In this document: positions 1-64,000 of the stretch, piece after piece | Layout: every line of letters begins with the position of its first letter | How positions within the stretch are numbered: position 1 is the first letter of the stretch | NCBI GenBank assembly: GCA_024280895.1 | Contig: JAJRPI010000032.1 | Coordinates: 1-64,000 of the forward strand | Direction: 5' to 3' | DNA: 64,000 nt | Source of the DNA: Alphaproteobacteria bacterium | GTDB lineage: Bacteria; Pseudomonadota; Alphaproteobacteria; Rhizobiales; JAKIUO01 | Program-made: the position numbers and the translations under genes | Notes under the pieces: generated by a model | The model's database searches: none | Seen by the model: the letters and a program-made list of their open reading frames with translations, nothing else | What the model was told of the DNA's origin: nothing

Positions 1-142
1 GCACCAATCTTCTTTATATATCTCACGGCTATTCGCGTTGACGCGCGGCCTGCTTATTAGTTGCCCTACCGCTTCGCTGTTTGAGGGCTTAGGCGCGGCC
101 TGCTCGGCCGTCGCGCTTCTTAACTTGTGCTGGCGGGCTCTG
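1..142. repeat. diverged copy of the tRNA-Thr-associated repeat family
   Basis: The stretch contains, in reverse orientation, the pieces seen at 33.2-33.6 kb: TATATCTCACGGCTA at about 18-32, CCTACCGCTTCGCTGTTTGA at about 65-84, GGCCTGCTCGGCCGTCGC at about 97-114 and TGGCGGGCTCT at about 131-141. The window opens with GCACCA, which could be the 3' end of a tRNA gene lying mostly outside the window. If so, this repeat sits immediately after a tRNA end, just as the copies do at tRNA-Thr. The tRNA remnant is inference from six bases only. Confidence 0.55.
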
Positions 143-236
143 CGGGTGTGGTGTTTGAGATTATGCTGGATGATCATTGGGTGGGTGCGATATTGAGTTT
201 AATTATAAAACGGTGACCTTTACGCACAGTGGCGAT

Positions 237-542
237 TTAGTGCCCTATGATTTTTGTCCAGTTTTGCCCGCCGTAAAACAGGCGCAGGATCACAACGCGA
301 TTATCTTCGACCATGAAGGCGATTGTTACCCGCCGCTCAAAACCTGCGATACGTAAACCTTGGCGTATGTCATCACGGGCATGCCCCCGCTCTGAGCCCA
401 GATCAAACCCTTTGCAATAGCTTTCCAGACGCTCAATATATGAAAGCGCGGTTTTTGCGCCGGCAGCATTTGAGAGCCAATCATACAGCGCAACCAAATC
501 GGTTCGTGCATCATCGGAAAATTCAACGTTGCGCTGGTTCAC
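237..542 (-). CDS. parE: ParE/RelE-family toxin
   Basis: This 101-residue protein has the ParE plan: an N-terminal FSDDARTDLVALYDWL helix, a central RIAGFERRVTIAF strand region and a C-terminal VVILRLFYGGQNW strand. Family members are toxins of type II toxin-antitoxin systems, and chromosomal ParE proteins commonly poison gyrase; the target here is not visible. Its start overlaps the end of the upstream antitoxin gene by 4 bp, the usual translational coupling of parDE operons. It is intact, with length typical of the family (about 95-105 residues). Confidence 0.85.
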   Translation of the reverse strand: MNQRNVEFSDDARTDLVALYDWLSNAAGAKTALSYIERLESYCKGFDLGSERGHARDDIRQGLRIAGFERRVTIAFMVEDNRVVILRLFYGGQNWTKIIGH

Positions 543-817
543 GAATTATCTGCATCCGCTGCGTGACGTGCGCGAATTTCATCAAAAACATCTCCCACAG
601 GGTAGGTTTTTGTCCGGCCGTCTTTTACCGCATCATAGGTCGGGGCAACTTCATCATTTAGCCACCGCTCAACAGCTTCATCACGTTCCTGTAAGGCACG
701 AAGGCCAGCGCGAACAACCTCACTACCACTGGCATAGTGGCCGGATTTGACCTTGGCATCGATGAATGCCGAATGTTTTTGCGGTAGGCTGAAAGTGCGT
801 TTATCTGTTCGTGACAT
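539..817 (-). CDS. parD: ParD-family antitoxin
   Basis: The 92-residue protein carries a ribbon-helix-helix N-terminus (KRTFSLPQKHSAFIDAKVKSG then SGSEVVRAGLRALQERD), which binds DNA and represses its own operon, and a C-terminal part that wraps the toxin. I chose the ATG at 817 rather than one six codons upstream because AAGGAGGT lies 5 nt before it. It is the first gene of the leftward parDE pair, and a perfect 8-bp inverted repeat just upstream is a likely operator. The pair is related in kind to the one at 37.4-37.9 kb. Confidence 0.85.
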   Translation of the reverse strand: MSRTDKRTFSLPQKHSAFIDAKVKSGHYASGSEVVRAGLRALQERDEAVERWLNDEVAPTYDAVKDGRTKTYPVGDVFDEIRARHAADADNS

Positions 818-852
818 GACATACCTCCTTCTCAAGAATCAGTATATCACAG

Positions 853-873
853 CGGTATGAAATAGTCATACCG
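853..873 (-). promoter_or_regulatory. inverted-repeat operator upstream of parDE
   Basis: CGGTATGA and TCATACCG form a perfect 8-bp inverted repeat with a 5-nt spacer. On the minus strand a TATACT-like -10 lies just downstream of it, and the repeat falls about where the -35 would be. Autorepression by ParD ribbon-helix-helix proteins at such sites is established for the family; its use here is inference. Confidence 0.55.
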
Positions 874-895
874 GGAAATCTGGAATTGCGGTGGG

Positions 896-1013
896 AATTG
901 CAGTGACAGTTGATTAATTAAATTAGTGAGCCGGATCGTTTCGAAATCTTGGGAAGGGAAATGGTGCCGCTGGTGCCGGTGAGGCAAAAATTGTTTATTA
1001 AGTAAACTGACAC
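896..1013. repeat. inverted-repeat element, GTGACAG family
   Basis: The left arm (GCAGTGACAGTTGATTAATT, about 900-919) and the right arm (TTTATTAAGTAAACTGACAC, about 994-1013) are imperfect inverted copies of the motif GGTGACAGTTTACTTAAT that recurs at 2078, 30641, 30704, 30741 and 37916. The interior holds ATGGTGCCGCTGG, which is also the 3' end of tRNA-Thr plus one base. No open frame is convincing. It looks like a small non-autonomous element or its remains. Confidence 0.5.
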
Positions 1014-1176
1014 AGCAACCCGCTTTTTCGGTACAAAAAAAGGGGTATTTTTATTGGCTTTTCTGTCTCTTCGTCTTGTAACATATATATAATATCGCAC
1101 CATAAATAGTACAATACTTGCAAGAGATAAAAATTCGAGCAGCAAGGGAAGCGGATTTCCCTGCTCCATAAACCAG

Positions 1177-1251
1177 TTACAGAACCAGCTCCTCGGCCAG
1201 ATTGAGCAGGCCGACTTTGTGTTTGGGGATTTTGTCTGTAGTGTTAAACAT
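1177..1251 (-). pseudogene. N-terminal scrap of an insertion-sequence transposase
   Basis: A 24-codon frame reads MFNTTDKIPKHKVGLLNLAE and then EELVL before a stop. The KHKVGLLNLAEEL stretch resembles the start of IS481-type transposases, where a helix-turn-helix of the form GNVSKACK follows. Here the frame ends directly after EEL and nothing recognisable follows, so only the first turn of the HTH domain survives. The assignment rests on one short motif remembered from the family. Confidence 0.45.
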
Positions 1252-1370
1252 CGTGGTGTCCCGCTGCCTCTCCACATTTGCTGGGGAGGAAGCGGTGTCA
1301 GATAAAGTCGGAACAGTCAATCTCTGTTCACAGAGTGGTCTTTAACATAATGCTATAGGGATAAATAAAC

Positions 1371-1667
1371 ATGAATATTGGTGATGTTCTAGGGTTTTCT
1401 TCCGTTGCAATATGCACTTATTTAGGATACAAGCAACTTCCTATAAAAAAATTCTTTTTGATTGACGTTTCTTTGGTTGGGTTGTTTTTCATTGCCACAT
1501 TCCCAATAATATTTAGTCCCGTAAACCACCCAGATAGACTTAATAAATTTGAGTCGATGCCCTTCGCAAGCATTCTAAGTTTGGTTTCCACATACATAAT
1601 CGGTTTATTCATCCTTTTTATTTGTTACTATATAGGACGAATGATACAAAAGGGCTTGGAAAATTAA
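1371..1667 (+). CDS. small membrane protein of unknown function
   Basis: This 98-residue protein is mostly hydrophobic, with three likely membrane segments at about residues 4-20, 28-48 and 66-90 and a short basic C-terminus (GRMIQKGLEN). An AGGG-type ribosome site precedes the ATG. It lies alone in an accessory region, is AT-rich compared with the housekeeping genes, and its codon use suggests acquired DNA. I do not recognise the family. Confidence 0.5.
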   Translation: MNIGDVLGFSSVAICTYLGYKQLPIKKFFLIDVSLVGLFFIATFPIIFSPVNHPDRLNKFESMPFASILSLVSTYIIGLFILFICYYIGRMIQKGLEN

Positions 1668-1862
1668 GTTCAACATCTTTCTGTTATTTATTTTCGTGAT
1701 GGCTGGTTGTCTGGGTAATTGCGCACGTTCGCTAACAGCTCAAAACTAAAATGACGAAATCCATTAGTGTATAATTGTGGCGGCTCGCAACAGTAGGTAT
1801 AATTTTTAATTTATCTGTATCGCAGAAATCGTGAGCTTGTGGATTTATTGAGCCAAGTATCA

Positions 1863-2060
1863 TTATTCCTCTGTTTCTGCTTCTCGCTTTTCTGCGCGGG
1901 GCTTGCCGCTGCCGCTAAACCACTCACCAATAGATTCGATAGTATTCACAATAATACCGCCCAGGCCAGTACCTGGGGCCGCAGATGTTTTGCCGCCCTT
2001 CTCGCAACGCCCATCACCCATTGGGGCCGAACCTTTGGGGCAATCTACCGCAAAGGTTGG
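1863..2060 (-). pseudogene. C-terminal fragment of an unrecognised protein
   Basis: Read leftward, about 65 codons stay open and end at TAA (1865-1863). The fragment contains VDCPKGSAPMGDGRCEKGGK and then GLGGIIVNTIESIGEWFSG, followed by a charged tail. The composition (paired Cys, Gly-rich segment, Lys/Glu tail) looks like real protein, unlike the plus-strand frame over the same bases. No start is present. The frame is cut at its 5' side about 20 bp from a copy of the GGTGACAGTTTACT motif, which suggests truncation by that element. The function is unknown. Confidence 0.4.
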
Positions 2061-2077
2061 AATTCCGGTGAATTACG

Positions 2078-2103
2078 AATTGCGGTGACAGTTTACTTAA
2101 TAG
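2078..2103. repeat. single copy of the GGTGACAGTTTACT motif
   Basis: The sequence AATTGCGGTGACAGTTTACT followed by TAATAG matches the element ends at 30641 and 37916. It lies at the broken edge of the gene fragment at 1863-2060. Confidence 0.6.
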
Positions 2104-2294
2104 CCTTTATTCGCGGCCAACCACTATTCCATTACGTATGTTTGGTGGTATCACAATCAGCTTTGCCACCCCACAAGATTAACCATTTTGCCAGTCGGGG
2201 GCTCCCTCATATTGACGCTGGGGATCATTGGACGCCATATTGATGGTTACTCAAATATGATGTTTATTGTTGATGGCTAGGGTGGTGTGTTTTT

Positions 2295-2615
2295 GTGAGT
2301 ACTGCGGTCTTTTTATATTTTCAGATCACGCTGACGGGCGTGGTTATTGCGGCGGCTTCTTATTCTTTTTGCGAGCTGATTAAAGCGCCAACCCCGAAGA
2401 TTTATCCCGTTGTTGGACCAGCTGGTATTGCGGCTGGTGTTACCCTGTGGTTGTTTTCGGGGCCCATCTCTTTCTTGCGGTTTGGTGTGTCGCTTTATAA
2501 GCGACAAGAGCCCTATACCGCCTCTTCATTTCTGGCGATCCTGGCGGCGTTGATCTGGGCATTTTGCCTTGGTATTTTGGTGCTTGAGCTGGTATTTCGA
2601 CTGTTTGCTGGCTGA
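2295..2615 (+). CDS. small integral membrane protein
   Basis: This 106-residue protein starts at a GTG and has an N-terminal membrane segment (about residues 5-28), a Pro/Gly-rich second segment (about 38-58) and a C-terminal one (about 76-104). The arrangement resembles short conserved hypothetical membrane proteins of alphaproteobacteria, but I cannot name a family with certainty. It converges with the cysteine-protease gene at 2750-3391, with a strong terminator hairpin between them. Confidence 0.6.
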   Translation: MSTAVFLYFQITLTGVVIAAASYSFCELIKAPTPKIYPVVGPAGIAAGVTLWLFSGPISFLRFGVSLYKRQEPYTASSFLAILAALIWAFCLGILVLELVFRLFAG

Positions 2616-2623
2616 ATTTTCCC

Positions 2624-2663
2624 AAAAAAAAGCCGACACTCTCATGGGTGTGAGAGGTCGGCT
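2624..2663 (-). terminator. intrinsic terminator for the 2750-3391 gene
   Basis: AGCCGAC and GTCGGCT form the outer stem, CTCTCA and TGAGAG the inner stem, with a TGGGTG loop. Read leftward the hairpin (2631-2663) is followed by an eight-base T tract, as expected for a Rho-independent terminator of the leftward gene. Confidence 0.8.
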
Positions 2664-2749
2664 CTGGGTCAAATATGACCCAAGTTGCGGCCCGGGGTGG
2701 GGAACGGAGGGAAATCCGGGCCAGCTAGTGTTCGGTTTGGCGCGCAGCT

Positions 2750-3391
2750 CTATTTTTGAGCCGTGCCGGTCGCTCTCCAATTATTGGCAGCACGTGGCTT
2801 GAGGGAGACCCAGCGTTTTGGATTGCGGTAGCTTTGGCGCTTGAAGAAGCGATAGGGCACCTTGTTCCAGGCTTTTATCTTGGAATTTTTATTGTCGAGG
2901 ATGAAGTCACCGTTTGAGGTGCGGGCCGTCATGACGGCATGGCCGGCGCCATTTTCATCGGTGACAACGGTGATCAGCAAGGAGCTTGCCGGCCAGCCGC
3001 GCTGGATTAACATGCGCCGCTTCAGCAGGACATAATCTTCGCAATCACCACGGTTTTCGGGGTACGTCCAGCGCTCAACCTCGCCATATAATTCCTGATC
3101 TTCCACCGGTTCAACAATTCGGTTGACCAGTGAGTTGACCGCAACAAGTTCGTTCCAGCGGTCAGGGGACAGCGCGAAGCGGTCCTGAACGCCGTTTTGA
3201 GGACGGCAATCGCTGGGATAGGTCCGGCAAAACCTGATATGCCCGATAGGCGGCATGGATTGACCATAGATACGCATAAAGGGTGAGCGCATATTCTGCC
3301 CATCTACCCAGACACCATATTCTGCTCTAACCGATTGTGCAGTCAGCAGTGGCACTAATACTATTATTGAACGCAAAACAACGCGGTACAT
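2750..3391 (-). CDS. exported transglutaminase-like cysteine peptidase (BTLCP family)
   Basis: The 213-residue protein begins with a signal peptide (to about residue 23, VRAEYG). The family's Cys-His-Asp triad is visible: Cys117 in RGDCEDY, His151 in GHAVMT and Asp166 in ILDNKN. BTLCP proteins (DUF920) are periplasmic transglutaminase-like proteases; characterised relatives such as LapG cut adhesins under c-di-GMP control, but many alphaproteobacterial members are unassigned. No LapD-like partner is seen nearby. A GGGAG ribosome site precedes the ATG, and a strong terminator follows the gene. A PilZ gene lies upstream on the same strand. Confidence 0.85.
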   Translation of the reverse strand: MYRVVLRSIIVLVPLLTAQSVRAEYGVWVDGQNMRSPFMRIYGQSMPPIGHIRFCRTYPSDCRPQNGVQDRFALSPDRWNELVAVNSLVNRIVEPVEDQELYGEVERWTYPENRGDCEDYVLLKRRMLIQRGWPASSLLITVVTDENGAGHAVMTARTSNGDFILDNKNSKIKAWNKVPYRFFKRQSYRNPKRWVSLKPRAANNWRATGTAQK

Positions 3392-3626
3392 TTTTTACTC
3401 CCTGAACTTTATTTTCAAGGACTATCTCATACCGGTTTTTATATATTGCTAAATTTGAGGGGTAACTGCTCTAGTGCTTAACGACTTATTTATACTTAAA
3501 ATTGTAGATAAATTTGATTCGTTTGCTGCGAGGGCGCATGTCGATATCTGTGGCTGGTGATGATACATTGATATTGATAAAAATTGCGCAAAAACAGGCA
3601 CAAACAGCCGTTGTGGTGCTATTTTT

Positions 3627-4328
3627 TTACTTTTTTGAGAAAAACGGGTGCATGGTTTTTGGCGACTGCTCTGTATCAAATTGAATACCGATACTGCCCT
3701 CATCGACCCTCACAATATAACCCGAGCTCTTGCCAAGATGAACTTTTTCGCCGGTTTTCATCAAAGCTTTAACACTTACCCGCGCGCCGCTGATCGATAG
3801 ATCAAGCACTTTCACCGGCAGTTTTTTGCCGTCAGAACGTATTAATATGGTTTGGGGGTTGGTGGGAATCTGGCGTTCATGACGCCGCTCTTGCGGACCT
3901 TGCAACTCGTGGCGGTTGAGCAACCAGGTCAATGTGGCGACCAGGCGCTCGCGCTTGTGGGAGGATGCTTCAATGGCAATGGCAAAGCCATCATCATGAT
4001 TGCGCACCACAAAGCCCTCAATCCGGCCGATTTCCTCAATATAAAAGACCACATATTCGCCGGGTTCGCATTTGACGCTGGCCGAGATATTCATGCCACC
4101 AGCCGAGATATCATTTGTGTAGCATGGATATTCTTGTTGGTCTTCACGCATGAAACGCCCCGACAGCTGTACCTTGATGCGGCGATATTTGCGCCGGTCG
4201 GTCGCCGCTGCTTTCAGATCTTCAATGGATTTACGTTTGGATTTTTTGGGAAAAACTGCCGTTAGTGGTGTTTTTACGATCTGGGTTACTTGTCGTTGAC
4301 CAAATACCCTGGCTGTTGAGTTTCTCAT
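3627..4328 (-). CDS. PilZ-domain protein with two PilZ-like domains
   Basis: The protein has 233 residues. The first PilZ domain (about residues 45-130) has RRKYRR followed by NDISAGGMNIS, the two motifs (RxxxR and D/NxSxxG) that bind cyclic di-GMP. The second domain (about 145-220) has RRHERQ and DLSISGARVS, where the Ala replaces the usual second Gly, so its binding is less sure. Such proteins act as cytoplasmic c-di-GMP effectors for motility, polysaccharide or surface traits. It is monocistronic, with the BTLCP protease gene next on the same strand. Confidence 0.85.
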   Translation of the reverse strand: MRNSTARVFGQRQVTQIVKTPLTAVFPKKSKRKSIEDLKAAATDRRKYRRIKVQLSGRFMREDQQEYPCYTNDISAGGMNISASVKCEPGEYVVFYIEEIGRIEGFVVRNHDDGFAIAIEASSHKRERLVATLTWLLNRHELQGPQERRHERQIPTNPQTILIRSDGKKLPVKVLDLSISGARVSVKALMKTGEKVHLGKSSGYIVRVDEGSIGIQFDTEQSPKTMHPFFSKK

Positions 4329-4481
4329 ACCGCTACCCTAATACATGAATACGAACCACAATGGACTTGTCACAGGACGAGCCTATGCTTTGCAAACAGT
4401 AAAGCAGGTTGGTAAATGAACCGCTAAGATCGGCGTGATGGGTTTGAAAATTCCAGCAGGTCGCTGTGCTACAGACAAGCT

Positions 4482-4934
4482 CTAGAAAATCGACTGTTTC
4501 TTGCCAAAGTTGCCAAGCAATTGTTTGAGCACATTGGTGTCGCTGCCATGAGAAGGCGTCTTGCGGCTGATGAAATCAAACACTTTGCCATCCTTGAGGC
4601 CGTAATAGGCGACCCGTTTGACACTTTGCGTTTTGTTGAAATAGACAGCAACGACCCGTCGTCCCACGACTTTTGGCTTCAAAAAGGCAACGCCTTTTCT
4701 GGTCGAGGAGATATAATAGAAGGTCTCTTCGGCAAGCGTTGAAGTGGTGTCGGGGGAGCCAAGAGACAGCCGCACCTGATCTTTCGACATACCTGGCTGT
4801 ATCTGCTTAATTTCCTCGGTGGTCAGTAAATGGCCATGCTGGGTCACTTTACCAGCACATGCTGAAACCAGTAGACCAACGGTCATGATCATCAATAGAT
4901 GCAAAATATTTTGAAAGGGCATTGCTCGTTTCAT
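4482..4934 (-). CDS. bamE: outer-membrane assembly lipoprotein BamE (SmpA/OmlA family)
   Basis: The 150-residue lipoprotein precursor has the lipobox LVSAC near residue 25, followed by the BamE fold: QIQPGMSKDQVRLSLGSPD, then a strand region ending FDFISRKTP. BamE is an outer-membrane-anchored part of the BAM complex that inserts beta-barrel proteins. I prefer the ATG at 4934; a GTG four codons upstream is also possible. The gene is divergent from the bc1-chaperone gene, a neighbourhood common in alphaproteobacteria. Confidence 0.9.
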   Translation of the reverse strand: MKRAMPFQNILHLLMIMTVGLLVSACAGKVTQHGHLLTTEEIKQIQPGMSKDQVRLSLGSPDTTSTLAEETFYYISSTRKGVAFLKPKVVGRRVVAVYFNKTQSVKRVAYYGLKDGKVFDFISRKTPSHGSDTNVLKQLLGNFGKKQSIF

Positions 4935-5176
4935 ATTGCTCAACACGTTCCCTGATATCCCATGACTTGCTGCTTCAGCGGGTTTTTGAATTTCGTCTCG
5001 TCTTGTACTTCAAACCGTGACAACTAACCCTATGCCATCAAACTTCGCCTGTGATAGGGTGCCTGCAAATAACGAGAATCAGATAATAACCGATTTTCGT
5101 GCATATGTCAGCACTCTTGCTCAATGATCAGCCCCGTGGCTTGTTTGTCATCCTCAATGGGGTAAAGGAACCATCT

Positions 5177-5761
5177 ATGTTTAACTGGCTCACAAATTAC
5201 TTTGTCGGCAGCGATGAGGATCGTGCTGCCAATAAAAAGGCTCGCCAACTTTATGCCGCCATTGTGGCACAAGCGCGTCGCCCTGTTTTTTATCGCCATA
5301 TGGGCGTGGCCGACACGATCCCAGGGCGCTTTGAGCTGGTGTCCTTGCATATGTTTATTGTGCTTGAGCGATTGGCGAATCAGGGAGAGGCGTCCGGTCA
5401 GCTGGCCCAACAACTGGTTGATGTGATGTTTGTGGATATGGATGATGTGGCGCGTGAGACCGGCGTTGGCGATATGGGGGTCGGGCCGCGTATCAAGAAA
5501 CTGGCGCGCAGCTTTCAAAGTCGGCTCGAATATTATAAACAGACGATTGATGGTGATGAGGATGGGGGCTTTTCCCGTGGCACCTTGAGTGATGCGCTCA
5601 TTGAGGTGTTTTTTGCCGATGACAAGGCGCAAATGCAAAAGGCCGAGCAATTGGCCGCTTATGTGATAGAGCAGCGGGCCAAAGTTGCGCAGCTTTCATC
5701 AGCGCAGATGGTTGCGGCAACACAGTTGTTTGCTGATCTTGATGACAAAGAGGGGAGCTGA
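5177..5761 (+). CDS. ubiquinol-cytochrome c reductase assembly chaperone (CBP3 family)
   Basis: The 194-residue protein matches the CBP3 / ubiquinol-cyt c chaperone family, including ARRPVFYRHMGVADTIPGRF, LHMFIVLERL, DVMFVDMDDVARETGVGDMG and VGPRIKKLARSFQSRLEYY. Such proteins help assemble the cytochrome bc1 complex. The ATG at 5177 is chosen because AAGGAA lies just before it and the protein then starts MFNWLTNYF like its relatives. It is followed by yceD after 2 bp, so the two are co-transcribed. Confidence 0.9.
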   Translation: MFNWLTNYFVGSDEDRAANKKARQLYAAIVAQARRPVFYRHMGVADTIPGRFELVSLHMFIVLERLANQGEASGQLAQQLVDVMFVDMDDVARETGVGDMGVGPRIKKLARSFQSRLEYYKQTIDGDEDGGFSRGTLSDALIEVFFADDKAQMQKAEQLAAYVIEQRAKVAQLSSAQMVAATQLFADLDDKEGS

Positions 5762-5763
5762 TC

Positions 5764-6390
5764 GTGAGTGATGATAAAATTTCTCCCATGCACGAAGAGT
5801 TGAGTGTTGAGGAGGCCCCGATCAAATGGTCCTTGAACCTGAGAGATCTTCCTGACGAAGGTATTATCGGCGAAAAACGCTCCGATAGCGCAGAATTGCA
5901 AGCGCTCACAGACATGCTCAATGACGAGCATGAACTCGACGTCAAATCATTTGTCTGTACCTATGATGTCAGGCCGAGCACCATCAGCGCCGACAAGGAT
6001 GTGGGGCGTTGTCTTATTGAGGGATGTCTGGGCCATTTTGAGTTGAAAGCGCAATTGCGTCAGACATGCGTTATAACTCTGGAGCGGATCGATACACTGG
6101 TTGTTGAACAGTTTGACCAGACTTTTAGCTCCAAAGGGGGGCATCGCCCCAGCTTGATGCCAAGCGAACAAGAGATTGATGACCTGTATGCTAACGAACC
6201 GCCGCTTAAGCTCATCAAGGGCAAGGTCGAGCTGGGCCCTTTGGTCTATCAATATTTATCTATGGCTATTGATGCCAATCCGCGTAAACAAGGTGTCGAG
6301 TTTGAGGAAGAGCCAGCGCCTGGCAATGGGGCGAGCGACAAACGGCCTTCGCCTTTCGTGGTTCTGGAAAATTTCAAGCATAAAAAATAG
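5764..6390 (+). CDS. yceD: YceD / DUF177 family protein
   Basis: The 208-residue protein starts at a GTG with GGGGAGC upstream. It carries the DUF177 pattern of a conserved central Cys (QLRQTCVITLERI) and a C-terminal LGPLVYQYLSMAIDANPRK stretch. The family is linked to 23S rRNA accumulation and often neighbours rpmF; no rpmF is seen here, and plsX follows instead after 223 bp. The N-terminal extension with acidic residues is typical of alphaproteobacterial members. Confidence 0.85.
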   Translation: MSDDKISPMHEELSVEEAPIKWSLNLRDLPDEGIIGEKRSDSAELQALTDMLNDEHELDVKSFVCTYDVRPSTISADKDVGRCLIEGCLGHFELKAQLRQTCVITLERIDTLVVEQFDQTFSSKGGHRPSLMPSEQEIDDLYANEPPLKLIKGKVELGPLVYQYLSMAIDANPRKQGVEFEEEPAPGNGASDKRPSPFVVLENFKHKK

Positions 6391-6613
6391 GAGTTTGGGA
6401 TTGCCAACCGGTTTATTCGTTTGTAGCTGGCTTTCCAGCAGCTTATCATTGATCAGGCGCTGGATGGCGCAAGCTGCTCAATCGAAGATTACACAAATTG
6501 CATTGATCTGTTATAGGCCTAAGCTGCTGATATTCAATTTAAACCTTGTGACTTGACGAGGATTGTTTATCTTCGATTAAAAAAAACAATCATAGTGGGA
6601 GGAAAATGCAAGC

Positions 6614-7657
6614 ATGAAGCCACCCTTGACCATAGCGCTTGATGCGATGGGCGGAGACCATGGTCCCCAGGTCGTCATTGCCGGAGCGGCGCGTGCTTTG
6701 CCAAACCATGCCGGTCTGCATTATCGCCTCTATGGAGATGAGGATTTGATCAATCGCCAGCTGGACCGCTTTGAGGATCTGGCGGCCCATTCGACAGTTA
6801 TCCACACAAGTGTGACGATCGCCATGGATGCCAAGCCGAGCCAGGCATTGCGGGCAGGAAGGCGCGATAGCAGCATGTGGAAAGCCATCGAAGCGGTAAA
6901 ACTTGGTGAAGCCGATGCCGTTGTTTCTGCCGGCAATACCGGTGCCCTCATGGCCATGTCGAAAATCTGTCTGAAAATGCTACCAAATATCGAACGCCCC
7001 GCCATAGCGGGTATCTGGCCAACCATCAAGCAACCCGCCATTGTTCTTGATCTGGGAGGAAATGTGGGGGCCTCTGCGACCAAGCTGGTTGATTTCGCCC
7101 TCATGGGTGCCGCAATGTCTAGCGCCATTTTTCATATTGAAAAGCCCTCGGTGGGCCTGCTCAATATTGGTGTTGAAGAGGTCAAGGGTGTTGAAGAGGT
7201 CAAAGAAGCCAATGCGGTTTTGCGCGCCTCGGACCTACCCGTTGATTATCGCGGCTTTATCGAGGGCAACAGTATCGGCAAGGGCGAAGTCGATGTGGTG
7301 GTCACGGAAGGCTTTAGTGGTAATATTGCCTTGAAAACCGCAGAAGGAACGGCGGAGCAGATGGCGTTTTATCTGCGCGAAGCCATGAACTCGTCTGTCT
7401 TGAGCAAGCTGGGCGCTTTTTGTGCGCGTAGTGGGTTTATGGCCTTGAAGGATCGTATGGATACACGGCGTTATAATGGGGGCTCGTTTCTGGGGCTCAA
7501 GGGCATTGTCATCAAAAGCCACGGCGGCACTGATGATATCGGCTATGCAAGCGCTATTGATTATGCGTGTGAATTTGTTCATGCCGGTCTGGTGGATCGC
7601 ATAGCGGCGGACGTGGAACATTTTCACGCCAGTCTGAATGCGCAACCGGTCAGCTAA
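6614..7657 (+). CDS. plsX: phosphate acyltransferase PlsX
   Basis: The 347-residue protein has the family's opening [12 protein letters not shown], the central [11 protein letters not shown] and the C-terminal [11 protein letters not shown]. It makes acyl-phosphate from acyl-ACP, the donor for the first acylation of glycerol-3-phosphate by PlsY, at the inner membrane. It heads a plsX-fabH-fabH-ihfA run. A GGGAGG ribosome site lies about 11 nt upstream; a 3-codon frame ATG CAA GCA TGA (6606-6617) overlaps the plsX start codon. Residues about 192-200 contain a short [12 protein letters not shown] duplication. Confidence 0.95.
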
Positions 7658-7677
7658 GCTTTAACAAAGGGTATAAT

Positions 7678-8655
7678 ATGACGGTAATCCGATCAGTCAT
7701 ACGAGGATGTGGTGGCTATCTGCCAGAGCGCATCATGACGAATGACGAACTCTCTAAAATGGTTGATACAAGCGACGAGTGGATTGTCGGGCGCACGGGC
7801 ATCAAGCAGCGCCATATTGCTGCCGAGGGAGAGCTGTCGTCCGATCTTGGCGTGGCGGCTGCCAAGCAGGCTTTGGAGCGGGCCGAATTACACCCCATCG
7901 ATATTGATCTGGTGATTGTTGCCACCTCAACACCTGACAAGACATTCCCTTCGACCGCTTGTACCATTCAGGCTCTGCTCGGCATGACAAAGGGGGCCGC
8001 GTTCGATTTGCAGGCTGTATGCTCTGGCTTTATCTATGCCCTTGCGACCGCCGATAGTTTTTTGCGCTGCGGAGACTATGAACGCATCCTGGTGATCGGC
8101 ACGGAAACATTTTCGCGCATTCTTGATTGGGAAGACCGTAACACCTGCGTGTTGTTTGGCGATGGAGCCGGTGCCGTTGTGCTGGAAGCCCAAAGGGGTA
8201 AAGGGCAGATAACTGATCGCGGGATATTGACGAGAAAACTGCGTTCCGATGGGCGTTTTCGCAATAAGCTTCATACGGATGGCGGTCCTTCTTCGACGGG
8301 CACTGTGGGCAAGTTGCGCATGGAGGGGCGCGAGGTGTTTCGTCATGCCGTCACCAATATTGCCGATGTCATACGCGATGCGTTGCATGATTCTGGATTG
8401 AAGGCCGCGGATATTGACTGGTTTGTTGCTCATCAGGCCAACCGGCGCATTCTTGAGGGGACCGCGAAAAAGATTGGTTTGGCAATCGATCGCGTTGTGA
8501 TGACTATGGATATCCATGCCAATACATCAGCAGCTTCCATTCCGCTGGCGCTCAATCATTTATATGAATCAGGCAATCTGAAGCGGGATCAGCTGGTGTT
8601 GTTTGAAGCCATGGGCGGCGGCTTTACCTGGGGTTCGGTACTGGCCCGTTGGTAG
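7678..8655 (+). CDS. fabH: 3-oxoacyl-ACP synthase III, first copy
   Basis: The 325-residue protein has the KASIII catalytic triad: Cys115 (AVCSGF), His252 (HQANRR) and Asn282 (ANTSAAS). It condenses acetyl-CoA (or another acyl-CoA) with malonyl-ACP to begin fatty-acid synthesis. It lies 20 bp after plsX and 25 bp before a second fabH. Hand alignment of the two is ungapped, with about 222 of 325 residues identical (68%). The segment around residues 172-210 is the most diverged. Which copy uses acetyl-CoA cannot be told from sequence. Confidence 0.93.
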
Positions 8656-8680
8656 GTCGGTAAAAGGGGGGCGATTGAAC

Positions 8681-9658
8681 ATGGCAGTTACAAGAACAAT
8701 TATCAAAAGCGTTGGGAGTTACCTTCCCGAACGCATCATGACCAACGATGAATTGGCCAGCTTGGTCGACACCTCCGATGAGTGGATTACTGAACGCACG
8801 GGCATCAAGCAGCGCCACGTCGCAGCCGAGGGCGAGTTCACCTCTGACCTGGCCCTTGCAGCTGCAAAAATCGCCTTGCAACGAGCCGAACTTGAGGCTG
8901 CAGATATCGATCTCGTGATTATCGGCACAACAACGCCTGATCTCACCTTTCCCTCAACAGCTTGCATTGTCCAGGCCGAACTGGGCATGACGCATGGGGC
9001 GGCCTTTGATCTTCAGGCGGCTTGTTCCGGTTTTCTTTATGGTCTGGCGATCGCCGACAGTTTTATCGTTAGTGGGGCTTATAAGCGCATCTTGGTAATT
9101 GGCGCCGAGACTTTGTCCCGTTTGATGGATTTCAAGGACCGCAATACCTGTATCTTGTTTGGCGATGGGGCTGGAGCCGTGGTCGTTGAAGCGGGAGAAG
9201 AGCGCGGGGAGATGAGCGATCGCGGGGTTCTTTCGAGCCATTTACGCTCTGATGGACGCTATCGCGACCTTCTTATGGCAACCGGGGGGCCATCCACGAC
9301 AAAAGACATCGGTAAAATTCACATGGATGGACGCGAGGTTTTCAAGCATGGGGTTACAAATATTTCACAAGCGATTTTCGAGGCATTGAACGCCACTGGA
9401 TTTAGCTCCGATGATGTGGACTGGTTTGTGCCTCATCAAGCTAATGGGCGCATTTTGGAAGGGGTGGCACGCAAGGTTGGAATGGCGCGCGAGAAGGTTG
9501 TGGTGACCATCGACAAGCATGCCAATACATCAGCAGCATCGGTGCCGCTGGCTCTGAATGATTTGTACGAATCAGGAAAACTTGAGCGCGATCAACTAGT
9601 TCTGTTTGAGGCTATGGGCGGCGGTTTTACCTGGGGGTCTGTTCTTGCTCGATGGTAG
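8681..9658 (+). CDS. fabH: 3-oxoacyl-ACP synthase III, second copy
   Basis: This is a tandem paralogue of the previous gene and also 325 residues long, with Cys115 (AACSGF), His252 (HQANGR) and Asn282 (ANTSAAS) at identical positions. A frame opens upstream inside the first copy, but the ATG at 8681 follows AGGGGGG and gives a start (MAVTRTIIKSVGSYLPERIM) aligned with the first copy. In the HQANxR motif Arg256 of copy 1 becomes Gly; this region contacts the ACP/CoA side of the active site in the family, so substrate or partner preference may differ. It ends about 200 bp before ihfA. Confidence 0.93.
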   Translation: MAVTRTIIKSVGSYLPERIMTNDELASLVDTSDEWITERTGIKQRHVAAEGEFTSDLALAAAKIALQRAELEAADIDLVIIGTTTPDLTFPSTACIVQAELGMTHGAAFDLQAACSGFLYGLAIADSFIVSGAYKRILVIGAETLSRLMDFKDRNTCILFGDGAGAVVVEAGEERGEMSDRGVLSSHLRSDGRYRDLLMATGGPSTTKDIGKIHMDGREVFKHGVTNISQAIFEALNATGFSSDDVDWFVPHQANGRILEGVARKVGMAREKVVVTIDKHANTSAASVPLALNDLYESGKLERDQLVLFEAMGGGFTWGSVLARW

Positions 9659-9856
9659 CTGCTATAGTGGCTTTTAATATTTTATTAATTTTGACATTGA
9701 TTATATTTTTGTTTTTTGAGTATGTAACAGTTTCTGGTCGGATCAATTTCCGTATTGCGGTTTTAATGTAGAACGTGGAAAACACCCTAAACCATTGACT
9801 ATTAACCATAAGTCTGTTTAGCTTTGGTTCGAAAACAGGTGGGAAGGCAGTTTAAA

Positions 9857-10366
9857 TTGAGTGAAAAAACCCTAACAAGAGCTGACTTGGTCGAAGCCGT
9901 CGTTTTAAAGGTGGGATTACCAAGGCACGAGGCTGCAGAACTGGTTGAAACCGTCCTGCAAGAACTTTCTTCGACATTGGCGCGAGGAGAGCAGGTCAAA
10001 CTGTCTTCGTTTGGCAGTTTTGGCATTCGTGAAAAGCGTCAGCGGATTGGTCGCAATCCCAAGACTGGGAAAGAAGTGCCCATTACGCCGCGCCGTGTTC
10101 TGGTCTTTCGGGCCAGTAACATCATGAAAAAACGCATTGATGAGACCATTAAGGCTGATCGTGCCAAGGCCAGTGGGGCAAGCAAGGTTAAACCCAAGCC
10201 CAAGCCCAAGCCCAAGCCCAAGCCGAAGGTAGCAAGTAAGCCCAAAACAGCGACCAAAGCTGCAAGCAAGGCAAACGGCAAGGCCAAAAGTCCAGCCAAG
10301 AAGGCCACAAGTCGCGCCAAGCCCAAAAAGAAGACAACAAGCAGCACCAAACCAACCGGCAAATAA
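9857..10366 (+). CDS. ihfA: integration host factor alpha with H1-like C-terminal tail
   Basis: The first 95 residues are canonical IHF-alpha/[22 protein letters not shown], the DNA-binding arm [20 protein letters not shown] and [10 protein letters not shown]. They are followed by about 75 residues rich in Lys, Ala and Pro, including six KP dipeptides and several AKKA/SKAN units, like linker histone H1. Usual IHF-alpha is about 100 residues. I favour the TTG at 9857 (GGAAGG upstream); an earlier TTG at 9824 keeps the same frame. IHF bends DNA as a heterodimer with IhfB. The tail probably adds non-specific DNA affinity (inference). Confidence 0.88.
10190..10228. repeat. hexanucleotide AAGCCC tandem repeat inside ihfA
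   Basis: Six near-perfect AARCCC units encode the (Lys-Pro)6 stretch. Such a run can change length by replication slippage without shifting the frame. Confidence 0.85.
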
Positions 10367-10444
10367 GACGTTGGTTGGATGTTTTTTGTCGGGCTGTAGA
10401 GGGACGTCGAGCTGTTGTGCGGGCCCGGTGGGTGGCTTAGCTGC

Positions 10445-10957
10445 TCATTTACCAAGGAACAGCGTTGAATTGATGCTGGCCTGGCGCAGTCGTTCGAGAT
10501 CTTGCTGTTTGGCACCTGGCCCTGCTTTGGGCTGCATATCGCGGGCATGCAATTCGTCGTGACAATGAGAGCAAACAAATTTCGGGTTTGCTTCATGGCC
10601 GCATGTCTTGTGCTTGAATACCACAGGCATTTCATCTGGCAGGGTTTGCCATTGATCCCCCCATTTCATGATGCTCAACAATATGGGCAGCAGATCGAGC
10701 CCTTTTTGGGTCAGCCGGTACTCGAATCGTACCGGGTTTTCCTGATAGGCGACCTTTTTGAGTATTTCTTCCTGGGTCAGGCGTTGCAGGCGGCCCGTCA
10801 ACACCTTGCGAGAAATGCCCAAATGTTCCCGAAAGGCTTCAAAGCGGCGCACACCATAAAAAGCATCGCGTAAAATCAGCAGCGTCCACCACTCACCAAT
10901 GATGTCGAGGGTGCGGGCGACGGAGCAGTGCATATCGGAAAAAGAGCTTCTTTGCAT
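10445..10957 (-). CDS. HxlR-family transcriptional regulator
   Basis: The 170-residue protein has the HxlR winged helix: CSVARTLDIIGEWWTLLILR, FEAFREHLGISRKVLTGRL and LKKVAYQENPVRFEYRLT. After about residue 115 it carries a Cys/His cluster (KTCGHEANPKFVCSHCHDEL) found in a subset of the family that may bind metal or sense thiol stress. It is divergent from the hydrolase gene at 11038, and an inverted repeat in the shared intergenic region is a likely operator. The start is uncertain; no strong ribosome site is seen. Confidence 0.88.
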   Translation of the reverse strand: MQRSSFSDMHCSVARTLDIIGEWWTLLILRDAFYGVRRFEAFREHLGISRKVLTGRLQRLTQEEILKKVAYQENPVRFEYRLTQKGLDLLPILLSIMKWGDQWQTLPDEMPVVFKHKTCGHEANPKFVCSHCHDELHARDMQPKAGPGAKQQDLERLRQASINSTLFLGK

Positions 10958-10971
10958 TTTTTTATCATATA

Positions 10972-11024
10972 GAGTTTCTTTAAGAGATGATATAGTTTAT
11001 ACAGCGGGTCTCTTTAAGAAACTC
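10972..11024. promoter_or_regulatory. inverted-repeat operator between hxlR and the hydrolase gene
   Basis: GAGTTTCTTTAAGAGA (10972-10987) and TCTCTTTAAGAAACTC (11009-11024) are near-perfect inverted copies, 37 bp centre to centre, filling the space between the divergent genes. HxlR regulators bind such paired sites; binding by the neighbouring HxlR protein is inference. Confidence 0.65.
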
Positions 11025-11037
11025 ATGTGAGCCTGTG

Positions 11038-11910
11038 ATGAACCCATATTTGCTAAAATTACTGAAACTGTATTTTATGACGATCGGACGGGTCATGCCT
11101 GCGGCTGCCACTGGGCTGGCGGACAAGCTGTTTACGTCTGTGCCGTTTTCAAAGCGCCGGGACAGTGAAGAAGCGCTACTGGCAAGGGCCGAGAAATTCA
11201 CCGTCAGCATGGAAAATGGACATGAGCTGGCCGCCTACCGATGGGGCAAGAAATCGGATCCGATTATCTTGTTTGTGCATGGCTGGACGGCGACGGCGAC
11301 GTGTTTCTCGCATTTTATCACGCATTTTCTCGATGAGGGGTATCAGGTCATCTCCTATGATGCCATTGGGCATGGTGCCTCTACGGGATCACGCACCACT
11401 GTACCTGATTGGGCCGATTCTATTCATGCGGTCAGTCAAGAGGTGGGGCCCGTACGCTGCATGATTGGTCATTCCATGGGGGGGATGGCGCTGATCATGG
11501 CCTCCAATATTGGTCTGCAAACACAAAAACTTGTGTTGTTATCGCCGGCCACAAGCATCAGTAAATTTTTCTACCACTTTGCAGCCAGCTTGTCCTTTCC
11601 GCCAAATATGCGCGAAAGTTTCCCGCGCTTTATCTGGGAAAAATACGGTCCGATCGCTGCCAAATATGGGAGGGACTGGGAACAGGTGATGATTTCTGAT
11701 TTCAAAGTGCCAAGCCTCATTATTCATGACCAAGATGACAAGGAAGTGGATATTGAGCGTTCTCGCTGGTTGGCGGCACAATGGCCGTGGGCGGAATTGG
11801 TGGAAACTAACCGCCTTGGTCACCGAAGAATTTTGCTGAGCAAGAAAATCGTTGCCCTCGTCAGTGAGTTTGTCGCAAAAACAGATGTAAAAGCGCGGGC
11901 TAATCTTTAG
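11038..11910 (+). CDS. alpha/beta-hydrolase
   Basis: The 290-residue protein has the alpha/beta-hydrolase signatures: an oxyanion HGW motif (residues 81-83), nucleophile Ser146 in GHSMGG, an acid at about 233-234 (HDQDDKE) and His262 (LGHRRI). The substrate is unknown; it could be an esterase or lipase-like enzyme. It is divergent from an HxlR regulator and probably controlled by it through the shared inverted repeat. Its TAG stop (11908-11910) lies inside the left end of the inverted-repeat element that follows, so the C-terminus may have been altered by insertion. Confidence 0.85.
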   Translation: MNPYLLKLLKLYFMTIGRVMPAAATGLADKLFTSVPFSKRRDSEEALLARAEKFTVSMENGHELAAYRWGKKSDPIILFVHGWTATATCFSHFITHFLDEGYQVISYDAIGHGASTGSRTTVPDWADSIHAVSQEVGPVRCMIGHSMGGMALIMASNIGLQTQKLVLLSPATSISKFFYHFAASLSFPPNMRESFPRFIWEKYGPIAAKYGRDWEQVMISDFKVPSLIIHDQDDKEVDIERSRWLAAQWPWAELVETNRLGHRRILLSKKIVALVSEFVAKTDVKARANL

Positions 11911-12176
11911 GGTCAGGACCCATTAATTATACCAATTCTGTTGGATCAGGAGGGTTTGAATAGGGGTAAAACAGCGCAAGAACAGGCCTCTTGCCTTTTC
12001 GAGCATGTTTTGGCCTTAGGCGAGCCCTCCTGATCCAACCCCTAGGGCTTTGCAGTTCAGGCCCCCGAATGCGTTAGAAAAACTTGAAAGTCAGGGAGAC
12101 TTCCTACGTTTTCCTGCCTGTTCAGGAACCAGAACTGTAAAGCAGAACTGGCATAATTAATAGGTCCTGACCCTAA
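11907..12176. mobile_element. 270-bp MITE-like element between two convergent genes
   Basis: The ends are 24-bp inverted repeats (11907-11930 and 12153-12176) that differ at one position and begin TTAGGGTCAGGACC. Inside lie further inverted pairs, for example GTTGGATCAGGAGGG (11940-11954) against CCCTCCTGATCCAAC (12028-12042). There is no open frame. TA at both outer ends fits a TA target duplication as made by IS630/mariner-type transposases. The TAG stops of both flanking convergent genes are formed at the element ends. Confidence 0.75.
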
Positions 12177-14299
12177 GCACTCTCGGCCAGCAGGCATTTG
12201 AGGACACCGATTTCATAGCGTCCACCAAGCGCTTCAAAGGCTGGTTCGAGCTTGCCTTCTTCAAGAGTATTGGTGTATTCAAAGGCTGCAAGGATTTCGT
12301 CTTGCTCTGGCTGAGCGAGGGATAAAACATCGCCAGCACCGACAATGCCAGCCTCAATCCCTTGCGCAAAATGCTCATAGACAGTTGACAGATTAAGAGC
12401 GCGTGCTTTGGCAATATCGACGGCGGCGACCCCTTGCAGATGCAGGCCAAGGGTCTCGTTGATCTGGTCGCCAAGCGTGTTATTGAGGCGCTGATCAAAC
12501 GGCGTTGTATCGATCACTTTCATAAATTTGCGGCCATAGCGTTTTAGCTTGCTATCACCAACCCCTGAGACCATCAAAAAGTATTCGTCGTTAAGGGGAC
12601 GTTTTTGCGCCATTTCCTGCAAGCTTGCATCTGAGAAAATAACATAGGGAGGCACCCCTTGTTTTTTGGCAAGCTTTGTACGCAAGGCGCGCAAAGCTTC
12701 GGCAAGCGCGCGCGAGGCAAATGGCACGGTGTCCCATGTTTTGCGCGTCCGTGATGCTTTTTTCCTGGCGGCGGGTTTGATCTGTTTGCGCAGCGAGAAT
12801 TCCTGCTCGCCTTTTAAATAAGGTTTGGCCTTGTCGGTGAGTTTGAGTGAGCCATATTGCTCTTGATCGGCATATAGGCAGCCCTTGGCAATGAGCTGGC
12901 GGAAGATGGCGCGCCATTCCACCATCGAGAGATCTTTGCCAATACCAAAGGTGCTTTGGCGGTCATGGCCAAATTGCAATATCCGGTCTGTTTCCTTGCC
13001 GCGCAAAACATCAATCAGATAGTTGACGCCAAATCGTTGCTCGGTGCGATAAGCGCAGGACAGTGCTTTTTGCGCATCGACACGAGCGTCTCTGGTCTCG
13101 GGGGGATTGAGGCAATTATCACAATTGCCGCAAGGTTCTGGCATGTCTTCATCGAAATAGGCAAGGATTTCACGGCGACGACAATCGGTCATTTCGCAAA
13201 GGCCGAGCATGGCGTTTAATTTGTCGTGCAGCACGGTTTTTTGGGTGTCGCTGGCATCACCGCTATCGGTCATCTGGCGTAGCATGATGACGTCTTGCAA
13301 GCCATAGGACATCCAGGCATTGGCGGGTTCGCCATCGCGCCCGGCGCGCCCCGTTTCCTGATAATAGGCTTCGACATTTTTGGGCAGATTAAGATGGGCC
13401 ACAAAGCGCACATCAGGCTTGTCGATGCCCATCCCGAACGCAATCGTGGCGACAATAATGATGCCTTCTTCGTGCAGGAAACGTTTTTGGTTGGTGGCGC
13501 GCTCAATGATGGGTAGACCGGCATGATAGGCTAGGGCGGTGCGCCCTTTTGAGCGCAGCCAGCTGGCGGTTTCCTCGGTTTTTTTACGCGACAGGCAATA
13601 GATGATGCCAGCGTCTGCGGGGTGTTCATTTTCCAAAAAGCGCCAGAGATGATCGCGGCCACCACCGCCCTCATTGATCGTGTAGCGAATATTGGGCCGA
13701 TCAAAACTGGCGACAAACTGCTCTGCATCCCCAAGATCAAGCTCGCTGGTGATCTCGTCCCTGGTGCGCTTGTCGGCGGTTGCGGTGAGAGCAATGCGCG
13801 GTACATTTGGAAAGCGCTCGTGCAGCAGGCGCAACTGGCGGTATTCAGGCCGGAAATCATGCCCCCACTGGGACACACAATGAGCTTCATCAATAGCGAA
13901 TAATGAAATTTTAGAGCGCTCCAGCAAGCGCAACATGCCCATGGCAACCAGGCGTTCGGGGGCGACATAAAGAAGATCGAGCTCACCAGATGTCAGATCG
14001 TTTTCGGTTTGCTGGCGCTCATGGGGGGTGAGCGTGGAGTTTAAAAAGGCCGCCTTGATGCCCAGCAGCTTGAGGGCGTCCACCTGATCTTGCATGAGGG
14101 CGATAAGAGGTGACACGACAATCGCCACGCCATCACGTACCAATGCGGGGATCTGATAGCAAAGCGATTTGCCGCCCCCCGTTGGCATCAAGGCCATAAC
14201 ATCTCGGCCCTCAACAAGCGCTTCAATGATTTGCGCTTGTTCCAGCCGAAAGCTTTTGTAGCCAAAGATCTTTTCAAGTATTTCCTGCGCCCGCTGCAT
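12173..14299 (-). CDS. recQ: ATP-dependent DNA helicase RecQ
   Basis: The 708-residue protein shows Walker A TGGGKS (residues 40-45), the DEAH box (137-140) with [13 protein letters not shown], helicase motifs [12 protein letters not shown], the RQC zinc cluster ([20 protein letters not shown] then CDNC) and an HRDC domain (about residues 515-595). RecQ unwinds recombination and replication intermediates. At 708 residues it is longer than the usual ~610; the extra ~100 residues after HRDC look like a helical winged-helix-like tail (IDKAR-type helices ending LLAESA). The stop codon is supplied by the adjacent inverted-repeat element. Confidence 0.95.
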
Positions 14300-14528
14300 T
14301 AGCCACCCTACATCTTTTTACTGTCGTGATTTAATTGAGCTTTCATAGTTTATAGCGATTCGCCTCCAAGCGGGACGCCCTTGTTCACTTATATATATGA
14401 GCAAGTGCTGATGAGATACTTGTCTTGGATTGTCTCACTGGGTAAGGTGATTAAATGCACTCATCCTTGAGTAGCTGTCGAGAATTTCCTCTTGAAAAAT
14501 AGAGATTTATAAGGATGGATATAGAATT

Positions 14529-14789
14529 ATGGCAAGGTTGTTTATAATTGTTGCTTTTACTCTGGGTTTATTTTCATCAACTGCTTTTGCCGGTAAGGCG
14601 AATAAGTTTGACGGTTTTTCCGCTTCCTATCGTTATGTCGTCGAAAAGGTCGGGCGCAAATCATCCAAGGGAAAAAAAGCCAACGCACTCATGAGGCAGG
14701 TCCGCAAGGGAATGAAGAGCATGGACCGTGGCGCCTTTTATTCTTTTGTTGATCAAAAAGAAGCGCAGCTTATGAAGCTTGCAAACTGA
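14529..14789 (+). CDS. small exported basic protein, unknown
   Basis: The 86-residue protein has a clean signal peptide ending at about residue 22 (STAFAGKA), then a short basic helical domain (YVVEKVGRKSSKGKKANALM, RKGMKSMDRG). TAAGGATGG lies upstream of the ATG. It overlaps the next gene by about 11 bp, so both are probably expressed together. I do not recognise the family. Confidence 0.6.
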   Translation: MARLFIIVAFTLGLFSSTAFAGKANKFDGFSASYRYVVEKVGRKSSKGKKANALMRQVRKGMKSMDRGAFYSFVDQKEAQLMKLAN

Positions 14790-15426
14790 TCCATTGCTTC
14801 ATTGTCCCTCATACAAGCAGGCAATTGGTGCGGTATTGTTCTGCATGTTTCCCACTTTGATGGTTGGGGCAGCCTATGGTGCTTGCCCCAACTTCAAGGC
14901 CTATGCCGTCGCGCCGATGGAGAATGTGGATAATGATAAATGGCTGGAAGAGGCCATCAAACCGGTCGTAAAAATTGACCGGCGAGTGACCGGCGATGAC
15001 CTGGAAAAAGCATTCGAGTGTGTTCTGCAAAGAAACTTACCAAAGATCAAACAGGTTTTTGGCAAAAAGCTCGTTGTGTTAGATCCAAATATCTATCAAT
15101 TTCCCGCCAGTGGCTATGCTTATGGGCGTATCCTCGTCACCGCATCGCGCTACTTTCAATTCACGCAAAAAAAACTCTCGCTGCCAATCACCATAATGAA
15201 GTTGAATTTTGATTTCGACAAAGAGGGGCGCGTCATTGACCAAGATATTTTTGTCATCAAGGTCAGGCCAGACCGTCTGGTCTATAGCGAGTATATTGCC
15301 GGGGTGTCGACCCCAACAGAGCGCTGTTTCAAATGCCACAATAAATCCAAAGATAGTGGAGTTTTCTTCAAGGACAAATATGCCGGACTTCGGCATGTGG
15401 GGGCCGTGCGCGAGCTATCGCACTGA
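14779..15426 (+). CDS. exported protein with a single CXXCH motif
   Basis: The protein has 215 residues from a TTG start inside the previous gene, which gives a full signal peptide (GAVLFCMFPTLMVGAAYGAC); an ATG at 14845 would leave too short a signal. The mature part has about 170 residues of mixed fold and, near the C-terminus, RCFKCHNKS, a CXXCH that could bind heme c or metal. The rest does not look like a class I cytochrome c. Two more Cys occur early (ACPNF, FECVLQ). It forms a two-gene unit with the small exported protein before it and is followed by tRNA-Gly. Confidence 0.6.
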   Translation: MQTDPLLHCPSYKQAIGAVLFCMFPTLMVGAAYGACPNFKAYAVAPMENVDNDKWLEEAIKPVVKIDRRVTGDDLEKAFECVLQRNLPKIKQVFGKKLVVLDPNIYQFPASGYAYGRILVTASRYFQFTQKKLSLPITIMKLNFDFDKEGRVIDQDIFVIKVRPDRLVYSEYIAGVSTPTERCFKCHNKSKDSGVFFKDKYAGLRHVGAVRELSH

Positions 15427-15464
15427 TAATCATAGCAATTGTCGCTTTTGCGTCCATTTGAAGT

Positions 15465-15538
15465 TGGAGCGGGTGAAGGGAATCGAACCCTCGTATTCAG
15501 CTTGGGAAGCTGCTGCTCTACCATTGAGCTACACCCGC
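15465..15538 (-). tRNA. tRNA-Gly(CCC)
   Basis: Read leftward, the 74-nt gene folds with acceptor stem GCGGGTG / CACCCGC, D arm AGCTCAATGGTAGAGC, anticodon loop TTCCCAA (anticodon CCC) and T arm GAGGGTTCGATTCCCTT, and the 3' CCA is encoded. The anticodon decodes GGG as glycine. Confidence 0.93.
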
Positions 15539-15601
15539 GAGCTGCTTTGCAGCAGTGTTGAGTGTTTAATGTTGAATGGAAGGCAGTGCAAGACCGGCAT
15601 T

Positions 15602-16042
15602 TTACCAGCTGCCGGTGTTTTCCATCGAGGCCCAGGGTTCAGATGGCGCCAGCTTGTCGCCCGCTTGCAGCAATTCGATAGAGATGCCGTCGGGGGAGCG
15701 GATGAAGGCCATATAGCCATCGCGCGGTGGACGATTGATGGTGACACCAGCGTCCATCAGTTTTTGGCAGGTCTCATATATATTATCGACACGGTAGGCC
15801 AGATGACCGAAATTTCGCCCGCCGCTATAATTTTCGGGGTCCCAGTTATGGGTTAGCTCAAGGCAGGGAGCATCATGGCGTTTGGCTCGTTCTTCATCAC
15901 CGGCGGCGGCCAGAAATACCAGTGTGAACCGGCCCTTTTCGCTGTCGCGGCGGCGGATCTCGACCATCCCCAGCTTGTTGCAGTAAAAATCCAGCGAGGC
16001 ATCAAGGTCGGCGACCCGGATCATGGTGTGCAGATATTGCAT
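15602..16042 (-). CDS. gloA: lactoylglutathione lyase (glyoxalase I)
   Basis: The 146-residue protein has two glyoxalase half-domains with the four metal ligands in family positions: His in LHTMIRV, Glu in CLELTHNW, His in FGHLAYRV and Glu in ISIELLQ. It turns the hemithioacetal of methylglyoxal and glutathione into S-lactoylglutathione. The ATG at 16042 is chosen over one seven codons earlier because AAAGG lies 7-8 nt before it. The C-terminus ends shortly before tRNA-Gly, transcribed in the same direction. Confidence 0.92.
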
Positions 16043-16151
16043 ATGGTGCCTTTGTTTTTTCAAGCCAACGACTGGTGAAAATTGTTAGCGGAGGATGAGA
16101 TAGTTTGCTACTGTTTATCGGTCTGAGCGCAATTATTTATTCCAGGATATC

Positions 16152-17270
16152 ATGATCAGAGCCGCTGTCTATATTTTGAGTGTGTTTGCGGTCTTGCTGG
16201 TGGCGCAGCCAGTATTGGCTGAAAAGCGCGTGGCGCTGGTCATTGGTAATTCGGCCTATGAGCACACCGCGCCTTTGCCCAATCCCAAAAATGATGCCAA
16301 GGATTTAACGGTTGTTTTAAAGCGTCTGGGTTTTGAAGTGCTGGGCGGTACTGATTTGACCCGCGCAAAATTTGTGGGCTCTGTGGTGGCGTTTTCGCGC
16401 AAACTGCGCAGCGCCGATGTGGGGCTGTTCTTTTACGCGGGGCATGGGCTGCAGGTTGGCGGGCAAAATTATCTGGTTCCTATCGACGCGGAATTGAAAG
16501 ATGAAGCTGATCTACAATTTGCCATGGTCAAGCTTAATGATGTGCTGGCCCAGATGGAGCGCTCGAAAAAGACCAATTTGATTTTCATTGATGCTTGTCG
16601 TGATAATCCGCTGGCCCGCAGTCTGGCGCGAGCGATGGGGCGAACGCGCTCAGCCAGTATTGGACGTGGCCTTGCTCCTGTCGAGACGGGCATCGGCACA
16701 ATGATCACCTTCGCCACCCAACCTGGCAATGTAGCGTTGGATGGAGATGATAATAACAGCCCCTTCACGACGGCACTGCTCCGCCATATAGAGACACCAA
16801 ATCTCGATATCGCATTAATGCTGCGCAAAGTCCGCTCTGATGTCATCAAGGCAACGCACAATGCCCAGGTGCCGTGGGGTCATACATCACTGACTGACAG
16901 TTTTTATTTCAATGCTGGTCAATCAGTGGCATCGGTGCGCCCTGAAAACAACCGCCCATCGATCCGACCGGAGCAGAAAACGCAGGTCAGGAATGGGCCC
17001 AACAAATGCGTCATAATTGGCCGCAAGATCCCATCGCGCATCAAGCTTTCCGTCGGTATGCGCTTTTGCGATGCTGGGGGGCGCAACGAGGCGCGGGTGA
17101 TAAAAATTGCTAATCGGGCGGTGGTGTTTTTGGATAATGGGGGACTGAAGACCTGTTCACAGGGAACATTGTGCGCGTTTGACTGGCCGGTCAAACCTTT
17201 GTTTCGGATCAAGGCGCGCGCTGACAAAGCCAAAGGCATCGCGCCACAAGCCACCATGGAGCCGCGCTGA
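16152..17270 (+). CDS. exported caspase-like (peptidase C14) protein
   Basis: The 372-residue protein has a signal peptide (residues 1-23) and a caspase-like p20 domain (25-260) with the catalytic pair His98 (YAGHGLQ) and Cys149 (DACRDNP). RVALVIGNSAYEH and LPNPKNDAKDL are the usual family openers. After a Pro/Arg-rich linker (about 262-280) comes a C-terminal domain (about 283-350) with four Cys that I cannot match to a family. Bacterial orthocaspases cut after Arg/Lys; the substrate is unknown. Two paralogous exported proteins follow on the same strand, 73 bp and then 74 bp further on. Confidence 0.88.
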   Translation: MIRAAVYILSVFAVLLVAQPVLAEKRVALVIGNSAYEHTAPLPNPKNDAKDLTVVLKRLGFEVLGGTDLTRAKFVGSVVAFSRKLRSADVGLFFYAGHGLQVGGQNYLVPIDAELKDEADLQFAMVKLNDVLAQMERSKKTNLIFIDACRDNPLARSLARAMGRTRSASIGRGLAPVETGIGTMITFATQPGNVALDGDDNNSPFTTALLRHIETPNLDIALMLRKVRSDVIKATHNAQVPWGHTSLTDSFYFNAGQSVASVRPENNRPSIRPEQKTQVRNGPNKCVIIGRKIPSRIKLSVGMRFCDAGGRNEARVIKIANRAVVFLDNGGLKTCSQGTLCAFDWPVKPLFRIKARADKAKGIAPQATMEPR

Positions 17271-17343
17271 TGAGAGGGTTGGAACCGGTTATGTGCTTCG
17301 CATCCGTGAAATCATTTTCGTCTTCGACAAAAAGGAACCCAAT

Positions 17344-17772
17344 ATGAAAAATCTCGTTTTGCCATTGCTGGCGCTCGCCGCAATGTTCCCGCCAGTCAGT
17401 GCCTCCGCCAATAGTGCCAAGCCCGCTGTTTTCATGGCGACGCCAGAAGCTAAACAATATTTGGTGCCTGTGGCGCAACTGATGCGAGTTGACGAGGGGG
17501 TATTCGAGCTGGAAATTGGCAAGGCCATCGACCTCACCGACCGCAAGATTTTGTTATCCGCGCATCATCGCCGCAAGCGGGATGGGGCCGATATCAAATT
17601 GAACGGCAAAACCGTCAGGGGCGTAACGGCAGGATATCGCGTCAATCTCAAAAGCGTCCGCTCGACCGCCGGTTTTGTGCAGGACAAAGAAGTGTGTTTT
17701 GTCGATGTGGTTGATGTCGCCCTGCCCAAGGGCGCCAGCGGTATCGTGACTTTCCGTCTGCATTGCCTTTAA
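17344..17772 (+). CDS. exported protein, first of a tandem pair
   Basis: The 142-residue protein has a signal peptide (to about residue 23). The mature part shares with the next gene the blocks LVPVAQ, MRVDEGVFELE, IDLTDRKILLS, VCF.D..D.ALPKG and a C-terminal GIVTFRLHCL. Two Cys (VCFVD and LHCL) are conserved in both and may form a disulfide. AAAGGAA lies 5' of the ATG. It follows the caspase gene in the same direction, so it may be a substrate, inhibitor or partner; that is inference from position only. The family is unknown to me. Confidence 0.7.
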   Translation: MKNLVLPLLALAAMFPPVSASANSAKPAVFMATPEAKQYLVPVAQLMRVDEGVFELEIGKAIDLTDRKILLSAHHRRKRDGADIKLNGKTVRGVTAGYRVNLKSVRSTAGFVQDKEVCFVDVVDVALPKGASGIVTFRLHCL

Positions 17773-17846
17773 AAATGATATATCTGGATCACTTTGATGG
17801 TGGCGGTTGGCAAAGAAAATTAAAAACCGGAAAAAGGGGAATTTTT

Positions 17847-18281
17847 ATGCGAGTTAAATTCTGGAAAAGTGTGTTTATGGCGGCAATTTTGTTGCTGCCT
17901 GTCAAGGCGATCGCTGACAGTAACAAGCCCGCAAAGTTTTTCCCAGTGGCAAATGCCAAGACACTATTGGTACCCGTGGCGCAGCATATGCGAGTCGATG
18001 AGGGTGTATTTGAACTGGAAATGGGCAAGACGATTGATTTGACGGACCGTAAGATTCTGCTTTCGATACGGGGGAAACGCAAAGATTGTTGCTATATGTT
18101 TTTAAACGGTACACCCATTAACCGGATTTATTCTAGGCCAGGCCGCCGTTTCAATCTTAAAGATGAGACAAGTACTGAAAAATTCGTGGAGGACAAAGAT
18201 GTGTGTTTTCTTGATATTCTCGATATCGCCTTGCCTAAAGGAGTGCCCGGTATAGTGACTTTCCGTCTGCATTGTCTCTAG
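17847..18281 (+). CDS. exported protein, second of a tandem pair
   Basis: This 144-residue paralogue of the preceding protein is about 50% identical by eye, with its own signal peptide (to about residue 23) and an AAAAGGGGA ribosome site. The middle region (residues about 75-105, KRKDCCYMFLNG) differs most and adds two adjacent Cys. The C-terminal block GIVTFRLHCL is unchanged. It converges with the soeC-like gene, ending 2 bp away. Confidence 0.7.
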   Translation: MRVKFWKSVFMAAILLLPVKAIADSNKPAKFFPVANAKTLLVPVAQHMRVDEGVFELEMGKTIDLTDRKILLSIRGKRKDCCYMFLNGTPINRIYSRPGRRFNLKDETSTEKFVEDKDVCFLDILDIALPKGVPGIVTFRLHCL

Positions 18282-18283
18282 CT

Positions 18284-19273
18284 TTACATGCTCTGATAAT
18301 ACAGGTTCTGCGGGTGGGTGGCGTCGGCAAAGAAGGTCCAGCGTTCCAGCAGTAGTCCGGCATATTGGATGACGAAGGCCAGAGCCAGCAGGGGCCATGC
18401 AAGAGAAGAAGAGATGGTTGTGAGTGCCAGCGCCAACAAGGCGAGGGGTGCGATGAATACCAGCAGCATGAACAGGTATTTTGCCTGACGGACCCTTGAC
18501 GCTGGGGAGCCGGAGCGGAACTCTTTGGTGTTGAACGATCCGCCCATGGCACCGGTTGCCGTTTGTACGATCTTTGGATGGCGAACACCAATCGCTGACT
18601 GAATAGTCGATTTGGGCGTGCCGTTGGCGTTGCGCCAAAGAGATATGGAGCGGGTGATGAGTGCGGCGGTGGTCAATATGATGGCCCAAAAACCAAACAA
18701 AGCCACAAGCTCTGGTGCTTCGAACAGTGAGAACAAAGTGGCCAGCACAAACCCCGATGCGCCGCCCATAAAGATGAAATTAAAGATCGTCAGGGGGGTT
18801 GCCCATTCGCGGATAAAGCGAATGCTCGCATAGATCATGCCGGTGCAAACGAACAGCGCGAAGGTCGCGCCGGTTGCGGCAAGGCCAATCAGTAGGGTGA
18901 GATCAACAGGCAAGACGCCCGACACAGTAAATAGCGGTTTTGTGAAAGACAGATAGTGCGCCGCGCCATACATGGCGATCAGTCCCATGGCGGCGGGTAG
19001 CACAATGACCTCACGGGCCAGCCAACTGGTGCGCCATTTGGTGGCCGAGCGCCAGGCTCGTTCTGGGCGCCCCAGATGAAAGAACGAGGCGATGAGACCG
19101 GCAATGAGAAAGACCAGCGCCAGCGCCGAGCCGTGCGCGTAAAAGGTTTCACTATCTTGCAGCGGCACCAGCTGCGCCAAGGCATATAGCTGACCGGTGA
19201 ACAGTGCCAGAAACAAGCCCTGACCAATGCCGATCAGGGTGGTCAGAAATATAACTGAAAATGCAGGGTGCAT
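18284..19273 (-). CDS. soeC: membrane anchor subunit of a DMSO-reductase-family enzyme (SoeC/DmsC)
   Basis: The 329-residue protein has about eight membrane segments and the DmsC-family motifs HLGRPERAW, SWLAREV and the C-terminal GLLLERWTFFADATHPQNLY. It anchors the A and B subunits and exchanges electrons with quinone. It is the last gene of a leftward A-B-C operon. The order A-B-[four-helix-bundle]-C differs from the usual direct A-B-C because a small gene is inserted before it. The sulfite dehydrogenase (SoeABC) reading follows from the A subunit lacking a Tat signal; DMSO or another substrate is not excluded. Confidence 0.8.
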   Translation of the reverse strand: MHPAFSVIFLTTLIGIGQGLFLALFTGQLYALAQLVPLQDSETFYAHGSALALVFLIAGLIASFFHLGRPERAWRSATKWRTSWLAREVIVLPAAMGLIAMYGAAHYLSFTKPLFTVSGVLPVDLTLLIGLAATGATFALFVCTGMIYASIRFIREWATPLTIFNFIFMGGASGFVLATLFSLFEAPELVALFGFWAIILTTAALITRSISLWRNANGTPKSTIQSAIGVRHPKIVQTATGAMGGSFNTKEFRSGSPASRVRQAKYLFMLLVFIAPLALLALALTTISSSLAWPLLALAFVIQYAGLLLERWTFFADATHPQNLYYQSM

Positions 19274-19285
19274 GGTCGCGGTGCT

Positions 19286-19733
19286 CCAGTGTTTAGTTTT
19301 GAGTGCTTAGTGTTTAGTGGCACCAGGTTGTTGTCGTTCGAGCTTGTTTTGAGCGGTTTTGACGATTGAGGTCAGGATACGTATTAATTCTTCCACATCG
19401 GCGATTAGTTCTTGGGCCAAGTTCTGCTCTAGAATTTTGCTATCTCTCAATAGTCTCAACCAGTAAAAGCTTTCTCTGGCTTCTTTTGATGCGATGGCCA
19501 TTTTGGCAACAAAATCTCGTTTGCTTTGTCCAGCCCCGGCCTCCGCAACATTGGCTCCAATACTCGTTACAGCACGCAGCAGCTGTTTGCTCAAAACAAA
19601 TTCTTTTTGCTCTTTTTGAATCTCACGAACCGTATTCACAACCTTCAATGCAAACGCGTAACTTTTTATTTTTGCGGGACCATCGCTCATATTTCTTCCA
19701 ACTCAACACTAAAAACTAATACCTCAACACTGG
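19286..19733. mobile_element. cassette-like insertion with inverted ends
   Basis: Inverted copies of a 35-bp sequence flank the four-helix-bundle gene: CCAGTGTTTAGTTTTGAGTG and on to TTTAGTGG at 19286-19320, and CCAACTCAACACTAAAAACT and on to CAACACTGG at 19698-19733. Related single copies occur at about 15553-15575 and 54816-54850. The interval carries one gene and lies within the soe operon, which suggests insertion as a unit. Confidence 0.55.
19307..19690 (-). CDS. four-helix-bundle protein (S23 / IVS-encoded family)
   Basis: The 127-residue, almost wholly helical protein matches the four-helix-bundle family first found in 23S rRNA intervening sequences, related to Avd of diversity-generating retroelements. 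Visible family motifs are YAFALKVVNTVREIQ, LLRAVTSIGANVAEAG, GQSKRDFVAKMAIASKEA and ESFYWLRLLRDS. The cellular role of stand-alone members is unknown. It sits between soeB and soeC, bounded by inverted repeats, and does not resemble any electron-transfer subunit, so it is probably a passenger. Confidence 0.85.
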   Translation of the reverse strand: MSDGPAKIKSYAFALKVVNTVREIQKEQKEFVLSKQLLRAVTSIGANVAEAGAGQSKRDFVAKMAIASKEARESFYWLRLLRDSKILEQNLAQELIADVEELIRILTSIVKTAQNKLERQQPGATKH

Positions 19734-19748
19734 CGCGCAGCGTCTCAC

Positions 19749-20477
19749 CTACCAGCCGCCAAAGCCATCAACTGAGGTGATGTCTTTGTCGTCGATTTTG
19801 AGATCTTCTTTGGACAGCGGATTGTCGGCGCGTTCCAGTTCGTCAGCGTGAATGTGCATTTCCTGTTTGCGGCGCGGCAGATAATGGTTGGCCGGTTTGG
19901 TGCCCCATTCGGGCATCAGCGCATAGCCGCCTTGCTCGCGTATCAGCACGGATACTTCTGATTGTGGATCATGGACATCACCAAAAATGCGCGCATCGGC
20001 GGGGCATGCCAGCACACAGGCCGGTTTACGTTCTGGTTCGGGCAGGGTCTGGTCATAGATGCGATCAACGCACAAGGTACATTTCTTCATGACCTTTTGT
20101 TTTTCGTCGATCTCGCGGGCGCCATAAGGGCAGGCCCATGAGCAATATTTGCAGCCGATGCACTTGTCATAGTCAACCAGCACAATGCCGTCTTCTTCTC
20201 GTTTGTAGCTGGCACCGGTGGGGCAGACCGGGACGCAGGGCGGCTCCTCGCAATGCAAACAGCTTTTGGGAAAATGCACGGTTTGTGTGTTGGGATAGGT
20301 GCCAATTTCAAAGGTCTGGACGCGGTTGAAAAAGGTGCCGGTCGGGTCTTCGCCATAGGGCATCATGTCGGTCATGGGGCCAGCTTCGCCAGAGGTGTTC
20401 CACTCCTTGCAAGAGGTCACACAGGCCGAGCAGCCAACACAGGTATTAAGGTCGATGACGAGGGCTAGCTGGGTCAT
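19749..20477 (-). CDS. soeB: iron-sulfur subunit of a DMSO-reductase-family enzyme (SoeB/DmsB)
   Basis: The 242-residue ferredoxin-like protein has four Cys groups for four [4Fe-4S] clusters: CVGCSACVTSCKEW, CLHCEEPPCVPVCP, CIGCKYCSWACP and CTLCVDRI with PACVLACP. It carries electrons between the molybdenum subunit and the membrane anchor. An upstream frame exists, but the ATG at 20477 gives the standard MTQLALVIDL start and overlaps the soeA stop by 4 bp (ATGA), indicating coupling. The C-terminus is charged (RADNPLSKEDLKIDD). Confidence 0.88.
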   Translation of the reverse strand: MTQLALVIDLNTCVGCSACVTSCKEWNTSGEAGPMTDMMPYGEDPTGTFFNRVQTFEIGTYPNTQTVHFPKSCLHCEEPPCVPVCPTGASYKREEDGIVLVDYDKCIGCKYCSWACPYGAREIDEKQKVMKKCTLCVDRIYDQTLPEPERKPACVLACPADARIFGDVHDPQSEVSVLIREQGGYALMPEWGTKPANHYLPRRKQEMHIHADELERADNPLSKEDLKIDDKDITSVDGFGGW

Positions 20478-23425
20478 TTTCCATCTCCTGAGCGGTTGGA
20501 TTTGCGCTTTTTGATAAACTGGCCGAGCGCGTTGAACTTGCCGCCCAGACCATTGACATAGGCCTGCCATTTGCCGCGCGGTAATTGCTCCATGCCGGGG
20601 AAGGGTTTTAGCGGTTCAAACTGTGGCCAGCTTTGTTGTTCTTCGTCCGGGTCTGCTTTGCGAATACGCACCCGCACATCAAACCAGCCAGCCTGTCCTG
20701 TGACCGGATCACTGTTAGAGATATGTGGGCCGCAGGCGGTTGGCGGCAGTTCTTCGCGGATCAAATGGTTGAGCAAAAAGCCCTTATTGGATTCATTGGC
20801 CTTTTGGGACAAGCCCCACGCTCCCGATGCCTTGCCGATGGCGTTCCATGTCCATACGGTGCCAGGCTCTACGGCTTCAGACAATTGCACGATACATTTG
20901 ACCTTGCCGGTAGGGCTTTCCAGCCAGACCCAGTCGCCGTCCTCGATATTGTGCTGGACGGCCAGTATCGGATTGATGTGCAGATAGTTATGAGCATGGA
21001 TTTGACGCAGCCAGGCGTTCTGGCTGTCCCAGCTATGATACATGGCCATGGGGCGCTGGGTTATGGCGTTCAAAGGATATTTGGTGGTATCCGTCATCTG
21101 GGTTTCCAGCGGCTCATGATAAAAGGGCAGCGGATCAAAAAAGGTCTCGACGCGTTTGCGTAGCCGATTTGGCGGCTGGCGGCCATCTCGTTTGCCTTGG
21201 GCGGCCAAGCGGAATTTTTGCAGATGCTCTGAGTAGATATGCACATTGATAGGTTCGGCATAACGGGTCAGGCCGTTATTCTTGGCCCAGTACAAATAGC
21301 CCTTGTTCCAGTTGCGCATATATTGATAGGAGCGTGGCAATTTGTGCTGGAACACGCAATTATTCTTTTCATACATTTCCCACTGGCGAGGATTTGGTTC
21401 GCCGCGAATGCTCTTTTCACCAAGCGTACCGCGCCAGCCCGACAAGAAGCCGATGCCAGACCCTGGCTCGGTTTCAAAATTGACGATGAAGTCGGGATAA
21501 TTCTTATATTTGCGCGACCCGTCTTTTTCTACAAAGGCTGGCAATTTGAGGCGAGAGCCTAGTTCAATGAGTACTTCTTGAAATGGTTTGCACTCGCCTT
21601 TGGGTGGCAAGACGGGAATGCGTACGCTATCAATGGGACCTTCAAAATCCGAGATAGGTCGATCGAGGATCGACATAACATCATGGCGCTCCAGATAGGT
21701 CGTGTCGGGTAGCACCAGATCGGCAAAGGCCACGGTCTCGGACGCAAACGCATCGCAAACCACGAGGAACGGGATTTTATATTCGCCGCTCTCGTCCTTG
21801 TCGCACAGCATATCGCGCACGCCCATGGTATTCATCGACGAGTTCCAGGCCATATTGGCCATGAACAGCATCATGGTGTCGATGGGATAGGGATCGCCGC
21901 GCCACGCGTTGGTGATGGCGTTGTGCATCATGCCATGGACCGACAAAGGATGCTCCCATGAAAAGGCCTTGTCGAGGCGAATGGGTTCGCCCTCATCATC
22001 GACCATCAGATCTTCAGGTTCAGCAGGCCAGCCTAAAGGCACGCCGTTCAATGGTTTGCCCGGCTTGATATCATCCCAGCTATTGGCCGTTTTGGGGCAG
22101 GGCGGAATGGGACGCGGAAAGGGAGTTTTATGGCGAAAGCCACCGGGGCGATCAATGGTGCCCAAAATGCTCATGAGGATCGACAGGGAGCGGATGGTGT
22201 GAAAGCCGTTTGAGTGAGCAGCCAGCCCGCGCATGGCATGAAAGGCCACCGGATTACCGATGACCGTGTCATGCTCTTCATCCCAGGCGTCAATCCAGCT
22301 GATCGGCAGCTCGATTTTCTGGTCACGGGCTGTGATGCCCATTTCATGAGCTAAACGCTTGATGGTCTTCACAGGAATACCGGTGATATCAGCGGCCCAT
22401 TCGGGAGTGTAGGGTTCAACGCGCTCTTTTAACAGCTCAAAAGCGGTGGCCACTGGGGTGCCGTCTTCAAGCTCATAGCGCCCCATCAAGAAAGGCTCGA
22501 CGCCCGGCGTTTTGTTGGAGACTTCCTTGTCGACATCGCGGTCCCACCAAAGTTTGTTCTGGGGATCGAAACAGCCCTCTTCAATAGGCATGTCAAAGCG
22601 CATGAACATGCCAAAATCATTGCTGTCTTCGTCTTGATTGACGAGTTCGGGGGCATTGGTGTAATTGACCAGAAAATCACGATCATACAGACCCAGCCGG
22701 ATGATCTCATTGATGATGGCCAGCAATAAAGCGCCATCGGTTCCAGGTTTAATGGGCACCCACTCATCGGCAATGGCCGCATAGCCAGAGCGGATAGGAT
22801 TAATGGCAATAAAGCGCCCGCCGCGGCGTTTATAAGCGGCCAGTTCCATTTTCATCGGATTAGAATGGTGATCTTCGGCGGTACCTATCATGATGAACAG
22901 CTTGGCGCGTTCAAGATCTGGCCCCCCAAATTCCCAGAACGAACCGCCAATGGTATAGATCATGCCAGCGGCCATATTGACCGAACAGAAACCACCATGA
23001 GCGGCATAATTGGGGGTGCCAAAATTTTTGGCAAAAGTGCCCGTCAGCGCCTGCATCTGATCGCGCCCCGTAAACAGGGCGAATTTTTCAGGGGCGGTAT
23101 CGCGTAAATGGCCGAGCCGGTCAGACAGCATGTCAAAGGCTTCGTCCCAGCTGATCGCCTCGAATTCGCCAGCGCCGCGTTCTGATCCAGCTTTGCGGCG
23201 CAATGGCTTGGTGAGACGGGCAGGGGAATATTGCTTCATGATCCCCGAGGAGCCCTTGGCGCAGATCACGCCCTTATTAAGCGGATGGTCGGGATTGCCC
23301 TCAATATAGCGGATCTCGCCATCTTTAAGGGTGACGCGGATACCGCAGCGACACGCACACATATAGCAGGTGGTGTTCTTGACCTCGGTGTGACCGGACT
23401 CATTACTGGTGGATAAACTTGCCAT
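20474..23425 (-). CDS. soeA: molybdopterin oxidoreductase catalytic subunit (SoeA-like)
   Basis: The 983-residue protein has the N-terminal [4Fe-4S] motif Cys20-Cys23-Cys27-Cys55 and the bis-MGD oxidoreductase domains (WDEAFDMLSDRL; GGFCSVNMAAG is a candidate Mo-ligand region; FADLVLPDTTYLERHD; C-terminal dinucleotide-binding domain). There is no twin-arginine signal peptide, unlike DmsA or PhsA, so the enzyme should face the cytoplasm. A cytoplasmic A-B-C enzyme with a DmsC-type anchor fits quinone-linked sulfite dehydrogenase SoeABC. Substrate is inferred; other sulfur or DMSO-like substrates remain possible. Confidence 0.8.
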   Translation of the reverse strand: MASLSTSNESGHTEVKNTTCYMCACRCGIRVTLKDGEIRYIEGNPDHPLNKGVICAKGSSGIMKQYSPARLTKPLRRKAGSERGAGEFEAISWDEAFDMLSDRLGHLRDTAPEKFALFTGRDQMQALTGTFAKNFGTPNYAAHGGFCSVNMAAGMIYTIGGSFWEFGGPDLERAKLFIMIGTAEDHHSNPMKMELAAYKRRGGRFIAINPIRSGYAAIADEWVPIKPGTDGALLLAIINEIIRLGLYDRDFLVNYTNAPELVNQDEDSNDFGMFMRFDMPIEEGCFDPQNKLWWDRDVDKEVSNKTPGVEPFLMGRYELEDGTPVATAFELLKERVEPYTPEWAADITGIPVKTIKRLAHEMGITARDQKIELPISWIDAWDEEHDTVIGNPVAFHAMRGLAAHSNGFHTIRSLSILMSILGTIDRPGGFRHKTPFPRPIPPCPKTANSWDDIKPGKPLNGVPLGWPAEPEDLMVDDEGEPIRLDKAFSWEHPLSVHGMMHNAITNAWRGDPYPIDTMMLFMANMAWNSSMNTMGVRDMLCDKDESGEYKIPFLVVCDAFASETVAFADLVLPDTTYLERHDVMSILDRPISDFEGPIDSVRIPVLPPKGECKPFQEVLIELGSRLKLPAFVEKDGSRKYKNYPDFIVNFETEPGSGIGFLSGWRGTLGEKSIRGEPNPRQWEMYEKNNCVFQHKLPRSYQYMRNWNKGYLYWAKNNGLTRYAEPINVHIYSEHLQKFRLAAQGKRDGRQPPNRLRKRVETFFDPLPFYHEPLETQMTDTTKYPLNAITQRPMAMYHSWDSQNAWLRQIHAHNYLHINPILAVQHNIEDGDWVWLESPTGKVKCIVQLSEAVEPGTVWTWNAIGKASGAWGLSQKANESNKGFLLNHLIREELPPTACGPHISNSDPVTGQAGWFDVRVRIRKADPDEEQQSWPQFEPLKPFPGMEQLPRGKWQAYVNGLGGKFNALGQFIKKRKSNRSGDGK

Positions 23426-23526
23426 AGCTGGACACGTTATATCAGTTTATCTGAATATCAAAATTCTTTAGTCGATTATAATTGCCGCAGGGGCGCTTTG
23501 AAATCAGCTCAACTCCGTTCAGGACT

Positions 23527-23546
23527 GTTTATGAGTTTATGGCCTA
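23527..23546. repeat. dispersed GTTTATGAGTTTATG motif
   Basis: GTTTATGAGTTTATGGCCTA recurs with one mismatch at 41470-41489 and, inverted and more diverged, at 42633-42650. Here it ends 3 bases past the stop of the anti-sigma gene. The function is unknown; two of the copies flank kdsD in opposite orientations. Confidence 0.5.
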
Positions 23547-24398
23547 AGTGCTTTTGCCTTGGTCAATCTGCGTCAGCGCATTATTGGCGGCGGCGCGCAG
23601 GCGTTGTTCCGGCAGGTCTCCCACCAGCACATAGTCCAGCCCGGATTGATGCCAGCGCATGACGCCAAGACCACTGATTTGGCTATAGGTTGGCTTTTGG
23701 TCCGGTCCCTCGGCCGTTTTGAAGCAAAGGGCAACGGGTTTTCCGGTATTTTTGGGAAGATAGGCCAGCTGAATGATCGGGCTGTCCTCAAACTTCAGAT
23801 ATTGGCCACGCCGGAAGTCGAGCTGTTCGGCTCCAAGGTCAGGGATCGTCACTGATTGTCCCAATATCGCTGCGAAGCGGTTTTTCAAATCGGCTTTGTT
23901 TGGCATTTTGGCAGGCCCGGCCGTTACCGTTTCTCGGACATAGAGCGTATGATAATCCACAACACGCACCAGCCAGACAGGGTCGGTCTGCTGGTCCGCC
24001 GGATCATTGCTCTGCAAATACCGGGCAAAATATCCCGTGCCCAGTCCAAACACCAAAAGCGCCATGGAAGCAGCGATTTGCCAACCGGCCCCTCTTGGCT
24101 GGCGAGCACTTTGTTGCTTATGGACCGGGAGGAGTTTGTCGCGATTGCTTGAGGAGCGGTGATCAAGGTCGCTTGCATCGAGATTGCCGACAAGGATGGC
24201 GTTGGCCAGTCCCGCCATTTCTAACGGTTTTTGCTGCTGATTGGCCTCGTCGCAAAGCGCTGCTCCACTCAGGTTTATAAAGCGCAAGCGTTCGCTGGCA
24301 ATCGGGTCTTGTTGCAGCGCCTGTTCAAGCTGTGTTTCAAGCTCGCTGGCAAGCGACCCATCGGCATATTTTAGTAGCAGCTCATCGTTTAGTTTCAT
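23544..24398 (-). CDS. membrane-bound anti-sigma factor
   Basis: The 284-residue protein begins MKLNDELLLKYADGSLASEL, a zinc-less anti-sigma-like N-terminus seen in ChrR/RskA-like partners. A single membrane segment (about residues 107-125, QIAASMALLVFGLGTGYFAR) is followed by a periplasmic domain with repeated LAYLPKNTGKPVALCF-like strands. The ATG lies 1 bp after the sigma gene stop, with GGAGATTG upstream. Position and topology indicate control of the ECF sigma factor. A much longer upstream frame overlapping the sigma gene is not the true start. Confidence 0.8.
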   Translation of the reverse strand: MKLNDELLLKYADGSLASELETQLEQALQQDPIASERLRFINLSGAALCDEANQQQKPLEMAGLANAILVGNLDASDLDHRSSSNRDKLLPVHKQQSARQPRGAGWQIAASMALLVFGLGTGYFARYLQSNDPADQQTDPVWLVRVVDYHTLYVRETVTAGPAKMPNKADLKNRFAAILGQSVTIPDLGAEQLDFRRGQYLKFEDSPIIQLAYLPKNTGKPVALCFKTAEGPDQKPTYSQISGLGVMRWHQSGLDYVLVGDLPEQRLRAAANNALTQIDQGKST

Positions 24399-24399
24399 G

Positions 24400-25008
24400 T
24401 CAATCTCCGCGAGGCTCGCACAAGGTTCTCTTTGGGGTGCTGCATTGTGAATTTTGCTGTTCCTGTTTGTTGCCACTGGCTTTGCTTTCAAGCTGCTTGC
24501 CCAGCGCGATGCGTCCCCGGGCAATACGCGATTCCAGCGTCCCTTGCGGAATGTCCAATATACCGGCGGCTTCACGATAAGACAGCCCATCAAGACTGAC
24601 CAAGACAATGGCAGCGGCCTGGTCGAGAGAAATACCTTGTAATGCAGATAACACTTCAGAGAGCTCAATCTTCCCAAAGACCTCTTGCTCACCATCTGTA
24701 AAATGATTGTCATGGCGCAATTTATCATGGGCGTTGCGCTGATTGTGCTCGCGCCGCTGCTTGTTTTTCCAGATCGAATGCATGATTGAAAACAGCCAGC
24801 TTTGCAAGCGGGTGCCGTCTTTAAATTGTTGCCAGCGAGCAAGGGCGCGCTCGCAGGTTGCTTGCACGAGATCATCACAGGAGGGCTGATTACGGCACAA
24901 AATGATCGAAAACCGTCTCAATGCCGGCAGGCAATCAACGAGCTCGTTACGAAACCTGTTGCCAGGGCGGCGGGTGCCAAGCGCTTTGGTTTCCGGCTTG
25001 TGCGTCAT
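24400..25008 (-). CDS. ECF-type RNA polymerase sigma factor
   Basis: The 202-residue protein has sigma region 2 (LPALRRFSIILCRN, DDLVQATCERALARWQQF, LQSWLFSIMHSIWKNKQRR) and region 4 (LDQAAAIVLVSLDGLSYREA, AAGILDIPQGTLESRIARGR). Such factors switch on small regulons in response to envelope or oxidative signals. GAGGAG precedes the ATG. It is co-transcribed with the anti-sigma gene and divergent from the YceI-like gene, which is a likely target. The C-terminal 30 residues are low-complexity (Gln/Ser/Lys). Confidence 0.9.
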   Translation of the reverse strand: MTHKPETKALGTRRPGNRFRNELVDCLPALRRFSIILCRNQPSCDDLVQATCERALARWQQFKDGTRLQSWLFSIMHSIWKNKQRREHNQRNAHDKLRHDNHFTDGEQEVFGKIELSEVLSALQGISLDQAAAIVLVSLDGLSYREAAGILDIPQGTLESRIARGRIALGKQLESKASGNKQEQQNSQCSTPKRTLCEPRGD

Positions 25009-25147
25009 GGCAGCTCGGTCTCCTCAAGGCCCCGTATCGAAAGTGGGGCTTTATTTGCTCAGTATAGGAAATTTTTCGTCAACAGGGAAGAATGGCGTTG
25101 CTGGGGTGTTATCGAATTGTAACCCAACGGTACTCAAGGAGAAAAAA

Positions 25148-25747
25148 ATGTCAAAAATAACGAAATTCATCGGCGCAGTTCTGGCTCTTTGCTGGATGGT
25201 GTCCCCCGTCATGGCGGCGGGTCACTCGAAACCGGGTTGGACTTTGTCAGCGGGGGAATCAAAAGTCGCCTTTGGGTCGATCAAAAAGGGCAAAATTGGC
25301 GAAATCCATCATTTCAAAAGCCTGTCTGGCAAAATCGGCGCCAATGGCATGGTCTCCGTTGAGATCGATCTGGCAAGCGTACATACAAAAATTCCAATCC
25401 GTAACGAACGCATGATCAAATGGGTGTTTGACGCCGCCAAAGCCAAGGCGACACTGAGCGCAAAAGTGGATGCCAAGGACCTGGCCAGTTTGAAAGCCGG
25501 GGACACCAAAACAGTGCCGGTCAAAGGGACATTGACCCTCAATGGCAAAGCGATCGCCATTAAAACCACCATGTTTGTGGCCAAGCTTTCTGATAATAAA
25601 ATCATGGTGACCACCGATGACATGATTATGTTGTCGACAGCCTATGCCGGCATTAACGATGGCATTACAAAGCTCATGGAAATTGCCAAACTGCCAAGTA
25701 TTGCCCGGACTTCTCCGGTCATCTTACGCCTGGTCTTTACGAAATAA
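25148..25747 (+). CDS. exported YceI-family protein
   Basis: The 199-residue protein has a signal peptide (to about residue 23, PVMAAGH) and the YceI beta-barrel pattern: WTLSAGESKVAFGSIKKGKI, FKSLSGKIGANGMVSVEIDL, RNERMIKWVFDAAKAKATLS and KGTLTLNGKAIAIKTTMFV. YceI proteins are periplasmic lipid- or polyisoprenoid-binding barrels often tied to stress. AAGGAG lies before the ATG. It is divergent from the sigma/anti-sigma pair, and a perfect terminator hairpin follows. An earlier in-frame start would overlap the sigma gene and is rejected. Confidence 0.88.
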   Translation: MSKITKFIGAVLALCWMVSPVMAAGHSKPGWTLSAGESKVAFGSIKKGKIGEIHHFKSLSGKIGANGMVSVEIDLASVHTKIPIRNERMIKWVFDAAKAKATLSAKVDAKDLASLKAGDTKTVPVKGTLTLNGKAIAIKTTMFVAKLSDNKIMVTTDDMIMLSTAYAGINDGITKLMEIAKLPSIARTSPVILRLVFTK

Positions 25748-25823
25748 TAACTGGCGGAGGCTGTGTTGACGTCTCCGTTCCAGGAACGCTGCAAAAGCTC
25801 TCGACAACCAGCGAGCTTGATGA

Positions 25824-25860
25824 CACCCACTTGCATGATTGCAAGTGGGTGTATTTATTT
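25824..25860 (+). terminator. intrinsic terminator after the YceI gene
   Basis: CACCCACTTGCA and TGCAAGTGGGTG form a perfect 12-bp stem with loop TGAT, followed by TATTTATTT. Confidence 0.8.
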
Positions 25861-25951
25861 GATTTGTAATCGTCCTATTCAGTTCTGGTTCATTTAGGGG
25901 TTTCTATGATATGCTAGATTAACATTGTTTTTGTTTGAGGAGTTCGGGTTT

Positions 25952-27889
25952 ATGTTGTCCAGATATGTCAATAGCTTATCTATTCTGGGACCGGTTAGTC
26001 TTGTTCTTTCTATGTTGGGTGCGCCAGACGCTGCGGCCTTGCCGTTTTCGGGAATGCAGGGGCAGCTTGTGTCGCAAGGCATCAAGCCTCTCGTCATCAA
26101 GGTACAGGCCCCATTAATACCACGGTCTGAGAGGATAGCATTACGCAATCTTGGCTTTACGAATATCAGAATATTGAATAAGCGCGGCGGTGTTGTCAAT
26201 TTCACAGCCTGCAAAGGCAGCAGGTTTTATGCTTTTAAAATCGATAAAAACGGGGGCATGGTCAAGAATTCGCTCCCTGGTAAATGTCCTGGTTCCGGTG
26301 TTGGCGCCCCTCGTAGGGGTGCGCCTGCGCTCAGGACGATTGGGATAACGCCAAAACAGGTCCGGCGCCGTCTGCGCCATGCTGGATATTCCAAAATTAC
26401 CATCGTCAATCGCAATCCATCTGGATACACGGTGAAAGCCTGCCAGAATGGCAGGCGTTTCAAATTGCGCCTGCATCGCCAGGGAGGTGTTGTCAAACGC
26501 AACCGCATTGGTCGTTGTGATGGCGGCGGCAATGCTCGGCGTGGTGGCTTGACGCCCCCGCAGGTACGTAAGAATTTGCGGGACCGTGGCTTTGAGGAAA
26601 TCCGTTTTCTGGATCGTGATCTCCCTGTTTATGTTGTGACCGCCTGCAAGGGCCGCAACCGCTTTCGTTTGCGCATGAACCGCTGGGCGGCCGTCAACAG
26701 GAAGACCCCTATTGGTCGCTGCGGTTTTGAAAATGACAGAAGTGATCGTGTGCGCCCCAGACATCGTGATCGTCCAAAACGTGTTGATCGTCCTCGGCGC
26801 GAACAGCCCGTTTACGACAATCGCAAGCGTCCCCCTGAAATTCGCAAACTATTACAAGATCGCGGTTTTAACCAGATCACATTCACTGATCGACGTTTGC
26901 CAACCTATGTGGTGCGCGCCTGCAAAAAAGGTCGCCGTCTGGAATTGCGCATCGATGCTAGCGGCTGGATCCGCAAGCGCAATCGTATTGGTCGCTGCCG
27001 CGTCGCCAATAAGGGGCTGCGTCCGCCCCAGATCCGCAAGGTGCTGCAAACCAGAGGCTTTTCGCGTATCTTGTTTACGGATCACCAATTACCGATCTAT
27101 GTGGTGGAAGCCTGCCGTCATGATCGCAAATTCGAGTTGCGCCTCAATCGGTTTGGCCGCGTCAATAGGAAAACCAATATTGGTCGCTGCCGCGTTCAAC
27201 GCGCCCAAAGGGGCTTTGAACCGCGCGAGGTCAGAGAAATTTTGCGCCGTCGCGGATATCGTGAGATCAATTTCTTTGATCGCCGATTGCCGGGCTATGG
27301 CGTTGAGGCTTGTCGCCGTGGGCAAAAATTTCGCATGCGGATCAACCGTTTTGCGGAAATCAGAAAGCGCCGGCGCACAGGCTTTTGCCGCCCGCCTGCG
27401 CGAAGTACCCCGCCTGTTCAATATCAATATGAAGAGATTGACGAAAAGCAGATCAGCGGCACCGAGCAAATCGATCCAGAGACCTGCCAGAGCTATCTCG
27501 ACACCTTGGTACATCGCAACCGCATCCATTTTGATGTTGCCAGCGCTTCCTTGCGTCGTGGCAGCTTTGGCTTGCTAACGCGCTTGTCGCGGGTCATGAA
27601 TCGCTGCCCCTCGTCGCGCATTGAGATCGCAGGTCATACCGATAGTGATGGTTCGCGCGATTATAATCGCGATCTGTCGCGCCGCCGCGCTAAAACGGTC
27701 GCTGGTTTCCTAGCGCAAGAAGGTATCTCGCTGCGCCGTATGACGGCCTATGGCTATGGGGAAGACCAACCCTTGATGCGCTTTGAAGAAACCGAGCGTG
27801 ACAAGGCCCGCAACCGCCGCATCGAATTTACTGTCATCTGGGGAGATGATAGCGAGGACGATGACGATTACAGACGCAGCCGCCGCTAG
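25952..27889 (+). CDS. OmpA-family protein with six Cys-containing repeats
   Basis: The 645-residue protein has a signal peptide (to about residue 28). Six tandem repeats of about 57 residues, each of the form PPxVRKxLxxRGFxxIxFxD and then YxVxACxxxxxFxLRxNRxG...IGRC, occupy about residues 48-475; each has one mid and one terminal Cys. The C-terminal OmpA domain (about 520-630) has HIEIAGHTDS-like EIAGHTDSDGSRDYN and RNRRIEFTV, which binds peptidoglycan. The repeats are Arg-rich and very basic. It is probably periplasmic or outer-membrane-linked; the repeat function is unknown. GAGGAG precedes the ATG. Terminators lie before and after. Confidence 0.85.
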   Translation: MLSRYVNSLSILGPVSLVLSMLGAPDAAALPFSGMQGQLVSQGIKPLVIKVQAPLIPRSERIALRNLGFTNIRILNKRGGVVNFTACKGSRFYAFKIDKNGGMVKNSLPGKCPGSGVGAPRRGAPALRTIGITPKQVRRRLRHAGYSKITIVNRNPSGYTVKACQNGRRFKLRLHRQGGVVKRNRIGRCDGGGNARRGGLTPPQVRKNLRDRGFEEIRFLDRDLPVYVVTACKGRNRFRLRMNRWAAVNRKTPIGRCGFENDRSDRVRPRHRDRPKRVDRPRREQPVYDNRKRPPEIRKLLQDRGFNQITFTDRRLPTYVVRACKKGRRLELRIDASGWIRKRNRIGRCRVANKGLRPPQIRKVLQTRGFSRILFTDHQLPIYVVEACRHDRKFELRLNRFGRVNRKTNIGRCRVQRAQRGFEPREVREILRRRGYREINFFDRRLPGYGVEACRRGQKFRMRINRFAEIRKRRRTGFCRPPARSTPPVQYQYEEIDEKQISGTEQIDPETCQSYLDTLVHRNRIHFDVASASLRRGSFGLLTRLSRVMNRCPSSRIEIAGHTDSDGSRDYNRDLSRRRAKTVAGFLAQEGISLRRMTAYGYGEDQPLMRFEETERDKARNRRIEFTVIWGDDSEDDDDYRRSRR

Positions 27890-27914
27890 TCTTTAGCGCT
27901 ATGGCAAAATATAG

Positions 27915-27950
27915 GCCCCTCCTTTTGTAAAAAGGGGAGGGGCTTTGTTG
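27915..27950 (+). terminator. intrinsic terminator after the OmpA-family gene
   Basis: GCCCCTCCTTTT pairs with AAAGGGGAGGGGC around a short loop, followed by TTTGTTGTG. Confidence 0.75.
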
Positions 27951-28085
27951 TGTTATGGCCACAATCGCCGGTGTTGCTGGAATCGGTGAGTTGTTCTAGG
28001 CTCAAAACTTGGTTGTGTGAAAGTTGTTGGGCGCGTGTGTTTGCCAAGATTGGTTTTTTATCAATTCAGGGGAGATCAGACGCAA

Positions 28086-28328
28086 ATGAAAGTAGATCTA
28101 AGTTTTAACAAGATTAAACGCTGGCCGGACCTCTTTGTCAGCAAAGTGAGTTATGTGCTTGAGCGCCTCGTGGGCTTTACGGCGATCTTTTTGATGGGTT
28201 ATATATTGCTTGGTCTGATCATGCTTTATATCCCGGGCATGCCGGTTCTGTGGCGACCACCCAAGAAAAATCCCGACATGTTGCTGTTCGCCGCCGCCGC
28301 TTGTCTTTATGTCCTGCGGCGCAAGTAA
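28086..28328 (+). CDS. small membrane protein, unknown
   Basis: The 80-residue protein has two hydrophobic segments (about residues 24-49 and 61-76) separated by a Pro-rich loop (PGMPVLWRPPKKNPD). GGGGAGA lies before the ATG at 28086; an upstream in-frame GTG lacks a ribosome site. The GNAT acetyltransferase gene follows 40 bp later in the same direction. No family is recognised. Confidence 0.55.
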   Translation: MKVDLSFNKIKRWPDLFVSKVSYVLERLVGFTAIFLMGYILLGLIMLYIPGMPVLWRPPKKNPDMLLFAAAACLYVLRRK

Positions 28329-28368
28329 CGGGATCGGGACTTGAGTGCAAACTGAGTTCGGGGGGTAC

Positions 28369-28797
28369 ATGGATCTGACGATCTGTAAAATCAGCGCCAG
28401 GCAAACTTACCAGTTACGTCATGACATATTATGGCCAGATGAACCCCTCGAACACTGCGTACTTGAAGGTGATGAAAAAGCCCTACATTTCGGCGCGAGC
28501 ATAGGGGGGAGCCTGGTTAGCGTTGTTTCGCTTTTTGACGAAGAGGGCAAACGGATGCGCCTGCGCAAATTTGCCGTACAGCCGGAGTTTCAAGGGCAGG
28601 GAATTGGCTCGGCGCTGCTATGCCATATCATTGAGCATTTGAAGTGCATGTCCACAGATATTGTTTGGTGTGATGCGCGTGTAGAGGCGATCCCATTTTA
28701 TAAAAAACAGGGATTTACCCTCGATGGGGGCAGGTTTTTGAAAAGTGGCATTTCCTATAACAAGATGATGCGCCAGTTACAAAAGCACCGTATTTAG
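28369..28797 (+). CDS. GNAT-family N-acetyltransferase
   Basis: The 142-residue protein has the GNAT acetyl-CoA motif RKFAVQPEFQGQGIGSALLC (V-x-P-x-x-x-G-x-G-I-G-x-x-L) and the C-terminal AIPFYKKQGFTLDG. N-terminal ISARQTYQLRHDILWP resembles the ElaA-like branch. The acceptor substrate is unknown. GGGGGT precedes the ATG at 28369. Confidence 0.85.
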   Translation: MDLTICKISARQTYQLRHDILWPDEPLEHCVLEGDEKALHFGASIGGSLVSVVSLFDEEGKRMRLRKFAVQPEFQGQGIGSALLCHIIEHLKCMSTDIVWCDARVEAIPFYKKQGFTLDGGRFLKSGISYNKMMRQLQKHRI

Positions 28798-29277
28798 TCA
28801 GGATTTGTGCATTTTGCGCTTCAGGATGCGGATGCCTTTGCTGATGCCGTTGCGCAATTTCGGGCGGACGAAATAGCGGTATTTTTCCTGCACATGTTGC
28901 ATGATCATGTTGGTCAGGCGTGCGGCGCTGGGATTTGCTGCGTGTTTGCGCCAATAGGCTCGCACGACCTGTACCATGCGCGGATAGTTGCTGGCATAGG
29001 GGCGAAGACGCGGCAGATGCTGCATGCTGATTTGCATGGCCTCGGCGCGCAGGGCGGCGATATTTTTTACTCTTTTACCTAAAGAATGGGGCTTGCTTCG
29101 CGTCGGTTCGATGGACTGAGCTGTTGTCGTTGTGGTCTGCCACGATCCAATAAGGCCACCGGCAGTGATGCCCTGTGGTTCACTTTGCGCTGAATGCAAA
29201 GCGTTATCGTTCGATGCTGATGCCGCGCAAAGCGGTAGCACAAATGCGATCGCCAGAACTGAAAAAAACTTATTCAT
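28798..29277 (-). CDS. exported basic protein, unknown
   Basis: The 159-residue protein has a signal peptide (to about residue 21, LCAASASN), a low-complexity Thr/Ser linker (SWQTTTTTAQS) and a basic helical C-terminal half with RVKNIAALRAEAMQISMQHL and a final RILKRKMHKS. It converges with the GNAT gene with no gap between stops. No family is recognised. Confidence 0.55.
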   Translation of the reverse strand: MNKFFSVLAIAFVLPLCAASASNDNALHSAQSEPQGITAGGLIGSWQTTTTTAQSIEPTRSKPHSLGKRVKNIAALRAEAMQISMQHLPRLRPYASNYPRMVQVVRAYWRKHAANPSAARLTNMIMQHVQEKYRYFVRPKLRNGISKGIRILKRKMHKS

Positions 29278-29786
29278 CGAACCCCCATATATCGAACTGT
29301 TGCAAGCGACCCTGCAGACGCTTGCGCCGTATCCTTATGCCTTGATATTTGTCTATTGAACTTGGCAAGAATAAGTCAGTTTTGTATTGTTTGTGTGGTG
29401 CGGTATTTGTACAAAATATTGAAGTATTGGTGGTATGTGGCGAAAGGACGCTGCTTTATATTTGCAATAGAGATCAATGAACAGTGTGATTTCATGCAAT
29501 AATGCGGCTTGAGGCAAGTAGATAAACCGCACGGGCGCTAATGCCGGGGCGAAAATCGGTGCCAGTGAAAGGCGAGGCGACATTCCAGCATAAGCCATTG
29601 ACCGGGGAAACGCAGGTGCAGACCTTTGGTCTTGATCAATCGATAAGGTTTGTTGAACGGCAATTGCCCTTCTTGACATTGTGTGGGTTGGATGGTCAAC
29701 AATTACGGGTTGTGATTTATGGGCGGTCTGTAATCTGATCGTTGTACTCGCTCCCCTCGAAGTGAGGCGCTTTTCGAAAGTGATTT
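29278..29786. other. intergenic region without a supported gene
   Basis: About 509 bp lie between a divergent pair. Two overlapping frames (29353-29679 leftward, 29541-29738 rightward) have no ribosome site, no domain and unlikely composition, so I do not call them. No repeat or hairpin stands out; it presumably contains the promoters of both flanking genes. Confidence 0.4.
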
Positions 29787-30482
29787 ATGAAGTTTCTGGT
29801 TTTATCCATTGTTGTTCTGGCGGCTCTTTACGGTGGCTATAAGCTGCTTTTCCCTAATTATCCCACTTATTCCTGGCATCAAAAGATGACCGTCGAGGTC
29901 GAGACCCCTGACGGGATCAAAACCGGCAGCAGTGTCATCTCGGTAAAGTGGGTGGATGGCTCTAACCCGGCCAACCGCTGGAATCACTATATCAGGGGCG
30001 AGGCTGTGGTCATCGATATGGGCGATGGAGGCTACTTATATGCTCTTTTACGAGGACTTTCCAACCAAACAAACGCTTCCCTTATGTTTGCTGCGGCAAT
30101 CTCAAAACGAAAAGGTCGAGTGACTGACAAAAAGCTGTTTGCGGAAGTGGTCAGCAAGCGCGATCGTGCCAGCGGCTTGGTCGATCTGCCCGACCATCTG
30201 TACCCCACACTTGTTACCTTTGAAGATATTGATACCCCTACCACTGTTAAAATAATTGAACCCCATGATTTCGTAAAATATTTCGGAGAGGGTATGAAGC
30301 TCAAGCGCATCACTCTCGAAGTAGTCGAAGCTCCCTTAACCTGGGGGAGGGTGGAAAATATTTTGACGTGGATTTCTGGGCATAAGGGACGTCTAAGACC
30401 GTATAGTGGATCATTGAGACCTTTGGCAGATGTGCCATTAGCAGACTTGCTAAACAGTCGTGATTTTAGGAGAACTTTTTAA
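29787..30482 (+). CDS. membrane-anchored protein of unknown function
   Basis: The 231-residue protein has one N-terminal membrane segment (residues 4-22, LVLSIVVLAALYGGYKLLF) and a soluble domain beginning YSWHQKMTVEVETPDGIKTG and containing IRGEAVVIDMGDGGYLYALL. The stop TAA overlaps the ATG of the next, broken gene (TAATG), so the two formed an operon. The family is a conserved hypothetical to me; the catalytic role is not visible. Confidence 0.65.
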   Translation: MKFLVLSIVVLAALYGGYKLLFPNYPTYSWHQKMTVEVETPDGIKTGSSVISVKWVDGSNPANRWNHYIRGEAVVIDMGDGGYLYALLRGLSNQTNASLMFAAAISKRKGRVTDKKLFAEVVSKRDRASGLVDLPDHLYPTLVTFEDIDTPTTVKIIEPHDFVKYFGEGMKLKRITLEVVEAPLTWGRVENILTWISGHKGRLRPYSGSLRPLADVPLADLLNSRDFRRTF

Positions 30483-30661
30483 TGGCAAATAACAGCAGTA
30501 ATGACCCTTTCTTGTCCATTCTGGCAATGAATTCCTACCATCAAGATGTAGACGGGCATGAGGCCGATAAAGGCGATATTGGTGGGTGGGCTGTGGTAGA
30601 TATAGCTCTTCCAACGGGTTATGCAGCTGCAGGTTTTCAAATTACGGTGACAGTTTACTAA
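30482..30661 (+). pseudogene. N-terminal fragment of a lipase-like protein, cut by an element
   Basis: The frame opens MANNSSNDPFLSILAMNSYH and reaches GDIGGWAVVDIALPTGYAAA, typical of the start of a family of large uncharacterised lipase-like (Mbeg1/DUF2974-type, from memory) proteins. At 30641 the frame runs into the GGTGACAGTTTACT element and stops after GFQITVTVY. The last six residues are encoded by the element itself. The rest of the gene is missing downstream. Translation was coupled to the preceding gene. Confidence 0.6.
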
Positions 30662-30761
30662 TTATACGCTGCTTCACACAAAGCCAATGTTTATCTATGT
30701 ATAAAATAAACTGTCACCGTAATTGGTAATTGCACCGTAATTGTAAACTGTCACCGTAATT
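30641..30761. repeat. inverted-repeat element, GGTGACAGTTTACT family
   Basis: The left end ATTACGGTGACAGTTTACTA (30641) and right end ATAAACTGTCACCGTAATT (about 30706-30724) are inverted copies about 85 bp across, and a further right-end copy TGTAAACTGTCACCGTAATT lies at 30742-30761. There is no coding capacity. The element truncates the preceding gene. Similar sequences often accompany REP-associated (IS200-like) transposases in other bacteria, from memory; no such transposase is in this window. Confidence 0.7.
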
Positions 30762-30852
30762 GTAATTGCCGTGATTGCAATCTTCTTACAACCGTTTTGG
30801 GAAGGTTATGCTATCCTAGGTTCAAATTCCCATTCACAAGGATTGATCACAA

Positions 30853-31179
30853 ATGGCTGGATATATTTTACACTATTACAACATCATCGACAGAGCGCGG
30901 GTTGACGAACTTGGACCTATGTCCCTTCCTGGCGTTGAGAAGTGCGGCGGTGAGATCATCGTTGCCAGTCCCGTTAAAATGCTAAAAGGCAAGACCACAT
31001 ATTCCAATATGATAATCTACAAATTTGAAAGTTTTGAAACTGCTTTAGAGTGCTATCATTCGCCAGAGAGTTCAGAATTCTATAAATTTCGGGATCAAAT
31101 CGTCGATGTCGTCTCTATGATTCTACCCGGTCATAGCGAGACAGAAGGTGTCATCAGTTCGGGTTACTTTCAAGGCTAG
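30853..31179 (+). CDS. DUF1330-family protein
   Basis: The 108-residue protein has the DUF1330 ferredoxin-like pattern: GYILHYYNIIDRAR, EKCGGEIIVASPVKMLKG and the closing IIYKFESFETALECYHSPE followed by EFYKFR. The family has no established reaction. AAGGA precedes the ATG. It stands alone between mobile remains. Confidence 0.8.
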   Translation: MAGYILHYYNIIDRARVDELGPMSLPGVEKCGGEIIVASPVKMLKGKTTYSNMIIYKFESFETALECYHSPESSEFYKFRDQIVDVVSMILPGHSETEGVISSGYFQG

Positions 31180-31208
31180 AAAGCGCCGAGCAGGCCTACC
31201 AGAAAGCT

Positions 31209-31523
31209 TTGGGTGTGGGGGCTGATAAGAAGAAATCATCCCCGCATATCACACTGCGACGAAGTGCAGAGGAATTGGCGACTCTCAAAAATCTGTCGCG
31301 TGGTATGCCTTTGAGTGCCGATATCCGCATAGGAGTGTTTGGTAAGGGTGTGACATCTGGTAAGATGCGCAGCGATGTAGCTTCGACTATGAAGAATATG
31401 CGCCTTCTCTTGAAGATACCGATCTCACGGAAGAGCAAAAGCGTGTGTTCCTTGAAAACCCACAAGAGCATCATGGTTAGCTTCGTTGATCTGGGCTTTA
31501 GTATTCGTCCCGTTCAGCAATGC
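31209..31523 (+). pseudogene. remains of MobC-like and recombinase-associated small genes
   Basis: Two decayed pieces can be read. The first (31209-31370) gives KKKSSPHITLRRSAEELATL and RGMPLSADIRIGVFGKG, like MobC/relaxosome ribbon-helix-helix proteins. The second needs a frame change: EEYAPSLEDTDLTEEQKRVF (31388-31447, another frame) and then IMVSFVDLGFSIRPVQQC (31470-31523), which together resemble a small conserved protein that accompanies integrases and resolvases in alphaproteobacterial mobile elements. This looks like the residue of an integrated mobilisable element. Assignments rest on remembered family resemblance. Confidence 0.5.
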
Positions 31524-31739
31524 AGCCTGCGCTGGTGGCATATTGCCGGGGCTCTTTGGGGATTTGCGGGCGCCGCTCTATTGTTTTTGGACGATGATTG
31601 GTGCGACTATCCCTGATATGGCGTTCGAACCAACCATCTGGCCCCGGCGTTCTTCCAAAAATTTTATGGCTGGATGGCAAGAAAACGTGATCTGCAAATT
31701 TATCGCGGATCTATTTTTCTAAAATTCATCGCTTTGCCG

Positions 31740-32111
31740 TTGTAAAAAGACCTTTCCATCATGCGAAGCCTTTAAAAAAAGGCAGGCCCCTTCAAAAATG
31801 ACTGAAAAAGAAGCTTCAGCTTGTCTGGTTGGAGTGCTTTTTAGGCGCGATAAAGGCTGCCATCCCCATTATAGCAATCGCCCCGACTCGTTACGTCGAT
31901 GCGGCATGTCCCAATATTAGGTCTTTTGGAGTGTTTTAGGTGCTCTTTGTAAGTCTCAAATACGAACATGACAGATCGATGACAAGCGTCATCATATGTC
32001 TGTCATCTACTCCGCACTATAGTCCGAATTGCGATAACTTAGAAAAGTGCCTCGCAAGCCACTCAATTTAAAAAATACCTCAACAGGTATTTGATTTTAA
32101 AGGACAATAAA
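31740..32111. promoter_or_regulatory. leader of the PepSY / cytochrome b561 pair with an inverted repeat
   Basis: This is a 370-bp gene-free stretch. At 31968-32006, ATGACAGA and GATGAC are mirrored by GTCATC and TCTGTCAT, a nested inverted repeat of two segments about 105 bp before the PepSY gene, fitting an operator or an RNA hairpin. GCCTTT / AAAGGC at about 31771-31786 is a weaker hairpin. No frame in the region is convincing. Confidence 0.45.
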
Positions 32112-32393
32112 ATGAAAACTACAGCTTTAGGACTAGCAATCGTTGGATCACTTTTTCTCTCTGGCCAAGCACTGGCTGGCGGTCTTAAAAATTGCACCGA
32201 TGTAGAGAAATCCGCATGGAAAACTCAAGACGAAGCTATGGCTGTTGCCAAGGCAGCTGGCTATGAAACCAGAAAAATGAAAGTCAACGGTACTTGCTAC
32301 GAAGTTTATGGAATTGGCAAGGGCGGAGCGCTCTTTGAACTGTTTTATAACCCAGTCACTCTTGAACTGATGAAAACGGTAAAGAAGGGTTAA
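32112..32393 (+). CDS. exported PepSY-domain protein
   Basis: The 93-residue protein has a signal peptide (to about residue 22, SGQALAGG) and a PepSY_2-type domain: DVEKSAWKTQDEAMAVAKAA, GYETRKMKVNGTCYEVYGI and a C-terminal YNPVTLELMKTVKKG. One Cys pair (NCTD, TCYE) could form a disulfide. Small PepSY proteins commonly sit next to cytochrome b561 or diheme cytochrome genes and ferric or redox two-component systems. AAAGGA precedes the ATG. The cytochrome gene follows 7 bp later. Confidence 0.85.
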   Translation: MKTTALGLAIVGSLFLSGQALAGGLKNCTDVEKSAWKTQDEAMAVAKAAGYETRKMKVNGTCYEVYGIGKGGALFELFYNPVTLELMKTVKKG

Positions 32394-32400
32394 TCTAGCC

Positions 32401-33021
32401 ATGGGGATCGAACAACTTAACGTTCCGAGCCCAAAAACGGACGAAGGCATATCTAATATGCCTTCGTCCGCAATGATTAATGTCTGGGATTCCAAGGTCC
32501 GTATTTTTCATTGGGGCACTGTCCTATGCTTTGTTGCCGCATGGTTTAGTGCAGGGGTCGATGAGCAGATTCATGAATATGCAGGATATACTGTGGCGGG
32601 CCTGCTCGCCTTTCGGATATTGTGGGGATTTGTTGGATCCCGCTATGCACGATTTCGTGATTTTGTTCCTTCACCGGGAACATTTTTTGCCTATATAAAA
32701 AGCCTGCTTAGCGGGCGTAGCTTGCGCCATATCGGACATAACCCGATAGGCGCTGTCATGATTTTAGCACTGATGGTGCTGTTGATTGCCATTAGTGCTA
32801 CTGGCTGGATGATGTTAACGACTGCCTATTTTGGTGTTGCCTGGGTAGAGGAAGTACATCAGTACGCAACCTACGGCATATTGGGCTTACTGCCGCTACA
32901 TATCGGCGGTGCTCTATTGTCCAGCTACTTGCATCGCGAGAATTTGGTGTTGGCCATGATTACGGGCCGCAAACCAGCCAATGTCGACCATAAGCCTGTT
33001 GCGACTGCATCAGCTGAGTGA
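32401..33021 (+). CDS. cytochrome b561-type membrane protein
   Basis: The 206-residue protein has four membrane segments and the conserved His residues expected for two b-hemes: His in VRIFHWG, HEYAGYT, HQYATYG and LPLHIGGALL. FRILWGFVGSRYARF is characteristic of the family. It transfers electrons across or within the inner membrane; the donor and acceptor are unknown, and the exported PepSY protein encoded 7 bp upstream is the likely partner. The start could be the ATG at 32401 or an internal one at 32458. Confidence 0.88.
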   Translation: MGIEQLNVPSPKTDEGISNMPSSAMINVWDSKVRIFHWGTVLCFVAAWFSAGVDEQIHEYAGYTVAGLLAFRILWGFVGSRYARFRDFVPSPGTFFAYIKSLLSGRSLRHIGHNPIGAVMILALMVLLIAISATGWMMLTTAYFGVAWVEEVHQYATYGILGLLPLHIGGALLSSYLHRENLVLAMITGRKPANVDHKPVATASAE

Positions 33022-33234
33022 TGGTTTTTCGGGTGTGCGGATCAATGATAATCGCTAGATAAAGTCAGCCCCCGTGGGGGCTGACACAGGTGATGGCGGT
33101 CCTCTGGTCGAGGCCGCTGTCCCTCGCCGTCTACGTCACCGGAAATTTTCCCAAACAGATGTCTTGATCTATCTCCGGGTAAAGTTCCTGGCAAAGTTTG
33201 CTTTGTGAATTGTTCTCTTTTCCCATATGTCGGT

Positions 33235-33609
33235 CCGCGCTCGCGCGGATTAGCCGTGAGATATAAAAAAATGGTGCCGCTGGGCGAAATAACATCAAAC
33301 GAGCCCGCCATCAGAGCCCGACCGGGTGGACGCCGTGCTGGCCGCTTCATCGTCCTCAAACAGCGAAGCGGTAGGACAACGATAGACGAGGCCCGCGCTC
33401 GCGCGGATTAGCCGTGAGATATAAATACTGCCCCCCACCAGAGCCCAAGCGGGCGACGGCCGAGCAGGCCGCTCCATCGAAGGCCCGCGCTCGCGCGGAT
33501 TAGCCGTGAGATATAAATACTGCCCCCCACCAGAGCCCAAGCGGGCGACGGCCGAGCAGGCCGCTCCATCGAAGGCCCGCGCTCGCGCGGATTAGCCGTG
33601 AGATATAAA
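33235..33609. repeat. repeat array adjoining tRNA-Thr
   Basis: Four copies of a 33-bp core (CCGCGCTCGCGCGGATTAGC and on to GAGATATAAA) start at 33235, 33393, 33485 and 33577. Copies 2, 3 and 4 are spaced exactly 92 bp apart and the two 92-bp units are identical. Copies 1 and 4 are each followed by AAAATGGTGCCGCTGG, which in copy 4 is the real 3' end of tRNA-Thr and in copy 1 a 12-bp imitation at 33272-33283. CGCGCTCGCGCG is itself near-palindromic. Frames across the array are artefacts of the repeat. Confidence 0.85.
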
Positions 33610-33613
33610 AAAA

Positions 33614-33688
33614 TGGTGCCGCTGGAGTGAATTGAACACTCGACCTCGTCATTACCAATGACGCGCTCTACCACTGAGCTACAGCGGC
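33614..33688 (-). tRNA. tRNA-Thr(GGT)
   Basis: Read leftward, the 75-nt gene has acceptor stem GCCGCTG / CAGCGGC, D arm AGCTCAGTGGTAGAGC, anticodon stem CGTCA / TGACG with loop TTGGTAA (anticodon GGT), T arm GAGTGTTCAATTCACTC, and encoded CCA. The anticodon decodes ACC/ACU as threonine. Its 3' end runs directly into the repeat array. Confidence 0.93.
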
Positions 33689-33862
33689 GACAAGGAGACG
33701 CGGTTGCTTGGCGTAACCTCATTGCAGGGGGCGAAACTGCCATAGCTTTACGTAAACCGCAAGCCCTCTTGCCAGCAAAAAATTGAACACATCGTTGCGA
33801 CTTTGTAAAAGCGGCTTATTATAGCGTGAGAGCTTTGCAAATTTAAGCAATAAGGGGAGCCC

Positions 33863-34066
33863 GTGGTAAATTCAGACCGTCAAAAGCGCGCGGCCAAACG
33901 CAAAGAGCGATTGGTCAAACAGATGCGTGACAATCTTAAAAGGCGCAAGCAGCAGACGCGGGCGCGTACCGCCCAGCTCGAGGATGCAAAGCCCGCAAAA
34001 ACTGCGATCAGTGCCCCCGATCACGAACCAGCGGCGTCTGGTTGTGAAAAATTGGATGACGAGTGA
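33863..34066 (+). CDS. small basic conserved protein upstream of murA
   Basis: The 67-residue protein from a GTG start (AAGGGGAGCC upstream) is very basic in its first half (RQKRAAKRKERLVKQMRDNL, KRRKQQTRAR), predicted helical, with an acidic C-terminus. Similar short Lys/Arg-rich frames precede murA in other alphaproteobacteria as I recall; the function is unknown. Confidence 0.6.
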   Translation: MVNSDRQKRAAKRKERLVKQMRDNLKRRKQQTRARTAQLEDAKPAKTAISAPDHEPAASGCEKLDDE

Positions 34067-34225
34067 GCCTTGTTGGTCTAAAAGTCCATGCTTTGGTAAG
34101 AGTGGGCATGTTAGAAGCAAGCAGTTAAAGACTTTTTTCAAACAATTGATCAAAATTTCCTCACTTATTAATGTGACGCGCGAAAATTGGTCATAGCAAT
34201 GCAATTGAATGGGCGGAATAACTGA

Positions 34226-35518
34226 ATGGATCGTATAAAAATAACCGGTGGCCAGCAATTGAACGGCACAATCGCCATTTCGGGCGCAAAAAACGCAGCG
34301 CTGCCATTGATGATCGCCTCATTGTTGACGAGCGATACCCTGACCTTGAAAAATGTTCCAAACCTTGCTGATGTGGGGCAGTTAGGGCGTATCTTGCGCA
34401 ATCACGGTACGGATTTCACGATTGCTGGCAAGCGCCCGGGTAAAAGCCCGATGCAGGGCGAGACCTTTCATCTGACCTCACGCGATATCTGGGACACCAC
34501 GGCACCCTATGAGATGGTCTCCAAAATGCGCGCCAGTTTCTGGGTGCTGGGCCCGCTGCTTGGCCGCGAGCACAAGGCGCGCGTGTCACTGCCAGGTGGC
34601 TGCGCGATTGGTACCCGTCCGGTTGATCTGCATCTGGAAGGGCTGAAAAAGCTCGGTGCTAAAATTGAACTCGAAGATGGCTATGTGATTGCCCGCACCC
34701 CGCGCGGTGGTCTTAAAGGTGGCAAGATCACCTTCCCGCTGATCTCTGTTGGCGCGACCCATAACTGTCTGCTGGCAGCTGTGTTGGCGCGCGGCGAGAC
34801 CCTTATCGAAAATGCCGCCGCCGAACCAGAAATTGGCGATGTGGCGCGCTGCCTTGTTAAAATGGGTGCCAAGATCGAGGGCATTGATACCCACACGCTG
34901 AAAATCCAGGGTGTGACGCAGCTTGAAGGGGCCGTGCACACTGTGCTGCCCGATCGCATTGAAGCTGGCACTTATGCGATGGCCGTTGCGGCAACGGGCG
35001 GGGATGTGTTCCTTGAGGGCGCTGACCCAACGCATTTACAATCGGCGCTTGATCTGATGGTCGAGGCAGGGGTGACCATCAAGATCAAAAAAGGCGGTAT
35101 TCAGGTGACGCGCGGCAAGGAAGCACTAAAGCCCGTGCAGGTCGAAACGCAACCGTTCCCGGGTTTTCCAACCGATTTGCAGGCCCAGTTCATGGCCATG
35201 ATGTTGCTCGTCAAAGGTACGTCAACGGTGCGCGAAACCATTTTCGAAAACCGGTTTATGCATGTTGCCGAGCTTATGCGCATGGGCGCGGATATTTCGC
35301 AGTCGGGTGATACTGCGCAGATCACTGGTGTGGACGAGCTGCACGGAGCACAGGTCATGGCAACCGATCTTCGCGCTTCGGCGTCATTGGTTATTGGTGG
35401 TCTGGTTGCCAAAGGCGACACCATCGTCAACCGTGTCTATCATCTTGATCGCGGTTTTGAACGTATAGAGGAAAAGCTCTCGGCTTGTGGGGCCATTATT
35501 GAACGGCTCAGCGAATGA
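34226..35518 (+). CDS. murA: UDP-N-acetylglucosamine 1-carboxyvinyltransferase
   Basis: The 430-residue protein has Lys22 (GAKNAALP) and the catalytic Cys126 in [15 protein letters not shown], the residue attacked by fosfomycin, plus [13 protein letters not shown] near the C-terminus. It adds enolpyruvate from PEP to UDP-GlcNAc, the first committed step of peptidoglycan synthesis, in the cytoplasm. The downstream DUF2948 gene overlaps its stop by 4 bp and hisD follows, a conserved alphaproteobacterial arrangement. Confidence 0.96.
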
Positions 35519-35964
35519 CCAGCTTGAAACTCGTGGCGCTTGACGAAGATGACCTTCAGGCGATGTCGGCTCAAATGCAGGACGCGATATTGCGCACGGT
35601 CGATATGACATGGGACCCTGCAAGTCATCGTTTTGTGGCGTTGATGAACCGCTTTGACTGGCAACAGGCCCAGAGCGGCAACAAGAGTGGTAAAAAACCT
35701 TATGAGCGCCACCGCTGCGCCCTGCGCTTTGATCATGTCAACGCAGTGCAGTTGAAAAATATTGAAATTGGCAAAGGCAACAAGACCTTGTCTTTGCTGA
35801 CCATACGATTTGAGGCCGGGGAAGAGCCATCGGGTAATATTGATCTGGTCTTTGCCGATCATTGCTCGATCCGTCTCAATGTGGAATGTATAGAGATCGA
35901 ATTGACCGATCTTGGCGAAGGTTGGAGCGTGCGCTCAAAGCCCGAACACGAAGGCCAAACCTAA
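35515..35964 (+). CDS. DUF2948-family protein
   Basis: The 149-residue protein begins [20 protein letters not shown], typical of DUF2948, with [22 protein letters not shown] and a closing [14 protein letters not shown]. No biochemical function is established. It is translationally coupled to murA (ATGA overlap) and ends 14 bp before hisD; the persistence of this order in alphaproteobacteria suggests a general, cytoplasmic role. Confidence 0.88.
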
Positions 35965-35978
35965 AAAAGGATAGAGAT

Positions 35979-37277
35979 ATGCCGATCAGGCTTGATGCCA
36001 GCAAGGAGGGTTTTGAAGCCAGCTTTGTCGAGCTTTTATCGATGAAACGTGAAGTCTCGTTCGATGTCGAGCAGACCGTTCGCGCTATTGTTGTTGATGT
36101 GCAAGCGCGCGGCGATGAGGCATTGATTGAGCTGTCGCAAAAATTCGACCGTATTGATTTGCGGGCTCGGGGCATCAAAGTGAGTGCCAGCGAGCTGGAT
36201 GAGGCCGTGCAAAACGCTGATCCCAAGGTTGTGGAAGCGCTTACCTTTGCCGCCCAACGGATCAAGGATCATCATAGTCGCCACAAGCCGGTCAGCGAAT
36301 ATTATACGGATGATCTAGGCGTTGAACTGGGGCAGCGCTGGACGCCGGTTGAGGCTGCCGGGCTCTATGTGCCAGGAGGCACGGCCGCCTATCCAAGTTC
36401 TGTTTTAATGAATGCTATTCCGGCGAAAGTTGCGGGCGTTGAGCGCCTTGCCATGGTTGTACCCATGCCTGATGGCAAGATTAATCCAGCCGTATTGGCC
36501 GCCGCCAAGATTGCCGGTGTTGATGAAATATACCGCGTTGGCGGGGCGCAGGCTGTCGCAGCATTGGCCTATGGCACTGATACAATCGCGCCGGTTTCGG
36601 TGATTGTGGGGCCGGGAAATGCTTATGTGGCCGCTGCCAAGCGCCAGGTTTACGGAACGGTGGGCATTGATATGATCGCCGGGCCGTCTGAAGTTTTGAT
36701 CGTCGCCGATAAGGAAAATAATCCTGACTGGATCGCTATAGATCTGCTGGCGCAAGCCGAGCATGACACATCGGCGCAATCAATCCTGATCACCGATGAC
36801 GCAGCTTTTGCACACCAAGTGGTTGAGGCAGTCGCGGCGCATCTCACAACCTTGTCGCGCGAAAAAATCGCCCGCCAGAGCTGGGAAGAATTTGGGGCCA
36901 TCATTCTGGTTGAAACGCTCGCCGATGCGGTGCCCCTGTGCAATCGCCTTGCTGCGGAGCATCTGGAAATCGCCACGGAAGACCCCGACGCCATGGCCGC
37001 ACAAATTACCAATGCGGGAGCCATATTCCTTGGGCGCTATACCCCCGAAGTGATTGGCGATTATGTAGCTGGCACCAATCATGTGCTGCCAACGGCGCGC
37101 TCGGCGCGGTTTTCATCAGCGCTTGGCGTCACCGACTTCATGAAACGCACCAGCCTGCTCAAATGCAGCGCGCAAAGTTTACGTGCACTTGCGCCCGCCG
37201 CCGTGACGCTCGGCGAAGCCGAAGGCCTCACCGCCCATGCAAGATCGGCCGCTATCCGACTTAATCTGGAAGGTTGA
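35979..37277 (+). CDS. hisD: histidinol dehydrogenase
   Basis: The 432-residue protein has the family blocks GLYVPGGTAAYPSSVLMNAI, VGGAQAVAALAYGT, GPGNAYVAAAKRQVYG, IAGPSEVLIVAD and AAEHLEI; the His and Glu ligands for zinc and catalysis lie in these. It carries out the last two steps of histidine synthesis, histidinol to histidine with NAD. An upstream in-frame start inside the DUF2948 gene is rejected in favour of the ATG at 35979, which has AAAGGATAG before it. Confidence 0.95.
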   Translation: MPIRLDASKEGFEASFVELLSMKREVSFDVEQTVRAIVVDVQARGDEALIELSQKFDRIDLRARGIKVSASELDEAVQNADPKVVEALTFAAQRIKDHHSRHKPVSEYYTDDLGVELGQRWTPVEAAGLYVPGGTAAYPSSVLMNAIPAKVAGVERLAMVVPMPDGKINPAVLAAAKIAGVDEIYRVGGAQAVAALAYGTDTIAPVSVIVGPGNAYVAAAKRQVYGTVGIDMIAGPSEVLIVADKENNPDWIAIDLLAQAEHDTSAQSILITDDAAFAHQVVEAVAAHLTTLSREKIARQSWEEFGAIILVETLADAVPLCNRLAAEHLEIATEDPDAMAAQITNAGAIFLGRYTPEVIGDYVAGTNHVLPTARSARFSSALGVTDFMKRTSLLKCSAQSLRALAPAAVTLGEAEGLTAHARSAAIRLNLEG

Positions 37278-37311
37278 GGCGACATGGTCCAATGAAATTT
37301 GCCAATCCAAG

Positions 37312-37330
37312 GGTAGTATAATATACTACC
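37312..37330 (+). promoter_or_regulatory. palindromic operator upstream of the second toxin-antitoxin pair
   Basis: GGTAGTATA and TATACTACC flank a single A, a 19-bp perfect palindrome 35 bp before the antitoxin start. It overlaps TATAATATA, a good -10 sequence, so binding would block transcription. Autorepression by the antitoxin is inferred from family behaviour. Confidence 0.65.
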
Positions 37331-37365
37331 AAGTAGGATAATGTTATTTCGGAGGAGTGTTGCAG

Positions 37366-37632
37366 ATGTCGATGGTCAAAAAAAGTATCACTGTTACCAA
37401 AAAACAGAACGATTGGATTAAAGCCCAGATTGCGACTGGTCATTATGGTAATGACAGTGAAGTTGTGCGTGAGTTGATCCGCGAGCGGCAATTGCAAGAA
37501 CAAGAAACCCCTGCTGAAATAGAAGCGATCCGCGCCAAGCTGATTGAAGCAGAAAAAGGTGGCTTCTCTGAGATGACCGTCGATGAGATCTGGCAAGAAG
37601 CTAGGCAACAACGCAAATCTGAACATGGTTGA
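37366..37632 (+). CDS. parD: ParD-like antitoxin, second pair
   Basis: The 88-residue protein has a ribbon-helix-helix N-terminus (KKSITVTKKQNDWIKAQIAT, GNDSEVVRELIRERQ) and a helical toxin-binding C-terminus. The ATG at 37366 follows GGAGGAG by 8 nt; an ATG at 37372 is also possible. It overlaps the toxin gene by 8 bp. It shares the HYxxxSEVVR core with the antitoxin at 539-817 but is clearly diverged, so the two pairs are unlikely to cross-neutralise. Confidence 0.85.
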   Translation: MSMVKKSITVTKKQNDWIKAQIATGHYGNDSEVVRELIRERQLQEQETPAEIEAIRAKLIEAEKGGFSEMTVDEIWQEARQQRKSEHG

Positions 37633-37900
37633 TTATCGTTTATCTGAACATGCTAAACGAGATTTGCTGGCTATCGCCCTATATGGTGATGAGCACTATG
37701 GGCTTGAGCAATCGAATGTCTATCGTGACCGTCTCAAACAACGATTTTTGATCTTGGCAAAACAACCAATGCTCTATCCGGCTGTTGATCATATTCATTC
37801 GGGATACCGGCGAAGCGTATGCGGCCAACATTGCATTTACTATCGGATCAAAGACAACAGCGTCGAAATTATGCGGATATTGGGACGCCAAGGTTTTTGA
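37625..37900 (+). CDS. parE: ParE-like toxin, second pair
   Basis: The 91-residue protein has the ParE plan: YRLSEHAKRDLLAIALYGDE, RDRLKQRFLILAKQPMLYPA, the GYRRSVCGQHCIYYRI strand pair and the end VEIMRILGRQGF. It is intact and of family length. It lies directly behind its antitoxin and is followed within 16 bp by a copy of the GGTGACAGTTTACT motif, as the first pair has one on its upstream side. Confidence 0.87.
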   Translation: MVDYRLSEHAKRDLLAIALYGDEHYGLEQSNVYRDRLKQRFLILAKQPMLYPAVDHIHSGYRRSVCGQHCIYYRIKDNSVEIMRILGRQGF

Positions 37901-37915
37901 TAGATTGCGGTAGAG

Positions 37916-37941
37916 ATTGCGATGACAGTTTACTAATAATA
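37916..37941. repeat. single copy of the GATGACAGTTTACT motif
   Basis: ATTGCGATGACAGTTTACTA followed by ATAATA differs from the 2078 and 30641 copies at only a few positions. It sits just past the toxin stop codon. Confidence 0.6.
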
Positions 37942-38046
37942 CTTAACTATTTCCTTCGTATCGCCCGCCTAAACCGGTTTCCAAAGGCTGGCCTTTGGTG
38001 CCAGCCGCATAGGCTGCCTTTCCGGCGAGGGCGAACGCGCTAGTGG

Positions 38047-39237
38047 CTAAACAAACTGCCCGGCGCACCAGCCAGAGCTCCAGGCCCATTGGAAGTTATA
38101 GCCGCCAAGCCAACCGGTGACATCGACCACTTCGCCAATGAAATAAAGGCCCTTGACCTTGTTGGCTTGCATGGTTTTGGATGATAGGGCATTGGTGTCA
38201 ACGCCGCCAAGGGTCACCTCGGCGGTGCGGTAGCCCTCCGATCCGGTGGGTTTGATCTGCCAGTTGGTGATGAGATCAGTAAGGGCGCGCAGACGCTTGT
38301 CGGATAGATCAGCCATATTGCCCTCAAGTCCGGCCTTGGCGCAAAAATGCGCGGCAATTTTCTTTTGCAGATGACCAGACAGTACATTATGGATCGCCGC
38401 TTTTGGGCTATTTTGGCGGGCGCTGCGCAAGGCCTCAAAGAGATCAGTATCTGGCAGCATATTGATGGCGAGGACATCGCCCTCGCGCCAGAACGAAGAG
38501 ATTTGCAGGATCGCGGGGCCGCTTAACCCGCGATGGGTAAACAACATGGCATCCTTAAAACTTTGCCCGTTGCAAGAGACGATGACATCAAGCGAAGTTC
38601 CTGACAGGAGCTTGAGTTCAGCACGGAATGTTTCGTCAAACGTCAAGGGGACGAGCGCGGGGCGTGGTTCTATGATGTTGAGCCCGAACTGCTCCGCGAT
38701 CTTGAAGCCAAATCCGGTTGCGCCAATTTTTGGAATGCTTTTGCCACCGGTTGCGATGACCAGCGAAGCGCACTGAATGTGATCAGAACCAACCTTGAAC
38801 ACAAAGCCTCCATCGGCTTGGCGGATATCGGAGACGGTGCTCTCCAGCTGCGGATGCACATCAAGATCAAACAGTTCGGACAACAGCATATCGATGATCT
38901 GTGTCGCTGACTTTTCGCAAAACAGGGCGCCGCTGGCATGCTCGTCAGCTTTTTCAAACCAGTCAATCTTGTGGCGTTCGACCATATGGATAAAATCGTG
39001 CTGGGTGTAGCGTTTGAGGGCGGATTTACAGAAATGAGGGTTCGTTGATAGATAGCGCTGCGCCCCCGCGTCAATATTGGTGAAGTTGCAGCGCCCGCCT
39101 CCAGAGATACGGATTTTTTCGCCGATCTTTGCCGCGTGGTCGAGGAGGATCACGGAGCGCCCGCGTTTGCGAGCTTCCATCGCGCACATCATGCCAGCGG
39201 CACCGGCGCCGATGATGGCCACATCAATCTGTTTCAT
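38047..39237 (-). CDS. FAD-dependent oxidoreductase of the HI0933 / BaiN-YhiN family
   Basis: The 396-residue flavoprotein has the N-terminal Rossmann motif IGAGAAGMMCAMEARKRG, ISGGGRCNFTN, the family block FVIATGGKSIPKIGATGFGF-like LVIATGGKSIPKIGATGFG, and a C-terminal YFIGEVVDVTGWLGGYNFQW with AWSSG. Some relatives act on bile acids; most have no known substrate. The start is the ATG at 39237. It is the second gene of a leftward pair, 44 bp after the transporter gene. Confidence 0.9.
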   Translation of the reverse strand: MKQIDVAIIGAGAAGMMCAMEARKRGRSVILLDHAAKIGEKIRISGGGRCNFTNIDAGAQRYLSTNPHFCKSALKRYTQHDFIHMVERHKIDWFEKADEHASGALFCEKSATQIIDMLLSELFDLDVHPQLESTVSDIRQADGGFVFKVGSDHIQCASLVIATGGKSIPKIGATGFGFKIAEQFGLNIIEPRPALVPLTFDETFRAELKLLSGTSLDVIVSCNGQSFKDAMLFTHRGLSGPAILQISSFWREGDVLAINMLPDTDLFEALRSARQNSPKAAIHNVLSGHLQKKIAAHFCAKAGLEGNMADLSDKRLRALTDLITNWQIKPTGSEGYRTAEVTLGGVDTNALSSKTMQANKVKGLYFIGEVVDVTGWLGGYNFQWAWSSGWCAGQFV

Positions 39238-39281
39238 GTTTTCTCAAATTTCGTTTTAAACGCGCTTGCGTGCCATAGCTT

Positions 39282-41204
39282 TCATACGCGCTTGCGCGAG
39301 AGGGCCTTGACGCGAAAGCGCCGCCTTAGGGGATCGAGCGAGCCATCAAGGGCCTGCTCGGGATCGAATATGGGTTGTAGCTTGTAGGCAGCGATATAGA
39401 CAAGGGCTAGTCCCACAAACCATGACAAAATCTGCCAGATCCACAAGGGTGGCATGAATGAAGGGAATATATCGCGAAGCACAGAGCCACTTAGAGGCAG
39501 GGCGATCGTTAGGGCAAACAAACATGCAACCAGCAGCGCAACCAGCCACCAAACCCGCGCATAGGGGGCCATCAAGGGCTTGCCGTCGGGTAACACATGA
39601 TAGGAAAGCTGGTGGGTGTGCGCTTGTTGGTATTGGGCGGCGTTTCGCGTTTGCAGACCGAACAAACCAGTGAGCAAAAGCAAGGAGAAATTGGCAACAA
39701 GACCCCAAAAGGCCGGGTGCAGGGAAAGCGGCCAGGCGTCAAATGGCAGATCGATGGCCAATATATCCGCCAGACCTTGCGGGATCATGCTGGTAGCGAG
39801 CACGCCGACAAGGCCTGCCAATGCGCCATTGCGAACAGCATTTCCGCCTAGTGAGGGAAAATAGCAAAGCCCGACAAGGGCTGGCAATAATTGTAAACCA
39901 AAAGCGCCTGCCAATAGAAACAAGGGCAGGGGATCATCGGGTTTTTGCCATGCAATGAGAAGCGCCACACCAAGGAGCAAGCCAATTGTAAAGCGGGTGA
40001 TTGATTTCCTGAAAGTGGGTTGATGGGAGCGCTTTAGCCGTTCATAAAAAATATCATTGGCAATAGTGGCGCCGGCTGTGAACAAAGCGGTCGCGGTGCT
40101 GGCCACTAATCCAGCTAACAGGGCAAAAGCGATAAACCCCATTAAAAGCGGGTTGCCAAGTGGGGTCGCCAGAAGCAGGGACATGATTGCTTGTGGTTCG
40201 CTGCCAGCGCTCAAGGTGCCAACCGGCTGCGTAGCGGCTAAATCTGGTATTTTGTGCGCCATGCGTGTTGCCAGAGCAATGATGACGGTGGTGGTGAACA
40301 GCAAAAGCCCGCTCATCAAAGCAGCGGCAAAGAATTGTTGCGGGGCATGAGCGCGCCCTTTGGCGGCGGTAAAGCTGATCATGATAGTAGCGGGGGCGCT
40401 GGCAAGCCCTATTAGCGCCAGCAAGCTGGTTGCAACCATGGTGCCCGGCCAGGAAATATTGGTGGGTGCTGCAGCGGGCAAGGGGTCATACAAAGCCCCT
40501 GGTACAAACAGGGGGGCGTTGATTTGATCGCTTTGCATTTGCGTCAGCGCATCAATAAAGCTGGCAAAACCACCCAAAGCTTCAATGCAGACGAGGGTGG
40601 CGACAATCAGCGCAAGGACCAGTGCGATACCAGCGGGAGCTGCGACCCGCATGATGGCCCCCATGCCCCCAAAAGCAGAGTGAAAGAATAATAAGCCTGC
40701 CATTAAAGCCATCGTCAATAAAGAGATCAGCGAGTTGGCCCCCCCCAAAAGACCTGCCATCAAGGAAGCCCCAAAGCGCAGGCTCATAATGGTTAGTGTG
40801 AGCGCGATCAAGATTGCGGTCAGGGCTGTGACGATGCGCACGCCGCTCGAGCGGTAATAGTCGCCAAGTAGCTGGGCGCAGGTCAAAGGATTGAATATGC
40901 GAGAAAGGATCCAGATGCGTCTGGCAAACAGTGCCAAGGTCAGGGGCACAATGATCGCCGCTAGCGCTGCAAAGCCATAAGAAAAGCCGCTGCGATAGAG
41001 CAGGCCTATATGCGGCAGGCTCATCACACCGAGCAGGGTCACAGTGGTGCTGGCGAGAATAAAGCGTGCGCTTGAAAGCCGTTTGCCAGCCAGCAGATAC
41101 TCAACCAGATCATAGCTCAAATACCGGTGTTTTGCGCTGACCCAGACATAATAGAAGATCGTCAATGTGCCTGGAACCAGCAGCCAGATCAATGAATTGT
41201 TCAT
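39282..41204 (-). CDS. sodium/solute symporter (SSS)-like membrane protein
   Basis: The 640-residue protein has about 14 membrane segments. SYDLVEYLLAGKRLSSARFI near the N-terminus is the typical SSS entry, with TLLGVMSLPHIGLLYRSGFS next. The middle has a long periplasmic loop (about residues 225-260). The transported solute is unknown, and the sodium-binding residues cannot be assigned confidently. The ATG at 41204 (AGAGAG upstream) is preferred to one 26 codons earlier. The C-terminal tail (about residues 600-640) is basic. Confidence 0.8.
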   Translation of the reverse strand: MNNSLIWLLVPGTLTIFYYVWVSAKHRYLSYDLVEYLLAGKRLSSARFILASTTVTLLGVMSLPHIGLLYRSGFSYGFAALAAIIVPLTLALFARRIWILSRIFNPLTCAQLLGDYYRSSGVRIVTALTAILIALTLTIMSLRFGASLMAGLLGGANSLISLLTMALMAGLLFFHSAFGGMGAIMRVAAPAGIALVLALIVATLVCIEALGGFASFIDALTQMQSDQINAPLFVPGALYDPLPAAAPTNISWPGTMVATSLLALIGLASAPATIMISFTAAKGRAHAPQQFFAAALMSGLLLFTTTVIIALATRMAHKIPDLAATQPVGTLSAGSEPQAIMSLLLATPLGNPLLMGFIAFALLAGLVASTATALFTAGATIANDIFYERLKRSHQPTFRKSITRFTIGLLLGVALLIAWQKPDDPLPLFLLAGAFGLQLLPALVGLCYFPSLGGNAVRNGALAGLVGVLATSMIPQGLADILAIDLPFDAWPLSLHPAFWGLVANFSLLLLTGLFGLQTRNAAQYQQAHTHQLSYHVLPDGKPLMAPYARVWWLVALLVACLFALTIALPLSGSVLRDIFPSFMPPLWIWQILSWFVGLALVYIAAYKLQPIFDPEQALDGSLDPLRRRFRVKALSRKRV

Positions 41205-41613
41205 ACTAACTCTCTTTGACCACGAGGTCATAGACTCAGAAACGGATTTCGGCTGTGTTTGTCTTGAAATGAGCAGAACCAAGTAAAAAATATTGAGTGA
41301 TACTGGTATCAGTCCATATTTTTTACGCTGGTAATGCTTTTTTCAGGACAAATCTGAAAGATTGACCTGATTTTCACCAGTTTAAGCGTGATATTTGATT
41401 ATTGGGGAAGCCCAACGCACAAACTTCACACTCAAACTGGCAAAAGTCAGGTCAACACAGTCCAAAACCGTTTATGAGTTTATGACCTAGCCAGCACACT
41501 GCAAGGAGACACACCAAGCGTCCCTTTAAAGATAATATATTTCAATCTGTTAGATAAGAGCAAACGAAAAAGGTCTATATGCAATCATGGATTGCAATTT
41601 ATCCACCCTATTC
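41205..41613. other. intergenic region with a 21-bp inverted repeat
   Basis: There is no supported gene in 409 bp. TGACCTGATTTTCACCAGTT (from 41363) and AACTGGCAAAAGTCAGGTCA (to 41454) are inverted copies with 18 of 21 positions paired, 50 bp apart. A GTTTATGAGTTTATG motif copy follows at 41470-41489. The arrangement could be a hairpin terminator, a regulatory structure or a small inverted-repeat element; there is no T tract after it. Confidence 0.5.
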
Positions 41614-42594
41614 TCAAGCGATTTTGGCACGCAAGAGGTCATGTAGGTGCAAAATGCCGACAGGCTTGTCATCATCGACGACAAATACGGTGGTGATATT
41701 GGAGGAATTGATCACCTCCAATGCCTTGCTGGCCAGCATATCGGATGGCACGGTTTTAGGATGTTTGGTCATCACTTCAGCGGCCGTCATATCGATCAGC
41801 CCGGAATTCATGTTTCGGCGTAAATCGCCATCGGTTATGATGCCATCCAATCCGCCTTGATCATTTTTGATACCAAGGCAGCCAAAACTTTTTTCGGTCA
41901 TGACGACGAGCGCTTCGCTCATTTTGAGATCGCCCGCTATGAGCGGCAGGGCATCGCCTTTGTGCATGAGGTCGCGCACATAGCTGAGCGAGGCACCAAG
42001 TGCACCGCCTGGATGGAAGATTTTAAAGTCGCTGGCGGTGAAGCCTTTATATTCCAGTAACGCAATGGCCAGTGCATCACCAAGGGCCAGCTGCATGGTT
42101 GTCGAGGTGGTGGGCGCAAGGCCGTGCGGACAGGCTTCGGTGGAGCGCGGCAGGATCAATTTGACATCGGCTGCTTGCGCAAGGGCGCTATCAAGCTTCG
42201 AGGTGACCGCGATCAACGACACGTTAAAGCGCCTTGTATAATTGATCAGCGCAGAAAGTTCGACAGTTTCACCCGACCAGGAAAATCCCACCACTGCATC
42301 ATTATTAGTGATCATGCCAAGATCGCCATGCCCTGCTTCTGATGGATGGACAAAAAAGGCAGGTGTGCCGGTGGAGGCGAGGGTCGCGGCGACTTTTTGC
42401 CCGATATGGCCACTTTTTCCCATGCCCGAAATGATCACCCGGCCATTATTTTTCTGGGCATTGGAGATGGTTTCCACCGCCTTGACAAATTCGCCGCCAA
42501 GATCGCCGCTCAAAGCTTTGGCAAGCTGGGTAATGCCGGAGGCTTCGAGTTGCAGCGTATTGGTTGCGGATGTGATGAGTGTTTCATCGGACAT
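41614..42594 (-). CDS. kdsD: arabinose-5-phosphate isomerase (KpsF/GutQ family)
   Basis: The 326-residue protein has a SIS domain (about residues 35-180: RVIISGMGKSGHIGQKVAAT, FVHPSEAGHGDLGMI, FSWSGETVEL) and two CBS domains (about 205-325). It interconverts ribulose-5-phosphate and arabinose-5-phosphate, the first step to Kdo in lipopolysaccharide. AGAGG precedes the ATG. It is divergent from the outer-membrane beta-barrel gene and close to galU, in keeping with envelope polysaccharide synthesis. Confidence 0.93.
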   Translation of the reverse strand: MSDETLITSATNTLQLEASGITQLAKALSGDLGGEFVKAVETISNAQKNNGRVIISGMGKSGHIGQKVAATLASTGTPAFFVHPSEAGHGDLGMITNNDAVVGFSWSGETVELSALINYTRRFNVSLIAVTSKLDSALAQAADVKLILPRSTEACPHGLAPTTSTTMQLALGDALAIALLEYKGFTASDFKIFHPGGALGASLSYVRDLMHKGDALPLIAGDLKMSEALVVMTEKSFGCLGIKNDQGGLDGIITDGDLRRNMNSGLIDMTAAEVMTKHPKTVPSDMLASKALEVINSSNITTVFVVDDDKPVGILHLHDLLRAKIA

Positions 42595-42840
42595 AGAGCG
42601 GCCTCTTTATGGAGCGTTGGGCAAGGGGTTCGGGTCAAAAACTCATAGACGGTTTTGTTTAGCTGATTTTAGAAAGGGATACACGCAAAAAAGCTTGTCC
42701 AAAGCAAGGGCGTATCAATTTAGAACGTCCGATAACGGCTCTTTAACCAGTTCAGCATATTCTGGGGGTAGTGAAATTTCAGTGATTTGTGCTGTTGGTT
42801 GTTTTGGTTGGAGATTGTGTTGGGTAGTTTTTCTTACAAT

Positions 42841-44376
42841 ATGGCGGATTTTATGCGCTTGGGATCATTGATTGCTCTCATGGCGTTTTCTGCTGTGTCT
42901 AATGCAGCTGCCCAGCGGGTTACTAATGGCGAACAGCTGCTCGGGGCGGATGGCACTCTTATCCCAGATTTTGAACGCACTGAGCGCCAAACACAGTTAG
43001 AGCCGGGCATTGAGCCTGCAGTTCAGGCACCTCTACGTGTGCTTGAACCACAAGACCCGCTAAATCAGTTCTATGCCAACGCTGCCAGCACAGCGATTGA
43101 TCAGCGCAATAATGAGCGCTTTAACAATGTACTGCCAGATCCCTTGAGCCAGCGGCCACGTAATTTTCGCGATACCAGCTTTACCCAAAGTGTCGCTCGC
43201 GCTCAAAATAATCGACCAGTAGATGAAAACTGGCGCGCGCGCGATGATAACGCTTTTGATCCTTTGGGCATTCGCACTGGCGGCTTCGTGTTCTATCCCG
43301 AACTATATGCACGTATGATCGTCACTAATAATATTTTCGCGACCAGCGACAATCAAAAAGCAGATACCGGGCTCGAGGTTTCCTCGACCTTTCGTTTGCA
43401 ATCTGACTGGAATGTGCATGAGCTGGAATTTTTTGCCACGGGCAGGGAAAAGCGCTGGCGTCGCTTTGCGAGCGAGAACACCACCGAATTTGAAACCAGG
43501 GCGCGGGGCCGCTTGGACATAACCTCGCGCACCAGCGTCGAGGCAGCTATTCGCTATGAGCAAAAGATGGAGGGGCGTGGCTCGGTCGAGCTCTCTGATG
43601 CCGCTGTTGGCCCCGCAACGGCGCATGAAACCGAGTTTTTTGGTCAGCTCAATCATCGTTTCAATCGTCTTGGTTTTCGCCTGCGCGGTCAGGTCATTCG
43701 CAACAGATATGATGATGTGGCGCTACGTGGCGGTGGCGTGCAGCAAAATCATTTTCGGGACTTTGATGAACAGACTTTGAATCTGCGCACAAATTACGAG
43801 TTTTCTCCAAGATTTTCCATTTATGCCGATACGCAGGTCGGCAGACGCAAGTTTGCCAACAGGCTGGATGCGGGGGGATTATTGCAAGGTAGTGATAGCT
43901 TGCTGTTGGCGGTGGGGACACGCATTGAACTGACGCAAAATTTGAGTTTCCTTGGAAATGTTGGCTATGCGCGGGCCAATCCCGATGAACCATCGCTTGT
44001 CGACCTTGAGGGGGTGGTGTTCGATACCAGCCTGATCTGGAGCCCCTTTCGATATGCGACGATCACGCTGACGGGGGCAAGTGAACTCGAAGAAACCACC
44101 CAGAGCGGCAGTCCAGGTTCTATGAACAGATCGGTATCACTATCGCTGGCTAAACAATGGACGCATCGCTTCAGTTCGACGTTAAGCGCTCAATTTGAGG
44201 AAAGAGACTTTGCCGGGATTGCTCAAAAAGACACGGAACTGACGGTTGGGCTGGTTGCCGAATATATGTTCAATCGCTCTTGGGTTATTGATGCGGGCCT
44301 TGAGCATACAGAGGTAAAAGGTGGCAACAAATATAGCGAAGATAAGGTGCATTTGGGTTTGAAATGGCGCCGCTAG
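42841..44376 (+). CDS. outer-membrane beta-barrel protein (BBP2-like)
   Basis: From the ATG at 42841 the protein has 511 residues with a signal peptide (cleavage about residue 24, SNAAAQR), a 130-residue unstructured Asn/Gln/Pro-rich segment, then a long series of amphipathic strands (FYPELYARMIVTNNIFATSD; YSEDKVHLGLKWRR at the end). The pattern matches putative beta-barrel porin 2 (pfam10082), found in polysaccharide gene neighbourhoods. The ribosome site is weak and the start uncertain. It converges with galU, overlapping by 4 bp. Confidence 0.78.
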   Translation: MADFMRLGSLIALMAFSAVSNAAAQRVTNGEQLLGADGTLIPDFERTERQTQLEPGIEPAVQAPLRVLEPQDPLNQFYANAASTAIDQRNNERFNNVLPDPLSQRPRNFRDTSFTQSVARAQNNRPVDENWRARDDNAFDPLGIRTGGFVFYPELYARMIVTNNIFATSDNQKADTGLEVSSTFRLQSDWNVHELEFFATGREKRWRRFASENTTEFETRARGRLDITSRTSVEAAIRYEQKMEGRGSVELSDAAVGPATAHETEFFGQLNHRFNRLGFRLRGQVIRNRYDDVALRGGGVQQNHFRDFDEQTLNLRTNYEFSPRFSIYADTQVGRRKFANRLDAGGLLQGSDSLLLAVGTRIELTQNLSFLGNVGYARANPDEPSLVDLEGVVFDTSLIWSPFRYATITLTGASELEETTQSGSPGSMNRSVSLSLAKQWTHRFSSTLSAQFEERDFAGIAQKDTELTVGLVAEYMFNRSWVIDAGLEHTEVKGGNKYSEDKVHLGLKWRR

Positions 44377-45278
44377 CTCGTTTTGCTCTGATGGGTCAGG
44401 CCTTCGAGCAGCTTGCGCAATTCAATGGCAAAATCATTGCGTAATTCGGGATGAGCCAGAGCAAAGGCCACATTGGCGGTCAAAAATCCCACGCGTGAAC
44501 CGCAATCAAAGCTTAGACCCTCATATTCGATCGCGTGGAAATCTTGAACCTTCATCAAACGGTGCATGGCATCGGTGAGCTGAATTTCATTGCCTGCGCC
44601 CTCGCGTTGATCCTTGAGGATCGAAAAGATTTCAGGCTGCAGGATATAGCGTCCCATAATGATGAGATTGGAGGGGGCGGTGCCAGCTTTGGGCTTTTCC
44701 ACCATGCCGGTAATGGGCCAGCATTTGTTTTCTCCATCACCAATGCTGACAACACCATATTGATCGGTCTCTTCGCTTGTGACTTCTTCAACACCGATGA
44801 TGTTGCCGCCCTTTTCATTATAACCATTGATCATTTGCTTGAGACAGCTATCGCCGTTTGACTGGGTCAACATATCGGGGAGCAGCAGCGCAAATGGTTC
44901 ATCGCCAACGAGTTCGCGCGCGCACCACACGGCATGTCCAAGACCTTTTGGTTCTTGCTGGCGGGTGAAGCTGGTTTGCCCAGGGCCAGGCAGTAATTCC
45001 TCCAGCATTTCGATCTCTTCGTGCTTACCTTTGGCCTTCAAGATATTTTCTAGTTCCGCCTGCCGGTCGAAATGATCTTCAATGACGCCTTTGTTGCGAC
45101 CCGTGACAAAGATAAAATGCTCAATTCCGGCTTCTCGTGCTTCATCAACAACCCGCTGGATGATGGGCCGATCAACAATGGTCAGCATTTCTTTGGGCAT
45201 GGCCTTTGTGGCTGGCAGAAAACGCGTGCCAAGGCCAGCGACCGGAAAGACAGCTTTACGAATAGGGCGATGGGTCAT
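44373..45278 (-). CDS. galU: UTP-glucose-1-phosphate uridylyltransferase
   Basis: The 301-residue protein has the nucleotidyltransferase start VFPVAGLGTRFLPATKAMPK, EMLTIVDRPIIQRVVDEA, FALLLPDML and GRYILQPEIFSIL. It makes UDP-glucose from UTP and glucose-1-phosphate, feeding exopolysaccharide and lipopolysaccharide synthesis. AGGAAA precedes the ATG. Its end overlaps the end of the convergent beta-barrel gene by 4 bp. Confidence 0.95.
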   Translation of the reverse strand: MTHRPIRKAVFPVAGLGTRFLPATKAMPKEMLTIVDRPIIQRVVDEAREAGIEHFIFVTGRNKGVIEDHFDRQAELENILKAKGKHEEIEMLEELLPGPGQTSFTRQQEPKGLGHAVWCARELVGDEPFALLLPDMLTQSNGDSCLKQMINGYNEKGGNIIGVEEVTSEETDQYGVVSIGDGENKCWPITGMVEKPKAGTAPSNLIIMGRYILQPEIFSILKDQREGAGNEIQLTDAMHRLMKVQDFHAIEYEGLSFDCGSRVGFLTANVAFALAHPELRNDFAIELRKLLEGLTHQSKTS

Positions 45279-45403
45279 GGGGCAGTTTCCTGAACTAAAA
45301 AGGCAATCGATCTTTATGCAGTATCCTCTAGATAAATGACCTTTCTCTGAAAATCTATGGTTAAGGGGGCCTGGGAATGGGGTTATCTGGGTAAGATTGG
45401 ATC

Positions 45404-47494
45404 CTAGCGCCCTTCGCGCAGCCAGGTCAGGGACAAAGCCCCCAGCAACAACGCCAATGCCAGCAATCCAGAAAACAGTGGGATCGTTGAGCTGGTGCGC
45501 ACCTGATAGGCCTGGCGGTCCGCAAGGGCCAGCCAGCCGGGGCCGTGCATCTGACGGCCCTTATTATTCATAAGTAAGCGCGGAAATGCTTTTTTATCGT
45601 TTGGTGTGCTGCCTTGCCAAAGTGCGGTACCACCCGTTGTTTTCAACAAGGGAGCAAGCGGGGCAAGGCTGGCGGTGACGCTTTCAAGTTCGCGTGAATT
45701 GATCCGCCCGACATGAATGGCTGCGTTTAATTCACCAGAAGATAAACGAAACAGCCCGCCGGTTTGCGCTTTGATCACTTTGCGCCAGATGCCGGGGCTG
45801 GTCTGCTTTAGATCATGGGTGGAAATCTCACCGGTTGGCGACACCAGTTGCACTGGCTCAACTTTGTCGAGCATGGAGCGCCGTTCGATGGTCAGATCTC
45901 GGCCCTTGGCACTGGCTGTCAGATATTCTTCTTCAAGATCAGGTTCTTTCATCAGCCAATGTGACAAGCGGCGGAACAAAGCGTTATAGGGCCCCCCACC
46001 ATCATAGCCCCGCGCCCACAGCCAGGCATGGTCGGAGAGCAGCATGGCGACGCGGCCCTTGGCGCGCCGGTCAAGCAACAATAAGGGTTTTTCATCAGGC
46101 CCGCTCATCAGCACATCTCCCGACGTGGCTTTGGCATCGATCAGGCGGAACCAGCGTCCCCATGCGGGGGATTGCTTAGGGGATAGCGCCGCACCAGGCA
46201 AATCTCTGGTAACGGGATGGCGGCGGCCCTGTTTGCTGATCCGCGCCTTGAACGGCCGCTTGGTAATGGAACCGGTGGGATCGGCGGGCAGAATTTGCGC
46301 CAGAGGTGTGCGGGCCAGCGAGCGCCGCTTGGCAAATTGCGAGCCAGCAGCCAGTAACACTGCGCCGCCTTCTTCCACATAGCGCGCCACATTATCGAGA
46401 TAGATCAAGGGCAGAACACCGCGGCGGCGATAGCGATCAAAAATGATCAAATCGAAATCATGCAAGCGCTGGGAAAACAACTCTCTGGTGGGAAAGGAGA
46501 TTAGCGACAGCTCGTGGATGGGCGTGCCGTCTTGTTTTTCAGGAGGGCGCAAAATGGTAAAATGCACGAGATCAACCGCGGCGTCAGAGCGCAACAGATT
46601 GCGCCAGGTGCGTTCGCCGGGATGGGGTTCGCCAGAGACCAGCAGCACTCGCAGATTTTCGCGCACGCCCTGCGCTGATAGGGCAAGGCGATTATTAGCA
46701 AGGGTCAGCTCGCGCGGAACTGCTTTTAGTTCGACCTCAACGATATTTTGACCGGCATGGGGGAACTCGAAATCAATGAAGACATCGGCGCCGATGCGCA
46801 CATTTCGCACTTCGTCCGGTTTATCCTCTCGTCTAATCGTAATTTGCGCCAGCTTTGATGCCTGCTTGGTTTTTCCGGCCTGTAATATTTGCAAACGAAT
46901 TTGGCGACTTGTTTCAACGATGCCGAACCGAGGCGACTCCAATAGTTTGATCCGTCGGTCAAATTCATCTGGCAGCCCAGTAACAAGCGCATGAACTGGC
47001 ACATCAAGGCCAAGGCTTTTGGGCTGCTTGGGAATATCGTGCACTTGCCCATCGGTGATCATAAAGATGCCAGAGAGACGGTCGCGCGGGATATCGGCCA
47101 GTCCGTTATTCATGCTTTTGACGAGCTGCGTACCAAGCGAGCCATCGCCCTCATTTTGGCTTTCAATCACCCGCACATCGAGATTGCCAAGGCTTTTGAG
47201 TTTTTTCGTCAGCTGCTTTTCAAGCAATAAAGTTTGCTTGGATCGATCCGTGATTTTCTGGCTGTCAGAGTGATCAACAACGATCAGCGCGATATTGTTC
47301 AAAGGATCTCGCTGCTCGCTTTTAAGCTGCGGGTTCATCAAGGTTAAAAACAGCAGCCCAAGCACAATGGCCCGTAAGGATCCAACCCCGGGGCGACGCC
47401 AAATGCTCAATAGGCCAACAACAACGCAAAGCGCTCCCAGTAGCCAAAGCAGCGGGAGGGCGACAAGCGGGGCAAAATCCAGTGTGTAATTCAT
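45404..47494 (-). CDS. vWA / glutamine-amidotransferase-like membrane protein of the MoxR cluster
   Basis: The 696-residue protein has two N-terminal membrane segments (residues 8-30, 39-56), a vWA-like part (IALIVVDHSDSQKITDRSKQ with a DxSxS-like site; IFMITDGQVHD), a class-I-amidotransferase-like fold (about 265-440; DFDLIIFDRY, VARYVEEGGAVLLAAGS) and a C-terminal membrane segment. No catalytic Cys triad of amidotransferases is apparent. It is the last gene of the leftward MoxR / DUF58 / DUF4159 operon, 1 bp after the DUF4159 gene. Its role is inferred to be in an envelope complex assembled by MoxR. Confidence 0.75.
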   Translation of the reverse strand: MNYTLDFAPLVALPLLWLLGALCVVVGLLSIWRRPGVGSLRAIVLGLLFLTLMNPQLKSEQRDPLNNIALIVVDHSDSQKITDRSKQTLLLEKQLTKKLKSLGNLDVRVIESQNEGDGSLGTQLVKSMNNGLADIPRDRLSGIFMITDGQVHDIPKQPKSLGLDVPVHALVTGLPDEFDRRIKLLESPRFGIVETSRQIRLQILQAGKTKQASKLAQITIRREDKPDEVRNVRIGADVFIDFEFPHAGQNIVEVELKAVPRELTLANNRLALSAQGVRENLRVLLVSGEPHPGERTWRNLLRSDAAVDLVHFTILRPPEKQDGTPIHELSLISFPTRELFSQRLHDFDLIIFDRYRRRGVLPLIYLDNVARYVEEGGAVLLAAGSQFAKRRSLARTPLAQILPADPTGSITKRPFKARISKQGRRHPVTRDLPGAALSPKQSPAWGRWFRLIDAKATSGDVLMSGPDEKPLLLLDRRAKGRVAMLLSDHAWLWARGYDGGGPYNALFRRLSHWLMKEPDLEEEYLTASAKGRDLTIERRSMLDKVEPVQLVSPTGEISTHDLKQTSPGIWRKVIKAQTGGLFRLSSGELNAAIHVGRINSRELESVTASLAPLAPLLKTTGGTALWQGSTPNDKKAFPRLLMNNKGRQMHGPGWLALADRQAYQVRTSSTIPLFSGLLALALLLGALSLTWLREGR

Positions 47495-47495
47495 G

Positions 47496-50387
47496 TCATT
47501 GCCCCAATCTGCGCATCAAGGCGGGCAGGTGAACCTGATCGGCCTTATAATTGCCGGTGAGGGCATACATGACGATATTGATGCCGGTGCGATAGGACAT
47601 TTCGCGCTGGCGTTCACCATCTGGACTGACCGCAAACAAGGTGCGGCCATTCTCATCGGTGGCCCAGGCGGCGGCCAGATTATTGGAAGTGATGATAATC
47701 GCACTGACATCATCTGAATTGCGCACCGATGAAGCGTTGTTCTTAGCTGAAGCCTCAACCCATAAGGTGCCGCCTTGCCAGCGACCGGGGAAACTGTTGA
47801 GCAGATAAAAGCTGCGGGTCAGCACGTGATTACTGGGTACGGGCTCTAGTGGGGGAATATCCATACGGGCCAGCAATCGTGCTAGCGGCGTTGGCTCTCC
47901 TGCATTTTGGTTTGGTAAAAAGCTGTTGATCTGGTCTTGGGTATCAAACAAGATGACGCCGCCTTGCTTCATATAGGCATTGATGCGCGCGACCGTATTG
48001 CTGTCGAGTTGATTGGGTTTTGCTAATACGGGCCAATAGAGCAGGGGGAAAAAGGCCAGCTCGTCCTTGGATATATTGACGCCCACGGGTTCGACGGGTT
48101 CAAAGGCGGTGCGTCTGGCGATTTTTTTCGACAGGCTTGTGAGGCCAAGTCGGCTGATACGATCAATCACCGGATCGCCGGTGCGCACATAGGCCAGATG
48201 GGTCTCAAGGGACATGTTGAGACCAAAGGCGTCAGTGGCAACGGAGCGTTGCTCACTAGCTGGTGCTGCCAGCGCTGGATCAGTGCCCAGCAATGGTGCG
48301 CTCACCAACAGGGCAAGGGCGCTGGCTTGTACAGCTTTTTTGAGGCCAGATCGTTTAATCGCCGGGGCCATCAGGCCCTGCATCAGTGACACGACAAGAC
48401 TGTCAATCAGGAACAATATGAGCGCCAGCGTGAACAATAAGGGAGCAAGCGGCGTTGAGCTGTTGGCCTTGTAGTTTTCGAGCAAAACATTTGCAGGGGG
48501 CGCGGGCATTGGTGTTAGTTTCAGATCTTTCGAGGCGATATTGAGCGCCCGGCTAAGTCCTGTGGAGCCATACAGGCCCGGTGGATGGGCTTTGCTTGGC
48601 GTAAAGTGATCAAGACCAGCAATCTTTACTGGTTCTGTGTGGATGGTCGGGGCGGTGAAATTGCCAAAGCCATCAAGAATGCGGATCGGTGGCAGGGCTG
48701 GCAACTCAGCTTCCTTGCGGCCGCCATCGCCAGGTTTTGTGCTACGGGCCTGATCGCTTGTCGGGGTGTTTGTTGCCGTTTTGGGGATGATGCCTGACGA
48801 TAATCCGACAAGGCGGCGCAACATATCGACGAATAGACCGGAATGGGGCAAATCAGACCAGGTGGAATTGGCGGTGATATGGAACAGGACAAGCAGGCCG
48901 CGACCGGTTTTACGAGCGGTTACCAAGGGGGTGCCGTCCTCAAGGCGCGCCCAGATCAGCACACGATCATTGAGCTTTGATGGGTCGGCCAGCACTTGCC
49001 GTTTGACGCTCACATCGGTGGGCAATTCCAGTCCAAAAAACGGGCTGTTTTCCTCGAATGCAGCAAGCTTTTGTGGTTTGCTCCATGACAGCGCCCCACC
49101 TAGTGCTCGACCGCCCTGGCGCAGGGCAACTGGCAAAAGATCGTCACCGCCTTGCTCAAGGCGCGGTCCGGCAAAGCGCACCAATATGCCGCCTCGCTGC
49201 AACCAGTCTTCAAGCTGCAAGCTGGTTTTTGCTTGCAGTCGGCCAATACCCGCGAGGATCAAGGTGGAGATATCGCGTGCCAATAAAGTATCGGTGGCCT
49301 TTGCGGTATTTTTGCTCTTTGGCTCGGTAAGTTCGCTAAAAGGTTTGAGGGCTTTTTTGATATAGTAGAGCGATGACAATAGGGGCTGGGATTCTTCAGA
49401 TGCTTCCCCGCTGATCAGCCCAATGCGTTGCCAGTTGGCGCGCCCATCGACAAGAAAGCTGGTGCTGGCGGCGCGCATGCCCTTGATCTCTACCCGGGCG
49501 ATCTGATTGCGCAGCTCAAGGGGTAACTTGAAATCGACTTTCGTGTTGGTGGCACTGGCTGCCAGCTTGAACGGTTTAAGAAAAATTGATCGTCCCTTGC
49601 CATCTAGCGCGCGCACATGTCCCTCATACTCAAAGCCACCAGCACTGGTGATGGTGGCTTGCAGATTGCCCTTTTTATTGACGATGGCGTGTAGCGCCAG
49701 TGGTGCGATGGCCTCGGGGCCGTTTTTCATAATAGTCAGGTTTTTGGCATTGCCCGCTAAGGCAGCAATTTTGGTGGCGAACTCATTGGCATGACCATAG
49801 TCAAGCCCATCGCTCAGCCAGAAAAACTTTACCTGTTTGCCAGCAAATTCGGCTTTCTTGAGAACTGCCAGTGCCTGCATGCGGTCGGGGGCAAAGGGAT
49901 GAGGCTTGAAACCTGCAAACTGCTCACGAGCCTTGAAGGCGCTTATCGGCTTGAGCGAGCGGCGCTCATCAATATTGGCGGTGGGGATCAGCAAGACGGA
50001 GTTATTTTGTTGTTCGGCCAGCTCCAGCAATTGCCGCATTGAGGTGCGGCGTTGGCGCCAGTTGGCGGCAGATGCCCAGCCATTATCAATCACTGCCACC
50101 AGCAAATCAGATTTTGCTAGCGTGGTTGTTTGCGGATTAAGCACAGGCCGCGCCAGCGCCAGAATAAGTGCGGCGGCGGCGATCAGTCGTAATAGCGTGA
50201 GCCACCAAGGACTATGGGCCTTGTCTTGCTCATCCTTATTGATACCCAGTAGCAAACGGGTTGCCGGAAAAAAGATGTGGTGCGGGCTTGGCGGTGTGAT
50301 GCGCAGCAGCCACCAGATCAGTGGCAAGACAATCCCGACGGCCAGTAGCCAGGGGGACAGGAAACCAAGCGGTCCAAGTGACATCAT
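47496..50387 (-). CDS. DUF4159 protein with BatA-type N-terminus
   Basis: The 963-residue protein has an N-terminal double membrane region of the BatA/aerotolerance type (LGFLSPWLLAVGIVLPLIWW, LRLIAAAALILALARPVLNP), a large middle part with a vWA-like fold (about 90-330), a further membrane segment (about 645-700) and a C-terminal DUF4159 domain (about 715-960; HLAYVRTGDPVIDRISRLGL, ELAFFPLLYWPV). It overlaps the DUF58 gene by 4 bp (ATGA). Such proteins accompany MoxR ATPases in alphaproteobacteria; the activity is unknown. Confidence 0.85.
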   Translation of the reverse strand: MMSLGPLGFLSPWLLAVGIVLPLIWWLLRITPPSPHHIFFPATRLLLGINKDEQDKAHSPWWLTLLRLIAAAALILALARPVLNPQTTTLAKSDLLVAVIDNGWASAANWRQRRTSMRQLLELAEQQNNSVLLIPTANIDERRSLKPISAFKAREQFAGFKPHPFAPDRMQALAVLKKAEFAGKQVKFFWLSDGLDYGHANEFATKIAALAGNAKNLTIMKNGPEAIAPLALHAIVNKKGNLQATITSAGGFEYEGHVRALDGKGRSIFLKPFKLAASATNTKVDFKLPLELRNQIARVEIKGMRAASTSFLVDGRANWQRIGLISGEASEESQPLLSSLYYIKKALKPFSELTEPKSKNTAKATDTLLARDISTLILAGIGRLQAKTSLQLEDWLQRGGILVRFAGPRLEQGGDDLLPVALRQGGRALGGALSWSKPQKLAAFEENSPFFGLELPTDVSVKRQVLADPSKLNDRVLIWARLEDGTPLVTARKTGRGLLVLFHITANSTWSDLPHSGLFVDMLRRLVGLSSGIIPKTATNTPTSDQARSTKPGDGGRKEAELPALPPIRILDGFGNFTAPTIHTEPVKIAGLDHFTPSKAHPPGLYGSTGLSRALNIASKDLKLTPMPAPPANVLLENYKANSSTPLAPLLFTLALILFLIDSLVVSLMQGLMAPAIKRSGLKKAVQASALALLVSAPLLGTDPALAAPASEQRSVATDAFGLNMSLETHLAYVRTGDPVIDRISRLGLTSLSKKIARRTAFEPVEPVGVNISKDELAFFPLLYWPVLAKPNQLDSNTVARINAYMKQGGVILFDTQDQINSFLPNQNAGEPTPLARLLARMDIPPLEPVPSNHVLTRSFYLLNSFPGRWQGGTLWVEASAKNNASSVRNSDDVSAIIITSNNLAAAWATDENGRTLFAVSPDGERQREMSYRTGINIVMYALTGNYKADQVHLPALMRRLGQ

Positions 50388-51319
50388 GATGCGGCTCCCT
50401 TCGAACTGGACCGCTGAGCGCCACCAGCACCCAGCAGGGAGGGGCCAAGCCGCGCATAGAGCGCCAGTAGAGCTTCGCTGGCGGGCCGGTCCGTATGGTG
50501 CACCATAAAGCTGAACTGGTGATTTTGTGCTGTTTGGCGGATGGTTTCGCGGTGCAGGGCCAGGCGTTTTTGATACTCTGTTCGCATTTCCTGAGCACGG
50601 CCCGCGAGGACCGAAAGCTTGCCATCCATGCTTTCGAACAGGACGCGGCCCTTGTAAGGAAGGGTTTCTTCTGCAGGGTCAAGAATTTGCACCAGATGCC
50701 CCTTGATGCCCCTTGCCGACAAGCTCTTGATCATACCGGTCACTTCTTCTACCGGCATCAGGAAATCGCTGAACAGCAGGCATTCGGAATAACGCTTCAA
50801 TTGTTGGCTGACAGGAAAATTGCGAAAGCTTGCATGATCTTGATGAGTGGCGATATTGCGGGCCAGCATTTGCGGTGCGGTATGGGCGTTACTGGGAGGC
50901 ATGAGATCAACAAGGCCAATGCGTTCGCCAGCCCGCACCAGCAGTTCCCCGATTGCCAGGGTCAGCACCAGCGCGCGTTCCGCTTTACGGGTTTTGGCCT
51001 GGTGCGAAATAAAGCTCATGGAGGGGGAAAGATCGGGCCACAGCCACAAAGTATGGGAGGCTTCCCATTCGCGCTCGCGGATATACAGCCGGTCAGTTGT
51101 CGCCGAACGCCGCCAGTCAATATTGTGGGCGGCATCAGAATTTTCATAGGTGCGAAACTGCCAGAATGTTTCGCCGGGGCCATGTCGTTTGCGGCCATGA
51201 ATACCGTGGGACAGGGCACTGGCTATACGCGCGGCTTCCACAAGCAAAGACGGCATGGCGCTGGCCAGCCCATGCGCTTCATGTTCAAACAGATCATAAT
51301 CATTGGCCGGAGCGTCCAC
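50384..51319 (-). CDS. DUF58-domain protein
   Basis: The 311-residue protein has the DUF58 core RKRHGPGETFWQFRTYENSD, AAHNIDWRRSATTDRLYIRE and the vWA-like LWLWPDLSPSMSF and CLLFSDFLMP. It starts at a GTG (51319). MoxR-DUF58 pairs act as chaperone and client or adaptor modules in several bacteria. It is coupled to the DUF4159 gene; an intergenic palindromic pair separates it from moxR. Confidence 0.87.
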   Translation of the reverse strand: MDAPANDYDLFEHEAHGLASAMPSLLVEAARIASALSHGIHGRKRHGPGETFWQFRTYENSDAAHNIDWRRSATTDRLYIREREWEASHTLWLWPDLSPSMSFISHQAKTRKAERALVLTLAIGELLVRAGERIGLVDLMPPSNAHTAPQMLARNIATHQDHASFRNFPVSQQLKRYSECLLFSDFLMPVEEVTGMIKSLSARGIKGHLVQILDPAEETLPYKGRVLFESMDGKLSVLAGRAQEMRTEYQKRLALHRETIRQTAQNHQFSFMVHHTDRPASEALLALYARLGPSLLGAGGAQRSSSKGAAS

Positions 51320-51414
51320 TCATGCACCTTTTGTTCTATCGTGCTTCATTTCAAAAAGAGCTTTGTTCAATCTCAAGATGTTTTCATTGCTCCATGTGTC
51401 ATGCCAGCCCCAAC

Positions 51415-51544
51415 TGTCACCCCCGCGAAGGCGGGGGTCCATACTCACTGTTTTCTCAAGTTTTCTGATGAACTGGCCTGATACTCTTTTTCTGATTTGC
51501 AAGGTCTCGGGTTATGGTTCCCTGCCTTCGCGGGGATGACATAG
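51415..51544. repeat. pair of inverted REP-like palindromes
   Basis: GTCACCCCCGCGAAGGCGGG at 51418-51437 and, inverted, CCTGCCTTCGCGGGGATGAC at 51523-51542 are the two arms of a common alphaproteobacterial intergenic palindrome (GTCATCCCCGCGAAGGCGGG type). They lie inside the moxR-DUF58 operon gap and may form an RNA stem between the two genes. Confidence 0.7.
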
Positions 51545-51550
51545 CTTTTT

Positions 51551-52573
51551 TTAATCGAGATTTGCGGTTAGCTGGCTGATGATTTGCGGTAGTGTCACGC
51601 CTTCGGCGCGGGCCGCAAAACTCAAGGCCATACGATGTTTCAACACGGGTTCAGCAAGCGCGATGACGTCTTCAATAGAGGGAGACAAGCGCCCATCCAT
51701 CAAGGCTTTGGCCCGTGCCCCCATCATCAAGGCTTGCGAGGCGCGAGGGCCTGGTCCCCATGAGATCATGTCGCTGAGGCCAGGATTGCCGCCGTCGCTT
51801 GAAGGTCGCGCCGAGCGCACCAGTTTCAATATAGCTTCGACAACGCTTTCGCCAACCGGAATCTGGCGGACAAGGCGTTGGGTTTTCATCAGCTTATCAG
51901 CGGACCAAACGGTTTTGGCGGCGTTGTCATTGGTGCCCGTGGTCTCCAGCAGCATGCGCCGCTCGGAACTTTCATCGGGATAATCCACATCGATTTGCAG
52001 CAAGAACCGGTCAAGCTGGGCTTCTGGCAAAGGGTAGGTGCCTTCTTGTTCAAGCGGGTTTTGCGTCGCGAGCACATGGAAGGGGGCTGGCAGATCATGG
52101 CGTTCGCCAGCAATCGTCACATGATGCTCCTGCATGGCTTGCAACAAGGCTGACTGGGTTTTGGGCGAGGCGCGGTTGATTTCATCAGCCATTAAAAGCT
52201 GCGCGAATACCGGTCCCTTGATGAAGCGAAAATGGCGCTTGCCGCTCTCGCTTTCTTCCAGCACTTCAGAGCCTAAAATATCGGATGGCATCAGATCGGG
52301 GGTGAACTGGATGCGCCGCTCGTCAAGCCCTAGCACTGTGCCAAGGGTTTCAACCAGCAAAGTCTTGGCTAGCCCGGGCACGCCGATCAACAGGGCATGG
52401 CCCCCGGCAAGTACGGTAATGAGTGCCAACTCGATGACGTTTTCTTGTCCAAAGATAACTGAAGCAGCTGCTTGTCTCACTTGTGAGAGTTCTTCGCCGG
52501 CCGCTTCAATCTGTACGATGAGCTCGTCATCTGTTTGTGCCAGATCATTGTCTGTCTGTTTAAGGCTTGTCAT
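51551..52573 (-). CDS. MoxR-family AAA+ ATPase
   Basis: The 340-residue protein has Walker A in GVPGLAKTLLVETLG, Walker B in LLMADEINRASPKTQSALLQ and the sensor region HVLATQNPLEQEGTYPLPEA. MoxR ATPases remodel or mature partner complexes carrying vWA domains. It heads the leftward operon with DUF58, DUF4159 and vWA-like genes. No good ribosome site is visible before the ATG at 52573. It is divergent from the Nudix gene. Confidence 0.92.
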   Translation of the reverse strand: MTSLKQTDNDLAQTDDELIVQIEAAGEELSQVRQAAASVIFGQENVIELALITVLAGGHALLIGVPGLAKTLLVETLGTVLGLDERRIQFTPDLMPSDILGSEVLEESESGKRHFRFIKGPVFAQLLMADEINRASPKTQSALLQAMQEHHVTIAGERHDLPAPFHVLATQNPLEQEGTYPLPEAQLDRFLLQIDVDYPDESSERRMLLETTGTNDNAAKTVWSADKLMKTQRLVRQIPVGESVVEAILKLVRSARPSSDGGNPGLSDMISWGPGPRASQALMMGARAKALMDGRLSPSIEDVIALAEPVLKHRMALSFAARAEGVTLPQIISQLTANLD

Positions 52574-52699
52574 AGCACTGAATATAGGACGGCAAAGGGT
52601 CCACTGGAACCTTTAGGTTTAAAAAAAGCTGAAATCATTTTTGATTATTCCATTTGCTGGCTCTGTTACGCAGGTCGCATAATCATATATACTGCTAGA

Positions 52700-53317
52700 A
52701 TGAACCAACAAAACAGGCAAGAAAACGACTTTTACGCAAAAGATTTGCGGAAAAAGCTGGGGAGCGCGATGAATAAAGGCCCCTCTATTGTTGTGGAGGT
52801 GCCGCAAAACGCTGCAAGCAAGGCTTTGTGCCCGGCTGCGGTGCTGGTGCCGATCGTCAATCGCGCCGGTAATGCTCATGTCTTATTGACAAGGCGCGCG
52901 GATGATCATCCTCATCATGCTGGGCAGATTTCTTTTCCAGGTGGGAAAATAGCGGCACATGATGAGGGTATAGAGGCGGCAGCCTTGCGCGAAACTGATG
53001 AAGAAACAGGGATTGAGGGCCGTCACATCGAGATTCTGGGTCATCTGGATGCTCATTCCACGGGGACCGGTTTTACCATTTATCCCGTGGTTGGATTAGT
53101 TGAGCCTGCCTTTGATCTCAAGCCTTGTGCACGCGAAGTTGCGGAAATATTCGAAGTGCCTCTTTCTTTTCTTATGATGGCAGAACATTATCGGGTAGAA
53201 AAGATATTCTGGCGTGGTCAAAATCGGGCGTTTTATGTGATCGATTACCGCTCGCACCGCATTTGGGGGGCCACAGCAGCTATTTTGAAAATGCTGCAAG
53301 AAAGGCTGACAGGTTGA
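52700..53317 (+). CDS. CoA-pyrophosphatase-type Nudix hydrolase
   Basis: The 205-residue protein has the CoA-pyrophosphatase signature HPHHAGQISFPGG followed by the Nudix box (GGKIAAHDEGIEAAALRETD, EETGI). The family splits CoA or related nucleotide diphosphates with divalent metal. The ATG at 52700 is used; longer upstream frames overlap the moxR promoter region. It starts a rightward run with the DUF6111 and cca genes (1 bp and 6 bp gaps). Confidence 0.9.
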   Translation: MNQQNRQENDFYAKDLRKKLGSAMNKGPSIVVEVPQNAASKALCPAAVLVPIVNRAGNAHVLLTRRADDHPHHAGQISFPGGKIAAHDEGIEAAALRETDEETGIEGRHIEILGHLDAHSTGTGFTIYPVVGLVEPAFDLKPCAREVAEIFEVPLSFLMMAEHYRVEKIFWRGQNRAFYVIDYRSHRIWGATAAILKMLQERLTG

Positions 53318-53318
53318 A

Positions 53319-53603
53319 ATGACAAGAGTGATGCTGGTTTACACAATATTGCTATTGCTACCCTTCCTCATTTTTGGAGGATGGCGCTGGATTGCCAAAG
53401 GCGCACGCGGCCATAAAGAGGTCATGAACGATGCGCCCGTTCTGGTCCTGTTGCTGATCGGCATTTCACTGGTCGGCGTGGGGCTGTTCTTTCTGGCGTC
53501 CAAAGAGCAAACGGGGACTAGCGGGCGCTATCATCCCCCGATTATCAAGGACGGTAAAATTGTACCTGGTCATTTCGAACAGTCCAGCTCATTGCCGAAC
53601 TGA
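53319..53603 (+). CDS. small membrane protein (DUF6111-like)
   Basis: The 94-residue protein has two membrane segments (residues 5-24 and 40-62) and a C-terminal YHPPIIKDGKIVPGHFE tail characteristic of a conserved alphaproteobacterial family that I recall as DUF6111. It lies between the Nudix and cca genes with almost no spacing, so it is co-expressed. The function is unknown. Confidence 0.75.
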   Translation: MTRVMLVYTILLLLPFLIFGGWRWIAKGARGHKEVMNDAPVLVLLLIGISLVGVGLFFLASKEQTGTSGRYHPPIIKDGKIVPGHFEQSSSLPN

Positions 53604-53609
53604 CCGCGC

Positions 53610-54830
53610 ATGAACCAAGCCCTTCCAACAATTGAAGCCACATGGTTGCATTGTGAGCAAAGTATTGCCCTGCTGGAGCTGTTTGCAAAAAACGGTTACA
53701 CGGCACGGTTTGTGGGCGGTGTGGTGCGCAACGCCTTGCTGGGAGAACCGGTCCATGATCTCGACATGGCCACTGATGCGCTGCCGCAAACCGTCATGGA
53801 ACTGGCAAAAAAGGCTGATTTCAAGGCCATTGGCACGGGGCTTGATCATGGCACTGTGACGGTGATTGTCGGTGATAAAACCTATGAAATCACCACTTTG
53901 CGCGTTGATATGGAGACAGATGGCCGCCATGCTCGTGTAGCGTTTACAAAGGACTGGCATGAGGACGCGGCAAGGCGCGATTTTACCATCAACGCGCTCT
54001 ATGTGGGCGCCGATGGTGTGGTGTTTGATCCGCTGCATGGCTATGAAGATTTGCTGGCCAAAAGGGTGCGTTTTATCGGCGACCCCCATGAGCGTATCAA
54101 GGAAGACCATTTGCGCATCCTGCGGTTTTTTCGCTTCAGTGCTCAATATGGGCAAGGGGGCGTCGATCAAGCGGGCCTTGATGCTTGTGTGTTGTTGCAA
54201 CATGGGCTCAGATCTCTATCTGCAGAACGGGTCAGCTCGGAACTCATGCGATTATTGCTGATGCCGCGTGCATTCGAGGTTCTTGGCATCATGTTCGCAC
54301 ATGGCATGTTGTTGCCGCTGACCAACCGCGTTCCCCATCTTTCGCGACTGCAAAAATGGCTGGCCGTTGAGCGCCAGCTCAAGCAAACCCCAAGCGCACT
54401 TCATCGGCTTGGGGCATTATTCATGTTGAGCAGTACGGACGCCAATATGCTCGCCAGTAAGCTGCGGCTCTCCAACGAAGCAAAGCGGGAGCTTAAACTT
54501 TGGAAACAAGAGACGGGTATCAATGACGTTCTTGATGAGAAAAGCGCGCGTATTTTGCTCTATCGTTTGCAAGACAATTATAAAATGAGCGTGGCCATCA
54601 ACTGGTTATTGTCGCGCGCCGGTGCGGGTGATCCCAAATGGCGCAAGCTCTATGATTTGCCAGAGCGCTGGCAGCCACCGGTTTTTCCGCTGAGCGGACA
54701 AGATTTGCTGAATGCGGGCATGTCGCCAGGCCCAGCGGTTGGTAAAAAGCTGAAGGAGCTTGAAGAGGCATGGATCAACGCTGAATTCACATTGTCGCGA
54801 GACGGTATGATCAACCAACTCAACACTTAA
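53610..54830 (+). CDS. cca: CCA tRNA nucleotidyltransferase / poly(A) polymerase family
   Basis: The 406-residue protein has the class II nucleotidyltransferase motifs ARFVGGVVRNALLGE and HDLDMATDALP (DxD), RRDFTINALYVGADG and RIKEDHLRILRFFRFSAQYG. It adds or repairs the 3' CCA of tRNAs, although both tRNA genes in this window encode CCA. It is the last gene of the Nudix-DUF6111-cca run and converges with bpt. Confidence 0.92.
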   Translation: MNQALPTIEATWLHCEQSIALLELFAKNGYTARFVGGVVRNALLGEPVHDLDMATDALPQTVMELAKKADFKAIGTGLDHGTVTVIVGDKTYEITTLRVDMETDGRHARVAFTKDWHEDAARRDFTINALYVGADGVVFDPLHGYEDLLAKRVRFIGDPHERIKEDHLRILRFFRFSAQYGQGGVDQAGLDACVLLQHGLRSLSAERVSSELMRLLLMPRAFEVLGIMFAHGMLLPLTNRVPHLSRLQKWLAVERQLKQTPSALHRLGALFMLSSTDANMLASKLRLSNEAKRELKLWKQETGINDVLDEKSARILLYRLQDNYKMSVAINWLLSRAGAGDPKWRKLYDLPERWQPPVFPLSGQDLLNAGMSPGPAVGKKLKELEEAWINAEFTLSRDGMINQLNT

Positions 54831-54850
54831 CCCTAAACACTCAAAACTGG
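54816..54850. repeat. solitary copy of the four-helix-bundle cassette end
   Basis: CAACTCAACACTTAACCCTA followed by AACACTCAAAACTGG is close to the right end of the 19286-19733 cassette. It overlaps the last codons of cca. A second solitary, weaker copy lies at 15553-15575. Confidence 0.45.
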
Positions 54851-54853
54851 AGG

Positions 54854-55627
54854 CTATGCCTCCTCGGCGTCTTGCCAGCCATTGGGGGTTAGTCTTTGTT
54901 GCGGCGTGAAGCGGGCCTTATAAGACATTTTGCGGCATCCATCGATCCAATAGCCAAGATAGACGAATGGCAGGCCCTGTCGGCGGGTATAGTCGACATG
55001 TTCCAAAATCATATAGCTGCCAAGGCTGCGCGGCTTGTATTGGGGATCAAAGAAGCTGTAGACCATCGATATGCCATCGCTTAAGCGATCGCAAAGGGAC
55101 ACAGCAATCAGCGGATTTTTTTTGACGGGCGTGTCGGTTTCATCGCTGTCGGCAAGTTCGTCAAGCGTTGGCCGCAAGCGATATTCGGTCAAAAAAGTAT
55201 CGGCTTCGCTTTCCTCTATCATCATGGAAAAGTCGAAATGATCCATATCGGCCATGCCGCCATCGCCATGGCGCGCGTTGATATATTTGTTAAACAAATC
55301 ATATTGCTCGCTGGTGGCTTTGCGTTTTACACGCTCGGCAACCAGATCCATATTGCGCTTTTTGAGGCGCTTGAAACTCTTGCTGGGCTCGAATTGATGG
55401 ACAATGATGCGCACCGATACGCAGGCATGGCAATCATTGCAATAGGGTAGGTAGGCGACGTTTTGCGAACGCCGGAAGCCATTGCGAAGAAGTTTGTCGA
55501 TGAACGGAGCGGGTTTGTCAGGGGTCAGATGCGTGAACAGTTTGCGCTCCAGCCTGCCCGGCAGATAGGGGCAAGGCTGCGCCATGGTGACATGGAAGTC
55601 TGGAAAAAAGCTACTTTGGTCTGTCAT
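54854..55627 (-). CDS. bpt: aspartate/glutamate leucyl-transferase (Bpt, arginyltransferase family)
   Basis: The 257-residue protein has the aminoacyl-tRNA-protein transferase core CPYLPGRLERKLFTHL, NGFRRSQNVAYLPYCNDCHA, CVSVRI and GYWIDGCRKMSYKARF. It transfers leucine from Leu-tRNA to N-terminal Asp or Glu, marking proteins for ClpAP. The ATG at 55627 has AGGACG upstream; an ATG eight codons earlier is possible. It converges with cca. Confidence 0.9.
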   Translation of the reverse strand: MTDQSSFFPDFHVTMAQPCPYLPGRLERKLFTHLTPDKPAPFIDKLLRNGFRRSQNVAYLPYCNDCHACVSVRIIVHQFEPSKSFKRLKKRNMDLVAERVKRKATSEQYDLFNKYINARHGDGGMADMDHFDFSMMIEESEADTFLTEYRLRPTLDELADSDETDTPVKKNPLIAVSLCDRLSDGISMVYSFFDPQYKPRSLGSYMILEHVDYTRRQGLPFVYLGYWIDGCRKMSYKARFTPQQRLTPNGWQDAEEA

Positions 55628-55873
55628 ACTCTGGGCGTCCTGATCTTTCATCTATCTTAGCGGATAATCCAAGCTGTGAGAAATAAAAGGCAAATTTATG
55701 TAATTTTATTTTTGTGTGGTGTTTTTTTGCGGTTTTTCATAAAGCTGTTAAAAACTGCAAAAGAAGTAGAGCTTCGCCCTAAGGTTGCCCGAATCATGAC
55801 AATAATACAGCTTCAATAAGTGCCGGGGTTCGCTCACGGGGGGCACGCAACAATCAACTCTTCAAGGTGGGGC

Positions 55874-57166
55874 ATGGAAAACAACAAGCTGGGATCATCA
55901 ATCGCTGTTATGAACGCAAAAGGAGGGGTTGGTAAGTCAACCGTGACCCTCGCCATTGCAGAAACTCTTTCTTATTATTACGGTAAAAAAGTGCTGGTAA
56001 TTGATAGTGATGCCCAGATTAGTATCAGCGTGATGCTGATGCCGTTTGACGATCTCAATCAAAAACGCTCCGATTGGAAAACCCTTGTGGGGCTGCTGCA
56101 CCAGACCTTGATCCTTGGTCAAACCCCCGACTGGAAAGATTTTGTTACCCCGCATGTGTCTGACGTGGACGATACTCACAATATAGATTTGCTGCCAGGT
56201 GACCTGCGCTTGACGCTGGTGGAGCGAGCCGTCACGGAAGCTGATCGTCATGAACAGATGCGCGGCCTTGTGCGCTCTGTTCTGGCCGAGGCGCGGCTCA
56301 AATATGATTTTGTATTTATCGATTGTCCTCCCGGTCTCTCGCTACTGACCGAGATCTGGTTGCGCGAAGCCGATTATCACCTGGCACCGGTGAAACCCGA
56401 TTTTCTGGCGATTGCCGGCCTTGAAATGTTCCGCGAGTTCAAGAAAATAAATCCAGATCTCAAGATGGCGCAAAATCTTGGTATTTTGATCAATATGAAA
56501 AATCGTCAATCCGCAGAAGACGACACCTACCATGCCATTTTGACCAATGATGAGGAAAGCAATTGCTTCCCCGATGCCATTCCCCATATGGCCCCTATTC
56601 AGCATGCTGCAAGGTTTAATCCTGAAAGTCGCTCGTTCACGGCAAAATATCCAGGTTCTGCGGGAGATGCGTTCCGCAATACGGTTCATGAATTGCTACT
56701 GCGTATTGGCGATGCACAAGAGGCTTTTGCCCAAGCGCGCGGCGAAGAGCCCGATGAAGTCCACGAGGAGCCTGTGGCAGAGGTAATCGAGGTGCAAACT
56801 GAAGAACGGAACGAGGTCGAAGCGCTTCAAGTAGTTGAAACTCAAGCAGAACCAGCAGCCCAGATCGAGACGCCAATAGCAGCTGAGGCTATAGCAGCCC
56901 CCGTTCTTGAGGCACAATCGCTTGAAACACACGAACAGTTTGAGGTTCAACAAGTTGCGGATCACCAGCGTTCCGCCAATATCCCGCGCACTGTTGATAT
57001 TGCCTCGCGATTTGCGCCTGCACCTGGAGTTGAGGCGGTCTCGGCGACAGCCATGGAGGCGGCGCCATTGGGCTTGGGCACTCCTGCTCCACAACCCTCA
57101 GGCTTTGTGAAAACTGCTGTAGGCGACATGCCGTTGGGCCATCCCCAGGCTAAAACACCTGTATAA
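55874..57166 (+). CDS. ParA-family ATPase with acidic C-terminal tail
   Basis: The 430-residue protein has a deviant Walker A (NAKGGVGKSTV, residues 15-22 core), Walker B (YDFVFIDCPPGLSLLTEIW) and VLVIDSDAQISIS. Residues 1-290 match ParA/Soj-type ATPases; residues about 300-430 are a Glu/Val/Ala-rich, probably disordered tail. No parB is adjacent, so it is an orphan ParA, perhaps positioning a cargo such as a chemosensory or polar complex (inference). AAGGTGGGG precedes the ATG. It converges with hemB. Confidence 0.85.
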   Translation: MENNKLGSSIAVMNAKGGVGKSTVTLAIAETLSYYYGKKVLVIDSDAQISISVMLMPFDDLNQKRSDWKTLVGLLHQTLILGQTPDWKDFVTPHVSDVDDTHNIDLLPGDLRLTLVERAVTEADRHEQMRGLVRSVLAEARLKYDFVFIDCPPGLSLLTEIWLREADYHLAPVKPDFLAIAGLEMFREFKKINPDLKMAQNLGILINMKNRQSAEDDTYHAILTNDEESNCFPDAIPHMAPIQHAARFNPESRSFTAKYPGSAGDAFRNTVHELLLRIGDAQEAFAQARGEEPDEVHEEPVAEVIEVQTEERNEVEALQVVETQAEPAAQIETPIAAEAIAAPVLEAQSLETHEQFEVQQVADHQRSANIPRTVDIASRFAPAPGVEAVSATAMEAAPLGLGTPAPQPSGFVKTAVGDMPLGHPQAKTPV

Positions 57167-57224
57167 AGTCCCGGCGGACACTCTTTCGCCGATTAATAAG
57201 GCGGACCGGGTATTTTCAGGCGGA

Positions 57225-58484
<1,260 letters not shown>

Positions 58485-58636
58485 ATGAAGACGCTTGCCG
58501 CTGAAATGTTTGGTATTTTCTGGCTGGTTCTGGGGGGAGATCTACCAGTGCGGTACTGGCGGTAGCGTTTGCAGAAGTGGGCATTGGTCTTTTGGGCGTG
58601 TCTTTTGCGTTTGGCCTGACGATCCTGTCTTGCTAA
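58485..58636 (+). pseudogene. aqpZ: broken aquaporin Z
   Basis: The frame opens [18 protein letters not shown], the standard AqpZ start. After a frame change near 58540 it continues [20 protein letters not shown] and FAFGLTIL, then stops at TAA (58634-58636). The first membrane helix and part of the second are preserved; the NPA boxes and the rest of the channel are gone. Both the frameshift and the loss of about 180 residues show it is a remnant. Confidence 0.75.
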
Positions 58637-58750
58637 ACGGCGCACGCATTTTTTTAAGGATCGGTATTGCGCCCTTGTGGAGAGCTTCAATTAGGCTTAT
58701 TCTCTAAATGGTTTAGAAATTCGGCAATTTTAAATGACAGGATGAAGGCT

Positions 58751-59095
58751 ATGATTTATCGGGCGCGAATACTGGATAACAGGCCCCTTGCATGGGGATT
58801 GATGGCGGGTATCGGGTTGGCTCTTTTAATGGCCAGCACTTTGAGTGCGCAGGCAAAGATCAAATGTGAGGGACGTTTCCAGATTGTCAAAGGCCAAGGG
58901 AAAATTTCGACCCCCTATTGCGAAGATAATTATCTGGCAGCGGTTGCCCGGTCTTATGGCCGCAAGGTGAGCGGATCGTCCATACGACACAATCCTAACC
59001 TCAAATCTGAGGTTTGCCGGCAGGTTGGCCATGACTATCGCCTCACTGATATTTGTGCCGGCCATACGTCAGACGGAAATCGGCGACCATATTAG
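58751..59095 (+). CDS. exported small Cys-containing protein, unknown
   Basis: The 114-residue protein has an N-terminal signal sequence (about residues 15-34, LMAGIGLALLMASTLSAQAK) and a mature domain with four Cys: IKCEGRFQIVKGQGKISTPY, CEDNYLAAVARSYG, EVCRQVGHDYRL and DICAGH. The even spacing suggests two disulfides. The family is a conserved alphaproteobacterial hypothetical, as I recall. The ATG at 58751 has AGGATGAAGG before it. It converges with queF. Confidence 0.65.
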   Translation: MIYRARILDNRPLAWGLMAGIGLALLMASTLSAQAKIKCEGRFQIVKGQGKISTPYCEDNYLAAVARSYGRKVSGSSIRHNPNLKSEVCRQVGHDYRLTDICAGHTSDGNRRPY

Positions 59096-59119
59096 GCAGT
59101 TTGCCTGATATGGAAGAAA

Positions 59120-59584
59120 TTAGCCGCGTCCGCGATAAGTCGGGACGCCCTGATCGGGGAGCCATAGATCTTTTGGTGGCTCCCCCGTTTGCCAGAACAC
59201 GTCGATAGGCATGCCGCCGCGCGGATACCAGTATCCACCGATGCGCAACCAGCGTGGCTCCAGCTCCGCGACCAGACGCCGCGCAATGCCAATGGTGCAA
59301 TCCTCGTGAAACGCGCCATGATTACGGAACGCTCCCAAAAATATTTTCAGCGATTTGGATTCGATCAGCCATTGGTCAGGCACATAGTCAATGACCATAT
59401 GCGCGAAGTCCGGTTGACCCGTGAGCGGGCACAGTGACGTGAACTCTGGCACGGTAAAACGTACCAGCGCATCGGTGTCTTTTTGCGCGTTTGGCACCTT
59501 TTCGAGCAGAGCTTCGTCCGGGCTGTCTGGCAGCTTTGTCTGCGCACCAAGCTGGGTCAGGTTTGAAACATCAGTTTTTGTCAT
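59120..59584 (-). CDS. queF: NADPH-dependent 7-cyano-7-deazaguanine reductase
   Basis: The 154-residue short-form QueF has the catalytic Cys in [14 protein letters not shown], the Asp immediately after in the same block, and the family motif [20 protein letters not shown]. It reduces preQ0 to preQ1 in queuosine synthesis. queC for the same pathway lies 1.7 kb away on the same strand, and a TrpD2-like gene is between them. Confidence 0.95.
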
Positions 59585-59599
59585 TGGTCTCTTCTAGCG

Positions 59600-60607
59600 C
59601 TAGGCGACCTTGGCGAAATAGGCAGTGTCGCGGCTTTGCCACATGGTAACGGCCAGCTTGTCGGCGTCCTCGATGCTATCGGCTTTGCCGAGTAGTTTGA
59701 GGGCGATGGCCAGCGTACCGGTCACCGAAGCCTGTCCATATTCGTCTTCAATCTCTCCGCGCCAAAGAGCGGCGAGGCGTTGCACGTCCATTTCTTCATC
59801 GACGGGCTGACGCGGGTCTGCGGTGAGCCGCGGCCAGCGCTCCATGCTGATGTCGCCATCGCGCAAGATCTGTACATCTGTTGGCTTGTTGGCGCGCCGT
59901 TCGATCTCGCCGCCTTCGCCGCGAAATACTGCCATATTGGGCTGGCCCAGATATTTGCCGGCATGGGTATGAGTTTCCAGGAAACCGCGATGGAAAATGC
60001 CTTGCAACATGGTGGGCGCGTCAAAGGGATTGATCATGCGAGAGATCGTATGCACCGGTGTGCGCAGGCCAAAAATAGGGCGCAGCTCAATGAGGTCACG
60101 CATTTTCGGGCTGAGGCCTTCGAGCGGCACATAAGCAAAATTGCGGGCATCCAGTGCTTGTGCGGCCTCTTCAAGTGTTTCTGTAACAGGGTATCCAAGC
60201 GCCTCAAGAGTTTCTCTTGTATAGACGCGGCCCGGCGTATGGCCTTCGGTGCCGTGCATGAAGACGCGCACGCCGTTTTGTGACAGCAATAATGCGGAGA
60301 GCACAAACCAGGGAAGCTGGCGCCGTTTGCCCGCATAAGACGACCAGTCAATATCGACCTGTGGTTTTTCAGCTGGCAGATCAAGACGCGACTTGATGGC
60401 TTTGACAAAGCCAGCGACTTCCTCGGGGGTCTCTTCTTGAAAGCGCTGCAGCATCAAGAAGGCACCAAGCTGTTCGGGCAGGGCGATGCCATCAATGATC
60501 ATGCCCATGGCTTCATCGGCTTCTTCAAGTGTCAATGAACGAGACAAAGTCTTGCCACGCCCCAAAATAGCGATGAATTTGGCGAATGGATGCAATTCCG
60601 GCATCAT
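59600..60607 (-). CDS. TrpD2 / YbiB-like anthranilate phosphoribosyltransferase relative
   Basis: The 335-residue protein has the N-terminal helical domain of the nucleoside phosphorylase/TrpD fold (LTLEEADEAMGMIIDGIALP, QLGAFLMLQRFQEETPEEVA) and the central DIDWSSYAGKRRQLPWFVLS. The PRPP-binding GTGGD motif of true TrpD is missing, as in the YbiB/TrpD2 group, which binds nucleic acid rather than making tryptophan in characterised cases. Two ATG codons overlap at the start; GGGAAGGG lies upstream. A frame reaching to 60811 is rejected. Confidence 0.8.
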   Translation of the reverse strand: MMPELHPFAKFIAILGRGKTLSRSLTLEEADEAMGMIIDGIALPEQLGAFLMLQRFQEETPEEVAGFVKAIKSRLDLPAEKPQVDIDWSSYAGKRRQLPWFVLSALLLSQNGVRVFMHGTEGHTPGRVYTRETLEALGYPVTETLEEAAQALDARNFAYVPLEGLSPKMRDLIELRPIFGLRTPVHTISRMINPFDAPTMLQGIFHRGFLETHTHAGKYLGQPNMAVFRGEGGEIERRANKPTDVQILRDGDISMERWPRLTADPRQPVDEEMDVQRLAALWRGEIEDEYGQASVTGTLAIALKLLGKADSIEDADKLAVTMWQSRDTAYFAKVA

Positions 60608-60756
60608 GAGACAAGACCCTTCCCGAAGTTTTGACGCACCATTGAGGCGCTTTGTTATATCAGACAAGGCTAATATAAGCAGTGTCGTGCACTTCGGCAA
60701 GGGCTTGCATTCCCTAAGGTCAACGCCATAATGGTTTGAGCAAAGAGGAGAGGGTG

Positions 60757-61302
60757 ATGATTGAACTATCAATGAAAGAAGCCATTGAACTTGGCACCTT
60801 GGCGATTGCATTGATTGTCGCTTGGACGGGGCTGCGGGCTGGTAAAACGGCTGAAAAGGCCGCCGAGGCGCAACTTGATGCGGTGCACGCTTCTGTTATT
60901 GGAACGACTATTGATGATTATCAGCGGCTGGGACGTGATATGGCGACGCTAATCGACTGGTATCGAGAGACGCAAAGCGAGGGGCAAAACTTTCTTGAAG
61001 TTTATGCAAGCGATCGGGCCGGGGTTGATCATATTTCGGGGGCACGGCGTAATGTGCGGCTATATTTCCAAAAATGTGCGCAGCTATTGAGTTCTGGCTC
61101 CATTTCTCCAAAAGTGTTTCACGCCATCGCCTACAAGAAAGGCCTCAATGTGCTGCACCGTATTGTCATCCCGCTGGAGCATCTCAAGCTGCGAGACGAG
61201 CAATCGTTTTTCGATGAGAACAGTGAGATGAAGATCTATCAGGCCGGTAAATATCAGCAATGGGGCGACGGTCTTTTTACCTTCGAGCGCCTCAATCGAT
61301 AA
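60757..61302 (+). CDS. membrane-anchored protein of unknown function
   Basis: The 181-residue protein has one N-terminal membrane helix (about residues 9-26, LGTLAIALIVAWTGLRAG) followed by a helical cytoplasmic domain (KTAEKAAEAQLDAVHASVIG, DDYQRLGRDMATLIDWYRE). AAGAGGAG precedes the ATG at 60757. It ends directly at the stop of the convergent queC gene. No family is recognised. Confidence 0.65.
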   Translation: MIELSMKEAIELGTLAIALIVAWTGLRAGKTAEKAAEAQLDAVHASVIGTTIDDYQRLGRDMATLIDWYRETQSEGQNFLEVYASDRAGVDHISGARRNVRLYFQKCAQLLSSGSISPKVFHAIAYKKGLNVLHRIVIPLEHLKLRDEQSFFDENSEMKIYQAGKYQQWGDGLFTFERLNR

Positions 61303-61959
61303 TTATGACAGCAGGGGATCTGTAAGGCCATTGGCGGCAAAAGCTTCTGACCGCTCAACGCAACTGCCACATTCCCCGCAAGGAGTATCACCGCCCGTAT
61401 AGCAGGTCCAGGTCTGGCCAAAATCAACTTCAAGCGCCGCGCCGCGCCGGACGATTTCAGGCTTGTCGAGATGAAGAAAGGGTACCTGCAGGTCAATAGT
61501 CTGCCAATCGCAGAGCTTAAGAGCCTGTTGCATGGCAGCGACAAAATCAGCACGGCAATCGGGGTAGATTGCATGATCACCGCTATGAGCCCCATAATAG
61601 AGAGCGCTACGGTCTTGGGAGAGCGCAACGCCAGCGGCAATCGATAACATGATCATATTGCGATTGGGCACGACCGTTTGCTTCATGCTTTCATCCTCAT
61701 AATGGCCATGAGGGATCTCTTCATCGCTATTGCTCAATAAAGCGCTATTGAACAGGGCATTGATAAAAGGCAGGGCGACGATGGTGTGCTCTATGCCCAG
61801 CTGCTTTGCCTGAGCTGCAGCGCAAGTCAGCTCGCGAGTGTGCTTTTGCCCGTAGTCAAAGGACAAAGCGGCAAGCTGGCAATCGCCCCGCGCCACGACC
61901 TCAAAGGCCAGCACGGTTGAATCAAGGCCCCCGGACAAAATGATCAATGCTTTTTTCAT
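61303..61959 (-). CDS. queC: 7-cyano-7-deazaguanine synthase
   Basis: The 218-residue protein has the PP-loop SGGLDSTV, FDYGQKHTREL, VPNRNMIMLSIAAGVA and the C-terminal zinc cluster CYTGGDTPCGECGSC followed by VERSEAF. It makes preQ0 from carboxydeazaguanine and ammonia with ATP. With queF nearby it indicates that the organism makes queuosine de novo, although queD and queE are outside the window. Confidence 0.95.
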   Translation of the reverse strand: MKKALIILSGGLDSTVLAFEVVARGDCQLAALSFDYGQKHTRELTCAAAQAKQLGIEHTIVALPFINALFNSALLSNSDEEIPHGHYEDESMKQTVVPNRNMIMLSIAAGVALSQDRSALYYGAHSGDHAIYPDCRADFVAAMQQALKLCDWQTIDLQVPFLHLDKPEIVRRGAALEVDFGQTWTCYTGGDTPCGECGSCVERSEAFAANGLTDPLLS

Positions 61960-62015
61960 AGGCCGGTTTTAGGGGAAGATCGCGCGAGCTGCAACCGTGC
62001 TTGTGGGCTTATCAA

Positions 62016-64000
62016 TCAATGGGCTTCCCCGGCTTGCGCAGCGCGTCTTTCCTTGGCCAGAGTACTCAAGCCATAATCGTCAAGAATGGCGTAGATGGCC
62101 GGCACCACAAACAGCACCAGAATGGTGGAGGCGATCAATCCAAAGGCCAGCGAGGTGACAAGGGGAATAAGGATTTGCGCCTGCAAACTGGTTTCAGCAA
62201 GCAGTGGTAACAGGCCAGCGACCGTCGTCAGCGACGTCAACAAAATGGCGCGAAACCGCGAGCGTGCGGCAAGTGGCGCGGCCTGCGCCACCGTTGTTCC
62301 GGGGCCATGATGGTCTTTGATAAAGGTGATCAGCAAAATACTGTCATTGACCACCACACCCGCCAGCGCCACAAAACCCAGCATGCTGGGCATGGTGAAA
62401 TCCAGCCCCATAAAGATATGCCCGCCAATCGCACCAATAAACGCGAAGGGAATGACGATCATCACCACAAGCGGTTCGATATAGCTGCGGAACTGAAAGC
62501 TAAGAAGCAGGAACACGCCGATCATGCCGATCAAAAAGCCTTGCACCATGCTTTTTTGGGTTTTACCCGCTTCCTTGTTTTCGCCCTCCAGCGAGAGGGT
62601 GATGTTGGGGTGGCGTTTGAGAAATTGCGGTATAAAGCGCTTTTGCGTATCGGCAAGAACTTCATTGGTATTGGCGATCCGGCTATCCAATTCGCCGGTA
62701 ATGCTGATGGTGCGGGCTCCATTAATGCGATTGATCCGTGAATAGCCCCGATCAGGCGTGAGGGTCGCAACGGATGATAGGGGAATTTGGTCCCCATTGG
62801 CCGTGGAAATCGCAAAATAATCCAGATCGGCCAGGCTGTCTTTATCACGCGAGCGCAGCCTGACATCGATCTCGTAGGATTCTGGGCCGACCTGAATATC
62901 AGAAACCGTGCGGCCAAAGAAAGCGGCGCGCAACTGATCGGCAATGGTTCGGGCATCAAGGCCAAGACTGTTGGCACTTTCATTGAGATGGACCGTAAAT
63001 TCTGGCTTGCCCGCCCGCAGATCGTCGGCAATATCGGCAATGCCTTTATAGCGTCGCAGCCAGCCTTGCAAATCAAGCGAGGCTTTTTTGAGCTCATTGA
63101 GATCGCGTCCCATCAAACGAATATCGATAGGTTTGCCACCAGGGCCGACCTTGGCTTCGGTGAATTTGAGCGCCAGTACATCAGCAATGACGCCGATCTC
63201 CTTGCGCCAGAGGGCGCGGATGTCATCATTGCGGGAATTGCGCGCTTCACTATCGATGAGATCAACCCGCAAGGTGGCGACATGGCCACCGTTTTCGGAG
63301 GCATCGACATTGACATTGTACAAGGTGGTGACGTTTCTAAGCAGGCTTTGCTCGCCCTTTTCGTTCTTGCGAAGCTGATCGTTCATGCGATTTAGTGCAT
63401 CTGTTATTTGTCCGACGACCGTTTCTGTGCGCTTTAGGGGGGTGCCTTGGGCCAGCAGTAAGCGGGCCTCGATCGTATTACCCTCAAGGTCCGGGAAGGC
63501 CGAGAATTTGAGTAGGCCGCCGGCCATTGCGGTCACCGAGAGCACGAATATGCCAATGGCAATCCCTGTGGTCAAATAGCGCCACCGAACGGTTAGATCG
63601 ACGAAGCGCCCGACAAGACGTTCGCGCATCCAGTCAACGAAGCGATCCATGTGGCGCATTAAAAACGTACGCTCATTGCCAGCTTTTTTGAGCGTATGAG
63701 CAAGATGGTTGGGCAAAATGAGAAAGGCTTCTATGAGCGAAATCACCAGAACGGCCAACATGACCACCGGGATGATTTTCAAAATGGCGCCGATATCGCC
63801 TTTCAAAAACATCAATGAACCAAAGATAAAGGTGGTGGTGCCAAAACTTGACAATACGCCCGGCATCACCTGCAAAGTGCCATTGACAGCGGCATCAATG
63901 GGAGCCGCGCCTTTTTCGCGATGCGACGCGATATTTTCCGCGATGACAATGGCATCGTCCATCAATAGGCCAATGACGATAAGCAGCGCCACCATCGTAA
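62016..64000 (-). CDS. RND-family efflux transporter permease (C-terminal part)
   Basis: About 660 residues of an AcrB/MexF-type pump are present; the gene continues past the right edge. The TM4 block GLLMDDAIVIAENIASHREK carries the proton-relay Asp pair. Large periplasmic loops follow (about residues 165-460 of the visible part), then the second TM set with FIGAIGGHIFMGLDFTMPSM and VNDSILLITFIKDHHGPGTT. It works with a membrane-fusion protein and outer-membrane channel to export drugs, metals or detergents; the substrate is unknown. The partner gene, if any, lies outside the window. Confidence 0.9.
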   Translation of the reverse strand, partial: TMVALLIVIGLLMDDAIVIAENIASHREKGAAPIDAAVNGTLQVMPGVLSSFGTTTFIFGSLMFLKGDIGAILKIIPVVMLAVLVISLIEAFLILPNHLAHTLKKAGNERTFLMRHMDRFVDWMRERLVGRFVDLTVRWRYLTTGIAIGIFVLSVTAMAGGLLKFSAFPDLEGNTIEARLLLAQGTPLKRTETVVGQITDALNRMNDQLRKNEKGEQSLLRNVTTLYNVNVDASENGGHVATLRVDLIDSEARNSRNDDIRALWRKEIGVIADVLALKFTEAKVGPGGKPIDIRLMGRDLNELKKASLDLQGWLRRYKGIADIADDLRAGKPEFTVHLNESANSLGLDARTIADQLRAAFFGRTVSDIQVGPESYEIDVRLRSRDKDSLADLDYFAISTANGDQIPLSSVATLTPDRGYSRINRINGARTISITGELDSRIANTNEVLADTQKRFIPQFLKRHPNITLSLEGENKEAGKTQKSMVQGFLIGMIGVFLLLSFQFRSYIEPLVVMIVIPFAFIGAIGGHIFMGLDFTMPSMLGFVALAGVVVNDSILLITFIKDHHGPGTTVAQAAPLAARSRFRAILLTSLTTVAGLLPLLAETSLQAQILIPLVTSLAFGLIASTILVLFVVPAIYAILDDYGLSTLAKERRAAQAGEAH

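Follow-up and report, generated by a model that had tools for sequence, protein, structure and literature searches.

The alpha/beta-hydrolase gene and the recQ helicase gene studied here converge, and all of the sequence that separates them is a single palindromic element, which contributes the last base of both stop codons. What is this element, how did it come to lie there, and what did its arrival do to the two proteins? The region was analysed within a 64,000-nucleotide stretch of alphaproteobacterial DNA, called the window below, and its features are collected in Table 1. An earlier note, made from the sequence alone, had read both TAG stops (hydrolase, 11908-11910; recQ, 12175-12173) as a TA followed by the first G of the element, and this is what is found. 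The gene-less element is flanked on each side by a TA direct repeat. Its inverted ends, which had been given as 24 bp, are real but longer: the arms at 11907-11940 and 12143-12176 are 34 nt each and 91% complementary. The nested inner palindromes that had been noticed correspond to two large inner hairpins, the pair 11940-11973/12006-12039 being 79% complementary, and the claimed lack of coding capacity holds, with no ORF of at least 80 aa inside the element. The predicted fold has an energy of -140.1 kcal/mol, against -78.5 +/- 5.2 for shuffled sequences (z = -11.9), and the 13-bp end, searched with zero mismatches in the 64-kb window, is present only at the two ends of the element. The window element is a genuine repeat element, far above chance. 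Upstream of the hydrolase, at 9824-10366 (+), lies an IHF/HU-like DNA-binding gene; judged by eye, its translation resembles an integration host factor subunit and carries a long C-terminal tail rich in lysine, proline and alanine.

Table 1. Coordinates, in the window, of the element and of the two genes that it joins
Feature	Position	Strand	Remark
alpha/beta-hydrolase gene	11035..11910	+	TAG stop formed by the target TA and the element's first G
TA target-site duplication, left copy	11908..11909		reconstructed target TTAA, consensus YTAR
MITE (non-autonomous), 264 bp, IS427-type ends	11910..12173		
left terminal inverted repeat	11910..11940	+	pairs with 12143-12173
hairpin arm 1, ~100 nt	11940..12039		inner motif GCGCAAG...CGAGC
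short linker hairpin (CCCCTAGGGC)	12038..12048		
hairpin arm 2, ~90 nt	12048..12142		inner motif CTTGAAA...TTCCTRCG
right terminal inverted repeat	12143..12173	-	
TA target-site duplication, right copy	12174..12175		part of the recQ TAG stop
recQ helicase gene (TIGR01389)	12173..14299	-	ends LLAESA-TAG at the element

Searching the window's own genome (G000) for further copies of the ends, as the earlier note had proposed, gave a second full copy, 96% identical (G000:C22:5216-5484), a copy reduced to about 63 bp (C66, L019:about 1501-1563), and short end-like palindromes at C36 and C49. Two of four congeneric genomes (G001-G004) contain related copies, 81% identical in G002 and partial in G001. 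Miniature palindromes were also seen in G002 (L029:1486-1524 and L030:1466-1533); together with L019 they span 39-68 bp, hardly beyond two joined ends, and are probably deletion products of the large element.

The same ends are found well outside this genus. A match to the element was present in 20 of 150 genomes of the order, and an exact search for TAGGGTCAGGACYYATTAAT returned at least 120 stretches; among the matches listed are Rhodospirillales, Hyphomicrobiales, Rhodobacterales, Sphingomonadales and others, nearly all of them Alphaproteobacteria as judged from record titles. In a class-wide sample, 16 of 385 genomes had the end pattern and none had the reversed control pattern. About 70 elements are delimited by these ends, and the spacing of the end pairs shows a sharp mode at 265-270 bp and a separate class at 830-849 bp. 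Plasmid and phage collections gave no match by blastn with the element. The exact end pattern was found in five viral contigs, one of them with a full-length pair: this IMG/VR contig (L315:8315-8584) carries a family element on the stop of a 138-codon ORF, and is a possible vehicle between hosts. That the window element belongs to a widespread MITE family with IS427-type ends is well supported.

The 830-849 bp class points to the mobilising system. Most of its members contain two ORFs matching DUF4096, DDE_Tnp_1 and NF033580 (an NCBIfam IS5-family model), and a two-ORF transposase layout is that of the IS427 group (PMC3281130). In the congener G004, an IS with the same ends is present (L247:1483-2594), with a transposase 65% identical; at 1,112 bp it exceeds the usual ~845 bp, its first transposase ORF being broken by about 265 added bases without the family end motif. 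In the genome of the window itself, IS427-like genes are limited to a pseudogene, one end of which has decayed, and a distant relative. In Inquilinus limosus (L064:2226-3066), family ends 841 bp apart enclose an ORF that is not a transposase, possibly a passenger gene, or else the ends may be paired by chance.

TA flanks both sides in 56 of the 71 elements, the rest having one end altered. When the element and one TA were removed in silico from the copies with both TA intact, the target was YTAR in 54 of the 56 sites, and no wider motif was seen around these 56 insertion sites. IS711 of Brucella, an 842-bp two-ORF IS, likewise targets YTAR and duplicates TA (PMC2266754, PMC3163539). By its sequence features, namely terminal inverted repeats, several copies, a target-site duplication and no transposase, the element is a MITE. 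Autonomous elements with the same ends encode a two-ORF, IS5-type transposase, and TA is duplicated at YTAR, as in the IS427 group; transposases of this type probably move the element. The earlier note had proposed insertion at a TA, which is borne out by the TA on both sides and by empty sites in congeners, and had suspected IS630/mariner ends. A TA duplication and a MITE-sized element would suit an IS630/Tc1-mariner MITE, and TA termini are likewise known from Correia, ERIC and RUP elements (PMC2229807). However, the transposases encoded between these ends are IS5-family DUF4096/DDE_Tnp_1 proteins of the IS427 group, and the target is YTAR, as in IS711, so that we regard an IS630/Tc1-mariner assignment as extremely improbable.

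What, then, did the insertion do to the two genes? Removal of the element and one TA in silico leaves ...AAT CTT TAA GC..., in which TTAA forms overlapping TAA stops, one for the hydrolase and one for recQ on the opposite strand. Compared with this reconstructed site, the insertion changed TAA into TAG on both strands, with zero residues lost. On this reading, neither protein was altered, because a YTAR target reads TAR on either strand and the first base of the element is G. The recQ/hydrolase site without the element, itself a reconstruction, is predicted to occur as CTTTAAGC, with the same last codons in both genes. A transposase of the IS427 type, acting in trans, would have inserted the MITE into the TA of TTAA and duplicated this TA; TA+A would then have become TA+G on both strands, hydrolase and recQ keeping their last codons. 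Which transposase moved the window copy is a step that we infer.

The alternative, put forward in the earlier note, is that the insertion truncated both genes, replacing their native C-termini and supplying new stop codons. That both stops use the first G of the element agrees with this, but a YTAR target already holds a TAA or TAG on each strand, and relatives lacking the element speak against it. Without an element at that place, recQ ends LLAESA* in G003 and LLAENA* in G001, at the same last codon as in the window, and the G001 sequence aligns across the insertion point. The hydrolase end differs by a few residues among relatives, and the one-base difference from G001 is upstream of the insertion. 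In the hydrolase-recQ gap of G003 (L207), about 300 other bases are found, including ATTTTAATGGGTCCAGGTCC, which resembles a decayed element end. The clearest evidence for unchanged protein ends is the site of the second copy, which lies 3' of a nitroreductase-like gene and upstream of tsaB (names given by eye from translations). This site is empty in G002, G003 and G004, where the last codon is unchanged and is followed by a native TAA or TAG; the distance to the start of tsaB in G003 is the same as in the site reconstructed without the element. Identical last codons in element-free relatives are what the earlier note had itself named as refuting; its claim that the C-termini were replaced is accordingly refuted, and a truncation of both genes is very improbable. 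Of the earlier interpretation there remain the insertion at TA, the other copies, and the last G of both stops; the replaced C-termini, the IS630/mariner assignment and, as detailed below, the terminator do not.

Placement on a stop codon is a recurrent property of the family. Among 61 loci with enough flank, found via intact ends and with genes called by a simple ORF-length rule, the element coincides exactly with the stop codon of a called gene in 27, against 51-61 of 1,094 control YTAR sites from the same loci (~5%; the range depends on the ORF cut-off), the copies not being fully independent. The odds ratio is 13-16 against all controls, and about 5-6 against the non-coding control sites only. 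Double convergent stops are occupied by 6 of the 61 elements and by 0-1 of the 1,094 controls; of the 10 proteins that flank the five double-stop cases besides the window, 9 match Pfam (nitronate monooxygenase, MgsA/RarA, TauE and MurJ, for example). Of the 17-19 elements found in convergent gaps, 16 coincide exactly with a stop; some elements lie between divergent genes. These figures concern the elements, full IS copies with flanks being too few for the same comparison. The stop-codon bias is a strong count, pending a check in annotated genomes.

Silence alone would put stops on a par with neutral intergenic sites, so a further cause is needed for their excess. We favour survival: stop sites would be over-represented since insertion there is silent, and since the coding sequence flanking one or both sides would block later sloppy deletion. 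Targeting at the time of insertion, or selection on transcripts, are the alternatives. We found no report in the open-access literature of recurrent placement exactly on stop codons in small elements; the repeat may have been described in a subscription journal. The excess at stop codons and the DNA-type covariation described below look new.

Aligning all 46 divergent elements together gave too much noise for a structure, and the fold was examined instead in three similarity groups, with 18, 14 and 10 members and a mean identity of 63-66%. All three have a common fold, consisting of a closed stem and two arms, arm 1 and arm 2, with a linker hairpin between them. Of the 1,779 cells of the group of 18, 92.7% are paired, and two-sided change is seen in 74 of 99 pairs; compensated cells number 276, versus 78 +/- 6 when shuffled and 35-53 when slid. 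The architecture held by covariation measures 268 bp.

Strong covariation is usually taken as evidence of a structured RNA; here, it comes with strand-symmetric mismatches pointing to DNA pairing. In real RNA helices, G-U is commoner than A-C. The ratio of G-U to A-C mismatches in the arms was 91:97, versus 100:19 for RNase P from the same order in the same pipeline (p = 2e-10); a small tRNA control gave 10 G-U to 1 A-C. The arms, that is, do not tolerate G-U above A-C in their helices. With the arms read in the direction of the stopped gene, the ratio was 30:40, and this lack of a wobble excess speaks against the structure being an mRNA 3' element. Equal G-U and A-C imply that pairing is maintained in the DNA, or to the same degree on the two strands. 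The mismatch pattern points to DNA pairing rather than RNA.

These counts bear directly on the idea that the element is kept for a function in RNA, either as a two-way terminator, the role suggested for it in the earlier note, or as a 3' hairpin that protects the genes to which it supplies stop codons. Its location at 3' ends, often between convergent genes and there nearly always exactly at the stop (the 16 of 17-19 cases above), and its very stable fold are what this would lead one to expect. Against it stand the equal frequency of G-U and A-C, whether counted in element orientation or in gene direction, the orientation of the element relative to the stopped gene, which is random (13:12), and the elements found between divergent genes. 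Furthermore, the 700-bp region has 0 terminator-like sites on the + strand and 3 on the - strand, where 0.9 are expected, so that a two-way terminator finds no positive support. An Rfam search of the region gave only two chance-level matches, far below the cut-off. A role at the RNA level is in our view unlikely.

Between copies of 95% identity or more, 81 single-side changes within pairs were counted versus 2 double changes, and 173 versus 17 between 90 and 95%. Such near-one-sided changes imply that resident copies decay, and that pairing is more likely kept in lineages still moving. From the mismatch symmetry and the covariation, we hypothesise that propagation would require the conserved multi-arm self-pairing in the form of a DNA fold, either a hairpin or a cruciform. 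The arms might instead covary without selection, if template switching during replication recopies one arm of a palindrome onto the other, a process that can create and maintain hairpin pairing (PMC8794818) and with which strand-symmetric mismatches fit. But the excess of single over double changes argues for slow correction in resident copies, and three divergent groups have in common the overall length and a similar placement of internal loops; the internal loops themselves are only about as conserved as the stems. We consider unselected covariation by template switching somewhat unlikely.

Returning to the window copy, the steps supported by the data are the TA duplication at YTAR, the family shared with autonomous partners, and the unchanged ends in relatives. 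Taken as a whole, with the inferred survival and DNA-folding steps included, we are confident that it is a MITE with IS427-group ends, moved in trans into the shared TTAA stops and silent for both proteins. A broader proposal can be made only tentatively: that this is an old family of IS427-end MITEs which would propagate via folded DNA of fixed size (a closed stem and two bulged arms), maintained by compensatory changes along most of the element, and would survive mainly on stop codons, shared convergent stops included, where insertion is silent and deletion constrained. With TAR on both strands of YTAR and a leading G, a mobile element can enter two genes at once and alter neither protein. 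Stop codons, above all overlapping convergent stops, are safe harbours for such an element, and their excess can be tested in annotated genomes. The G-U versus A-C count, with RNase P as control, is a simple check usable in RNA-discovery pipelines.

Among known systems, integron attC sites act as folded single-stranded DNA in which pairing, not sequence, is conserved, and are recombined by a tyrosine integrase; they offer an analogy for the DNA-folding idea only. The IS5-family, IS427-group IS (ISPaes, ISPze and others of Paracoccus) share with the element the TA duplication and the YTAR target also used by IS711. The same-end partner elements of this type are ~840 bp long, with two overlapping transposase ORFs and 20-bp ends identical to those of the element, whereas the window element has no transposase and only the ends (~20 bp) in common with them. 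IS711/IS6501 of Brucella is similar to these partners in layout and target, and the palindromic intergenic repeats Bru-RS1 and Bru-RS2 of Brucella have been tied to IS711 (PMC3163539, PMC2266754). By its description, however, Bru-RS1 is a 103-bp insertion target of IS711, which sets the element apart from it. The CIR repeats of Caulobacter and Brucella are likewise alphaproteobacterial and made of two arms and a linker (PMC2229807), but they are ~110 bp long, with unpaired ends and a conserved GANTC in the loop, where the element has paired ends and 268 bp. Identity with CIR was rejected, as GANTC is absent from 35 of 60 elements, including the window copy. Finally, Correia/NEMIS, ERIC, RUP and the Coxiella QMITE are likewise small non-autonomous elements with terminal inverted repeats and stable stem-loops, and QMITE2 has been reported at the 3' end of one gene (PMC5896051); all of these are shorter than the element described here, which differs from them also by its IS427 ends.
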